Positions 1-64,000 of a stretch of DNA of 64,000 bases are shown here, piece after piece. A model generated the notes under the pieces. That model saw nothing but the letters and a program-made list of their open reading frames with translations. It did not search any database and had not been told where the DNA came from. A program made the position numbers and the translations under genes. Position 1 is the first letter of the stretch. Every line of letters begins with the position of its first letter. This stretch comes from Coprinopsis marcescibilis (taxonomy: Eukaryota > Basidiomycota > Agaricomycetes > Agaricales > Psathyrellaceae). The DNA is taken from contig ML210213.1 of the NCBI GenBank assembly GCA_004369085.1, forward strand, positions 72,539 to 136,538, given 5' to 3'.

Positions 1-2475
1 AAATCGTGGAAAGTGCATCTCCAAAGCGTGTCATTTGAGCAAGGTACCATGCATGGCGTAGTAGCCGATACGCAAAGCCAGCGTCCGACATTTCAGAGGT
101 ACTCGGGGCCGATGAAATAGCTTTTCGATTAAGTTCGATTGCTTCCCCAGAGGCTGCTACTGCATCTTCGTAGCGCATAATGGCACTGAGGTTGTCGGCT
201 AGGTGACATAACGAGCCCGCCAGTTCACTCTCAAGCCTGAGGGTGTTCCTGAGACCGGGTCCCGAGTCCGAGTCCGAATCCATGGCTGACAATATCCGAC
301 GCTGAATGGAGATGGCCTCGTGCCCCACCTCGATCCCCTTTTCCACGCACTGGGTCCGCCCAAGAGCCCACGAATAGTTATCCAGACACCCAGCAAGTGA
401 CACCTCGAATTCGAACTTTGTGCCGATTTCTGAGTTCTTGCTCGTTAATTCTCGTCGAAGAGAAACAACCTCTTCGAAGACCTTCAGAGATTCGGGGATA
501 CGGTCGCACGACGCCAGGTATCCTGCGAGGCTCTGAAGCGCCAGTGTGAGATAATTCTTGTCTTGGGAGGTGGAGTTGGGACCTTGAACACGCTTCCGAC
601 GGATGGATATGGCCTCTTCAATGGTGCTGATGGCTTCGGCGTAGCGCTCACACCGAGCGTAGCTGAACGCCAAATTGTTGAGAGTAAAGTCAATGTAGCT
701 ACCATCTGATGAGGATGGATCTTCAGCAGCCAGCCTTCGTCTAATGAGAGCAGCCTCTTCGTATGGTGGTATTGATGCTATGAATTGCCCCAATACTCCG
801 TAGTAGGAGCCCAGCCGATGGAGAGAGTGTGCCAGAACCGGCTCGAAAATCGGTGGGTTCCCCTCTGCCAACTCTCGGTGAACTTGAACCAGCCCGATCT
901 GCGCCCATGTGGCCTGAGACGTCTGGTTATGTTTTTCGAACCATACAACCAACGTATGTAATGCCCTTGCGTAGTCCTCGCGGTAGCTGGAATCCTCAGA
1001 CGAAAGTCGGTAAAGCATGGCGATTCCTTCCTCGCGCGCCTCCAGCGACTCTTCATACCGGCCTGTTTCATCCAAGAGCCAAGCCAGAGCCATGCAGGCA
1101 TTTGCGGCATCTAACACAATCGATTGGTTCGAAGAGATGCAGCGTCGATATGACCCTATGCACTTTTGAATTGTGGAAATGGCGTCCTCGAAACGTTTAG
1201 ATGTCCTCTGGATTTTGGCTTTCCAGCGGAGCGAGGTGGCCAACTCCTGCTCGTGGTGAAAGTTTCCCGGCTCTGCAGAGCTAGCAACCTCACTATGAAT
1301 CTCCACAGCTTCCTCGAGGTGCTTCAGCGCGCGCTCGTCCTCGCCTTTCTCTCCTAGTGAATAAGCAAGCCGACGAAGTGAGGTTGCCAAAAGTGATTGA
1401 TACTCGTTCGAGCCCGAGTCGTGGGCGACCAGATCGCGAGCATGCTCGACGCCCTTTTCCATCAGCAGGATGCTCTCGTCGAAGCGTTCGAAGCTCTCCA
1501 GACACAAAGCACAGACTCGTATCGATGTCACGAGGTCTGCCTTGGCTTGGTTCGCCTCAGGGGAAGGATTCCCTTCCGTAAGGTGGGTTCGCAGGATTAT
1601 CGCCTCCTGAATAAGATGGATTGCTTCTGATGTCCGAAGGCTCTCTTCCAAACACTCGGCCATCGCGTGCATTGTGCGCGCAAGTCCCACCAGGTCTACA
1701 GAGGGTCGAGCGTCAATAGCTTTGGGGCTACCGGGATTTACGCCCTGGTTTCTTTACATGAGGATACGAAACATATCTCGAGGGTGGGATTACTTACCAG
1801 ATGCTTCGTTAGGGAAGGTAAATCAACGACCTTGCCCAACGAAGCGGTAATTTCTAGAAGTTGCTGCGGATAAGTGTGGACAAGATCGCACACATCGGTC
1901 TTGAGGGGTTCTTGCATTGTCTCATATGCCATCTCAAGGAGATGGTCGACGATTCGCGTGCAGGAGTACCACAGTGATTCTGAAATCGCGTCTTTGGCTA
2001 GAGGTGGGATTTTTGGGACGTCGAAGATAGTCCATGTTGGTTGTGTGAAGCCCAAAGTTGGGATGTTGCTTGGGTTAAGCTCACGCTTGAGAATGACCAA
2101 GAGCTGGCGCACAAGCCTTGTCGTGTGTGCTTCGACATTGAGACGATACTGATCAGGGGCTTGCTGGGTCAAATACTCCCGTACCGCATCGTCTCTAAGT
2201 TGGATCATATAATGCTCCTTTGCTGGGTCGTAGTCACGAAGAAGGGGCCGCATGTCCTCGATAATCTTCTCTGCAGCACTATTGTCAAGGTGCTCGTCCT
2301 GGTATATCGAAAGAAAAGTGTCCAGGGAAAGGGGTTCCTTCATAACAGCAATCGCGCCCATCAGGACAAGAGACATAGAATTTGACTCGGCAGCTGATAG
2401 GTCTTTGAGGATTTGAAGCCACAATTGGTGATCAGGCTCCCCATTTGACTGCGTGCTATCCTCCGCAGGGAACAT
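1..2475 (-). CDS. NLR-like protein with TPR repeats, NACHT part absent, 3' end outside window
   Basis: Two exons can be read. Exon 1 (2475-1798) starts at an ATG. Its 226 residues resemble the stretch after the NACHT ATPase in fungal NWD/NLR proteins: a winged-helix-like segment, then a segment containing LRDDAVREYLTQQ, then an 'ESLWYSCTRIVDHLLEMA' helical segment. A 53-nt intron (1797-1745) joins in phase 0 to an exon that stays open to position 1. This reads as degenerate TPR repeats of the kinesin-light-chain/NB-ARC type (for example RFEDAISTIQKC, RYEESLEAREEG, RYAEAISTIEEA). No P-loop or NACHT motif precedes the ATG, so the protein either lost its ATPase or has unrecognised upstream exons. 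The likely role is protein-protein recognition; that is inference. Stretches without an ATG explain why the second exon is easy to miss. Confidence 0.72.
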
Positions 2476-3130
2476 TATGTGAGAGTTGCCAGATGAGATG
2501 ATGGTAGTGGGAAAGAGACCAGCGCCTTCCTTGCTCAGATCAGAATTGCCAGAGTGGGGTTTGGCGGGTTTAAATTGGCATCACTGAAAGTTATCTTGAG
2601 TCAGCGATCAATTACAATTACTGCCACTATCATATCACCAACCTTGGCGCTTGCCCTTAAAGCTTAAAGTCTCGTACCACAGCCATCCTGCAAGGAAGAT
2701 TGCTTTGAGGGACCAACGGTGCTTCCCCCCGCGTCATTGCCATCGGTTGGGGTTATTGGTACTAAGACAATCCCTTTGAAAATCTCCAGACCAGAACCGG
2801 ACTTCAGATTCAGGGGAGACATCGCAAATATAGAGCTTACTTTGAAGTTGGGAGCTGGGAGCTGGGTTACCGCTAAGTGCCTTGTGAATGGGAAGGTGTG
2901 CTCAACGGTTCTGGTTTGTGAGTATGGCGTTGTCTATATGTAGTTCACCGCACAAACCGTTGCTATCGAAGTGGTCATGGTGGTACTACAGTAGGCGCTC
3001 CTACTGTGCGCTGTTTCGGTGGTTGCCGTGACGAACACAGCCACTGATGGCCAGCGACGATGATTGTGACGACGCGAGAACTGCGACAGTGATTCAGTGC
3101 TCAGAGCTCAGCACTCATATCTTAACCGTC
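2476..3130. other. Divergent intergenic spacer
   Basis: This 0.65-kb spacer separates the minus-strand NLR-like gene from the plus-strand gene starting at 3131. It must carry both promoters. I see no convincing TATA box, repeat or additional gene in it. Confidence 0.4.
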
Positions 3131-3998
3131 ATGAATCGATATCTGCTCCAATCTCTGAGGACCACTGGTAGGTGTCAGTGGAGACGCACCAACCCCCCTC
3201 CAACAAGAAAGTCCATATGGAATGTGCAGGTGAGGATTTGCCTTTGAGTACGTGTTACATGCTGAAACCTCGCGGCTCTTCCTAATATATTTTGGATGGT
3301 AGACTCATAAATTCTCTTCTTTGAGTACAAAAACAACGGTTTCGCGAATTGGGCCGCAAACCAGGTGGTATGCGACGTCCAACTCGGATGGGAATCCTCC
3401 CAAAGCGGTCGAGAATAGCGAACAGGCACAAGACCAACCGCCATGGATAGACGTGCTGGAAAACACCTCTAATGGGCCGTGGCTGACCCAGCTAGTCAGC
3501 GAAGAGAAGCTAAGGCTTCAGCTTGCCCATGGTCTGATCTACCAAATGATCCTATACTTGAACCAGCCTTCGCAAAAGAAGGGGGACCTTGAAGCGGGAG
3601 CGCAGTTCCTTTCCGTATGTTTTCTATGTTATGGGTCGATATGATGCTGAAAAGCGTGTTTTCTGTAGCTTTTTCAGACCGCAAAGGTCCCTGCAAACTC
3701 GGAAATTGCCAGAGCTCGGACGGCATTCGCGAAACTCACCCGAGCGATCGTTCTCCAAATTGCCACTATCAGCCTCGATTCGCCATTTAGAAAAGCCCAC
3801 CCAGAGATATTCGACGTGACGAAAACTCTTATGGACATACAGCAAAAGCATCTTGACAACGTTGACGACCACCACGGTTTCTCGGAGGACTGGTCGGCCT
3901 TTTGGGAGGCCAGTCAGCCGGTTCTCGTTGATCTCTTCGAAAAGTTGGACGGCGCAGGCTTCAATATGGAGCCGGTACCAGACATGGAAGCTTCCTAG
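3131..3998 (+). CDS. Orphan protein with mitochondrial-type N-terminus, three exons
   Basis: Exons 3131-3229, 3303-3614 and 3669-3998 join in phase 0 through introns of 73 and 54 nt, giving about 246 residues. The start ATG at 3131 opens a Leu/Arg-rich, acid-poor segment (MNRYLLQSLRTTGRCQWRRT) and a second basic stretch ending near RWYATS. Both look like a mitochondrial presequence and cleavage region. The mature part is mostly helical, with Trp-containing motifs (PPWIDVLE, GPWLTQLV, FSEDWSAFW). I do not recognise the family. The long open reading after each splice supports a real gene; mitochondrial targeting is inferred from composition only. Confidence 0.6.
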
Positions 3999-4296
3999 AT
4001 TTGTATGCATAGTATCTGAATAATCTGCGTTATAGTGATGTCGTGATCGTCCTTGGTAACTTGTTGCAACATGCCCGCCGAAATTGAGAGCATCACTGAC
4101 TACGCTATTATCTGAGACTGTTGCAAGATATTCAACTCGTTAAGTATCTCGGAACACTAGCTCTAATGACTTTCAGGCTGGAAATTAGTACTGAGAGGTG
4201 TCAATGGCCAGTCGTCACGTTACAGTGGTCCGTGCGCAGCAGCGTTGACGTCAACGCCGCACCGACAGTCCCACGCAGTTCAGTCTTCGAACCACG

Positions 4297-5788
4297 ATGA
4301 CGACGTTCACCACAATGGCTACTCAATACAACGGTATGATACCTGCACTGGTTGTCTCGTGCCCAAATTTACCCCAAGACTTAACCAGATTTCTCGTAGA
4401 AAAGAAACAGGGGTCTCAGGCCGAGTCCACAAAGGAGAATCATGTTCTCGTTATCCATGGCGGGGCTGGTGTAGTGCTGAAAGAAGGCTCGACACCAGAG
4501 CAACAACTGGAGTATAAACGCGCTTTGGGGGCTGCTCTACGAGCGGTATAGTGGAAAGAACTCGGTTTCTGCACCGAATACTGAAGGAACACCAGGGGTA
4601 TGCCATTCTAAAGAAAGGTGGCGAAGCTATGGACGCTGCTGTTGCTGCAGTGAGGGTCATGGAAAGTGAGTGTTTCAGGGTCGTATCATCCTGGCCACAT
4701 GTACTTATAGGAATTCTCAGATGATCCTTTGTTTAATGCGGGCAAGGGTGCAGTATTCAACTCTGCCGGAAAGGTAGAGCCTGTTTCTCACTGATATGAC
4801 ATCCAGCAATGCTGATATTGGCTTATCCAGAACGAACTAGAAGCTTCAATTATGCTGTCCAAACCACCGAGCTCACACCCTACGATCCCTGCAACCAGAC
4901 GAGGGGCAGCACTGACACTGTTAACACGGGCGAAGAACCCTGCACAACTCGCCCGGGCAATCTACCTTAACCCCAGCTCGGTTCCACACGTATTCCTCTC
5001 GGGGGCACCAGCTGAGGTGATAGGCGAGAACCTCGGCGAAACGCTGGTCGATTCATCCTACTTTTTCACTGGACGGCGGTGGCGAGAGCATCGACGTGCA
5101 CTTGGGCTTCCAGAGGAGCCTTTCCCGCCCCATCTTGACGGGGGCGAGAAGGAGGACGAGAACGACTTGTTACCGAAAGGCACCGTCGGGGCAGTCGCTT
5201 TGGACATCCGGGGCTGCATTGCTGCTGTTACTTCCACCGGCGGGCGCACCAACAAGATTCCTGGCCGTATCGGCGACACTCCTTTGATGGGCGCAGGATT
5301 CTGGGCAGAGGAGTGGACACATTCTACCACTGGCTGGGTCTCAAACCGACTTGCCACCCTGGGTCTCGCCTCGACCACGGGAAAGCGGGCAGTGGGTGTA
5401 TCTGGGACTGGGGATGGAGATGTAGTTATTGTCCATTGTTCGGTTTTGGCAGCGAAACTGATTTCTGGTTCTGGTGTTAGTTCTTCATTCGACAAGCTAC
5501 AGCGTCGACGATCGCCAGCCGAATGAAGCTTGCCAACGAGACTGTGGAGCAAGCTTCAAAGTGGGCAACGGAAGATTTGAGGGAAGTAGGGGGATTAGGG
5601 GGGGTTATCGCTCTAGATAATGAGGGGAATGGTGCGGTTTACTCTTCTTCTCGACATGTCGCGTCCTGATCAAAAATTGCGCAGTTGCTATGACCCTCAA
5701 CACGAATGGCATGTTTCGTGGAGTCGTCAGAAGCGACGGTGTCCCTCGAGTTGCGATCTTTGAAGATGACAACCTAGAGGAGATCTAG
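4297..5788 (+). CDS. Isoaspartyl peptidase / L-asparaginase, Ntn-hydrolase (plant type)
   Basis: Six exons: 4297-4545, 4596-4665, 4721-4773, 4831-5421, 5481-5631 and 5685-5788. The product is a threonine N-terminal nucleophile hydrolase that cleaves itself into alpha and beta chains, then hydrolyses asparagine or beta-aspartyl peptides. The family signatures appear in order: VIHGGAG near the N-terminus, ENDPLFNAGKGAVFNSAGK, the autocleavage/catalytic segment PKGTVGAVALD (Thr after Gly), GGRTNKIPGRIGDTP for substrate binding, and GTGDGD. The C-terminus has GLGGVIALDNEGNVAMT and NGMFRGV. Splicing at 5422-5480 and 5632-5684 is needed to restore GDFFIRQATAS and GNVAMT. The ATG at 4297 gives a roughly 50-residue N-terminal extension; 4315 is an alternative start. 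No inactivating change was seen. Confidence 0.93.
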
Positions 5789-6902
5789 ATGCGGAGAGCG
5801 CGTTCATGTCCCACATGTAATTTTGCTTATTTCTGGAATACAACACCGTTCAGAATGCTCTCTGTTTTGTCGATTTGATTACGAGGGCAAGTGCCGATGT
5901 TCCTAAAAATTCCTGAATTTCTAGGTTCTCTGGCACTGCGTCCACAATTCTTCGCAGCTAGTAAGCATCCATGTTCTCCAGAAGTACCCCTGACTTGCTT
6001 CTATGTTTAGCAGACCAATTCCAGAGTTCTAGGCTACCCTCTTCTGGACGTCTTACATGTTTTCATCACAAACACCGGGTTAAGAACTCCCTCAAAATAA
6101 CATACACAGGTAAGCACACCCAAAACTGGAGACGTGACTAAAAGCTGATGTACCTCGGCGGTGATTTGTAGTGAGTGTCGGCTGTATTATGCAAAAAAGG
6201 CCCATCAGGATGGCATGGTGCGGGGGATTTTCATTGTGGGTTCGTAAACACTAGGTCAGGCGTACATAGTGCGAAACGCTATAGTCCTTTGACTACAGGC
6301 CAGCCTATGGGATCACATACACCCTAGGCGTCGTACCACCTTGGCACACACATCCAATTGTTCACTCGTGGCCACCGCGGTGTAGCAGTTTGGCCTTTCG
6401 GCACCTCAGAAAGGGGTGGATCGCGGCATACAAAGCTCAGCTTTGAGCCGTACTGGGCGGAACCCATTTGCTGGCGAGCCGCATGCTAGATTAAAAATAT
6501 GATAGGCAGCATTGCGGGAACCTCATCCTTCTGCAGGACATGCCGGTTGGTTTTTCTATTCATGGGATGATAACTGACGTATATGTTAATGTATGTTTCC
6601 TTTTTCAGGTAGAGGGTTACAACACACCACGCGTGCAAAATTCAGGTTTATTACCTTATGATCTTGTTGTCGTCGTTTTGAGTGAAGAGGATTGGCCATC
6701 AGGAATACGGGTTCGCCGGTATGCCCTGCACTGGCTCACGGTGCACCCACTGTTCTGCACATGATCAGGTATGGTATACCTCTTTCTGCTCTCTCAAGAG
6801 GTATAAAAGCTGAAGGAGTGCTCTCAGAACGGACAGCTAAGCATAACACGGCACACTTTCAAGTACTACGCTCTTAACATCTAACCCTGCCAATTACTCG
6901 CC
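5789..6902. promoter_or_regulatory. Intergenic region upstream of the borosin gene, with TATA box
   Basis: No supported gene lies in this 1.1-kb spacer. A good TATA box (TATAAAA, about 6802-6808, inside GAGGTATAAAAGC) lies about 95 bp before the ATG at 6903 and is the likely core promoter of the borosin gene. The rest carries the terminator side of the asparaginase gene. Nothing else stood out. Confidence 0.55.
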
Positions 6903-8264
6903 ATGGACGCAACTGCCAACCCCAAAGCAGGCCAGCTCACGATTGTGGGCTCTGGAATTGCTTCGATCAACCATATGACCTTGCAGGCTGTGGCTTGCAT
7001 CGAAACAGCGGATGTGGTGTGTTATGTCGTGGCTGACGGTGCCACCGAGGCGTTCATCCGCAAGAAGAATGAAAACTGCATTGATCTATACCCGCTTTAT
7101 AGCGAAACAAAGGAGCGTACGGACACGTACATCCAGATGGCCGAGGTCGGGGCATGATTCTCCTGCTGCATTTTATGCGAAAACTGACGAGTTCTGTGTT
7201 CTTAGTTCATGTTAAACCATGTTCGGGCAGGAAAGAATGTTGTCGGGGTGTTCTATGGGCACCCTGGTGTGTTCGTCTGCCCCACCCATCGGGCGATCTA
7301 CATCGCTCGCAATGAGGGGTATCGCGCCGTCATGCTTCCAGGCCTGTCAGCCGAAGATTGCTTGTACGCTGATCTCGGTATTGACCCATCCACCGTTGGC
7401 TGTATCACCTACGAGGCCACGGATATGCTCGTCTATAACCGCCCTTTGAACTCAAGTAGCCACCTCGTTCTGTACCAGGTCGGCATTGTGGGCAAGGCAG
7501 ACTTCAAGTTTGCCTATGATCCCAAAGAAGTATGTGTCCCTGGCTTTCGATTTCTCGTTGTCTGCGCCCGCTTATCGCGCTCTGCTGGATGGTAGAACCA
7601 CCACTTTGGCAAGCTCATCGACCGACTGGAGTTGGAGTACGGCCCAGATCACACAGTCGTTCACTACATCGCGCCCATCTTCCCCACCGAGGAACCAGTG
7701 ATGGAGAGGTTCACCATCGGCCAACTCAAGCTCAAAGAGAACAGTGATAAGATTGCCACCATCTCCACCTTTTACCTTCCGCCCAAGGCGCCTTCGGCAA
7801 AGGTGTCCTTGAATAGGGAGTTCCTGCGTTCGCTCAACATTGCTGATAGCCGCGATCCTATGACGCCGTTCCCATGGAACCCGACCGCTGCGCCCTATGG
7901 CGAGCGAGAGAAGAAGGTTATTTTGGAGCTGGAGAGTCATGTTCCTCCCCCTGGTTATCGGCCTCTCAAGAAGAACTCTGGCTTGGCGCAGGCTCTGGAG
8001 AAACTTTCATTGGATACCAGGGCGTTGGCTGCATGGAAGACAGATCGCAAGGCTTATGCGGACTCTGTATCCGGCTTGACCGACGACGAAAGGGATGCCT
8101 TGGCTTCTGGAAAACATGCACAGCTGTCTGGTGCATTGAAAGGTGGGTGGTCGTCAAATTATGTTTCCGAAAACGTATTGACGGGGGTCTGTTTTACAAC
8201 AGAGGGAGGTGTCCCCATGAATCACGCTCAGCTTACCTTCTTTTTCATTATCTCCAACTTGTAA
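6903..8264 (+). CDS. Borosin precursor: peptide alpha-N-methyltransferase with C-terminal core peptide (OphMA-like)
   Basis: The product is a fungal RiPP enzyme that N-methylates the backbone amides of its own C-terminal core, using SAM, in an intertwined homodimer. Exons are 6903-7145, 7206-7529, 7596-8142 and 8203-8264. The N-terminal tetrapyrrole-methylase-type domain shows [18 protein letters not shown], the SAM-pocket motif [32 protein letters not shown] and the SHLVLYQVG segment. These match the order and spacing known for omphalotin OphMA. A helical clasp follows ([20 protein letters not shown]). The tail ends in [11 protein letters not shown], a hydrophobic stretch that fits a borosin core. 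The last intron (8143-8202) is 60 nt and in frame, so an unspliced form with 20 more linker residues is possible. No peptidase (OphP-like) gene is adjacent. Family assignment is firm; the exact core and product are inferred. Confidence 0.93.
8143..8202 (+). other. In-frame 60-nt intron in the borosin linker
   Basis: GTGGGT donor and ACAACAG acceptor, with TTGAC as a plausible branch site. Removal gives ALK-E-GGVPM; retention leaves the frame open and lengthens the segment between clasp and core. It decides the leader-core distance, so both isoforms should be considered. Confidence 0.6.
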
Positions 8265-8346
8265 CTCATCCGGTGATTTGCCTTATTCCTTTTGGCTTGT
8301 ATTGTTCTTCGCCCTTATCTTCGCCCCGCTCCAGTCGCAGAATGAA

Positions 8347-8371
8347 CCCTAACCCTACTTTAGGGTTAGGG
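8347..8371. repeat. Telomere-like inverted repeat
   Basis: CCCTAACCCTA and TAGGGTTAGGG form perfect 11-bp arms around a 3-nt loop. The arms are the fungal telomere unit in opposite orientations, 82 bp after the borosin stop codon. It could act as a 3'-end hairpin or mark a healed break. Confidence 0.8.
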
Positions 8372-8594
8372 CTCCAGTAAATAGCCCAATATTCCTCTTG
8401 TCAAGAATTGCCTGTACTTGTATCCATACCATCGCAATCAACACTATGTTACCCATTTTCGTCGTCAAAATGCCTGTGCATAAGGCATAGGCTACTTTTT
8501 GCATACTTTTGGTGAGATCAAATTCGAAAGATTGATGGAAAAGCTGACAACATCATTAGATTTTTTTCTCATTTTTTCTACCAGGAACGAAGGG

Positions 8595-9731
8595 ATGCTA
8601 CCGCTCACTTCAACCCTCCCGCCAATCCGAAAGATTGCCTCCACTGATGATTTAGAGCTCAGGGGGGCAATCGACTATATCCGGAAAATATACAACCCGC
8701 CAGTACGTGGCAGCCGTCGTCGCCGTCGTCGCAGCGCTGCCAACGGCTGTTCAGGGACCCATATCCCCAACGACGAGCAAGGCGACCTCGAAGCACTACG
8801 AAGAGACGCTTTCGAACGGACCTACTCAACCACATGGCTCACCCACCTAGTCTCGCACTTCAGCATCTTTGGAGACGATGAAGACCAAAATCCCCATTCA
8901 CTGCTCAACGACGCAGCCGGGCTGCTCGCCATAGTCGCAGGCACGGCTTCAGCAGGGATAATCACTCGGTTGTTCACCGTACCCTCTGCATATGGTCCTG
9001 TTTCTGTCCAACTACGCGACGTGCCTCTCGACAACCAGGATTACGGGAGCGTCGGAGCGCAGACGTGGGGAGGAGCGTGCATCATGGCCGAGATGATAGC
9101 TGAGGATCCTGGGCGGTTTGACCTGATTTTGTCCTCATCAGGTTCACCAGGACCATACAGGGTCCTCGAGCTCGGTGCAGGGACTGGACTTGTGTCCCTC
9201 GCCATCGCCCAGCTATACAGGAAGATGATTGGGGAGGTCAGCAGAAGAGGGGACCCAGTCATTGACATTGTCGCAACCGATTACTACCCCTCCGTGCTCG
9301 AAAACCTACGCGTTAATGTCACAGAAAACAGGCTGGAAGACGCGAAATCCACTTCTCCAGCAGTCAGACTACGAACCTGGCCTTTGGACTGGTCAAAATT
9401 CCCTTCCACCACAGCCCTTCCGCCTCTGGACAAGCCGTTCGACGTTATTTTTGGTGCAGACATCGTATACGAGGAACAACACGCAATCTGGATTATGGAT
9501 TGCCTGAAAAAGCTCCTCAAAAGAGGTAGCTGGTTCCACCTTATTATTCCACTCCGCCATACCCACACGTTCGAATCATGCACTATCGAAGTCGTATTCG
9601 CGAGACCACTCGCAGCCTGCGGAGAACCTTCGTTAATTTGGCACTCCAAAGATATCATTACATGCGACGCGGACAGCGGTAGGGATGGCGACGAAGTCGA
9701 CTATGCATGTTATAAAATTGGTTGGAGCTAA
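8595..9731 (+). CDS. METTL21-like protein-lysine methyltransferase (Methyltransf_16)
   Basis: Single-exon gene of about 378 residues. The seven-strand SAM-binding fold is clear: motif I RVLELGAGTGLVSLA, post-I DIVATDYYP, and the family-specific DxxY motif in VIFGADIVYEEQH. Fungal members typically start with an LPPIR segment and a YIRKIYNPP segment; both are present just after the ATG at 8595, so I prefer that start over the in-frame ATG at 8535. An Arg-rich run (RGSRRRRRR) comes from CGT/CGC triplets and looks like a local expansion. These enzymes methylate lysines on translation factors or chaperones; the substrate here is unknown. It lies 0.33 kb after the borosin gene on the same strand, but a functional link is speculative. 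Confidence 0.88.
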   Translation: MLPLTSTLPPIRKIASTDDLELRGAIDYIRKIYNPPVRGSRRRRRRSAANGCSGTHIPNDEQGDLEALRRDAFERTYSTTWLTHLVSHFSIFGDDEDQNPHSLLNDAAGLLAIVAGTASAGIITRLFTVPSAYGPVSVQLRDVPLDNQDYGSVGAQTWGGACIMAEMIAEDPGRFDLILSSSGSPGPYRVLELGAGTGLVSLAIAQLYRKMIGEVSRRGDPVIDIVATDYYPSVLENLRVNVTENRLEDAKSTSPAVRLRTWPLDWSKFPSTTALPPLDKPFDVIFGADIVYEEQHAIWIMDCLKKLLKRGSWFHLIIPLRHTHTFESCTIEVVFARPLAACGEPSLIWHSKDIITCDADSGRDGDEVDYACYKIGWS

Positions 9732-9760
9732 AGACGATCGCGTACATAGAGCAATGCATA
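9702..9760 (+). repeat. Left copy of a duplicated methyltransferase tail
   Basis: The last codons and first 3'-flank bases of the methyltransferase gene (TATAAAATTGGTTGGAGC, then GCGTACATAGA) recur in degenerate form at 11231-11288, same orientation, about 1.5 kb away. The two copies agree at roughly four of five positions by eye. Confidence 0.7.
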
Positions 9761-9787
9761 AAGCAGCAATAGATAGTGCACTGCTGC

Positions 9788-9862
9788 AACACATAGAGCA
9801 GCAACACATAGAGCAGCAACACATAGAGCAGCAACACATAGAGCAGCAACACATAGAGCAGC
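9788..9862. repeat. 15-bp minisatellite, five copies
   Basis: Five perfect head-to-tail copies of AACACATAGAGCAGC, with degenerate precursors (CATAGAGCAATGC, CATAAAGCAGC) just upstream. The array begins 57 bp after the methyltransferase stop codon, so it probably sits in its 3' UTR. Confidence 0.95.
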
Positions 9863-10156
9863 AATACTATATTCTGTGAGAATAACGAGAACAAAAATTC
9901 CGGGGAACAGGAGTGCTGGCGACACTGGACGTCGCAGCTCAGTAAATGGTCTGTTAATGAGCTCAATAACACACAATACTTCGTACCATGAAGGTCCCAC
10001 ACAACCATCACACTCTGCTGAATGAAACTGCGAGCAGTGGTTCGCCTAGTCTGGGGTTTCTGCTTCAGGTTCGACTGGTGGTGGGCGAGTCGGATGGCGT
10101 TTAAATGAACTGAATTCGCTGCCAGCGGGCTGTGATGCGCTCCCCGCTCCCACTAC

Positions 10157-11220
10157 GACGCCCACGACTGACTATTGCTCATCATGGTCGAGGTGTTGAC
10201 GGGTTTCCAGCCTATGTCGATCGCCGCCCTGGACGTCACGACGAGCATTTGGTGCTGGTGCTGGTAGTCTTCAAAGGTAATCAGATGCAGTCTATGTAGC
10301 CCAAGGGTAGTGTACTCACCGAACCGGCCTAGTGGATCTGCAATGAACGGATTGAGATGGCCCACCAAACGCTGCCGGCTAGCTGGCATCCGCTTCTCCC
10401 TCAAATTGTGGTGGTCCTCGACTCGACCAACCCGTGTGCATCCGCCCCTGCTGGTAACGCGAAAGGTAAGCATATATTGTCTGCGGAAGTCGAATATGCT
10501 GTACTCACTGTACCGGCCAGCACGCATGATCACGAGAGAGTCACCCAGATTGCGCTGGTCCCTATCGAAACCTAATGCGGGTTCTTGTAGTACAGGCAGA
10601 AGGCGAGTGACGTCGTTCTGAATGTTCGAGAGATCGATGGATGTTCGATGTGGAAGGGATCCGTTGGAGGTGGCCGGTGACGTGGAATGAAAGTGTTGAC
10701 GGCGGACTTCACGAAAACTAGTACAGGATTCTATGACCCGACGGCAACTGCGACAGCTATCGCCTCGAGATCGAGATGGGTGAGGGGTAATCAGGTCCTG
10801 GATTGAAGAGTAAGCGAACAGTTTCTCTGCGACCCAGATAAACTGTACTCACTGATTCGGCCCAGCAACAAGTATCTTGAGCCGTGATAAGCTGTGCCGG
10901 CGGACACCTGAGTGACAAACGCATCAAGAGGCGATTTGATGAAGCCGATGTTCTTGTAGAGAGTCGAAGGATGGGAGTTGTAGGAGCAGAGGCATCTGTA
11001 GAAAAGGAAAGTGAGCAAAACGGTCTGGGTGTTGTGAGGGAGGTTGTCCTGGACGGCGTCGTGTCCAGGATCGGGCAGATCGATATCGTGAAAAGAGATA
11101 TGGACTGAGGCTGTCGATGTGTAAACTGGGCGGAAGACGAATTGAACCGGGAGTGTGGATGCATCCTGGGCGAGTCAGCGGTCAGCAGAAAGGGTGAACA
11201 GAGGCGACGCAGACAAATAT
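10157..11220 (-). pseudogene. Possible degenerate multi-exon gene, unrecognised
   Basis: Read on the minus strand, three segments each end in GGCCG(A/G)(A/T)(T/A)C(A/G)-like sequence followed by a strong GTGAGTAC donor (near 10315, 10512 and 10855). The frame can be kept across the last junction to a stop at about 10157 (ending SQSWAS), but the upstream exons need awkward acceptors and contain stops in the best frame. Readable pieces include NDVTRLLPVLQEPALGF and VSAGTAYHGSRYLLLGR. I do not recognise a family. It may be a decayed gene or an intron-rich orphan; confidence is low. Confidence 0.25.
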
Positions 11221-11230
11221 GATGAAGAAC

Positions 11231-11288
11231 TACGCATATTGTAAAATTGGTTAAAGCTGAGGCAATTGCGTACATAGATTAATACATA
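11231..11288 (+). repeat. Right degenerate copy of the methyltransferase tail
   Basis: TGTAAAATTGGTTAAAGC and GCGTACATAGATTAATACATA match the end of the lysine methyltransferase gene at 9702-9760. No methyltransferase motifs precede this copy, so only the 3' tail was copied or survived. Confidence 0.6.
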
Positions 11289-11404
11289 TTATGTTCCGAA
11301 GAAGGAACGAGTGGGGATGTTGCAATGGATCGTGAGTTGAATGATGAGTAAAAAGTTCCAATGAAGTAAAAAAAAAATGGTCGTGAAATCGTCAGTAAAA
11401 TTCA

Positions 11405-14400
11405 TCAAGCAGTCGTCAACAACTGTATTCTTTCCTCCTTGACAGCAAAGAGGAGAACATACACATGCCCATCGGCCTTGTGTTTAGAAATGGATTCCCG
11501 AATTTGATGCGCATATGCCGTGTGGCCAGGTGGGAAAGCAGCGACGAGGGCTTTCCAGGCGTCCTCATCCGTAAGCCAATTGGACGATTTGCACATCGTG
11601 TCGAAAACCGCCGGCGGGACGTCAACAGCGACGGTAGGCATCCCGTTTTGAACCGATGTCTTGACCTTTTTCGAGGTTTCATAGGCTGGGGTCGAGGTGA
11701 GTCGTCGTACGACGAGGAGTGCTATACAACTTACCGCGATCCTCAAGCATATGCTTCACTTGCTTACGCTGTTTCTTCACATCGGCCGGAAGAATCAATT
11801 GCACATCGGATGAGACCGAGATATCCTTGGAAATCGATGCACTAGGTATCGACTCCATGGTGTTCGCCGTTCCATACGTGGTGACATCGATTCGTTTTTG
11901 CTCAGCAATGTGATACTGTAACCAACTCGCCAGCTCAGATCGGGACACTAGGGACGCAAGATTAGCTGTCGAAGAAAGAAGGCCAACAAATAGGCTACGT
12001 ACGATCGTACTCGGTTCCTTTGAGAATGCTCTTGACCTTGAAGGCTGACTGCGTCTGCTTGCCGGCACGGGGACGAGGGCAGACCGTGAAGCTGAGTACC
12101 AAGCGATCAGCAAGCGTCCAGATTTCAGCCCGCATAAAAGAGAAACTCACAGAATCCCTTCCCTTTCACAGACACTCTCTAATCGTTCATGCTCCGAGTC
12201 CGAGATGGCAGACTCATACATGATATCCGCACTGATGTTGTGCTCCCAAAGGTACGCAACAACCTCCAGACGTTCTGGAAGGTAGCCAGTATGGTATGAC
12301 ACCACATAGACATCGCATCGCCGCGGACTCCAGTATCCAAACGAACGTTCTTCCTTGATCAGATTCTTGACATAGTTACTCTGAAACAGAGCCAACTGTG
12401 CGAGAATCTTCTCCAAGGCGACCTGCAAACCAACAGCACAAAGAGCATCGCTCTTCTGCCTGAGAGTGGGGGAGTGTCGGGCAATGAGGCTATCGTATCT
12501 GATAAAGGATAAAGGAGGGCAGTCAGTGTCCAATCTAGCCAGGAAAATATGGACTTTTACCTCCCACCCGCAGCCAAAACATTACTCGGCTTCGATTTAT
12601 GGGTGAGCTCAACGAGCACGCCATCCTTGAAATGGCTATGATGGTTCCCCAGCATAAGCGGATGGATGACTATCTGCCTCTCCACGCCCGCATACACAGC
12701 ATGTTGCAGTGTCTCCTTCAGCTCGGCAAACGCAGGTCGCATCAAAGGGAGCATCGACGAGGATATCTTCTCCAATTTGGCAATGACGTCATCCAGATGG
12801 TCTTCGGATTCGTTCAGCAGTTCCAGTTCATCGATTGACGAGCGAGAAAGCCCCTTCTTCAACAGCAACGCGCGTTTCTGAGATGGCGACGACTTGGATT
12901 GCATGAGAATTTCGACGACGGCGTTGCGTTGCTCTGCTGGTACCCTTTCCATTGCTAGATCGACGACTGAAGAGAAGTAAGAAAATATTCAAGGTGCATC
13001 GAAGGCCAACCTTACTCTTGGAGTGGGACACTCGGAGAGTGTACGTCCCGTTGAGATTTGGAAAGCTGTTCAGGATATCGTCGCTGACAGCAATGATCTC
13101 GGCGCCAGCAGCAATCGGACCGTACTCAAGGTCCTGGGTAATGATATCGAAGACAGCCGCCTTCTGGATGAGAGGGTGTCCGGCAACAGGGCTAAAGCAA
13201 TCAGACTTCACGGTAAATACGTAGAACAGGGGAAACGCACTTGGGTCGATATATATTCGCGATGTGATATCGCTTAATACGCTTTGCGTTCCCCTTGGCA
13301 GCCAACCTCGCGAATGGGACGAGCAAGTTGCTTGGCAAACTGACAACATTTCCCATTCTGTCAATAAACGTTGCGTGGTTCTTCTCGTCTTCCCGATCCA
13401 CCACCGGCAGCAGCAAGGGAGGTTCGATATCGACCGCACCATGCATCTTGAAGAGCGTCGCCAGCCGATCTTGTACCGCACTTGCAAGCGATAGATATTC
13501 AGGGCGCTCGAGATCTTTGTCGTAAAGGAATCCACGAGACGCTTTTATTGGTTGCTTGAACAACAGAGACAACACCGTCTGGTAGTGAGGAGTATCAGGT
13601 TTGGCTGTTATCGTTCATTAAAAAGGATTGCAAGGTTGGCCAGAAATCGGGCTCACCCATCATGCCCAAAGCTTGGTTGAAGTATTCATCTTCTACCCGA
13701 GGCGGCAACAACGAGCTCTGCGACAACTCCACTGCCGTAGGTCTCTTATCGGGGTCATGTTGCAACAACCAAGTGATAACTGTGCCAATGAAATCAGTTG
13801 CTGGCAATGTACTGGGAGGTAATTGAATCACGTACTCTCTTTCTGACGTGTGCGATGATGATCCCATGAACTGGGGAAAATAACCCCCGGCTTGCGTATT
13901 TCTTCCAGAACGAAGATACGTTCCGAACCAGTCGAAAAACGGTAATTCATCTCGAAGAACACGATCTACGATTCCAGTTAGGGAAATATCTTCGGTCGAG
14001 AGGATAAAAACGTACACCAAGACTGTACATATCCGCTTTGCTTTGATTCCTGGGCCCATGTCCAAGGCCCCGTCCACGGTTTTGGACTTCAGGGGCGATA
14101 TACAATCTTGTTCCCACCTCTGTAGCAATGATCAGCTGTATCCACGATGGTAGTTTCTTTCAAGGACATACCCAGCGTCATCTCAGAATCTAACATGCCA
14201 TGAGGCTTGAGCTGCACATCTGAAGGGTCCACTGCGGCGAGACTGGATGTGGCAAGTCCAAAGTCTCCGACTAAGAGATGGGTCATTACATTGTCGCCTG
14301 ATGAACAATATCGCAACATACCTTTGCAATCACCATTGGCATCTACAAGATCAGAATGAGTGCGTGCAGAAACGGAACACATCGCGAGACACGCACCAAT

Positions 14401-17400
14401 GAAGATGTTGGTCAACTTGATATCCCTATGCAGGATCCCAAGGTTGGACATATGCGCGAGGGCGTCCACGATCTGATGGAAGAGTCGCCAAGCCTCGTCT
14501 TCAGAGATTCCTTCATCGATCCTTTCTCTCAAAGTCTGGCGTTCGACAAACTCCTGCATCATACATGCACTGGTCAGCTACCAAGCAACTGTCGGAGAAA
14601 TGGCACCGACCATCTGGATATACATCGTCCTACTAACCGCTGGCGGAACGTTACGACCATTTGGAGATTGCGTGTTCGTGAACAAACTCTCAAAAGGATC
14701 TTCTCCGCTACTATCGGAGTTCTGTGGTGACGATGACCGCTCGAAGTGGATGCTCGGGAATGAGCTCTGGCTCGTAGACCCACTGGCACTCAAGTCGTCA
14801 AAATCCTCCATGTTTACCGTAAAGGCGCCATTTATGGGTAGATGTCCATTAGCGGGACCACTCAAGTAGTCACTCCCATCGTTGTCGTCGTCTGGCACAG
14901 AGGTGTCCGACCAATCGTCTGTAACAATCGACGACTCGGCGCTCGAGTCGTCAGAGACTGTGGTGGAATGTTCTTCGACGGTTTCGATCCACGTAGTGTA
15001 GTACCGAACGATAAAGCGGTGGTTCAGCCTGCTCAGCGCATTTACTTCTCGCATAATCTTGTCGCTCTGCATTGCCTTGAGCCGAACCTTCTTAACTGGA
15101 AGCCAAGCATGGATGTGAGATTCGAGCCAACCGACAGCAATGAATGGGGTACCATACCGGCGTATATGCGATGATCAATCTTATTGCGCGCCTTGACCAC
15201 TGAGCCAAATGCTCCTTTCCCCTAAAATCGATTGAGTGAGCATGAAATCGCAATTAGTTCAGAGAGCAGATAACTCCGCGTACAAGAAGTTCAAGCTCTT
15301 CCCAATCATCCTTCCATCGACTCGCGTGCCGGGGACGCATCACTCGTTGATGGGTCATGTAATCCACCTCTGGCGAGCCATAGTACATGCTAGGAACAGG
15401 GGTCCTGGGATCTGTGAGTGAATCGTCAGTGTTTCATTTGTAAAGAGTGGTAAAATGCTTACCCCCACTCGCAGAAATTGGTATCGCACGACTGGAGAGT
15501 TGAGCACGAGAAGAGTTGGGTGAATGTTGTTGATGCATCATCATGGCCTTGTCTTCGGCAAGCTCTGACAACAAACTCATACACGAGATGTTATACTTCT
15601 TGGTGGGTGACAACATGTTAGTCGCCTGTCTAGAGAGAGCCGTCGATATTGAAGCTGGAGGCGCTGTCGTCAGACCACACACATCGAAACGGTAACGGAG
15701 AAGCTTACAAGAATGAATGGCTTCCTGAACGTCCGAGAACCGCTCGGTGACATCCAGCCCAAGCAGCATCTGCATGAGAACAATACCGACGTTGTGTATA
15801 TCCCGTCTCTTCGTGTATAACAGTGCAGACTCGTTCTTGACATCCCGCGATAACCATCCGTCACTGATCTCTGGCTCATCCACAAGAGGCGGAACGTGGA
15901 CACCAAATGAATTTGAACGATGCAAATCCAAAAGATGGGTTTGAAACACGGCCTTGCCGATCTTGATAATTTTTTGACTGGGGTTCGATCGTGAGGGCGC
16001 AAGGCCGATGCAGCGGGCGTCGATCCCGCGATGAACCAGGTTTCGGTGGTGAATCGCATTTAGAGCTTGAAGTATTTGCGTCAGATATTGCTAAGAGAAC
16101 AAAATTAGTCAACCTGGAAGCCTGAAGGATGAAGCCGATCGGAGCATACAGAAGCTCGGTCTTCACGTAAAGAATGGCAATCCCCTAAAACGTCGTACAG
16201 CGTGACGGATGGTGCCTGCTCCATAAGGACGATGAGTCGGGTGGGATCACTCGAGTGTGGCTGAGTGAGCTTCACAGCGAAGACACTGAGGAGATTGTCG
16301 TGGTGGATTGTGGTTAGGTCTTTGATTTCTTGCTCGACTTGTTTAAGCTTCTTCCTGCCTTGGCTCGTGGTATAATACGTGGATTCCAAGGTAAAGACGT
16401 GTAGTTCGAGTGGAAGCACCATCTTTAAATCGTCTGCGACTGGTTCCGCGAGGTACACAGTACCCAGTGTGCCTAGTAGTAGAGTAAGACATGGAGTCCT
16501 CGCGTTTAGGAATGTGCAACACACCTTTCCTAGGATGGAATAGCTTCACAGTATTGAACTGAACTCCCTCTATCTCAATTTCGTCGTAGAATGTCTCCAA
16601 CGGAGTCTCACTCATAAAAGGCACTTCTGTGGCCTCCGAGTTGGCACGCTTTCGCGACTGGTATTGCTGCTCTTGTCGGGCGAGGAGTTGTCGTAGAGCA
16701 TCTTGTTCAATCTGAGCCTCTAGTTCTTGAGCTTCTCTGCGTCGTCTTTCCTCTTCTCTCGCCTCCTGTTCAGCTTCGCGTTGCTTGCGGTTCTGGCCAC
16801 GGATCATGCTTAGGGAAAGAACATCAAGCAAGCGGATGGTGTGGCTTACCTTTTCTTCGTCGAGAGCTCTCTGAGTCATCTGCAAGGCCAAGGAACCAGT
16901 TACTTCAACTGGAGGCTTAACGTTGTTAACGAGCCAGTCTTGGCACGTATTGGCAATCTAGGGACAAGCGTTACGAAAAGGCTTCAATGACATCAGGAAC
17001 CAGCGTACAGTAAAAACCATTTCATTTCCTCGCAGCTTCTGTGCCTCTGCATTGATGAGATGCTGAAGCTTCGATAGTTGGTCGGCTGAAAGGCCTTTCG
17101 CTGGCTTCTGGAGAGTAAAGGTGGGACAAGCGAGCAGGGGATACGTTTTTGGGAGCCTAGTGAACGAGTAAGATCGAGTGAAATGAATAGCCAGAGACCT
17201 GGGAACACACTTGACATGGAGATTTACACTGATCTTGTCTGGATAATCTGGACTCGTCACTTGAATGACGAATTCGTGTTGCCTTGCTGCACCCTGTACC
17301 GCAAAGAGAACATTAGAGCCAAGAACTCGGTGCAATTTGCCCAAAAACGTTGCGAACACACCTTCCAGGCCTTCGGAGGCGGACACTCGATGAAATCATT

Positions 17401-17460
17401 TCCAAAGATCGACTTGAGAGCAGTGATTTCGAGTTGCTGCAATTCCTCTGTGGAATCCAT
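11405..17460 (-). CDS. GCN2: eIF2alpha kinase GCN2
   Basis: The sensor kinase of general amino-acid control; it phosphorylates eIF2alpha when uncharged tRNA accumulates. The gene has many short introns; the ATG is at 17460 and the TGA at 11405, about 1,650 residues. Domain order is canonical. (1) RWD domain from MDSTEELQQLEITALKSIFG. (2) A charged coiled coil (KQREAEQEAREEERRRREAQ). (3) A pseudokinase in which the catalytic loop reads HRGIDARC, without the HRD Asp. (4) The active kinase: GKGAFGSVVKARN, AVKKVRLKA lysine, a long Ser/Asp-rich N-lobe insert typical of eIF2alpha kinases, HRDIKLTNIF, VGDFGLA and YIAPEVQ. (5) A HisRS-like domain with AAGGRYDSLIA. (6) A C-terminal Lys-rich dimerisation/ribosome-binding region. 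All catalytic residues seen are intact. This is a housekeeping anchor for the window. Confidence 0.96.
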
Positions 17461-18842
17461 TTGAAGCTACGTGGTGCCAGGTCTTATCGGACTTTCGCTT
17501 TGCAGGTTAATGCAATGGTCGTGAATGTCTAGTCGTTGAGCGCGGCTCAATGGCCGGGATTCGCGAAAGAAAAGCTTGAGTATTGGAGGGCCAAATGGAC
17601 CTCAGCAAACTCAAGCCTGCATGACTGCTCGATGGTGAAAAAAATGTGGTCTGAGAGAAAGAGGTGAGCGTCCAAACCAGTCCTGCAGCATGGCCAGCAA
17701 CGTGCCTGAAGTTCGTGCTCCAATAGTCAAGCTGGGTATGCCAGAAGGGTTTATCGTGTCTCCATCAATGTTTTATCAAAAACGTGGTGCGTACCGTTGT
17801 TTCGGCGCCACTGAGTCCGAACCTTCACATACGGAGCTATCTACTAGGCTCGCTGTCAACCTAAGCCTCTGCAGATCGCTATTCCTCCTGCCAAACAACT
17901 TTCAGGGGGAGAACGTGTAGATTGAGAGAGGAAGTGGGGAAGAAAGGAGAAGGACGACCATGTCGCCGAGTATGTACTCAGCATCTACTGACGCGGTGTT
18001 GTTGCTTGTTATGACTCCCGACGTCACATGTTCGGTGATTCCCGCCCCCTTCCCGCTGATGTACCAGCCGGCCTCGAACCGGCATCCGGCTACAAAGACA
18101 ACTATTCAAGCACAATTTATCTGGATGAAAGCTGAATGAAGATATAAGCCTTGAATGTCGCTCAATCTTTTCGGGTCCCCCAACGATAAGATGGTGTTTG
18201 TGATGGTCCTAAAAACTACACTCCAGATAACTTATTGTTGGTTCCCGGAAGATTATTGTTCGGACACTGTACCTACCAGTACCGTTGTTTACTAGGGTGA
18301 GTGTTATCAGGGGCTTAATATTTCTCAGGAGGGCCCACCGGAGCGTCAACACACCCTTATCGTGCGAATTGAGACAACAATCGGATGTGCGAACGCGTTT
18401 CTACAGCATTTCTGCCTTTTCCTGTGCTGATAACTAAAAAGGGAACTTCAATGGAAACCCAACACTGGTGCAAATTCTTCTACATCTTCTGATATGGAGT
18501 CAGATACTATGGTCTCACGCGAACAGCTAATCTCATCAGGTCTCCTATCTTCCTTATTAACCAGAGGAAGCGGGAAGGTCTTGTGCGGTGTGCTTTCAAC
18601 GCTCGATTAATAGTCTGACTCTTTGCAGGGCCTTACAGATGATACATCATACAACTACATATAAACGCCTCTGTGGCAGTCTAGGTCATTTGCACGCCAT
18701 AACTAGAGAGTGCTGCGCCCTTCATGGCATGTAACTCCAAGGATTCGCAGCGATTTTGTGACATGTCATTCACCTCGATATTCGAAATCATATAAAAACC
18801 TCCTTGTAAGATGAACATGCGTGTCCATCTACAGTTACAGAT
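17461..18842. other. Gene-poor spacer upstream of GCN2
   Basis: The spacer includes the GCN2 promoter side. A 76-codon ATG frame at 17690-17920 (+) has no recognisable domain and is not called. A tRNA T-arm-like hairpin near 18065-18090 lacks the rest of a tRNA. I see no other gene. Confidence 0.4.
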
Positions 18843-19160
18843 ATGCTTATGCTTCTTTTATTTACGCTTCTGTCTTTCCACGCCGTCCTCGTTTTACAGC
18901 TCGACGATGTTAAGCGCCTAAAACCAGTGCAAGGCACCGAGCAAATGCTCAGTGATGCCATCACCAAAAGCTGTAGTCTGCGCCGCCGCAAGCCACCACA
19001 TCTTGACGTTGCAACCGTCAACAGCAATTATGAACACGCCAAATCAGAACAACGCGTAAAAACATGTCCTTGTGAGGTCACTCAACTGAAGTCACACAGG
19101 AACGAACCCAGTCATGGCGGTGCCGGAGTGCCATACCCATGTTCAATCAGGAAGCGATAA
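18843..19160 (+). CDS. Small hypothetical protein, possible signal peptide
   Basis: A 105-residue ATG frame with a hydrophobic start (MLMLLLFTLLSFHAVLVLQ) that could be a signal peptide or anchor. A TATAAAA box lies about 50 bp upstream (around 18791). The rest is basic with three Cys and no known motif. It ends 114 bp before the ATPase start on the same strand. Without a homologue or transcript it may be spurious. Confidence 0.3.
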   Translation: MLMLLLFTLLSFHAVLVLQLDDVKRLKPVQGTEQMLSDAITKSCSLRRRKPPHLDVATVNSNYEHAKSEQRVKTCPCEVTQLKSHRNEPSHGGAGVPYPCSIRKR

Positions 19161-19163
19161 AAG

Positions 19164-19170
19164 TATAAAG
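19164..19170 (+). promoter_or_regulatory. TATA box of the AAA+ ATPase gene
   Basis: TATAAAG about 105 bp upstream of the ATG at 19275, followed by a pyrimidine-rich leader. It fits a core promoter for the ATPase, and overlaps the end of the small frame before it. Confidence 0.45.
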
Positions 19171-19274
19171 GGGATGCCCTGCTAGTGACCGAACGCAGCT
19201 TAACAGTTCTCCTGTGACTGTTCCGCCTCTCTATCCTCAACGCCCCCCTTTCGCTGAGCCTGAAACTGCCCAGT

Positions 19275-21874
19275 ATGATGCGAAAGCGCTTGTCTGTGAT
19301 CATGAGGGGCTCCTCATCCTCGAGCGCCCAGGAGGACTTCACATCTTACGACAACGAGTCCAAGACGACATTCACGACCGCGGTCGGTGGTGACGATAAA
19401 GACGACTCCCTTCCAAGCCCGTCCACCAAGATCAAACGCGTCGACAACTATTACAGTCGATGGAGCAAGACCTGGAAGTACCGAGTCAGTCTCACCTCCA
19501 GTCACATTTGCAGTTAAATGGAACTAATAAGAATGTATGTCTAGAACACAAGCTCGAAGGTAGTCGTTGAGGCACCTCCCGTCCTCGGGAGCGGGAGCGG
19601 TAACGACCAGTGGAGGGACTGCAGCTTCGTGTACGTCCCTTTTGCTGAATACACTGTCTTGAAGTCGTGGTTGACAGTCATACGATGCCAACAGCGTCGT
19701 TCGAACCATCCCAAGGAATGATTTACAGGAGACAACCTATCGCATCGTAATCAAAAGCGATTACCTGCTTAGGGCTTGTCGCGAAATCATCGTCTCCTGG
19801 CCTGGTATCTCCTGGAATGCCGACCCCTTGGAGGTTTGTAAACTTCCATGCCACTACTATGCATAGTGGCTACTGAGCTCACATATACATCCATAGCTCG
19901 ATCCTCAAATCTTCATCACATTCCACCAGAAGTTCCTCGACTACGAAGCCTCCCTCGTTGAGAAGAAGGCACGAACACAGCTCGAAACCAATGTCCTCAC
20001 TACAATCAAGTTGCTCAACAACACCATTGCGTTTGACTACCGAACCACGCTCGCCAATATCCAGCGACTTACCAAGCATGGCGAAATGACCTTCGACTTG
20101 CTCTACACTCTCCTGGTACCCGGGGAGTTGTTTGTTGCACGATGCGCTGTGACGGGCCTTCCGCGCCTGTTGAAACTCACTTCGGCCCAGCGCACGTATG
20201 TGGATACCAAAGCCGTGTATCAGCTCGTGCTTGAGAGTGTAGACCTTATTGATCGATCTATGAGCAACACCGTTACTATCGGTAACGTGCAGACTGTGAT
20301 CTATTTGCCCAAGTTCAAGGGCACAACCAAGATCACCGAGTTGGATGTCTACCCGCTGAAGTACCATCATGATGAGGCGGGCTTGAGGGCGAACATTCTT
20401 GCGAGGGGCAAGAAGTGGTTGAGCTTGATGGGTGTGCACCACCAGCAATATGAAGGCATTGCCGCTTTCAAGTGCGCAGGAAAGTTGGTCAAGCATAATG
20501 TATGTGCTTTCCAAGCCTTTGAGTTCAAGCTCGTGCCAACTATTCATTTAGGTTCGAAGTCGGATCATGATCGACAGAGGTTTGTCACTTTTTAAATCCA
20601 ACCTTGCTGCCAACTTAAATGACAACTATTCTATTAGCAACTTTCCGTAGGATAAATGCTGGCTACGTTTTCCCGAACCCAGTCCCACCCAAGGCCAACG
20701 TACCCGACATGACCAACCCCCGCAACCAAGTATATGACGAATTTGGCAACTACGCTAACCAGCCCCCGCCACCTATGGTTGCGACTGGAGGCGATGTCGT
20801 TCAACAAAGCTCCGTAGCTGATGCTCCTGACCGAGCCAACCTCACTGAGGAGGAGTTCCTCCTTACTCCTGCAGCCGTATACGGCTTCAGTTTAGCTGAC
20901 AAGGCCTGGCGTAAGTTGCACACACTTGAGCTCACAGCGTCTTTGCTAACTTCTTTTCTAATATGCAGTCGAGTTCAACATTGAACTTGTCAAGGATGTC
21001 GAGTGGAACTCTGAGGCGTTCTCCAACCTCGTCTTGCCCCAAGGCCGCAAAGACCTCCTCCAATCCCTTGTCGAGTCTCATCATCGCGAGCTTGGATTTG
21101 ATGACTTTATCAGGGGCAAAGGACACGGCCTGGTCGTAAATCTCTATGGCCCGCCCGGTGTCGGCAAGACATTCTCTGCAGAGGCTACTAGCGAGCACGT
21201 CCAGAGACCGTTGTACGTTATTGGTGGTGGGGATCTTGGTACCACTGCCCAAGAGCTTGATACGGCGCTGGAGCGAGTGTTTGATGTTGCCACTGCCTGG
21301 AAAGCAATTGTGCTCATCGACGAGGTACTTTACTCAGTGAATACAGTTTGGTTTAGGATGAATGCTAACCCTTGGCTTTCCAGGCTGATGTTTTCCTTGA
21401 GCAACGATCCCTGCACGAACTCGATCGCAACGCCATGGTCGCAGTGTTGTGAGTGCCTTTTGGTCCCTTCTACAACTCATTGAACTAAACGACTCACCCT
21501 TCTACAGCCTTCGCCACGTCGAGTACTATCGCGGAATCCTCTTCCTCACCACCAACCGTGTCAGTACCTTTGATGAGGCCTTCCTTTCTCGTATCCACGT
21601 CGCACTCCACTTCGACCATCTTTCCCAAGAGTCCAAGGAGCAGGTCTGGGCTGCCTTCATCAAGAAAGCTGGTGCTGCCGACAGTATTACACCGGAGCAA
21701 GTCAGGGAGTTGGCAAAGAGAGATATCAATGGACGACAGATCAAGAACGCTGTCAGGACTGCGCACTCCTTGGCTGCTGGACGGGGCTCTGAAATCTCAT
21801 TCGAGCATATTATTGAGACCTTGGATGCCATGGCTGAGTTTACGAGATTGTTTAAGATCTCGAGGACTCAGTGA
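19275..21874 (+). CDS. AAA+ ATPase, fungal DUF7025-containing type
   Basis: Multi-exon gene; ATG at 19275, TGA at 21874. After a Ser-rich leader comes the fungal N-terminal domain, with YYSRWSKTWKYR, then across an intron SFVVVRTIPRND, TYRIVIKSDYLL and PGISWNADPLE. These stereotyped phrases identify the DUF7025/AAA family. The segment TFRRINAGYVFPNP precedes the ATPase core. Core motifs are Walker A GPPGVGKT, Walker B AIVLIDEADVFLEQR (reconstructed across an intron) and the sensor segment LTTNRVSTFDEAFLSRIH with the arginine finger. The lid is NGRQIKNAVRTAHSLA. The ATPase appears active. The cellular role of this expanded fungal family is not established. Confidence 0.9.
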
Positions 21875-22061
21875 ACTGGGTGAAGGGAATTTGAAATTGA
21901 AGAAGTAGATTTAATGTTACTGCCCCGTCGACAGTAATCTGTACTAGTATTGCCTATGATCTGTCAGTTTTATTACCTTTATGGCTGCCTCCTGTCTGTT
22001 AACATGAATATATAACGGCGATGTATCCATTGTTGAAGCCGCGTTACGAGAGTCGGAACTT

Positions 22062-22102
22062 AACAGCATCTGACTCTTCTTCAAGAAGAGTCGGATGCTG
22101 TT
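22062..22102. repeat. Near-perfect hairpin between two genes
   Basis: Two 20-nt arms (AACAGCATCTGACTCTTCTT and its complement) around a single C, with one G-T pair. It lies about 190 bp after the ATPase stop and 300 bp before the next gene. It could be an RNA 3'-end structure or the footprint of an inverted-repeat element. Confidence 0.9.
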
Positions 22103-22402
22103 GGCTTATTTGCGCTTGTTAAGATCTAAATCCTTTGCGCACGCACCATCTCGATTGCTAACGTCGCCGGCCGTGACGACGACCACGGATTCCGCAAAGA
22201 GCAGGGGACCTTTTTCTCGAAAGCGACCCAGCCACCGTAATTGCGCGATATGAACGTCATCTACAGCCTGATTCCTTCTATTCTTCCCACCACCGGTACC
22301 GCTTCCGGCCCCATAAAATGAGCCTATTGCGAGAGCATTTCGTTCAGGCATTACATCGTTCTTCCTTCTAGCTTAGCCAACCATAACCACACGACAGCTG
22401 AA

Positions 22403-23449
22403 ATGGCCGAAACGAAGCAAGAATCTCGTGTACTTGCAGGACCAATTGGGGACTGTTGCCTTCAAGGCGTGAAGCACACAGGGGATGCGGTTGGGAGGGC
22501 CACGGACATTGGCGACATCCCCACCTACATTTCGGAGCCCGTCAAAGCTCAGGAGGGCAGGAAGAAAGTAGTTTTATTCTTCCCTGACGTCTACGGTCCA
22601 TTCTACGTGAATGCTCAACTTCTGCAGGATTACTACGCTTCGCAAGGTGAGTATCAGTCAATATATGCCAGGTTCTGGAAATTTAATCGCAAGAATTGCG
22701 GATAGGTTTCCACGTTTTGGGTATTGACTACTTCTTTGGCGACCCAATCCACATCCATACTGAACCCGACTTTGACCGGGCTGCCTGGTTCCAAAAGTCG
22801 CGAAAGCAGGCAGAAGAGGCAGTTCCGAAGTGGATCAAGGCTGTTCGTGCTATCTATGGCGAGGATGGAATCTACACCGCCGTTGGTTACTGTTTTGGAG
22901 GACCATACGTTCTTGAAGCTGGTGCTACTGAACAGATCGTGGCAGGTGCGTGCTCTGCGTTCTCTTTGATGCCAATATAGCCTGATGTGGTGCGTAGGTG
23001 CCTTTGCTCACCCTGCTGGATTGACTGAAGACCATTTCAAAAACCTGACCAGTAAGTCTCTCACTCGTCTCAGAGGTCTGCAAACTGAGAGTTGTCCACT
23101 CTAGAACCCATTCTGCTGTCTTGCGCAGGTACGATATGTCGAATTCATCACCGCTCCTGGAATCTGACCTGGCTTGCTAGAGGTGGATCATACCTTTCCA
23201 GCAGAGTCTCGTCGGCGTGCAGTTGACATCATCATCGAGAAGAAGCTTCCGTACCACGTCCAAGTGTTCTCTGGTGTGTCTCATGGATTCGGCACTCGCG
23301 GAGACCCACAGGTCGAAAACAGCAGTACGCATATTCTAAGCATGGCTCATTTCTCAATGCTGATACAATTTACTGCTATAGGATGGGCAAAGGAAGAGTC
23401 CGCGCGCAGTATCATCAGCTGGTTCGCTCGATGGAGTGCTCTCGCTTAG
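22403..23449 (+). CDS. Dienelactone hydrolase family protein, copy 1
   Basis: An alpha/beta hydrolase of the dienelactone hydrolase family, about 260 residues in several exons. The N-terminal half has VLFFPDVYGPFYVNAQLLQD, then across an intron GFHVLGIDYFFGDP. The catalytic Cys is in AVGYCFGGPYVLE, the Asp in CAEVDHTFPAESRRRA, and the His in GVSHGFGTRGD, so the Cys-Asp-His triad is complete. Fungal members include soluble hydrolases of lactones and esters; the substrate here is unknown. A close paralogue follows 287 bp downstream in the same orientation, and the two share intron positions at both ends of the gene. The ATG at 22403 gives the MAETKQESRVLAGP start shared with copy 2. Confidence 0.9.
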
Positions 23450-23735
23450 TATCCTACAGAGCCGTTCTGTATCGCAACGCCATTACTACACAAATACAAG
23501 GATACACTTACGAACCTCGCGATCTTCGTTCCTGAATCTGCTGTCCCTTGCCAGTCATGATTGCCTCATCACCTGCTAAAATGCTTCGATTTTGAATGAT
23601 TGTTCGCCATCGAATCACAATCAGCATTCCCACGTAGCGTGTTCTTTAGGAGGTCGCGGCTAAGCATCCGATCCACCTTCAAGGGAACTTCGACGACGAT
23701 CTCTTCCAGTCAAACCCTCCCACATCTAATCAGCA

Positions 23736-24989
23736 ATGACACAAAGCAAAGAATCTCCCGTTCTCGCAGGGCCTATTGATGATTGCTGTGTTCAGGGCGT
23801 GAAACATTCTGGTACTCCAGCTGGCAAGTCGATCACAATCGCCGGGGTATCGACATACCTTTCTGAACCTCCAGCACTTGCTCGAAAGGACGGCAGGGCG
23901 AAGGTCGTGCTCTACTTTCCGGACGCGTATGGCCCCTTTTACTTGAATGCTCAACTATTGCAAGACTATTATGCTTCGCACGGTGCGTCATTTTCCAATA
24001 CTTGTGGTCTCGAAGTGGGTCCAACAATATGTAAATTCTTTGTAGGTTTCCACGTTCTGGGAATTGATTACTTCCTTGGCGACCCTGTTCATCTTCATCT
24101 TGACAATCCAGACTTTGATCGGGTCGCTTGGGTTGCAAAGTCGCAGAAACAGGCGCAAGAATCGGTGCCAAAGTGGATAGCCGAAGTGAAGAGGACATAT
24201 GGTGAGTTTGTGCGGGTAGCACTTGAAGGCTCACTTCATCAATCCAAATTCCAAAATGGTTAACCATGCGTCTTGTTTGATCATTTGCAGGCGAAGACGC
24301 TGTCTACAATGCTATCGGTAACTGTGTGTGAATTCTCCCCAAGAAAACAGAATGCTAATACCATAACTTTCCTTCTCGTCTAGGTTACTGTTTTGGCGGC
24401 CCTTATTCCATTGAGGCAGGCTCCGTTGATGGTGTTATATCTGGTCGGTATCCGCATTCGCCTCATTTGATAGCATGAAACTCACACTTCTCAATCCAAT
24501 TACAGTTGCCCTGGCACATCCGTCGAGGCTGAACGAAGACCACTTCAAAAATCTTACCAGTGCGTTTGCCAATTACGCTCCATATATTCAACCCTTTGAT
24601 ATTCCAATAGAGCCGATTTTGCTGAACTGTGCAGGTTAGCGATCACTGACCTATTCGTATATCGGGTATCTGTTCATGCAATGACCTGACGCCTTTCAGA
24701 AATCGACAACGCCTTCCCTGCCGAATCGCGACGCCGAGCCGTGGATATTCTCATTGAGAAGAAGACTCCGTTCCACGTCCAACTTTACTCGGGTATCGCT
24801 CATGGATTCGGAACCAGAGCTGATTTGAGCGTCGAGAACAGCCGTGGGTCTTTCTTGCTTGCTGTCTTCGTACCCCTGTCATGTGCTAACGGTGGGCTGG
24901 CGCATTTTGTAGGGTGGGCTAAGGAGGAAGCAGCGAGAAGCGTGGCGGCCTGGTTTAGTCGGTGGAGCTCTGTTAATCTTGCGAAGTAA
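23736..24989 (+). CDS. Dienelactone hydrolase family protein, copy 2
   Basis: Tandem paralogue of the preceding gene, with the same architecture: VLYFPDAYGPFYLNAQLLQD, GFHVLGIDYFLGDP, the nucleophile motif IGYCFGGPYSIE, the Asp in CAEIDNAFPAESRRRA and the His in GIAHGFGTRAD. The triad is complete, so both copies should be active. This copy has two introns that copy 1 lacks, one in ACATATG/GCGAAGAC and one just before the nucleophile (ATCG/GTTACTG). The last exon, GWAKEEAARSVAAWFSRW, aligns with copy 1. The pair suggests a recent tandem duplication with intron loss in copy 1 or intron gain here. Confidence 0.9.
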
Positions 24990-25098
24990 TCGATAAGTCT
25001 GCCCTACAAGCTGAGGATCTGTATGTGAGGTGCTTGGAATTGACCATTACCCAACTTACTTCCGGCTACCTAGATACATGTACACAATGGCAGAAAGT

Positions 25099-26606
25099 CT
25101 ATGGATCGTAATAACGAACCTCTTCAAGAGTGAAAATATTATTCTGGTTTGCCACGGCAGTGATACGAATAAACAACGAGAAATTCTTCCCGTCTTCATC
25201 CGTGCCTCGACATTCGCTAGACTTTAGCGCCCCTCCGCCCACAGAGGCCATTTTATAGCCCTCTTCCGGATCCGCGGTAAACGCAACACCGGCCTGAAAG
25301 GATCCATATGACCCTGACGAGACACCAGAGAACCCCTTGATAAAACATTCTCAGTTTGTGTGTTTCTCTTAATGATATCGCGCGGAATGGAAGTTGGCTT
25401 ACAAGGCTGAACATGATGGCATCGTCTGCCCCAAGGTCTATCTCATATGCGACGCCACCAGCAACCCCAACACTGTCGCCCCCACTGAAGACACCAACGG
25501 AGAAGGGTGCTATAGAGGCTTCTGGAGCATTGTTGAAACGACCAAACTTCAGAAAATGCTTGACTAGGCGAACGTAGAACCCCGTCGAGTTCTTAATGAA
25601 ACACTGCTGCCAACAGCCTTCTGTCATGGCGCTCAGCCTTGCAGGAGGCTCTGGTGGCCTCGACGTGCGAAGCTAGTAAGGCCACCGGATCAGGACAGGT
25701 TGTATTGCCATGATTAGACATTTACCTCGTCTTCTTTCTTCTGCCAGGTATCCCTACTGACCAGTCTCTGCTTAATATTTCTGCACATGTGACATTAGTA
25801 GTGTAGCAGCGGAGAATCAAGGGCTGGACGTACATCTTTTTATTGTTTGGTTGCAAATTCAGGTTTAGGGCACCAACAGGGTCATCCAGGACTCGGAGAT
25901 AGACCGTGATGTCGACACTATCGTTCTCTATTATTGGGCGTGCGCGGCTGTCCGTTGCTTGAAGTAACTGGACGATGGCAGCGAACTTGGAAAAGCCCCA
26001 AGTGGAATCAGTAGAAGAAAAACGATGCTTGGCCCCTATTTAACATTGTCAAGCTATGGCGAGCTATATATGTCTTGCATTGCTATAGACTGAACCTACA
26101 TTTGGTACTGTAGATGGTGGGATCGCGGATGTTTGAGAGGACAAAGGCAAATTGAGCGGAAGCTTGATTGGCTGAATACCTTGACAGGTATTCGAGGTAC
26201 AGAGTGGTCGATTCATTGTCAGTAGAAGGGGTGGTCCCATAGGGATACAGCAATATACGCCTGGTTGTGCTCCTTGTTAGAACGAGCGTAACGGGAGCGA
26301 AGAGAGATACGATAAGGACCAGTTGTAACCACCACACTCTATGGTGGCACTTGTGACTTTCATGTCGAGTTTGCTCCAGTTATTTAATCTCCAGGTGAAA
26401 ATTTTCAAGCCATTGACTTTGTGACCTAGGTCCGGGAAGTTCTTTGCGGCAAAGTTGTCATCTGAATGATTGCGCTGAGGCGATATAAAGGCGTGAACAG
26501 TGCAGCACTTACGATCCAGCGCGGATAGTGCAACTTTTACATCTCGCGCACCTGGCTGTACGACTTTCTCTGTCGCCACCTTATTGAGCCAGGAAGTCAA
26601 GGACAT
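25099..26606 (-). CDS. MATH-domain protein fused to an unrecognised C-terminal domain
   Basis: Seven exons keep one frame: 26606-26513, 26461-26320, 26260-26100, 26035-25834, 25780-25726, 25672-25403 and 25335-25099, for 386 residues. Residues of about 40-190 form a MATH/TRAF domain of the type found in USP7-class deubiquitinases: IFTWRLNNWSKLD, CGGYNWRILLYPYGT, STWGFSKFA and PIIENDSVDITVYLRVLDDP. Instead of the usual peptidase (no NxGxTCYxN motif), a linker ending in PPEPPARLSAM leads to a domain of about 155 residues. That domain is Gly-rich and apparently beta-rich (FLKFGRFNNAP, SGGDSVGVAGGVAYEIDLGADDAIM cut by turns, GSYGSFQAGVAF). I do not recognise it. The gene probably binds a partner through MATH. 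Fusion of both parts rests on the clean phase-0 junction at 25725-25673. Confidence 0.75.
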
Positions 26607-27149
26607 CGGTGGAAGGATGGACAAGCGTTTGAAGAAGCGCTTGGGAAGAGGAATACAAAAGGAGCAAGACTCTCAGCAGAGGGCCTGAGGCTGTTGCTCG
26701 TACCCCGGCATTTGCCGTACACAGGTTGTTAAGAATCTCGGCGACAGGTTTTCTTTCGTTCCCAACATGTCACAATTCCTGAGCAGGACCTGGAAGTCGT
26801 GGTAGCGCCGGAGGCGTACCTTCAAGGACATTTACATATCCTGAAAGCCGGTGCCTCTTTTCCGAGTCACAGCAATATTCGGCAGAAAGGTTGAAGCACA
26901 GCCACAAAGCATACCACTTCGCGCAATCATTCGTTCGTTTATTCGCTTCTACGGTCTATAAGCGACCCCCAGCGATAACCAGAGCCCATTCAGCACACTC
27001 CTACATGAGAATCTGGACTCAAGCAGATCTTGCCGAGTGAAGTGGGGGTGGGTAGCGATAGAAATCCGATCAAAATCCACTTTCAAGTCTTATTTTTAGC
27101 GCAATTTAGTCAAGTCCCCGCTAATCATGTTTTGTTTACGTCTAGAGTG

Positions 27150-27157
27150 TATAAAAT
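27150..27157 (+). promoter_or_regulatory. TATA box of the DUF6698-like gene
   Basis: TATAAAAT about 42 bp upstream of the ATG at 27199. The distance implies a very short leader. Confidence 0.45.
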
Positions 27158-27198
27158 ACGTCAAGATAAAATTTTACCCTCTTCTCATAACACCCACC

Positions 27199-28754
27199 AT
27201 GCCCCGCGGTTTTAGCCAGCGACAAGGCGCTGCTCATAGGCTCCCTGAGCCCAACAACAACTTAGACGGCGAAGCCAACAATCGTAGGTATCCCAACACC
27301 AAGACAGAGCACTTGGAGCCAAAGGCATCTATTGTTCCAGGCAGCGGCTCTCTCTCTTTGGAGATCCCCACGACCACGCTCCTAGCTACCGATGACATGG
27401 CGTCGATAGTCGAACTTGACGCAGTACGAGCGTTTTCTTTTGCAATTGTATTAAGTACTGACTTGCTTTTAAACTTAGAATCAGGCCCAGATGAACATCA
27501 CAGACCTCGAAGAGGCTATCAGAGGCCTTAAACTATCTTACATTGCCCTCGAAATGGAGAACCGTGAGCTGAAAGCCCAGCTGGCCCAGTACCAATGCGA
27601 GTCCAAAAAATCGAAGAACTCTACTGGCGATCGATCTAGTAAGAAAGTCCGCAGCCAGAACGACTACACCCAGCTATGCCGACGTCTCGTCATCTGCTAC
27701 GACATGATGCTGAACCAAGATGCATTTCTAAAGCCCAAACCATCGCTTGAAGGGAGTGTCAGGGCTAAGAATCATCCTGACCGCTACAAAACACCGGAGC
27801 GCCGACAAATGGGCCAGACCGACGAGTTGTATGAGGTTATGCCCGCAGCCATGCATACCCTCTTAGCCACATCTCCAGAGTTTAAAACCAATGTAAGTGT
27901 GTATTTATCTCCGGAGATCCGTGCCTTATCCGCCATATTCTCCAGGTTATGACGACATTTCACGAAGTTCGCCGCAGCATCCTTACAGCTTTCCGTGCCA
28001 AAATCGCCTACCGAGCATTCCCGTTCTTAAACCCTCCTCCTGGCATCTACGACTCCATAAAAGGTCCAGAACGCGGGGAAAATATCGCATTCCGAGACTT
28101 TATACATCCTTTCCCCAAGGCAAACAACCCCAGCCAGCTCTCGCTGTACCGCCCCTGCATGTTCCCGAAGCGCAGGATGCAAGGAGCCAAGATGTTCCTG
28201 CGTTGTGATTGGTTTGCCTGGGTAAGTCGTCGCTAACTGTCTCATATTTCGTTGCTGACCTTTGACCTACCACAGACCCTTCGAGGCATGGCTTTCGGAC
28301 CAACGTCTATGCCAGACACCCAAAATCCAAGCTCAGGTGGAACGATAGCTTCAAACAGTGCAGGGCATATATGGGGGCTTAGCGAGCTCACCCCGGGCTT
28401 CATTGGACTAGCCGTGGTCGCAGTAAGTCCTTCAAACTTCTGACTAGTTTCCAACTCTCTGACACTCATGTACAGACCATTTTCTGTCACTCCTCTGACA
28501 TCAAATTCGCAGAGGTTGGTGGCGAATCGGGTATCAACTATTGCGTTATCTTCAGTTTCATTAAGCAATATGTTACGGAGAAGCTTGAAGACCCTGCAAG
28601 CGGCATGAAAGAAACAGTCGAATATTTATCCAGCATCGTTTTCAAGAACGCTAAGAACAAGTCGTCAGGCAGCGATGAGGTGGAGCAGGTCATTGCCGAT
28701 GGATTGGCTGACCTGAACTTGCTTGGCGGAGAGCTTTATGGCATTGATAAGTAG
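27199..28754 (+). CDS. DUF6698-like basidiomycete protein
   Basis: Five exons: 27199-27423, 27479-27892, 27946-28221, 28276-28422 and 28476-28754, all in phase 0, about 446 residues. A polar leader is followed by a short coiled coil (DLEEAIRGLKLSYIALEMENRELKAQLA split by turns) and then a globular part with the order seen in basidiomycete DUF6698 proteins: a His/Trp-flanked segment PGFIGLAVVATIFCHSS near 'HIWGLSELTPG', then INYCVIFSFIKQYV. The function of that family is unknown; members often sit near mobile or lineage-specific regions. Every donor is GTAAGT or close to it, which supports the model. The family call is by motif resemblance only. Confidence 0.6.
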
Positions 28755-29134
28755 CCGTGCCATCAATAGTGTCCAGGATCGCAAATAGGCTAGGGACCAG
28801 TAGGTGGCGAAGTTCGCTTTCAGACGGTGTTCCATCTCTAGAGTTTTCATTATACTGCATATTTACACCCGTATACCACTCATTCGACAGTCTTGAAACG
28901 TCGTATCTGTAACTACTTGCACATTACAATCAACTACGCTGGTACCACAACATGCGTGCGATCGATTCGGCGACCATCAACCCTGCTTGACACCACACCA
29001 CAAATCATGTCCGATATTCGACCCCAATCCCTCGCCGCAGTCGAGGCGGATACACACAGCTTGAACAAGGGCGAAGCGAGATGTATAAGAAACTGAAACT
29101 CTGAATAGACAAGATACTTGAATTCAAATACATT
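28755..29134. other. Convergent spacer
   Basis: The spacer between two convergent genes. I see no repeat, RNA gene or credible small frame. Confidence 0.35.
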
Positions 29135-30400
29135 TCAATAGGAGCCAATCAAAGATTTGCTTGCAAGGGAAGGTAGGTTCTCATTGGATGAACGGAGAGA
29201 AAGGTCGCTGTCGCTGTCACCGTCACTGTCTTTGGCCCAAGCTGCCACTAGCCAGTCGATCATCACCACACACAAAACTACCCATCCCATCCAGACAAAC
29301 GTTTGATGCCACCCCGGTGCTTGAAACGGACCTATTCCCAAGCTGAAGAGGACTAGAACAAGAAGAAAACCCATCGTAGGGTCGGGGCCGGAACACATAG
29401 CCTAAGGGAGAAGGAATGTTAGCGGCGGTCGATGAACATAGCGAGACTAACTGACGAGAATGAGGAAGAAGGAAAGATTGTTGAGTTGCTGGGCGACATT
29501 TGGCGGAGGCATGGGCTATAGACTACATTAACCATATGTTCGTCTGTTCAGCGTAAGAATACTTACGTCGAGTGCTCCCCATGTCTTCCAGAGCAAGAGT
29601 ATAACAAACGTAGTGCGGCATTTAACCACCAGATGCGTCATGATATTTCGTTGCGGAAAGCCCCTATTCTTCGACCCGTTGAGTATCGCGAACATCGAGT
29701 AAAGCTGTGCGACAGCGCTGATGCAGAGAAAAAGGCGGCAGAGGGTGTACTCTTCGTAGCTCCAGCAGAAGGACCATCCGACTATTGGGCGAACCGTATT
29801 TGAGCGAGATTAGGTTACGTGTGATGAATACTCACTGTGACAGCTGCTCCCCAAAACAAACATGGGCAGAAAGTCCCATCGCAGAGGTTCGTGATCCGCC
29901 CCTCTGAGGTCTATGTGACCAGTAGGAATCAAGTCAGAGCCGTGCTCACACTTTCCCCCATTCGCCAAAGCCCCCTCCTCTCCGTCACCCTCGAAACCCT
30001 GCCGCGTTCCGGGCGAATACAACTTGAATAGCCACCATGCTTGGAGTACCAACTGGACAGCGAAGGCAACATAGAGACTGTGTGGGTGAGGTGCGTAATT
30101 GACTGAGCGAGGTCTCTGAACGTCGTGTTGGAATACATAACCTTGGTAGGCGTTGTCGATACAAAACCCCAGGACAGCGAATCGTCGAAGGGTGGTGTGG
30201 TAGGTATCTGGTTCCATCGATAGATAATCACAGGCCAGAGTATCTGGACAGGACTCAGACGAGGCTTGTGGGAAGTAAAAGGGAAAGAGATGAGAATTTG
30301 CATGAATGTAGGGGAAATGAAGCACTTGTTGTTTAACCTGAAACCTGCGTGCTACGCCAATTGACGCCACACATTCATGAAGAGGCACGCTGTGAAACAT
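29135..30400 (-). CDS. Multipass membrane protein, unrecognised
   Basis: Read from the ATG at 30400 (MFHSVPLHECV) through several introns to a stop at 29135. Membrane-type segments are YVAFAVQLVLQAWWLFKLY, a stretch around WDFLPMFVLG, CRLFLCISAVAQLYSMFAIL, TTFVILLLWKTWG, LSFFLILV, MGFLLVLVLFSLGIGPF and MGWVVLCVVMIDWLVAAWA. The tail is acidic and serine-rich (KDSDGDSDSDLSL). At least five to six helices are likely. I considered wax-synthase/MBOAT-type acyltransferases, which often neighbour P450s, but the diagnostic motifs are not visible. A frame upstream (30820-30425) may be an extra 5' exon or a separate gene. The same strand carries an SDR and a P450 just upstream. Confidence 0.5.
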
Positions 30401-30424
30401 TATGGAACACACTGGTCCATACCA

Positions 30425-30820
30425 TTAGCAAAGCGCCCAAATGCTGACTGGTTTAAAAGTCTGTTCGTTAATAGGCCTTGCATAGTAGGCCGCAAGGCAT
30501 CCAAACAGAAATTTATTCACTATGTGGCGATTTTGTTGCAGGGTTAGACCTGTATTGCATGGTTCCAAACGCTCAGGCTGCCCACGGCAATGATGGACTG
30601 AATTATATATCAGCAGCTGGATTTGGGGAGCAAAGAGCCCGAACGCTGACTTACTTGTATTTTGGTCAAGTAACACGAGACGGAAGAAGAGAAAATTGAC
30701 AGCGTCCCGGAGGAGCCTGCCCTCACTCACATAATTCGGCAGTAGATTCTCACGGGATGGGCGCTTACCCTTGTTCGAAGAACTTAGACCAACAAATACA
30801 GGCGAAAGGTCTGAAGCCAT
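30425..30820 (-). CDS. Hypothetical frame upstream of the membrane protein
   Basis: An ATG frame at 30820 reads MASDLSPVFVGLSS and contains a hydrophobic segment (DAVNFLFFRLVLL) ending at a good GTAAGT donor (near 30656). If spliced it could feed into the membrane-protein gene downstream; unspliced it gives 131 residues with no known motif. I could not find an acceptor that joins convincingly. Confidence 0.25.
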   Translation of the reverse strand: MASDLSPVFVGLSSSNKGKRPSRENLLPNYVSEGRLLRDAVNFLFFRLVLLDQNTSKSAFGLFAPQIQLLIYNSVHHCRGQPERLEPCNTGLTLQQNRHIVNKFLFGCLAAYYARPINEQTFKPVSIWALC

Positions 30821-30920
30821 TCTAGAGCCTGCCTGATATACGAACCTTATTCATATGACTGCAATATTGTGGATCCTCTATCGGAACAGGGGTCCAACTG
30901 TGTGGCCGATTATGAGTACA

Positions 30921-32289
30921 TTACCAACCTCTTGCAGCGAAATCCTGCAAGATATCCTTGGTTGTCTCTTCTTTGGACTTGTACTTGAGCCCGTAGATCT
31001 CCTGTTCCTTCGCAGTATCATACCTAATGCTATACACTCTTTTGACATCCGGGAACCCAGTGGCAATCTTGTGGCTGGGAAGCGGCGGAGGCTGGATTGT
31101 ATTTGCAATGTCGACTGAAACACGAGTTAAGGACCGGACGAGTTGAGAGAAAGAGAGAGGACTTACGCCAATCTTGCCAGGAAAACACCCCTTGTGAGAT
31201 GATAGTGCGCTCTCCGCCTGCTTCTTCCTTCTCTAAGGCGAGGACATGCGCGTCAGCCAAATTGCGGACATCAACCCAGGAGCTTCCAGAGGCGAGCGCA
31301 TCCTTGCTCGTCGGGGTATTCGCAACGACGTTGGTCCACCAGCTCTTCATCGAGGTGTTAATTTGTTCAGGCGCAGAGACCTGCTGGATAGGAGGCTATG
31401 ACGAATAGCATCACAGGTTAGATGGGTAAGGTCACTTGAATTACAATAGCGTACCCCAAAGACAAAGGGTGGGTTCAGAACAGCAACATCCCATTTAACC
31501 TGATCTTTGTGGCTGTTGTAAAAGTCCCAAGCGGCTGTGATAGACTTAGTGAGTGTTCCGAGTACAGGCCTTTCACTATAATGTACCTTTCTCCGCCAAC
31601 GTCTTGGAAGCACGGTACTTGGTCATAGGCGCTGCTTTCCGCCCTTGCTCCTCGACTTCTTTTAACGAGGTTTCATTCCAGTCCTTCTCAGTATATGGCA
31701 CCCCAGTAGGCGTCCCGTTGATTACCGCTGCGCAACTCGAAGTAATCACAATTCGCTTCACGTCAGGTCTAATGAACGCATATTCAGCAAAGTCCTAATA
31801 AACTGCTTAAGTACGTACGCATTTTTAAGTGCACTCTTCAGAACTCCCACGGTACCCTGAACAGCGGGCTCGAAGAACTCTAAAAGCATTGCCTGATCAG
31901 CCAACAGAATTCCGAATGAAACAGATGCCATACCCTTTGGATCGTCGACATTCTCATGGAATGGCGAAGCGGTATGTTCGATTGCATCTACGCCCTTCAC
32001 GGCCTCGTCGAACGCTCCTTCCTACCACCGCCAATAGATTAGCCCACGATCTATAAAAGTCCCTATCCATTCCACATAAACTCGCCTTGGTAATATCCGG
32101 GACGATGACAATCTCAAGTTTATCACCGTATGTACTGAAGTACTCCTTCAAATGTCTTCCTTTATCCTCTGACCTGACCGTTCCTCGCACCGAATATCCC
32201 TTCTCAAGCAAGCGACGTACAACCCATACAGCGATGTAGCCATTGGCTCCGGTGACGAGAACCTTTCCGTTTGGCGTAGCTGTAGGCAT
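30921..32289 (-). CDS. NAD(P)-dependent SDR, Gre2/cinnamoyl-CoA-reductase-like
   Basis: An extended short-chain dehydrogenase with several introns, about 340 residues. The nucleotide-binding motif is [23 protein letters not shown] at the N-terminus (TGxxGxxA type), followed by VRGTVRS, where the Arg suggests NADPH preference. Next come [11 protein letters not shown], the serine of ITSSCAAV, and the catalytic pair [12 protein letters not shown], where Y and K are four residues apart. NPPFVFGPP and the substrate-side [14 protein letters not shown] follow. The C-terminus ends [11 protein letters not shown]. The catalytic residues are intact. Family members reduce aldehydes and ketones, including dihydroflavonols and methylglyoxal. 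It sits between a membrane protein and a P450, all on the minus strand. Confidence 0.92.
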
Positions 32290-32673
32290 CGTAGACTGTA
32301 GTGGTCGCTTGACAAACGCGTTTGGTGGATTTGGAGTAATAGAGGTGAGAGAAACCCGGGGTACGTGACTTATGGTGAGCAGAAAGAAGACCGCGCATTG
32401 CACTCATTGGCGAAATGCCGATGACGCAATAATGGCCAAACCAACGGATCTACTTCCGCGGCCATCGCTTCAATACAGAGATAGGTGGGGCGTCCCACTA
32501 AGTATCCTTGCCCCCAGCTCTTCACACTAATTACAAATATAGTAGCGAATGGTGCGTCAGAAACCTTGTTACGCCAGGTTAAACCTCAAATAGTTCATAA
32601 ATTACGGACTACATCTCAATTCAGATACATACATGTCATGTAAAAAGTTCGCTACATATCAGTTCCACCCTCA

Positions 32674-35600
32674 TCATGCACCAAGCATAGAAACGCAAAG
32701 CGGCAGGCCCTTCTCCTCAATATATCCGACCTCATTACCACACTCATCCACCCTCTCTTGAACTTCCGCCCTCGAAACCATCTCCCGCCTCACAGACGGC
32801 GAAATAATCTGGGACAGGTTCCAAAGGATCTTATCCCCAGTTGGAGTAAAGCGCATCCTGGAGAGCAAAGTGACGAGGGTGACCTCTAAACAGTAAAATT
32901 CAGCATCCATCGCAATCTCAAGAAGGAAAAAGACGCAAGCCATGCTTACTCAGTTCGATCAAAGCAAACCTATACCCCCTATAGCCCACATAAACTTCAG
33001 AGCACTGATACACTAAAGGAGAGCGACTTACACACACGACCTTCCTCCGCCCAGGAACGACAACCTATTTACCAAATGCAAAACGTCTCAGTCAGCAACC
33101 ACCTTTCATCTTAAATGGTTAACGTTGGCTTACATTCCCGAATAGACCCCAGGTAGCTTCACATCCTTACTAATCCATGCTTGCTTTCCACTCGCCCATC
33201 CATCTGGCGCTTGTTCCAACCACCTCTGAGGCTTCCACTCTTTCGCGTCAGGGCCCCACACCGACTCGTGCCTATTCGCGCTGGCAATGCTGACGAATAG
33301 AGACGTACCCTTCGGGACAGGAAGCGAAGCCAGTCCATCCCCCGATAACTGTGCGCCTTCAAGTTCAGCGTCCTGCTTGACAGTATTTGCCGAACGCGCC
33401 TTGGAATAAGTGATGGAAGTATCCTTGATGCATCTAAGAGGGACAACCAAAGGTTAGGGAGCGAAACCACGCCAAGTCGAACCACTCACGTCCGTCGAAT
33501 GAAAGGAACAGGTGGGTACCTAGCGAATGCACACATGTAAACACTCCTACTCGAGATAATCAACCAAGTTCACTCACAGCCTAAGCGTCTCACGAACGAC
33601 AGAATCCAGCCACGGCAGCCCCTCCACAACATCAAACTTTAACCTCGCACCCTCGCCCTCACTTTCGCCAACATCATCGCGCGAGTCGCGCGAGTGATCA
33701 ACCGCCCCGTCTGTACTCCAATTATCCGGAGAGCGCAAGGCATCCATAATTTCCTGCCGAAGCCTGTCCTGAACATCACCATTGCGAGACAACATGTGCA
33801 GAATCCTCGATAACGCGGACGACGTCGTATCCTGGGCACCAAAGATCAACACCCTAGAACCAAAAACCCATGAGTGGCCAACTCCTAACAAATACATAAC
33901 CTGGCCGCAACAACTCACGTCATCTGCCCAGTCAGCTCCCCCTCGGTCATCTGTTCCCCATCTCTAGCTTTCTCATTCGCGCGAACTGTATGTCAAGGTG
34001 GTCAATACGAAATACTGGGAGCTGGAGGCAGACAGCTCACGTAAAAGCGAAATAATATCCTTCGACTTCAACACATCCTGAATCTCTCCCTCATTCTCCC
34101 CCTGAGCCGCAATCTCACCCCTCTTCTCGCTCAAAATCCTCGTCGCAGAATCATGCATCACGTCTGACATCTCCTTCACCTTCTGCACGCCTTCATGCTG
34201 TATTTTCTCTACCACCCACCGCCTAAGCGACGTAGGACCTAGCTTGACCAAAAACGGCACAAATTGGCGCACGATGGCGAGTGAGAAGAGCGTCGGGCTA
34301 TGTAAAACAAAGTTGAAAATAATAACGAAGTCCAAATAGCCCAGTCAACGTTGGATCGCAAGAGGGAGGGAAAGGCACAACGCACATGAGTTCTTTGATG
34401 GCAGAGGTGTACGGATTGTTATGCGCAGAATCTAAGGGGTCGAACGAGTACCCCAGAATACCTCGCCCAGCCATCTCCAACGCGAGCCTCGACACCCATT
34501 CCGACATATCCAAGACGCCAGATTTTCCATTCCCACTTGCACTCGCATCGTTACTTCGCAACCCCTGAGCACTCGGATGCTCATTCTGCCGAGTGACCTC
34601 CTGCGATAAAACATTGGCTAGCTACACAGCAGGGTTATCGACATCAGCAACACTCCTCAACGTAGCAAATACAACATAATTTAAATAAACGCTCACCTTC
34701 TCAGAAACATCATAAAATATCGGCGTAATCTGCCGCAAATGCGACGTAGAGAACATCGGGTTGACCAACTTTCTCTGCATCCTATGCTGTTCACCTAACA
34801 GCCAATCCCACCGTTCAACACGGCATCAGTACATGTACTCAGTCTCCACCCAAACGTAAAAATGAAAGATTCAGGGCCAGGACCCGCCAGAAAAGAGTCG
34901 AATGACCAATGTCCAGACTCCAAATCCAGGGCAAACGCAAGATCGATGGACAGATATCAAAACAAATGACAGGAGGTAGACGTACCCGTCGTAGCAACTA
35001 ACCCCGGTCCAAAAATAACTTTGTTGTTCCTGAAAAAGATTAATATCAGTATGTCAACCGGACGTCACCAAACCCAACTTGACCCAGAATACCGTGCCTC
35101 GTGAGCATCTACCCTACGCAATGTTCAGGGAAAGGCCCGACGAGCAAGGAGTCTGAATCTCAGTCGTTTCGATTTGAAAGGACCGAGACGGAAGCAAGTA
35201 CACCCACAACGGGCCCAAGCGGAAGACTCGATGCGGCGTGCAAATCCCACGAGAGCCATCACCACTAGTACCAGCACTCACTCTGTAAACACCTCGGTCT
35301 CTTCATAAGAGTCTTGATCTTTGAGAATGATAGATTGCAGAGCACGGGGGTCCGACACGTAAAGTTGTTCGTCCTATCAAGGGAGCGAAAATGTTAGTTT
35401 CTGGCACTCGTACCTCTTAGACTCCATACCCCACAAGGGAATAGGATAAGGAGAGAACGACGTAGGAAAAGAAAAAGGGACGTACACCAAAGAACCCGTA
35501 AACCTTTGCGATACCTCCATATCGTTCGACAATCTCCAGGTGAAATGGAAGACCTTTCGGGCTAAACAGCTGCTTCAAGTTTCCTGTACCCCGACGTACA

Positions 35601-35815
35601 TCAACCGTCAGCATGTAGCAGGGAATAATATATCCAAACCATTACTCACCCATAACCCACGACTGAGGTTTTGGCCCAGATACATCTGAGAACGGCGATT
35701 TCCAAAACGCCTTTAGGAGCACGAGCCTCACGAGTAAGTACGCCACGCAGAGCAGCATAGCTTGGAACGCAACGGTCGTAACCCCCGCGTTCAGCGACAA
35801 ATGTACAAGCGGCAT
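32674..35815 (-). CDS. Cytochrome P450 monooxygenase
   Basis: About 600 residues in many exons, anchored in the ER by an N-terminal helix (MLLCVAYLLVRLVLLKAF). A Pro-rich hinge is followed by GPKPQSWVMG. The I-helix motif is VLIFGAQDTTSSALSRIL (A-x-D-T-T), the K-helix is WLDSVVRETLRLYPPVPF (ExxR), and the PERF-like segment is KEWKPQRWLE. The heme loop is split by introns; splicing at the TAG before GGGGTATAGG restores SFLGGGRSCVGYRFALIEL with the axial Cys. I chose the ATG at 35815 because upstream frames lack one. Substrate unknown; N-lobe phrases such as EQHRMQRKLVNPMFS match Agaricomycete P450s. A neighbouring SDR suggests a shared pathway. Confidence 0.93.
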
Positions 35816-38486
35816 TGTCAGGCAGAAAGAGAGAGCGAGAGAGAGATAGGAAGTGAGATCCGAAGAAACATGCACCACAGGCTTATTAACTTTCTCCCTC
35901 CCCAAGCAATGTTACCGTTTCTGTTGACATCCGAGGAAAGGCTATTTCCAGCGAGCGAACGGGGCCAGCATACGTACATCTACACAGGGGCATTGTGGTG
36001 TTCGCGGGAGACCGCGATAGCGGCTGCTAGGGTTGATGGACCTACGGTTTGGTCAGGGTCGGAGGGGCCAGTTTGGGCGCTTGACATCCGAATTGGGTTA
36101 CATTGATTAGAGATCGATGCCTTTTGTGGAGGAGTTGGTGATGGACTCAAGATGGACTGGTCTTGCGGAGTGATTAGGAATGTCGGAGTGTGTTACGTGT
36201 TAGGGGGCTGGGTGACAGACAAAGGCTGCGACTGCCCGGTGGGGTTTCACGAGCGGCTGGACAATTTCGTTAGTAGATGGCAACTGGTGGCAGCACTGGG
36301 AAAGTGCCCAAGGGACGGGAGTTGGGCGTGTGTCATCAGGTCGATAGATATATATTTGGGATGCAGATGGTTCAGTCCCGGTTGATTACAAACGTCGAGA
36401 ATGGAGCGAGAAAACGCGGACAATGGGTACTGCTTGGTAATACAAAATCATGCGCTGCCGCTCCTGTTACCTGTCCAGTGTACTCTCCGCGGCGTTTCAA
36501 GGACGGACCGAGGGCGATCACATCGCATCATATTCCAGCATTTTCCAGACCGGTTGGCTCATGCCCAGCTACAACCAGTTTAAAGGATACACATTAGTTT
36601 ACACGTCACTTTGCGACAACGGCACAGTAGCTCGAACGGAATCACTAACTTTAAACATTTCTTTCGTCGGCGACATGTTCAAGGACCTAGGTTTTAGTAC
36701 ATGGCGACCAAGCCGAGAAATATCGATCGTAGCGTGGCGTTCACAGCCGGTGATGCTATCTCTGAAGAGAACAAACGTAAATCCGTAGGATGCCGAAGCG
36801 CCCAAGACTGAAGCTCCCGAGGAGCGGAGTCCTTACCTACTCGGGACGAAGTTGTCGACGGAGCTAAGGGTTTTCGACTATGTAGTGTGGCAGCTATCGC
36901 TGATTTTAGGACGCCTGAGCGACTCACCTAAGTATCCCAAAAGGGTCACAACAGTAAGACGGCCAACGGCACATCATCACAGAATCCCATGATAACGCCG
37001 TCGAAGTGGGTCTAACGAGGCCCGGCTGATCGTCTCGTTTCTCGTTCACAACCAGAGATAACGATAACGCCCAGCAGGACTGTACAGCGCCTATTCCATA
37101 TGATGAACAAGGGACATGAACGGAGACTACAGAGCGATTAAATGATTTAGATGATGGTGGAAGGAAAGACAGACAAACAAACCCTGAAACGCCCGAGACC
37201 GCGTCCTTGGGGTTGAGTCTCCGACTGAATCTGATGATGATTTGTAGGGTAATTAACGTTAATTAACTCTGGCGGCGCGCCAGCTTCGGTCCTCTCGGTC
37301 CTGTCCTCAAGCGCAAGGGTCGAACTCCCGATGATGCTGATATACCGTGTGGCGGTTTGAAGGTAAAAGTCTACATCTCGCTTGCCGATTCAGATGGCCA
37401 CAGTCACGGTGCTGACCTAGTAAAGTGGCCGCATCTCCTTTCAGGTCTAACTGATTCGTGGAATCTTCAACGCCATGTAATATCTAGTACTCTACTATGA
37501 TATTGTCCGCCATTATCCATACCCCGTCCCTCGCTGGCTGTATCCATTTCTCCAGCTCTGAGATGCATTCCTCAACCCGTCTTTCCACTTTTATCCGCAT
37601 ACACCCTAATCAACAGACGCCATGCGCCCTCAGGAGCATTGGACCTGGGGACAAGTCCAATTGGGTTATGGCTACGACCGTAATATCACTGTCCCAGCAT
37701 CGTCGGCTGGCGCAGCGGGCATACATAGCCATTGCCAATTATGTCTGTCTTCGTCACTGACCTCACCAATCTGAGATCATCTGATCTCACCGCAAATGAA
37801 AAAAAAAGAATAACTCCTTCGCGTTGAATACACTTTTTGTCTTCTTTTCTCCCAAGCTTGAAGTGCGCTCGTGTAAGCGCGCATCATTGCCAGTTTTTCC
37901 TTTTTTGCTCGGCCCGCCATTGGAGGCGGGCTTAGGTTTGTTAGGTTGGGCTAAGTCAGGGTGGTTAGGGTTCGGTAGGTTAGCGGTTAGGGTTAAAGCA
38001 TATTTATATAGGCGCACTGAGGGGCGCGCCCCCTTACTTCTGGAGCAGTGGTGAGAATAAGCACGAAAGTTCATAGGGTAGTGTTGCGCTTTACGCGGGC
38101 TAGCCCGAGGTCCAAGTATTTATTCACCAATTATGGACAAGGCCCCCCCTTGGCATTAATGCTGGGGCCGAAAATGAGTGCAGTCTGAGTATACTGACTC
38201 GTTTTGTCTAGCGGGGATAAGTGCACTTAACCTTTCTTGGTAGTACCCTTCGCTATCCCTAGTGCAATCAAGCAATACAGTATACTTCACCCTCAGGCCT
38301 CAACGGCTCAGCCATGTCTTGACGTTAGGCGCGGCCACGGCCTTGCTGGGCTGGCTCGGCGTCGAGCTGTCTGGCGATAGACAGAGGTGAAGGTGTGCAT
38401 TGAATATTGCAGTCCCGCTATTCACACTACCGATCTTAAGATTTGTAGCCTAGGCTACTGGGGGTTTAAACCCTGGTAAAGTGATG
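35816..38486. other. Gene-poor 2.7-kb region
   Basis: Several frames of 60-110 codons on both strands overlap one another and lack introns or motifs. None is called. The region is compositionally mixed, with telomere-like G-rich repeats at about 37930-37997. It separates the P450 group from the duplicated secreted-protein block. Confidence 0.4.
37930..37997 (+). repeat. Degenerate telomere-like repeat tract
   Basis: Repeated TTAGG/TTAGGG-type words in one orientation (GGTTAGGGTTCGG, GCGGTTAGGGTTA and looser TTAGGTT words). They are too irregular for a functional telomere but denser than chance in a mixed region. Confidence 0.5.
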
Positions 38487-38918
38487 CTACGAGAACTTCG
38501 CCGGCTTGAAGGAGGCGTTACTGCGAAATTTAGCACTGTCCTGACTCCTTGACTTAACCCACTCACTTCTTCGCACCACTTGGTTCTTCTTTTTTGCCTC
38601 TATCGCTTTTTTACTCTTGGCAAGGGCTGGGGGCCTGCGCGGTTGGCGGGTTAACTGTCGGAGGTGGCGAGCCTCGAGCAGCTCGTGGTCTAGGCGCCGG
38701 ACGAGCTCTTCCGTGATGGCACCGACGGCCGCATCGCGGGAGTAGTAGGTATCTCGACTTTCTTGTACGCCACGGGCGTAGAGCATATCCAGTCCATCGT
38801 CTATTACATCGCGCGCGTAGTGGTCCTCCGAGTGGAAGTCTTGTGCGGCAATGGTGCTAGCCAACGTAGCCGCCATCAAGGCAACACTTGTGATGAAGAG
38901 CGACGAAGTCAGCTTCAT
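38487..38918 (-). CDS. Small secreted protein, intact copy
   Basis: A 143-residue frame from the ATG at 38918. Residues 1-25 (MKLTSSLFITSVALMAATLAS, then TIAAQD) are a standard secretion signal ending in an Ala-x-Ala-like site. The mature part begins acidic (DFHSEDHYARDVIDDGLDM), contains repeated YxRD/YARG words, and ends in a Lys/Arg-rich, Ser-rich tail. It has no cysteine pattern and no family I recognise. A homologous but damaged copy lies at 45492-45852, and homology extends about 0.5 kb upstream of both. A small lineage-specific secreted protein is the best description. Confidence 0.6.
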   Translation of the reverse strand: MKLTSSLFITSVALMAATLASTIAAQDFHSEDHYARDVIDDGLDMLYARGVQESRDTYYSRDAAVGAITEELVRRLDHELLEARHLRQLTRQPRRPPALAKSKKAIEAKKKNQVVRRSEWVKSRSQDSAKFRSNASFKPAKFS

Positions 38919-40212
38919 TTGGATCCTATCTCCCTGTTAACACTAAACCATCGACGAGTGAATTCGGATTACTAACCGAGTCTGGTTGTTGAGAGGTGAA
39001 GAAGTTCGAGAGAGTTCAATGTTGGTTGCTATTCTGGCACACCGCAGCCTCCTTTTATTCTTAATTGCAGGTTTACTTGTGGGTCAACTGTGTGTAGTAC
39101 ATTGGTGGCAAAAAAAGCTGGGTCCTACCGTTGGTAGGCGTATTTTCTGTGTGATGCAGATGCGCATCTGTAGCCGCCATTTCTGCGGGAGATGAAAGGG
39201 AGGCTCCTTACACAATCAATATCTCAGGCGGCGATGCGCTCTCCATAACGATGTGGTTGGTGTATCCAGCTGTGTAAAACCGCGATTCGCACCCTCAGGC
39301 AAGTAGCTCTACATAGAAACCAGAAGGAAAATACATGGTACGTGATGAAGTATGTAGGCTATTTGTGAGTGGGTCAGTTGTATATATGCTTATGTTACCC
39401 GATACTCTGTGGGCAGAGCATCAGCAGAACATAGAAACCAGAAGGAAACATCTTGAGTACATGATGAAGCCTTGAGATTGTCAGTGGAGCGGTTGTATAT
39501 ATGTTGTCTGGTATCCTGTGTTGTCGTCGTCCATAGTCAATCAGAGTACTGGAATGTTAAGGAAGAAAGAGAATGTGAGTAAGGGGCAAGCACTACCTGA
39601 TAATATAGGTAGACGCTCAAAGGGACAACTTTAACACAGTTCACAGTACCAGTGGATGCCGCGCTATGTGTGTGCACTTTGTGGACTGTGGTGTTAAATG
39701 ACATCTCACACATCGTAAGGGTGTGCCTGCTGGTGTCAACGCCAGATGGATACCCTGGACCCACTGCTATACCGTCCTTGCCGCGTTCAAGGCCTTAGCC
39801 AAGCATGGTACGCAAACTTCCCTCCAATGAGAAAGTATCTCCTATATTCTCCGACCTCTAGGGTTGCTCTAGTCCCCTGATAATCTACCATACCGAAGAC
39901 GTCTCGAGCTGAGGAACTACACAGCTCTTAAACTCAGTTCAAAGTACAATGTCAACAAACCGAACGCAGCGAAGTCTGCGAAGACAACTCGACGCCTTCC
40001 TTTCCCCGATCCCACAGCGAGGAACGGAGGGGGTCAATGAATACCTCTCAGCTACTAGCGGAGTTAATGACATCACCCTCGCCAATGGGCACCTCGACCT
40101 TGTTGAAACCCTGGCGAGCTGAATGCTGTTTGTTATGCATAATAAGAGGGCGATGGCGCTGAATCTCAGGAGAAGCAAAACGAATATGGAGTACATATAC
40201 AATGAGTGCTGA
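38919..40212. other. Spacer with duplicated upstream block
   Basis: The first ~0.6 kb matches the region upstream of the second secreted-protein copy (around 45853-46390), for example ACCGAGTCTGGTTGTTG and CAATATCTCAGG. The pieces AGAACATAGAAACCAGAAGG and GGTTGTATATATG occur twice within this stretch. The rest, up to the CHAT gene stop, shows no gene. Confidence 0.6.
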
Positions 40213-43200
40213 CTAAACACCAAAGTGAATATAAGGGACCCAGTTCCAGAACGATGCCCCGCTATCTCGGATCTTCTGAACAGCGAGATGGAGAGCATAC
40301 GCAGCTTCGCTGACATCAGGAGGACACTCAGTGCCATTGCGGAACATATGCTTATAAAACACGTCCGCGACGACTGGTGCATCAACATCGCTGATGGACC
40401 TGGTCAATGGGAGGTGGTCAGAGCAATATTTGGTTAGGAACAAAGTTGAAGGACGTACCACATCGTCCCGACCACACCTCGGAATCCCGCAAACAGCATC
40501 GTCGCAGCCAATGTGAGCGCTTCATCCGGACGTTCTTCGTCGCTCTTGGCGGTCTGACAGGCGCTCAGATAAGCAAGACACCCGTTCGATGCCTGACACT
40601 TCTGAATAATTCTCTCCATCGTGAGACGCCCCCCGCTTAACACTAGAGCGCTGGCAAGTGGATTCGATGGGTGCTGAGTGCCGTGGCATCCAAAATGGGC
40701 GAGGGAGCATTCTTTTAGATTGGAGAGAACATCATCCAGATTTGTGGCTTCCTTTTCCTTTCCAATGTGCTCGATAAGATTGTCATAGGCGGGAATGTGC
40801 GCTCGAATCTTCTCGAGTTCGACCTTTGTCATTGGGAGTGCGTTGTACCCACTTCCACTCATGGGCTCAATCACAGCCACCATTTTGAAGTCAGAGGTCA
40901 GTGCGGGAGGAGGGGAGATGAGGTCCTGAGTAGTGTAGATGTAGGAGGAGCTGGCGTATTGGAACAGAGCATCTTCCGGACCATCAGTTTTGGAGTATGA
41001 GCCTGCTGCATGGATGGGGAGGAAAGAGAACACTCCTGTAGCGCACCACCAGAGCCTGGTGGGGGCTTCGGTCTAGTAGAGGCAAGATATTCAGTCCCAT
41101 GCATGAAGGGCTTTCAAGAAGAACGACGTACCTTTAAGAGACCCAGGCTGTCAACGATCGGTTTAACAACTACGGTCCATAGACTTTCAAGGAGAAATCT
41201 AAAGTCGTCGTCGATGGTTTCCGTCCCTGGGCGGCATTTGATTCTGCCTTTAAGACGAGTGTCGGAGGAGGATCTACATTTCAAGTGCTCCGTAATCTCT
41301 TCAACAATTTCGGACCGGATGAACTGCTGTTGTGCCAGCTGCTGAGATGCGGTGCTGAGTGTCTGTAGCATTGCAAGTTCCACGCCCAGAGCAACATGCT
41401 CCAGCTGACCACCTGGACGCATGATTATGGCGTCGCAACCGTATTGACTGGCGTTCAGGAACACTATGGGACCATTCCTTGCTGCAGCGCCCAGAGAATC
41501 GAAAGAAGGGGGAAGGAGAAAGTCTTGAAATCCGTCGATCTCACGGGCCTTGGCAAGAAGCTGCTCGCGTTGCTGCGAAAGCGAGTAAAGAGTCTCTGAT
41601 TTGTCGGAATGTGGGTGTGAGATGGGATCCAGTGTGCTCGTATGGTTTGCGGCTTGCTCAAGCCTTTGGGAGATCTTTCGAAGGTCCCGAGCGAGTGATG
41701 GGTTGACTGAGTCGAGAAGATCCAGAGGGGACCGGAGTTGAAGCGCCTGTGACCAGAAGACAGAGCGCGAAGTGGAGAGAAAGACAACTGCTGTTTGTAA
41801 TGCATTTTGAGAGATGGCGCACTGAGCTGCATCATTGGATAAGTTCTTGGTGTGAACCAGAACATTTTGTCGCTGTGAGAGTGTGAGGTCGAGAGAGGAG
41901 AGGAGGGGAAGCAAAGTGATGAGGTAGGAATACGCATCAAACGCTGATGTACGATGATTTTGTCGACTAAACAAGGCCCAACGGTTTGCAGAAAAGAGCC
42001 GTTCCATGAGTGGTGCGGTGCTGTATTCGGCAGCTGCTTTGAGTAGATCGAGTGCGCTATCCAAGTCCGCCTCATCGTGAGAGTAATGATAGGCGCGGTG
42101 TAGGGCAATTGCAAGGTTCTGGAGAGAAATGCAACGCTCGGGATTGGGAGAAGGTGTTAATTCAAGGGCTTCCCTGTGAAGCTTGATACACTCCTCAAGA
42201 TCTTCAGAGCTGCCCTTGTGTTCAGATAGGGTGAAGAGTGCTATCGCAAGGTTGTTGAGTGAGCTGGAACGGCCGGGATGCGGAGGGGGCATCGATTCAA
42301 GTGCTTCCCTGTGCAGCACAATACACTCTTCGTGATCGTCAAAGCTGCCCCTGTGCTTGAATCGGATGGAAAGCGCAGTGGCAAGGTTGTTGAGTGCGCG
42401 GTAGCGGTTGGGATGGGGATGGGGCATCAATCTGAGCGCTTCCCTGCGATACACGATGCAGTCCTCGAGGTCCTCGATGCGGCCTGTGTGCTCGAACAGG
42501 GTGAAAAGCGCCATCGCAAGGTTGTTGAGCGACCCGGAACGCCCGGCATGGGGCGGGGTCATCAATGCAAGCGCTTGCATGTGAAGCACAATACACTCCT
42601 CGAGATCGTTAAAGCTGCCATTATGTTTAGATCGAGTGCAAAGCGCATTGGCAAGGCTGGTGAGTGCACCAGAGCGATGGTGATGGGGAGGAGGCAGCAA
42701 TCCGAGAGCTTCCCTGTGAAGCAAGAGACACTCCTCGAGATACTCAAGGTTGCCCTTACGCTCGAATTGGGTCCATAGCGCGTTCCCAAGGTTCGTGAGT
42801 GAAGCATGACGATGGGGATGCGGAGAAGGTTTTAATCTGAGTGATTCCCTTTGAAGCACGATACACTCTTCGAGATTGTCGAAGCTGCCCTTGTGCCGGA
42901 ATCGAGTGAGAAGTGCGCCGGCAAGGTCGTTAAGTGGGTCAGCACGATCAGGATGTGGATAAGGCCTCAACCCGAGCGCTTCCCTGTGATGCACGATACA
43001 CTCCTCCAGGTCTTCAAAGTTGCCATTAATATCGAATCGGTTCCGTAGTGCATTTCCAAGGCCGTTGAGTGAAGTAGAACGATCAGGATGTGGAGAAGGC
43101 CTCAAACTAAGCGCTTCCCTGTGAAGCCCAAGACATTCCTCGAGATCGCCAAGGTTGGGCTTATACTCGAACCGGGCCATTCGCACATTCGCAAGGTTGC

Positions 43201-44390
43201 TGAGTGAAACAGAACGCTGGGGATGGCGAGAAGGCCTCAATCCGAGCGCTTCCTTGTGAAGCACAATAGACTGCTCGAGGTCTTCGAGGCTGCCCCTATG
43301 GTTGAATCGGGTAAAGAGTGCTATCGCAAGGTTGTTGAGTGAATTGGGACGATTGGGATGGGGTGGTGCTCGACGATGTAAGGAATTGAACAGGAACGGG
43401 ATTGCCGCCTCGAATTCACCTCCTTCCAGCAATTCTGACCCCACTTCAAATTGTTCCCTGCCCTGCTTATCCTCTTCGACCGCTCGAGCGAGCCACCCTA
43501 CCCCCTCATTCAAAGATTCTGCCATACCCTGCTCCACATATCTCGTCCACCCAATGTGCTCCAGGGAGACTGCACGGATGTACGCCCAAGGATCATTGGC
43601 TCCACGGGCTATATCCGCATCTTGAAATGTCTTCTCAGCTTCCTCCAAGCCATCCGTTGAGCCTCCTTGTAAATATCCAATCACTAGCGCCCTCCCGAGC
43701 ATGACTTGTAGGCGGTGGCGAGATTTCGCTGGATCCCCTCCCGAATCAAGAACCTCGGAAGCGACATAGATGGCGGTGCCCAAGACAGCTTTATCAATAG
43801 ATTTCCTGACGTCGTCAATCAGCCCTACCGCGAGCTGGACGACATCCAGAGTATCAGATGTGCTTCTTTCGAGACATTTGCGAATCTAGATCCAGTCGTT
43901 AGTACGTTAATTGAGCACATCGACTGGGATACAGACCATAACTCTCCCCTGCTGAAGGTCGTCCGCCCAAAGGCTGTGTAACATCAGGCGGTCCTCATTC
44001 CACCCAAAGCATGCAAACCTTGTCAATAGCGTCTTTACAAGGGCACCTCTGACCTCCGCTCGATTGTTTGGGTCCGTTTCCTCCTCAATCGCCTCGTTCA
44101 GAAGGCAAACCGCGGTCTCAAAGGTGTCCCAGTCCATTCCACGAACCAAGTCGTCCAAGATACCTGTAACAAGCGCTATGGAGCCATCTATCTCGTCTGG
44201 CTCGCCCACTCGTTGTCAGAATGTCAAAATAATAGTGATGAGCATAGTCATACGGCCTCACCTTGGTTGCAGCTAACACGGCCCGCCTGGACCTGGTGTA
44301 CAGACCCACTTCAGTCACAGCTATTTAGTTAGAAGGTATAGTGGAACTTACGTCTATGCTCTCTGCAAGAGGCTGGTGCCCGTTCTCCAT
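40213..44390 (-). CDS. TPR-CHAT protein, putative caspase-like protease
   Basis: About 1,250-1,300 residues. Short first exons (MENGHQPLAESID, then VTEVGLYTRSRRAV) lead into an alpha-helical region and one long exon. That exon carries ten near-identical TPR units of 45 residues (HPxRxxSLNNLAxAL...DLEECIxLHREAL). A linker follows, then a C-terminal CHAT domain (caspase HetF associated with TPRs). The catalytic dyad is visible: His in CSLAHFGCHG and Cys in CLAYLSACQTA. The fold also shows ATGVFSFLPIHAAG, LSGGRLTMERI and LFAGFRGVVGTMW. The last exon joins through TG/G to SISDVDAPVVADVFYKHMF and ends YIHFGV. CHAT proteins are caspase-like proteases, often switched on when their TPR part senses a partner. 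The target is unknown. The gene is flanked by two copies of a secreted-protein gene. Confidence 0.9.
42110..43385 (-). repeat. 135-bp coding repeats of the TPR array
   Basis: About ten tandem units of 135 bp, each coding one 45-residue TPR. Words such as GCGCTTCCCTGTGAAGC recur once per unit. The high nucleotide similarity suggests recent expansion or gene conversion. Confidence 0.85.
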
Positions 44391-45491
44391 GTTCAATAAA
44401 AATGTGAGCTGGACGGGTTGGAAAAAGGGGAGAGTTTAAGTGTGCGAAGAAGTGGCTTGTACTCGTCCATCCCATATAGTAGATGGGCGGCTAATATGCT
44501 TATGAGGCAGTACGTGGCAGTCCAATCTTCCCGATATGGTCACATTAGTGCACGGTCGATATCATGCATCGTATGGGCGTGTCATCTGCATTCTCATGAT
44601 ACCACACTGATTATGATACCTTGAGAACCTATGGAAGGCCCTCAGATCCGCAGGAATGAGCCTGGACTCACGACGTGGCATGAATCCTGGTGAAGCATCG
44701 TTTCGTTGCCAACTTTTACCCTGGGCGCCACACAAAGAGAATGAGCTTACGATTTAGTACTGTGATCTTTGTTGTAAGTCTGGAGTTGGAAATGAAGACA
44801 TAACAGATATGAATACGACATTGACTCCCAGGTTTCGCAAAAGTTCCGGAGATGCAATGTTTTCCGCACCAGCGTGCGCAGCCAGCGCCTGGGGTAACCC
44901 TATGGCATCTTTTGGAAATTTGTACATTCTCATGCTTCCTCAAGGTCTCTGAGCTGCGCGGGAGCTACACAGCATAACAAACTCAGCCCAGAATCCTACT
45001 CTACAACAACCGAATGCACCAGGTCCGAATGCCTTCCTCCGTCAATCAATTTCTCCACTCGCAGGCCTTTTCGTGAGACACTTACAATGGCATGCTTGCG
45101 AATCTGACCTAGCTCAGCGACTTCACTCTCGTTCCACCACAAACCAATCAATCCACAACAACGAAGTGTTCAAGTTTAGAAGGGGGCTGCTTGGTGCAGG
45201 ACCAAAGCGTCGCCGGGCTCAGAGTCCCTCAGTTAGCTCTTAAGCGCTAGCTTAAGCCCTCGAAACACCATGCATTACCTGTAACCTTCGTCTCGACGAC
45301 TCAGCGGCCTCATTGCCATTTTTATTCCTGCCCCAGTCACTGGCTGTCTGTGCTGCCTCGGAATCGCATCAAGCTTTAGGCTGGTGACAGGCAAAGGGTG
45401 TCTTGCAGTCGCACCATTATCAACTAAGGAGCACAGCTCACCCTAACTACATAGATAATTACTCGGTCTGTAGACCGCTACGCGTGGTGAG
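44391..45491. other. Gene-poor spacer upstream of the CHAT gene
   Basis: It contains the CHAT gene promoter side and the 3' side of the broken secreted-protein copy. No frame or repeat here is convincing. Confidence 0.35.
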
Positions 45492-45852
45492 CTAATTGGT
45501 TGGTGGAGGGGGCGGTGGGGGCGTTGGCGGGCGCGGAAAAGGTGCTCCCATGAAAGAACGTCCTGCCCCACCCCTGCTTCTTGCGGGGCGGCGCCATGCT
45601 GGGCGAGGCCTGGGCAGGACATCGCGAACCCCTGGCGGCGCGAGATACATGCGTCGTTCGAGCTCCTCCGCAATGGCGTCAAGAAGCGCACCACTGGGAT
45701 AGTAGGCGCCTCCACCGTCTTCGAGGCCGCGGCTGTAGAACACATCGCGCTCGTAATTGTCCTCATAGTCTTGTGCGACGGTGGTGCTGACCAGCGTGGC
45801 CACCATCAAGGCAGCACTTGTGATGAAGAGCCACGAGGAAGAGAGCCTACAT
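45492..45852 (-). pseudogene. Damaged copy of the small secreted-protein gene
   Basis: Homologous to 38487-38918: the LFITS-AALMVATLVSTTVAQD signal segment, an acidic stretch with a YSRGLE word, and AIAEELERR all match. The ancestral ATG (45852) is followed directly by TAG, and the next bases carry a net 4-nt insertion relative to the intact copy. The original signal peptide therefore cannot be translated. The next in-frame ATG (about 45806) leaves only a stub of the signal. The tail differs from the intact copy and ends in a Pro run (PPTPPPPPPP). Confidence 0.65.
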
Positions 45853-48070
45853 TTGGATCCTATCTCCTTGTTAACAACTAGACTCTTGACGAGTGAATTC
45901 CGTTTACTAACCGAGTCTGGTTGTTGGGAGGTGAAGTTCGAGAGAATTCAAGGTTGGTTACTGTTCTGCCTCAACCGCAGCCCTCGTATTCTTAAAGGTT
46001 TACTTGCCGTCAACTGTGTGTGGTACAGTGGTGGTAAAGCAAACTGGGCCCTACGTTTGGCAGGCGTATTATCTGTGTGGTGCAGATGTATCTGTAGCCG
46101 CCATTTTGCGGGAGATGAACAACGAGGGGCCTGGCACAATCAATTATCAATATCTCAGGTGACGCACTCTCCATGATGATGTGGTTGCTGTATCCCTGTG
46201 TGAAGCACCATGTTAGGTGTTATCTTGATTCGCACCCTCAAGCAAGTAGCTCTATCAGCAGAATATAGAATTCAGAAGGAAAATACAGCTTGAGTACATG
46301 ATGAAGCCTGTAGGCTGTTTGTGATTGAAGCGGCTGTATGTATGAAGCTTGTTTGTCCGTCACGGCGGAGCGGTTGTAAATATGTTTAACAACACCAGTC
46401 TGGATATCGATATCACTTTGTATTCAATTGCCTTTAGCTAGTCTCATGTTCTGTGTTCAAGAAATTGGAAGCACCACACACCACCGATCCAGTTTAGACC
46501 GATGTCAACCGCGCCATACCCACTGAACTGAGTCAACACCGGCAACACCCATCCCCGGACTCCTGATAAACGCAAGAATCAGCCGTCACTCCCAAAACCA
46601 TACCGGACTCGTCGGGTTCTCATTATCATTTGCATCCACCAAAAGCCTACCTACTCCCCACTTCATCACAGCAACCTGGATGGTGGTACATCCACCTCTC
46701 TCTCCACGACAACATCAGATTACCCCATACACTACAGCACGCATGCCACATGGTAGTGAAATGACACGATGCAGCTGTTCGGAACCATACCCGTACCAAT
46801 GGTTGTAAGCACGCACAAGACTCCAGTTCAACACATATTATCAACTGGCAGGATCCTTGAAAGTAGGCTGTAGCAACACTTCAATGCAGCAGTAGCTTGA
46901 AACATCGACCCCGTCTGGCAAGGCCTTAGACAAGCATATCACGCAAACCTGCCGGGAGAAACCATGTCCCAACACATAGGCCGCCCGCCTCAGTAAGCCT
47001 AGGAGGGATTCTGTATCGAGGTCGGGACATAATAAAAGAAGGGACAGGAGCCTACCTAAGTGTCTGACTATTAACTTACACAGATGTAGGTCTAGGTGAC
47101 GATCTTTTGGAACGCGAGTTAGTGGTCGCTGAGGCACTGAGGTGAGGATTGATTCAAGGCTTGAATCAATCCTCACCTCAGTGCCTCAGCGACCACTAAC
47201 TCGCGTTACAACAAGCACCTCAACCTCTTTTCTGACCCTGGCTCAACCAACATCGATGTTCGAGAATTGTTGGCTTATTTGGATGAAATGGATTGAGTGA
47301 TTATTTGAGTTGTAATGAGCTTTACACTCCTGTACAAAGTTATGGCTCTTACTCGAGAATCAACGTGTCCTCGAATATAAATAAAAATTGATGTCGCCAT
47401 GGTGCAGTGGGATGAATCCGATTCATGTGGAAATTGATCGATCAGGGGCATTGTGGGCGTAATCACGCACGGGCTCGCCACCATCGTCTCAGCCTCATTC
47501 CACCAAACCACCATGTTGAACTTCAAGTCGCTGGCATATGCATGCACCTGAGCTCTCACAAATACAGGGCACCTCTACCTGCGCATGCGGTGATATGTAC
47601 CTTCACATTCGACCATAGTAATAACTACGAAGTTGACGGCGGAAATTAGTTCGCTTCGCAGGCTTTCGCGGGTTTGCGGCGTACAGACTGAATCACCATG
47701 AGGTAATGGAATTTTAATTTTGTCACGAGCGTCGTTGACGTATCAGATGGAAGTTGGAACCCAGGCAGGCACCTGGCACCATCGGTTCCCCCACTTTTGT
47801 CCTCACACTTCGTCATTGCGACCGTGAGTCAGGGTCCTTATAACCTACACGAGGCCTGCCTTGTCCTAGTTCTGTCGTCTTCGCCATTTCCCGAGGTGAA
47901 TAACCTGTGTCCAGCTTGACGACGAGCAGGCTTCCCCTCAAATTCAAACACTGAGAGGGCTAACAGGTATGTAAATTCGCCTTCGTGGCTTTATTGAATC
48001 TAACGTGACGGGTAACGGTAAGCAGAGTCCCAACCACCATTCAGCTGAGCTGCAACATAACGACAACGCC
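45853..48070. other. Gene-poor spacer with duplicated block and palindrome
   Basis: The first 0.5 kb is the second copy of the duplicated upstream block. The middle shows short frames only. A 48-bp perfect palindrome lies at 47111-47207. The right end is the promoter side of the gene at 48071. Confidence 0.5.
47111..47207. repeat. 48-bp perfect inverted repeat (palindrome)
   Basis: Arms 47111-47158 and 47160-47207 are perfect complements around a single G (left arm starts AACGCGAGTTAGTGGTCGCT). The flanks stop matching at once on both sides. It could be a foldback from a mobile element, a replication-slippage product or an assembly artefact. Confidence 0.97.
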
Positions 48071-49167
48071 ATGGTATCTTCAAACTGCTGGATATGGCGC
48101 TTCCTGGTCGCCGTGACCTGTCTTCAGGCCACCTGCGTTTACGCGTTGAGGAACGTCACGGTTGATGACAGTGACGCGTCCATTACTTGGGTCGGGAATT
48201 GGACGAGAGCCCCTGTTGGCTTTGGACAACCATTTGGGGGAACGTACATGACGACGCGAGAGCCCACAGCGTACGCAGAGTTCAAGTTCACTGGTCAGTC
48301 CCCTCCTGCAAATCTGACGCACTGCGTTGGCTCATCCATGATTTACCATCAGGTGTCGGTGTTTATTTCATCTCTCCTCGCTGGCCGTCTCTCGTCACGG
48401 TTCGATTGACTCTGGACCCCTCGTCTCCTGATTCCAGACCCCTACCTGTGAACCTGGAGGACTACCAGACCCCATCAGTCAGTAAGGAGTTTGGGCAGGC
48501 TTTGGTACTAGCAAGCGCCACTGGACTCAACAACGTGGAGCACACTGTCCGACTTAATATGGGTGTCACGGGAGGGGATGAAGCGAGTAGCGAAATACCA
48601 TACGCTGTCTATGATGCTTTCATGTGTGTTCCTTTGTTTCCCCAACAGGGTCCACGATGCTAACCCAATTCCAGATACACCATCGTTGAAGCTGGGGATA
48701 GCATCTTGACAAACACCCCCTCATCTCCAGCCCCTGCATTCACAGCTCTTCCGGAAGCCCAGATCGTGTCCGATTCTTCGGCTTCCCCTTCGCCCACATC
48801 ACATCCTGGGCCTTTCTCAGGCCCTTCGTCCGCATCCAACAGCGAGAAGGGGGGTCTGACAGTAGCGCAGATATCCATCGTCGTCGTTAGTGTCTTTCTT
48901 TTTCTTTCCTTCATCATTATCGCTCTCGTTGCTTGGCGGTTTAAACTCGTGAAGCGGGATTTGCTTCGGGGGCTTGACCCGGAAGCTAGTTCCGATTCAG
49001 GTTCTCAGGAGAAGCGCAAGGTCGTCTCGGAGGATATCACTGCGAAGATGGTGCGGGCTATGCAGGAGAATGGAGAGTCGGTTCTTAGCTTGCCCGTGGA
49101 GCAGCCTACGAGTATGGTGGGCAAAATGGAGGGAGAGAGGGGACGAGATACTCATGCCACACAGTGA
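48071..49167 (+). CDS. Single-pass membrane protein with N-terminal secretion signal
   Basis: Three exons (48071-48293, 48353-48623, 48675-49167), about 328 residues. A signal peptide (MVSSNCWIWRFLVAVTCLQA) is followed by an extracellular region of the Agaricomycete type (NVTVDDSDASITWVGNW, GGTYMTT, FKFTGVGVYFISP, then GLNNVEHTVRLNMG and YAVYDAFIYTI). This resembles a galactose-binding-like beta-sandwich. A Ser/Pro-rich stalk precedes one strong transmembrane helix (ISIVVVSVFLFLSFIIIALVAW), a basic stop-transfer KLVKRD and an approximately 75-residue cytosolic tail. These proteins are abundant in mushroom-forming fungi and their function is unknown, possibly cell-surface sensing. The ATG at 48071 fits the signal peptide better than upstream non-ATG codons. 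Confidence 0.8.
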
Positions 49168-49405
49168 CTGGACTTGTTAATCGCACGAAAGCTTTATCTT
49201 CCTCGTCATGACCTTCCGATTCTTACGACCAATTCATCGAACTCTATTCACGTTGTATAGACTACATAACCACATTGCGCATACTTTGCCCTCGACCTAG
49301 TTAGAATTAAAACTACAAGTCATAAATTGAAATTGAACGCACTTTGAACTGCTTTTGATATGTAATGTACCAGCAAGTATATATAATCGATTAAGGCAAG
49401 TATTA

Positions 49406-50645
49406 TTATAGAGTTATATCGCTGTTGTATATACTTTTAATAGTCCGGCGAGGAGAAATCCCGAGTTCGACATGCATCTCACTGGCGAGAGGGATGGATG
49501 ACTGGCAGTTAGCATTGGCAAACATGATGGGCCTAGTCGCAGTCGTCTCATCCCGCATTGCTGGTGGTGTCCTCACCCATGATCTTCCAGTCGCAACGCG
49601 GAAGATGATCCACTGCGGTGACATTTCCTATGAATCATGAGTCAATGTCAGTTCAGTGGTACTACACTGTTCAGCAGCTCCGGTGCCTACCACGAAGAAA
49701 TTATACGCTATCGCGGAGAACCCGTAGACCTTGTATGCAGCCTTTCCCTTGAGAGTGATAGTGATAGCGTACATGAGGCCGAATATCACGACTGGCAGCG
49801 CAGATTCGACCAGGATTGCGACGACGCCGAGGTAGACGCGCGAGTCCACCGTCGGAAAGTTCTTTTTGAGCGAGCTCCGCATTCGGAGGAGGCGGTAGGA
49901 GATGAGGGAGGTGGTGGAGATGTTGATCCCGAGCTTGAGAAACGCGAGCGCGGAGAGGTATGGTGCGTCTTGTCCGTCATAGAGGCTGGTGATGGGGATA
50001 AATGAGCGAACCATAAGCGCTGTGTATTTTGTTGTCAGCGGCGTGCAGGATGAACACCAAGTTGGTTGGACTCACCTATAGTGCTCAGATGGGCGATTGC
50101 TGGCAGAATAACTACCCAAGCTTTGTCTATCCAGATGATATACGTCCTGTATATCTGCGGGTCGTGAGATCATTTCCATCTTGAACTGTTACATCCGAAC
50201 ATGAACATACCAAAAGCGCGTCACATATCAGAATGACAATCCAAAACCCGACGCTCGCAATTATGGGCCCAGCTGAAATATATATCTGGGCGATGGCGGG
50301 ACGGACGTCTTGGCCATCTGGGCTCGCCAAAATCAGGATCTTGAACGCTGTCCAGCAGTTTGCCACTGTGGATAGTAGGCAAGTGGCCAGAAGCACGAAG
50401 CTTGTGATAAGATAAGGTAGGCGGCCTTGTCTCTCAACTCTTGGTGTTTCGAGGTATATGCTCAGCCCGTACACGCACATGAAAATCTGCATTGCTACAT
50501 GAAAAGATCAGCATTGACTCCAGTGTTTCCCTCGCATTGAAACTTGGAATCCGCACTGACATGTAGATGCAATCCCAACGGCGGAATTAGCCTGAGTGAT
50601 GGCAAGGAAGTAGCCCATCAATTCCGAGTCCTCATAAACCTCCAT
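49406..50645 (-). CDS. Multipass membrane protein, basidiomycete 7TM-like family
   Basis: Several exons read from the ATG at 50645 (MEVYEDSELMGYFLAITQAN). Hydrophobic segments are MQIFMCVYGLSIYL, LITSFVLLATCLLSTVANCW, IISAGP/IIASVGFWIVILICDALL, IYRTYIIWIDKAWVVILPAIAHL, YLSALAFLKLGINISTTSLISY, and YLGVVAILVESALPVVIFGL plus KVYGFSAIAYNFFVV. That makes about seven helices. The RTYIIW and SYRLLRMR motifs are typical of the large uncharacterised Agaricomycete membrane family. The cytosolic tail is short and Thr/Arg-rich. No receptor ligand motif is recognised. Confidence 0.75.
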
Positions 50646-53016
50646 TCTCTTCACCGGTGGCGGCCAAATCCTCAAGCTGCGGAAGAGATACAAGTACAAG
50701 AGAGCGGGAATGAATATCCTTTGCCCGAGCTCCAGAGACTAGACCTCTATATACACGACACGGACTCATGGCTGTGGAATGCATGACAAACCCAGAACAA
50801 CACCCAATCATCATCCAACTCGCTAAACTAACCACACTTGGTCACCTCTGATTAAAGTGCCGAGAGGCGTGTCCATTGTAGAGTATTCCAGAGACCAATA
50901 CATATCGGTATACCATTCGCGTGCTCTCTCGAGTTATAAATAGAACTTGCAGTCATTTCCATCTCAACCGAGCTGAGCGAGGCATATGTCCGAGGGTTTG
51001 AAACTCGCTGGCGCCGGAAAACAAACAGCTCCTTGCACAGGAAGTGATTGGCAAGTGGCTAGTCACACCACACCAACACGAGTTTGACGAATGGTATGGT
51101 AGATCCTGTTGCCATATTTCGGACCGGGAGTAGGACCCCGGTAAGTACATACGGGATAGCTACAACTTCCGTGGAGTGCTTGTGCGTATTTCCGCTCAGC
51201 TCGTATCAGGCCCCAAAGGTGTGCTAATACCGAGCGCGCGTGGAGTCATTTGTGCATGCATATTCAGCAAAGTTCGTACCGCGGAGGCCTCGAACCAGTG
51301 GAATCATGACAGGCCATGGTCATGACTCATGGGCGCATGGTGGTATCCAATGTCCAGAGACCGAGTGGGAGCCTGCCGTTCTGATTCCCTCAGGCTAAAT
51401 TGCCAATATACATACACCGTTCAAGGCTGGGATTGACGTTGACGGTTCAACGCGTTCAACGTTTAATTTGTGATTAATCATGTAATTCTTCACAAACGCC
51501 GCCGAATCCTGACGCTTCAACATCATACACATTGCCCCGTTATCATCTATCATATCATCTATTATAGACTCGCGTCCTCCAGAACCTTCCTACATAATCC
51601 AGATCCACGGCGACTCGCGAGGCCGCTTAAGTTCGCAGGCAAACACAAGCTTGACGCTAATGACGTGAATTATGTACAACTTGCAATTTGTTCATAGTTC
51701 AATTGTCCCACTGTCGAGGATCCATAATTCCAACGGCCCACATGGCGCATCAGCCCATCCCATACGATGTTCTCGATCTAACCGTTTTGATCCCGATATC
51801 AGTCAATGGCAATGACAATTGCCTCATCAATTTACTGCTTCTCCTATGTACATACCCAGAGATACCCAGGACGTCGATCGAAGGTGCGCGTGGGGGCCAG
51901 GGGCGCAGCTCGCACCAAGCCACTTGGCTTCACACTTTATTAATTAGCGCTGGACCATCCCTCAGGCCTCAGGCCTCCTCGTCCCCCTGCCCAGCCTGAG
52001 ACTATACTGCGTGCCACCGCCGAAGCAGGCGCGGTACTTGCTCTGTTCTCAGTCCTCAGCCTAATATTCAGCAGTTGTCGTATATCAATCCGCAGTCCCT
52101 AATCTGTACATACCCGGCCTCGGCTCTCAAGTATACTGTATTACTTTACTCCCGTTAGAAAGAGTGCACGCACATCGCACGGGGGAAAGAACATCCACTG
52201 TGACTGGAATTCATAATCCAGATCCCACCCTAAATCCCACCTAAAGAGTATACACCCCATCTCCAAAAGCTGATTAAACCATGTAATTTCGTCGTTCCAG
52301 CAACTGGCAAGTAAGCGGTTCTCAGTTTACCATGGTTAAACTGACGACACCGACCAAGTGCGAGTTTCAACTTGACCAAACACAACTGCGGAGGAACAGA
52401 GTAGGCAGAGTAGAGTAGAGTAGTATATTGAAAGACTAAAACAGTACGTAGTGACAGACAGACAAACAGATGACACAAAAATAACCAACGACCAAAACAA
52501 CGTTCGACGCCGTTCAACCACACCAACTTGAACTCCCAACGACGAGATAAAACAACACCCTACGTAAAATGGTATCCCACAAACCGTTCAACGCTTTAAC
52601 AAAAATGCAAGGCCAGAACCTGAACACATGCACGAGAGGATAGATGTTATCGGACGAAATAAAAAGGTAAAATTGTTGGAATGTTAATAGTTAATTGTTA
52701 GAATGAATGTTAGCTGTTGAATGAATATGACTGAAGAATGAATGAATGAATGAGTGTACGATACGATACGATGAGATGTCAATAGGATACGATAGAATGA
52801 GATGAGATGTTAGCAACAAAACGACAACGAAAGATCAGACGAGAAAACCGATAACAAGAGCCCATAATGCACAACCCGAATCCAGATACGCCAAGGTCAT
52901 AACCGACGAGACACAGGTGAGGTGTTAAACCTCAGCTTCAGCTTCAGCAGCCAAAAGTCCAAGGCGAGGTCGAGGCATTCAGGAGGGCAAACCAAGGCAT
53001 TGACACCCCTCAATCA
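50646..53016. other. 2.4-kb gene-poor spacer
   Basis: No coding signal stands out on either strand. The region has short low-complexity patches, including a GTAGA repeat near 52408-52422 and a GAATGAATG tract near 52735-52752. It holds the 3' flank of the F-box gene. Confidence 0.4.
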
Positions 53017-56000
53017 CTAACACCCCCCACCTCCCACACCCCTCGCCGCACTCCTCCTCAACGCAGTAACAGTAACATTCACCCCATCCAACCCCTCCAA
53101 CCACACACCCCGATCCCTAAACATCCGCGCAACCCTCGCCCAAAACCTCAACACCCGCATCCCCTGCTGCCGCTCCTGCATCATCCTCAACCGTTTCCCA
53201 CTCGGCTTGTCCGTACTTTTTTTCCCACTCGCACTTGTTTTCGTGCTCGCGTCTGCACACGGCGGCGACCGGCGGAGGACTGGGAGGGCGGTGCCAGAGG
53301 ATGAGGATGAAGAGGAGGAGGAGGTTGCGTCCGGACCCATAGGGGATGATGAGGAGGAAGGACCACCGGCGGAATGGCCGGGGAAAAAGTGGGCCATGAA
53401 TCCCCACCCAGTAGGCGCAGGTGTATGCGCAACACCCCTCCCATTCGACTCTCTCCTCGGCGGTTCAGCCCTCCACCACCCCTCATCCTCTTGTTCCCCA
53501 CCACCACTACCACGATTCCCATCACCATTGTTATTATCTTCCCCATAATCATAATCCTCCTCATCATCCTCATAATCATCCTCCTCAAACCCAAACCCGC
53601 CCAAAAGCGCCCCCCTCACCCCACCCCTAACCCTCCCACTCTTCCTCATCCTCTCACTCTCCCAACTCAAATCCCTCACATACCGAAGATTCGGGAACGC
53701 CTCCTTCCTCAACAAACTCCCAATCTGTTCATGGAGCATGAAAAACGGGTCGTCCGCTTCCATTTCTTCCACTTCTTCCACCATACCTGCACCGCTACCC
53801 GCACCAAAACCACCACCCAACCCCCCAAAAACCCTCCCCTCCAAACACGCCTCCAAATCCCGACTCTCCACCCTCCCCAACCCCTCCAAAATCCGCTTCT
53901 CAATATCCCGCACCCCAATGAACTGCAAAGTCGGGTGTGCAGGCAACAACACGTGCGGCGCGATCCAGTCTGGGTTCTGCCAGTTCCACTCGGCGTCCGC
54001 AGAGCAGATGAACTGCACCAGGTTCGGGCACCAGTGCGCGAGTGGGATTTGGGTCGGGCCGAATGTCCAGCCTGGGGGAGTGGTGTTGTTCCCGTTCCCG
54101 TTGGCGTTGGCGTTTCCATTACCGTTGGCATTGGCGTTGTTGTTGGCGTTGAAGTTGAAGTTGTTGTTGGCATTGTTGTTGGCGTTGTTGAAGTTGTTAT
54201 TGGCATTAGCATTGAAATTGCCACCCCCACCGCCCTGTGCAGGCGGAGCAGTCAACCAAAACTCCTCAATAGCACCCGTCGAATGCCCCAATTCCAACTG
54301 TCCCAACTTTCCCCCATGTATCTCAAAAAACTTTGCAAACCCCTCCCCCGCATAGCTGAAATCCGCCGAAATCACAGACAAATTCTTCAGAACCGGCATG
54401 TCCCACGTGGACAGCACATGGAAGGTGGCATTGTCCAGCGTCACTTTCAGGGATTGCAGCGCGGGGAGGACGAGCGGCGGTGAATCAAACGGCGGGCGAC
54501 TGCTGCTGCTGCCACTGCTCTCACCACCACCCAACACACCACCCAGGCCATCCTCAACCAACCCCGTAACCCTCGTCGTAACAGTCGAAACCAGCGACGC
54601 ACTCAACGTCGTCAACTGATCCGCCCTCACACCCTGTCCAAACCCCACCGGACTCAACAACGACTCAAAAAACCCTCCCCCCGTGCCCCCCTGCCCACTC
54701 ATCCCCCTCAAATCCTTCTTGCACAACTTCAACTCGAGGTACTCCAGCCCCTCCTTCGCCACCTCCAGCTTGGGGCCCACCACGCGCAGGTAATAGCGCA
54801 CGCCGCCTTCATAGTCCTCCGGCTCGTACTCGTAGTTCGTCCAGCTGAGCCGGCGGATGGCGGCGGCCCGCCCGGGGTTGGTGAGCAGCGCGGAGAGGAC
54901 TTGTTGGTCAGAGGCTTGTTGGTGCAATTGGGTGTTGTCCCTGAATGAATGCACATGTGTCCCTCCCCCTCCTGCACCCCCACCTGCACCCGCTGCGGAA
55001 TGCTCTGACCCCCGCGAGCCAGGCCGGCTCCCACCCGACGGGGTGGACGGCGCGATGATCGAAAAGCCCGTCGTACGCCTAATCGACTGATAATCCGAGT
55101 AAACCTGCAACAGCGGCGAATGATCGAGGATGGCGAGCAGGTCCAGCGGCGCACACCTGTCCAGCGTGCCAGTCTCAATATGCAGCCTCCTTATATGCCT
55201 CCCCACACCACGCGTATCATACGGATAGGTGTACGCCCCCTTATTGTTATAATCGAAATTCGTAGTGTCCGAAAGCTGGCTCGTATGGCGTTTATTCTTC
55301 CCGTGCACGCTCACGCGTTCCTTGGTTTTGCCCTTTCCATTCCCTTGCGACGCAGACGAGATATCGCGGATCGCCTTCCGCCCCAGCAACTCGGCCAGCA
55401 TCGCCGCCTCGCGCGCACGGGTGATCCATATAAACTCATACAACACCTCCTGCCCCACCGCATGCCACATCTTGCACACATACGTCAGGCTCGCCTTGAA
55501 GCGCATGCTCCGCCGGTAGGCCGAGAGGAGGTGACTGTGGCTGTGCGTGAACTCGATGAAGGAGAAGGGCGCGGAGGGCTTGAGCAGCGCAGAGGAGAGG
55601 AAGGGGTGCGAGGGCGAGGTGGCGTAGTGGAAGATGATGATCCACAGCTCCGGGGGCAGCCATGGCACGAAGGGCGTCCGCCGCTTCTCGCATAGGGACA
55701 CGGTGCTGCTCGTCGAGGGCCTCCGCGAGAATAGCGCCTTGAAAGATTTGTTCGACCGGGTCCTGGAGAATAACGTCAGCTAATGCTCGGGAGGCACAGA
55801 ACAGAACGCACGTAGATATCTGTTCTTCCTCTACTGTCTTGCTACTGTCTGCCTTGCGCTTCGAAGATCTGCGGGGTATGAGCGAGATGGACGGCGAGAG
55901 AATGGGAGGGGCTTACCGTTTCGCTCTTTTCGAGGAGGGGGACGAGGACGAGGACGAGGAGGAGGCGAACCATTGGCGGATTTTGGATGTAGCGGGCTGC

Positions 56001-56161
56001 GTAGAGCCCGGCTTTGCCTTTGGCTTTTCTGCCGCAGCAGCACCCGCCACCGCCGTCGACGACGACGAAGACGCCACCTTGCTACTCGCACCGTTCGTGC
56101 TGCGCTTTCCTTTCCTCGACGATTCTCTCGCCCGGCCCTGTGCTCTTGCCTCCTCGTTCAT
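53017..56161 (-). CDS. Large F-box protein with Asn-rich tract
   Basis: Three exons (56161-55917, 55868-55812, 55762-53017) join cleanly for about 1,015 residues. The N-terminus is Lys/Ser/Ala-rich and may carry a nuclear signal (KRAKRSSKRKADSS). The F-box begins at about residue 120: VPWLPPELWIIIFHYATSP, the Skp1-binding helix of SCF ligases. A conserved Cys/Trp segment, YVCKMWHAVGQEVLYEFIW, follows as in other fungal F-box proteins. The middle is leucine-rich, with a long Asn/Ala/Gly/Phe low-complexity tract near residues 510-560 and further acidic and Ser runs (DDYEDDEEDYDYGEDNNN). The likely role is substrate recognition for ubiquitination. The + strand here is strikingly C-rich, reflecting strong codon bias in this gene. 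Confidence 0.85.
54090..54215 (-). repeat. Asn-coding microsatellite inside the F-box gene
   Basis: Repeated TTGGCG/TTGTTG/TTGAAG triplets on the + strand encode alternating Asn with Ala, Phe or Gly in the minus-strand protein. The tract is likely length-variable between strains. Confidence 0.9.
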
Positions 56162-57857
56162 GACCTAGGAGATGGTGGATAGAATAGATGTAGGTGGTAG
56201 GTGTGAAGAGAAGAACGGATTGCGTTCGATGATGATGTGCTGATCAAAGGGAAGCTTGCTGGCTGTCGGATTAGTCTTTGTGCGGGGTTCCACAGAGGAT
56301 GCGTAGGATGTCGTGGTTGGAGTATGTAGTTGGAGTATGTAGTTGGATAGCGCAGGGATATTCACAGGTTCTGTGGGTCGGCGCTCCCGAATAACAAGCA
56401 CTCCAGCGTAATGGCAACCCGGTAATAAAGAACCCGCTGTGTGTCGTTGGTGTCACCCTTCCTAAAGTAAGACCCAGCCTGCTAATTCAAATCGCACGAG
56501 ATCACTCCCTAGCGCCCAAGCCCCACAGATTAAAACCCGCTGTCGCTGTCGAAGATCGAGAGAAGCCCTGCCTACGTGCTGCCGTTCCACCGATAGCTGC
56601 TGCAAAGCGGGGGTAAGTAGACTGTGGAGAACAGAATTAAAACAAAGAATGACAGATCACAGCCAAGTCAGCATTCCCGCAACTTCGCCAGCAACAAATT
56701 GACAACAACAACAGCCGCTGCTGCGCCGAGCACCTGGTGTGCGAATGAAAGTCCGTCTGGGCGGGAGAGGAAAGAGTTGATCAAATCTGATCAACACCGT
56801 CACTAGTCGACCCTGACAAGAGATCTATCTGTCTTTTTCGCCCCTTGATCCCATCGGTCGAGACTCGAAATGCAACTAACCTGGTATTTTGGAGGAAAGG
56901 CGAGAGAGGACGATGGAGGTGGGAAGGCGGAAGAAACTCTGTAGTGGCGCTGCTGTCTCCGCTCAAATACCTACGCCCACCCGTCGTGGGAGACCTCGTA
57001 CAAGCAGAAATAACTTCAAAGCATGTACATAACCAAGCAATCACCGCTGCAAATTTACTTTGAAGTTTGACTTAGGAACCGAGAGCCGCCGCAAAAGCGC
57101 AAAGTAGACTAGGTAGTAATGATGTGTCAACGCAACCACGTACGGCGGTACGAATGAGTAAACACCCCACGTGCGGATAAACGCAATAATTCGTCTTCGA
57201 CAGCCACTGCATGTGTTACATAGCCTTAGTATTAGCGTTAGTGTTAGCCTATGTACATAGGACGGCCAGGCCAATCCCCCAGTAAAACTAGCATTACTTC
57301 TACTCCTTCTCATGACTACTACAAACTTATCTAAATACTCAAAGGCAACAGGCTTGGCAGCCGAATCTAAGAACATCATACGTACGTACTCTGGAAGACT
57401 GAATCGTTCAAGTAAAAGTACGATCACCGCGCACTTTTTGCACTCGTACGAGCGGGTCACCGCATCCCCCGTCCTCTCCTCCACAACACCCTCAACGACA
57501 ACTTTTCCACCTCCGCGATACCTAACCAACCAACATAGCACCACCCCAGCAACAGCAATAGTAAGAATAACAGGTAGCCAAAGCCAACTAGCTCATACCC
57601 ATCCTCCCATCCGTCCCTCCCACGTTGAGTTCCAGAATTCCGCCACACTTCAACGTAATGTAATGGAATGTAATGCAGACTTACACGACCCAATACAATT
57701 CAAGCGGTGGCTGAAACTCTTCCCGCCCCTTTACCACTCCAGTTACATACTCGAGTTATGTAACGGCTAAAACTTCAACTCGAAGTAAGTATCTATATAC
57801 TGATATTTTGATAGAGGCGCCGCACAGGCTGAGGAAGGCTTTATATGCATACTGTAT
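56162..57857. other. Gene-poor spacer
   Basis: Two opposite frames overlap at 57041-57544 (-) and 57312-57770 (+); neither has a motif or spliced support. A tandem GTTGGAGTATGTA duplication lies near 56316-56345. I call no gene. Confidence 0.35.
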
Positions 57858-58086
57858 ACTATCATGGATCAGGTCTTCGGTTGGACCACCTGTTCGGTTT
57901 GACCTCTTTCCCCACCTCCAAACGCCGTGAAAACTGGTGCACTGGCTGAAAGGACCTTGAGAAGAACGACTGTGTATTTTTCGCGATGAAAAACGGTCAG
58001 GAAGGGGGTGTGCCAAGACTGCGCCAAGGACTTTTTGGCGGGCAAACCGAACAGGTGATCCAACCGAAGACCTGATCCATGATAGT
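57858..58086. mobile_element. MITE-like element, 229 bp
   Basis: Terminal inverted repeats of 44 bp with one mismatch (left 57858-57901, starting ACTATCATGGATCAGGTC; right 58043-58086). The internal 141 bp has no coding capacity. Size and structure fit a non-autonomous DNA transposon. A clean target-site duplication is not visible, so the superfamily is unknown. Confidence 0.8.
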
Positions 58087-61000
58087 CGAGTAAGGATTGC
58101 GGGAGATGGAGTTGGTACGGTTATGAGTAACATAGCTTACTTGTGATACGATATGATGAACAACTGAGTATGATTGATTCTTAGTACTTACTTATCAAGT
58201 TGAATCGCATACATGAAGACTCGCGAATGAACACTTCATAAAAGAGGTCGCATCCCAACTCCCACCAACTCCCACCATACGTTGTGCAAATTAGCACAGT
58301 AATGTAATGTGTATCCATCCCAACCCTCCCAAAATCCGCCGCCACAAGCCGCAATACATGTCAGTCAGTAACGCCATTAACTTTCCAGTTCCCCAGTTTT
58401 CCAAGTTTTCACACCACGCCACCCGAGATACCACTATGTAGTACAACATGATATGCACGGAACTCGAACGTCTCGAGCATTCCTGGAATACTACTATGCC
58501 ATGGAATACGGCTCAGGCCAGGACGTCAAGGCACAAGGCCCAATACACGACGATCAGAATATTCACGGGGTAGCAAGTAGTAGCTAACAATGAATAGAGT
58601 TACAAGGGGTAAGAACCATTCTTCCTGGCTATATGGACTAACCATCCGTCCTAATGAATGGAATAGTCTTGATTCGTTCAACATTCCAACATGCACGGAC
58701 GGTACTTTGGGGTCGGAGATCCAGGATCAGTACCGCACTCTGCCTCACGCCCACCACCACACGCCAAGCACCGGAACACCACATACATTCACCTGGTACC
58801 TAGTCCAGGGAAAAGGAAAGGAGTTGAAAGGAAAGGAAAGGGAAAGTGAAAGAAGAAGAAGAGACCGAGTCAAAAACACAGTTCTCTATCAGAGAAAAAG
58901 TGGAGGACTAAAACCGGTGTCCACACCCCACACCGCGTAATAGTATACTCTATCCCAGACGACGACAGCCTAATCGTGCAGGCTAAAGCGTTGGTCTAGT
59001 ATTAACAGTGAGATAGGCGCTTTAAATCTACTAACAGCGACGTGTACGACTAGTTTTCTTGGATTCTGGTAACTTGTGGTGGCTGTTTTCGATCGTGTTG
59101 GGTTGCTCAAGATGGTGTCGACCTTGAGGAACGGAACGCAGTGTCTATGGGCTGGGAGACTAGGACTAAGGGTTGACTGTTGCTCTGGACCCTCACTGGC
59201 GTAACCTACTTATTAATACCTACCCCCGATCCCAGGAAACTGAAGTAGGCGCATTAACAGAAGGCAGTTCTTAATTATGTGTCAATAATCGAGCATGTAT
59301 CATCTTCATCTGTAACACAAGCTGCAACACGATCGCGCGGGTTCGAATCCCAGCTCAAGCAACTTTGTCGCATGTGCGGCGCTTATGCGTCGAGTGATAT
59401 ACCAGTGCCACCGCCCTCTGAAGCATACAGAAGGGGACCCATTTTGAAAGCTCTGTTGAATCCGATAAAGGTTACACTGTGCTGAACTTGCTCGGATGTC
59501 CCACCAATAAGTACTAAGTACCGCCCCAAAAAAATGATAACTTCCCAAGTTATTCTTAATGAATTAACCATCAAGGTTCATCACCAGTGAAGACTCGTGC
59601 CTACTACGTCCTGATAGTCCTCAAACTTGCGTACAAGATTAAGATTCCACATGTCACTTGATCCATGTCCTACAGTCGTTCACGACTTGGCCACCCGAGG
59701 ACGAGGAGGCGGTGGTGCACAGAGCCGAAGGCGATACGCGCATGGGAGATTGGAAATGGGACGTTATATGCGAAGTCTTGGAGGCTCTTGTGATGGAATG
59801 AAGTCTGGAGGTGGATTTTATGGTTACTGGAGTAGATATGGCGAAGAGTCGGCGTTAGTGGCGTCACGCAGAGGTCTGGACTCTAGGTGTAGCTTTGTTG
59901 CACAGGTATTCACTTTCTGGTTGGATGGATTAATTGTCCGGGCTTGTGGTATCATGATCATGTACAAGTTATTTGAACTTGAAGAAGGAAGTTTGAAAAC
60001 ATAAGCTCGACTTTTGGTGTACATGAATGGTCTGCATTCTGAACTTTGACAGCATAAAATACTACTATACATAAGTATAAGTTACACCCAAGCCTGTGGT
60101 ATGGTTACTCGATTAATTATAATCGTATCCAAGGCCTAATCAGTAGATCTTAAACGTAGCTCATCCTTAAGGAGTGACGGAGATGAAGCATGATATTAAT
60201 TACTGCAAGTTTACTGAACGAAAACTCCCGTTCAAAGTTCCATCCTCGCCTGTGCAGAGGCCGACACGATTGCCAGGCGTACACGTGCAGCGAAACATTA
60301 TTCTTTCTTAACTTTGGGGAGGAAACTGATGCATCGGTTTAACCTTCCAATTCCGTTCTATGGGCAGGGTTGTCGACCGTGTACATACATCTTCTTGCCG
60401 ATCAACATGTGTTGGTGTCAAGTACACGTTATCCCTTATTTTTCGTCGTGTGTGATGAAGAGTTGGAGCACGTAACAGAACATTTTTCTCTTCAACTTCA
60501 ACTTCAAGTCGTTAAATAGGTAGTCAACAAGGCCAGTCGGACCGTGTCTCCTCTTATGATACCTCATAATCGGATTCCATCCCTTCTCACCCCCTTGGCG
60601 AACCTTGAGCATCGTAAATAGAACATTCATACGAAAAGCTATCCCTTCAAACTATACACCTCTCCGTCCTAGTCACCTCGGAGAAACAAGCCCCTGAGAG
60701 TGATCGCTCGTGCTGACGTCATTCAACACCTTTGCGATCGATCTTGCGCGGTATCTCTGATGCAGCTTTGACTCTCACCACCGTGTCATGGCCTCCACCA
60801 GCTTGCTTTCACAGTCCCTGCACCCGCTCAACCCGCTCGATGTCCTGGAATGCGACCTCAGATGCAGACTTATGGCTTTTCGAGGGATGGGGCGGGTAGG
60901 AAAGGGGGCGAAATTTTGGAATGGGTGAGGGTTATCCTTGTGCAGGATACGATCGTAGCTGCTGACTTTTTGCAGCATTTTTTTACTTCGCCTCGCCTTC

Positions 61001-61589
61001 TCCACCTGCCTGATTTACGAAAGAACCTTCCCCAAGGAATCGATGTACGTGGTCGGACACACGTACATCGCAGGCCAGACCCTTGTTCCAACACCTCGGA
61101 GCCTGGAACTCGTACTCTTTTGTCCTCTCCTCGTACCCTTCTCCCACCACGTTGCACAATACGACCGGGACCCAACACCGGTCTTATTCAGGCGCGGTTT
61201 ACTCCACCGATCCACCCTTGATACAACGCAAAGGCCACTCGATTGTTGAACTCAATGCAAGGACCGTCGGCATCGATCGGCCGGCCGGGGACAATTCCCA
61301 TGCCGGAACAGAGATTAATGGCTCCCCACAGCTATTCCCGCCAGCGTTTTTTTTGGGACGAGATAATAACAAGATTTTGGGGCAGAGCGTTCTTACAACT
61401 CGACCTCCATCATCCTCCCTTTCGCCTCTATCTGCGAGACCTGCCACTCGACACGACTACCAACGACGCGCCCTTTCTTTGTCGTTCTTTCGTTTAAACT
61501 ATCGCTACACTCACCTTGGACTGGTTATTCAAGGGATACCACTATTCTAGCATATCCATCGGCCCATTCTACACGTCGACCTTGCAACA
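58087..61589. other. 3.5-kb gene-poor spacer
   Basis: A purine-rich tract (GGAAAGG/GAAAG words) lies at about 58810-58875 inside a 116-codon frame that is probably spurious. A tRNA B-box-like word occurs near 59338. The frame at 59651-60004 (+) has no known motif. The last few hundred bases are the BTB gene promoter side. No gene is supported. Confidence 0.35.
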
Positions 61590-62709
61590 ATGACTGGACT
61601 CTCAACTCTACCCGTGGCATCCACCTCGACCGTCCAGCCGGCGTCGACCATGCACTCTGAACCCCAGCTCATCCGTGTCGAAGAACTCTGGTTCGATGAT
61701 GGAAACCTAATTCTCCAAGCAGAGAACTGCCTATTCCGTATCTACCGGGGGCTGTTGTCCGCACGCTCCTCAGTTTTCCGCGACATGTTCGGCTTTCCTC
61801 CCCCAGCAGAAGGGAACCAAATGATGGAAGGCTGCCCAATCGTACAGGTCTACGATACAGCAACGGACATGACCCATTTCCTTCGAGCGGTCCTTGATTC
61901 CGAGTGAGTATAACCTTTCCCCGTGACTGTCCCCCAAGCTCACACCATCCTCGTTTGGGCTTCCCCCCAATGCTCCAAGATTCTTCGAACCGCCGCCGTC
62001 CAAGACGACACTGGGCGTTGTTGCTAGTGTCCTCCGCATGAGCACCAAATACGACGTCCGATATCTCCGACTCAGGGCTATGGATCACCTGCTCTCCACC
62101 TACCCCGCCCAGCTCTCTGATTGGAAGAACCGCGACCGGACTCGCACCATCCCGTCCATCGAGAACACGCCCTTCGCCGCCCTCACCCTCGCACGGGAGT
62201 TTGACATGCCCTGGCTGGTCCCGAGCATTGTGTACTGCATCAGCAGCCACGACCTCTCCAAAACCCTCGACGGCGCCGAATGGGACGGGCGGAACCTCGA
62301 GCTGACATGGGCAGACAAGAAGATGTGCGTCATTGCACGCAACAAGATTCTACTCAAGCAAAACGCGCGCGCGCTCGCGATTGTGCGCAATGCGCGGCCG
62401 GTTGCGATCGCTATTAATGGTACGAACCCCACTTCGGTGCCTGAGGACCAAAAGTGCAAGGGGGTGGGGAATGCGTGCCATGAGACGCGGATGCGGTGCG
62501 CGGATATACTCACGCGGTGGGGTACGGCGGGGTTTGTGGATTTTTATGAGGAGCAGCAGGATGCGTTTGTGGCGTGTTTTTGTGATGTGTGTTTGGAGAC
62601 GTTTAGGGTTGGGCAGGAGGCTGCTGTGCGGGATTTGTGGGGTGAGTTGCCCAAGTTGATGGATCTGCCGGATTGGGAAGAGTTGGAGCGGTTGAGGGGG
62701 TTGGCGTAA
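61590..62709 (+). CDS. BTB/POZ-domain protein
   Basis: Two exons, 61590-61903 and 61980-62709, joined at GA/A; about 347 residues. The BTB core is near residues 35-110: LWFDDGNLILQAENCLFRIYRGLLSARSSVFRDMF, cut by turns, then VQVYDTATDMTHFLRAVLD. The C-terminal part has KYDVRYLRLRAMDHLL and ALTLAREFDMPWLVPSIVYC, typical of the large Agaricomycete BTB family. A Cys/His-containing segment (CKGVGNACHETRMRC, CFCDVC) may bind metal. BTB proteins often act as Cullin-3 adaptors, but no MATH or Kelch partner domain is present, so the role is inferred. The ATG at 61590 follows a CT-rich leader. Confidence 0.88.
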
Positions 62710-63270
62710 GGTTGTTTTGGGGTGGTTTTTCCGTTCTGGATGTCTTGGGGATGTCTTGTGGATGTCTGCGTTGGTGGATCTGTGGATACTACATACTAGA
62801 AATGGTCCGTTTTTTGATTCATTCTCGTTTCCTATTTCGTTTCTGCCATCGTTTCATTTCTACATTTAATCCTTTAGCTTTACCCATATACTTACGCCGC
62901 GATGATGCGCCAGTGCATACATACATGATTAGATCTATGAATAGAGATAGATACATTAACTTGTTGTTGGTGGTTGGAATTGTTGTGTGTATTAATTATT
63001 CTGTATTGGTGGATCGTTGCGTTCGCCTGTGTTGTATGTATACTTTATGTATTCTATGCGTGTCCTATAGAGCAGAGTGGTCTCTTCTAAAAGTAATATA
63101 TCTATTGTGATTGACATGGTGGTGGTGAGACATGAACCGTCCCTAGCCCTGCTTCTAGGTTTGTTCGACTTTTCTGTCGGATGTGTGGGTGGAAGTTGGT
63201 GGTAAGATTACGGTGTTGGACGTTGAGGGGTGCAGGGGTACGGAATTCGTTCCGGGGTTGTTTAGGCCGT
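62710..63270. other. 3' flank of the BTB gene
   Basis: An AT-rich stretch without a credible gene. A 145-codon frame on the + strand overlaps the BTB end and is hydrophobic by AT-rich composition only. Confidence 0.35.
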
Positions 63271-63537
63271 GCTATGTATATCCAGATCATGGTTCATGAT
63301 TCATGGTGATAATAATTTATGCTTTGAACTTTGCCATCCCATCTCCCGGAGCCTTCCCGTTGGTAACTCGGGTATCACGATGGATGTGGATGGTCGGTCC
63401 GAGGCCCAAGCGCTATGTATATCCAGTTCATGATTCATGGTAGTAGGTGATGTTATGCTTTGAACTTTGCCATTTCCGGAGCCTTCCTGTTGGTAACTCG
63501 GGTATCGCGACGGATGTGGATGGTCGGTCCGAGGCCC
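63271..63537. repeat. Tandem direct duplication, two copies of about 0.13 kb
   Basis: Copies 63271-63407 and 63412-63537 share GCTATGTATATCCAG, ATGCTTTGAACTTTGCCAT and a block ending GGTCGGTCCGAGGCCC. They differ by small indels near the middle. No coding content is apparent. Confidence 0.9.
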
Positions 63538-63669
63538 TGTGGTTGGGTCTGGGTCTTGGGCGTCGATAAACTTGAAGGCTGATGGTGGAGTCGACTGTTC
63601 TGGTTCATCGTCCGTTGGGGGGTTGTGATTGTGGTGGGGACCACGAGGCTGGAGGTCACTTATGTAAAA

Positions 63670-63700
63670 TATAAATATAGATATAGATATAGATATAGAT
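63670..63700. repeat. TAGATA microsatellite
   Basis: Four to five units of ATAGAT in a row, imperfect at the ends. It lies in the right-edge spacer. Confidence 0.85.
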
Positions 63701-64000
63701 TCGCGGATGGAACTTGAAGTTTAGAACTGAGATGATCTACGATTTGGCTTGAGTTGGTACCGTACCGTATGTACGGATGAGAGGCGTTGAGGCGGGTAAG
63801 GCTTCCGACTTGAGGTGTGAGTTCGCCCTGTTCCACTGCGCCATGCCGTTACTCCGACTCACACATCTTAAAAATTGTGTAAAGGATGATAGTGGATATT
63901 TATCATTAATTCCAGAACGAATAAGAATAAGTAAACTGTAGACTTCAATAATTCGGATTTCAATTGGCTGTCGGTTGTTCAAAGTCTAGTAATGGGGCAC

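Follow-up and report, generated by a model that had tools for sequence, protein, structure and literature searches.

The stretch of Coprinopsis marcescibilis DNA analysed here (the window, 64,000 nucleotides, numbered from its first letter) carries at 6903-8264 on the + strand a borosin-type gene of four exons, whose product has 391 residues. The observation of a borosin precursor gene at this position is confirmed, and the start and stop positions are those given in the initial annotation. The gene and the elements within it are as follows:

6800..6809, + strand: putative TATA-box-like GGTATAAAAG, about 93 bp 5' of the ATG, seen in the sequence
6903, + strand: ATG, start of the borosin precursor frame
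6903..7145, + strand: exon 1, residues 1-81, in which the methyltransferase domain begins and which carries Tyr63, Tyr66, Arg72 and Tyr76; matches the public protein P0001
7146..7205, + strand: intron 1, 60 nt, GT-AG, in-frame stops inside
7206..7529, + strand: exon 2, residues 82-189, within the methyltransferase domain; its YGHPGVFV motif contains Tyr98
7530..7595, + strand: intron 2, 66 nt, GT-AG, ending in an in-frame stop
7596..8142, + strand: exon 3, residues 190-371, last part of the methyltransferase domain, then the helical clasp region
8143..8202, + strand: intron 3, 60 nt, GT-AG, in frame and stop-free; removed in the public gene model (P0001)
8203..8264, + strand: exon 4, residues 372-391 plus the stop codon; the hydrophobic tail follows a short linker that contains Pro376
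8229..8261, + strand: putative core, residues 381-391, up to the C-terminus with no evident follower (positions derived from the exons)
8262-8264, + strand: stop codon, end of the borosin precursor frame

The 391-residue translation agrees in every letter with the public C. marcescibilis protein P0001 (identical over 391/391 residues), which very probably represents the same gene. Retention of intron 3 would give a predicted form of 411 residues with the same tail and a clasp-to-tail linker longer by 20 residues; the intron keeps the frame and has no stop, and the reading of the tail is therefore independent of its splicing and remains as it was first proposed. Downstream, 82 bp past the borosin stop, lies a head-to-head telomere-type repeat, CCCTAACCCTA-CTT-TAGGGTTAGGG (8347-8371), which is the sole match in the 36.3 Mb assembly to an inverted telomere-type pattern with 0-8 bases between the arms.

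A search of PDB sequences with the borosin protein matched dbOphM (402 bits, E = 1.9e-119), OphMA (380 bits, E = 8.2e-113), MroMA1 (281 bits) and SonM (157 bits), the first two far past chance, and returned 25 distinct sequences at E ≤0.001 (dbOphM, OphMA, MroMA and the SonM group), some of them with general molecule names only. The solved borosins align across residues 1-371, and the alignment with dbOphM, which runs to residue 371, places a clasp/borosin-binding region fused after the methyltransferase, with the hydrophobic putative core fused at the C-terminus of the same polypeptide. Tyr66, Arg72, Tyr76 and Tyr98 are invariant in an alignment of 23 rows picked by the analyst from 120 listed relatives, and Tyr63 is present in the C. 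marcescibilis protein without being invariant across that alignment; the OphA mutants named in PDB titles hit exactly these five positions. All five are in place in the C. marcescibilis protein. By a constant numbering offset, not by alignment, Tyr63, Arg72, Tyr76 and Tyr98 correspond to Y58, R67, Y71 and Y93 of SonM, where one study reports drops in catalytic efficiency of 14-fold for Y58F, 97-fold for R67K, 98-fold for Y71F and 1.6-fold for Y93F (PMC8429565).

An AlphaFold model built on the 23-row alignment (mean pLDDT 84.1, pTM 0.82) is mostly confident for the methyltransferase and the helical clasp, the latter formed by helices between residues 292 and 370, and is weaker around residues 181-190 and 251-290; residues 377-391 have a pLDDT below 50, and the helix drawn at 379-390 is of that low confidence. 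All of the 50 Foldseek matches listed are OphA/dbOphMA, MroMA or SonM. Over the full alignments the query TM is 0.30-0.54 and the rmsd 16-20 Å (about 0.53 and 19 Å against OphA), which indicates a monomer model without the domain arrangement of the crystal dimers. Searching the genome with the borosin protein retrieved its own gene as the only match, in single copy. The PDB matches, the conserved active site and the fused clasp and tail bear out the domain order of OphMA that had been proposed for this gene, and it is predicted, with a probability of about 0.9, to encode a fused borosin precursor made up of an OphMA-type methyltransferase, a clasp and a hydrophobic tail. Judged from its sequence, this precursor is genuine and intact, and it is the sole one found in the genome.

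The tail is short, with only 22 residues from Leu370, the conserved end of the clasp, to the C-terminus. Using a five-residue window with four of VILFMWY, a hydrophobic stretch was found in 22 of the 23 aligned rows, and the distance to it from the clasp end (about 12 residues in C. marcescibilis) is the second shortest among them (range 10-33, OphMA 23); Phanerochaete and Marasmius relatives have tails equally short, at 23 and 21 residues. The hydrophobic tail is preceded by Pro376, and no Gly, Ala or Pro occurs from Leu382 to the C-terminus, a lack that from the stretch onward is found in three of the 22 rows (the C. marcescibilis protein, a Dactylella protein and one Lentinula edodes protein). 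According to a study on OphMA, that enzyme favors hydrophobic residues and accepts Phe, though less efficiently, Val401 is a methylated residue, and the clasp-to-tail segment contains a helix at 380-388 (PMC10947093). By a hand count on P0007, Val401 of OphMA lies about 25 residues beyond the clasp-end Lys and the C. marcescibilis chain stops 20 beyond it, so that access of the tail to the active site of the partner cannot be taken for granted; should an extended chain take the place of the OphMA helix, the tail may still reach it. N-methylation of the C. marcescibilis tail is very likely.

The genes on either side of the borosin gene are as follows:

4816..5523, + strand: upstream neighbor frame of the Asparaginase_2 family, one exon (PF01112, 103 bits)
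8595..9731, + strand: downstream neighbor, PF10294 methyltransferase (Pfam and relatives)

The Asparaginase_2 family includes isoaspartyl peptidases, which are not known to release borosin-type cores. The PF10294 methyltransferase has 697 relatives at E ≤0.001; among the 120 listed, two are named protein-lysine methyltransferase EFM2 and the named relatives are largely from mushroom-forming fungi, and the gene is probably housekeeping. Just 3' of it lies a perfect minisatellite (9786-9864, 15-bp unit, 5.3 copies). Beyond the PF10294 gene, the - strand carries GCN2-like frames (RWD, kinase, HGTP_anticodon2), and upstream of the borosin gene are TPR-rich frames and a tRNA uracil methyltransferase frame. 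Elsewhere in the window, a DUF7025 frame and the AAA and fungal AAA-lid frames that come after it (19897-21871, + strand) are likely one gene, and a CHAT-domain frame (40437-43885, - strand) adjoins a 923-aa TPR_10-repeat frame, the two looking like a single CHAT-TPR protein.

No prolyl oligopeptidase (POP), P450 or acyltransferase family was detected in the 50 of 117 frames (≥90 aa) that were scanned with Pfam in the window and the 20 kb upstream (43 of the 94 that lie in or overlap the window, seven of the 23 upstream). Of the other 67 frames, 61 are shorter than 150 aa, and these include two of the three borosin exon frames; the longest of the 67, with 609 aa, lies upstream. A separate search found two P450 pieces at C68:57307-58014, on the borosin contig (C68) and 21.4 kb 5' of the ATG; these represent two of at least 120 rows, with 92 of 302 candidates scored, and the count is a lower bound. 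Both pieces fall inside the upstream region that the frame scan covered and were missed by it, and the scan is therefore not exhaustive. S9_N rows (seven) occur only on contigs C9 and C84, leaving no POP beside the precursor, and the 14 S9 rows fall on nine contigs, none of them C68. The initial annotation's remark that no cyclizing peptidase or tailoring gene adjoins is thereby upheld for the S9 rows and the scanned frames. Two marks of an omphalotin-type gene cluster (MA plus P) are missing, namely a POP beside the gene and a ring-closing Gly, Ala or Pro with a follower after it. The idea of a cluster concealed in the window or in the 20 kb 5' of it was dropped on the content of the 50 scanned frames.

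The genome contains two POP genes, both unlinked to the borosin gene:

G000:C9:333691-336817, strand not given: POP gene (S9_N/S9 rows)
C84:28763-31815, strand not given: POP gene (S9_N/S9 rows)

Their products are about 70% identical over the assembled exons, and as rough exon assemblies they score 783 and 814 bits against PDB 5n4f ('Prolyl oligopeptidase'), which we take to be GmPOPB, vs 469 and 494 bits against OphP. The C84 POP corresponds to a public 729-aa protein (P0121, 96% to the rough assembly) and shares 55% identity with POPA of Amanita bisporigera and 52% with a Galerina entry named 'Dual function macr...'. The C9 protein is absent among the 120 listed relatives of the C84 POP, and the identity between the two exceeds that of the C84 POP to its nearest listed coprinoid relatives (62-65%); a duplication within this lineage is possible. 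A cluster around the C84 POP was considered and dropped, as the 10 of 39 frames scanned there (≥85 aa, 24 kb) gave MLKL_N and SMC hinge frames and no typical peptide-cluster genes. The MLKL_N-type frame (L017:319-963, + strand) lies about 1.2 kb before the C84 POP, and a GMC-oxidoreductase-like frame was seen near it by eye only.

In one study, the rings that OphP formed from test peptides were closed at N-methyl-Gly, Pro or N-methyl-Ala, whereas N-methyl-Val was not used, and the enzyme is described as acting largely without regard to the follower; GmPOPB, the macrocyclase for the α-amanitin precursor, cut OphMA-derived peptides after a Pro without cyclization and did not process a methylated Oph-5 peptide, and an unidentified protease of the host is credited with the first cut of OphMA (PMC12235650). 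With no Gly, Ala or Pro from Leu382 on, an omphalotin-type ring closed inside the stretch is unlikely, and the missing follower alone is little argument against a ring, given the follower independence of OphP. Of the earlier proposal that release and cyclization would need enzymes encoded elsewhere, the cyclization in particular is doubtful, in view of the missing residues and of POPs that are not OphP-like.

By analogy with OphMA, two copies of the protein would interlock as a homodimer, and each would use SAM to methylate backbone amides of its partner's tail, within the stretch between Leu382 and the C-terminus and proceeding from the N-terminal side onward. In a less certain step, cleavage of the methylated tail behind Pro376, or by a different host protease, would yield a linear N-methylated peptide of up to 15 residues. 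Linear release is proposed because the tail has no residue at which OphP is known to close a ring and the POPs resemble GmPOPB and POPA, not OphP; at a guess, the simplest route would be a cut behind Pro376 that frees a linear N-methylated 15-mer. In its complete form, in which a precursor with neither follower nor cluster would yield a linear aromatic N-methylated peptide, freed after Pro376 by an unlinked POPA/POPB-type peptidase, and splicing of intron 3 would set the reach of the tail, this proposal is distinctly improbable.

The tail may instead be methylated or not without any peptide being released, the gene being an orphan whose pathway peptidase and tailoring genes have been lost. The ordinary neighbors among the scanned frames, the S9 rows confined to other contigs, the distance of 21 kb to the nearest P450 found and the single copy of the borosin gene are in keeping with such a loss. 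However, the open frame and the intact catalytic residues argue for selection, and release enzymes may be unlinked, as the host protease invoked for OphMA illustrates, and the orphan state is considered unlikely.

A macrocycle built by one of the two unlinked POPs has been weighed as well. Two such genes, 70% identical, are present, and both the macrocyclization of the α-amanitin precursor by GmPOPB and the follower independence of OphP speak for this option; but the tail from Leu382 offers none of the three ring-closing residues, both POPs score far from OphP, GmPOPB left the methylated Oph-5 peptide unprocessed and OphP rejected N-methyl-Val, all of which makes a macrocycle quite improbable.

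Another possibility is that the working form retains intron 3, the longer linker letting the tail reach the partner's active site and the spliced form being inactive or less active. Intron 3 is in frame and stop-free where introns 1 and 2 contain stops, and the spliced linker is the second shortest among the 22 rows. However, the intron has GT-AG ends and is spliced out in the public model, a stop is absent from 20 random codons about 38 times in 100, and the Phanerochaete and Marasmius relatives have tails as short (23 and 21 vs 22 residues). Profile scores do not discriminate between the forms (490.7 spliced vs 488.4 retained with three near relatives, 506.7 for both with 22 relatives) and were dropped as an arbiter for lack of a clear difference. 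Retention as the working form is accordingly held to be very improbable. In the spliced form, the KEG after the clasp agrees by eye with P0003 and P0005.

That an ordinary tetrapyrrole or diphthine methylase was mistaken for a borosin is next to impossible and was rejected: Pfam names TP_methylase alone on the protein, but the solved borosins match it over residues 1-371, no NCBIfam model reaches its cut-off on it, and the other TP_methylase matches in the genome are separate genes on C280 (a fragment for which uroporphyrinogen-III methylase models are best, below their cut-offs) and C31 (a piece exceeding the diphthine synthase cut-off).

The fused precursor thus belongs to a well-known family, and the exact protein is already catalogued. 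The C. marcescibilis protein is presumably cmaMA, a name reportedly connected with Quijano et al. 2019. According to papers citing it, that study covered >50 putative pathways and >10 validated precursors (PMC8429565, PMC9233826). The UniRef name of P0001 starts 'Methyltransferase/ribosomally synthes', as for other borosin precursors; the same start is found for gymMA1 and, in nearly full form, for 'type I borosin cyclic peptide precursor pocMA', and the NCBI label of P0001 is tetrapyrrole methylase. Among the papers listed in searches of the open-licence literature, none was found on the C. marcescibilis protein. The initial annotation had described an apparently new core, and this description fails, as the identical protein is already public under a borosin-precursor-type name. 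Similarly, it had taken the unlikeness of the tail to omphalotin as a mark of novelty, and unlike tails are usual among the aligned fused relatives; the tails vary among the rows, so that a tail without an omphalotin-like core does not point to novelty. Its interpretation is supported in part, and the gene is a useful but ordinary example of its family.

In a midpoint-rooted tree of the first 300 residues of 36 of the 120 listed relatives (two rows flagged as long branches and one only 30% filled), the borosin protein falls outside the OphMA/gymMA1 clade. It groups with two Ceratobasidium proteins and the metagenome rows P0003, P0005, P0012 and P0013, on modest support (the side with seven rows has 83/92). 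The borosin-like proteins P0015 and P0016 of Ceratobasidium sp. 392 have C-termini without a hydrophobic core by eye, one of them Pro-rich; loss of the core or an incomplete gene model is possible.

Being already catalogued, the protein adds little to the borosin family as such; it offers a clean case for the fate of borosins without an adjoining peptidase or a ring-closing residue, and with one borosin gene and two unlinked POPs the question of release is easy to test. The closest solved relative is dbOphM/DbiMA1 of Dendrothele bispora (P0002, PDB 6mjf and 6mjg; 52% identity over 95% of the query), which shares the domain order, catalytic residues and clasp. OphMA of Omphalotus olearius (P0007, an engineered variant; 50% identity over 93%) is nearly as similar, and all five residues mutated in its solved structures are present in the C. 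marcescibilis protein. Unlike both, the C. marcescibilis tail has no Val/Gly/Ile dodecapeptide and no follower, and its linker is about half as long; unlike dbOphM, no POP gene was found beside it. OphMA itself belongs to a cluster that also contains OphP as well as monooxygenase and O-acyltransferase genes (PMC7878506). A more distant fused borosin is MroMA1 of Mycena rosella (PDB 7twk; 281 bits, 39-40% identity in the Foldseek rows). The pocMA protein (P0023, 44% identity over 91%) falls in a different clade of the tree, and it is likewise fused, with a hydrophobic tail that runs to the C-terminus and no evident follower.
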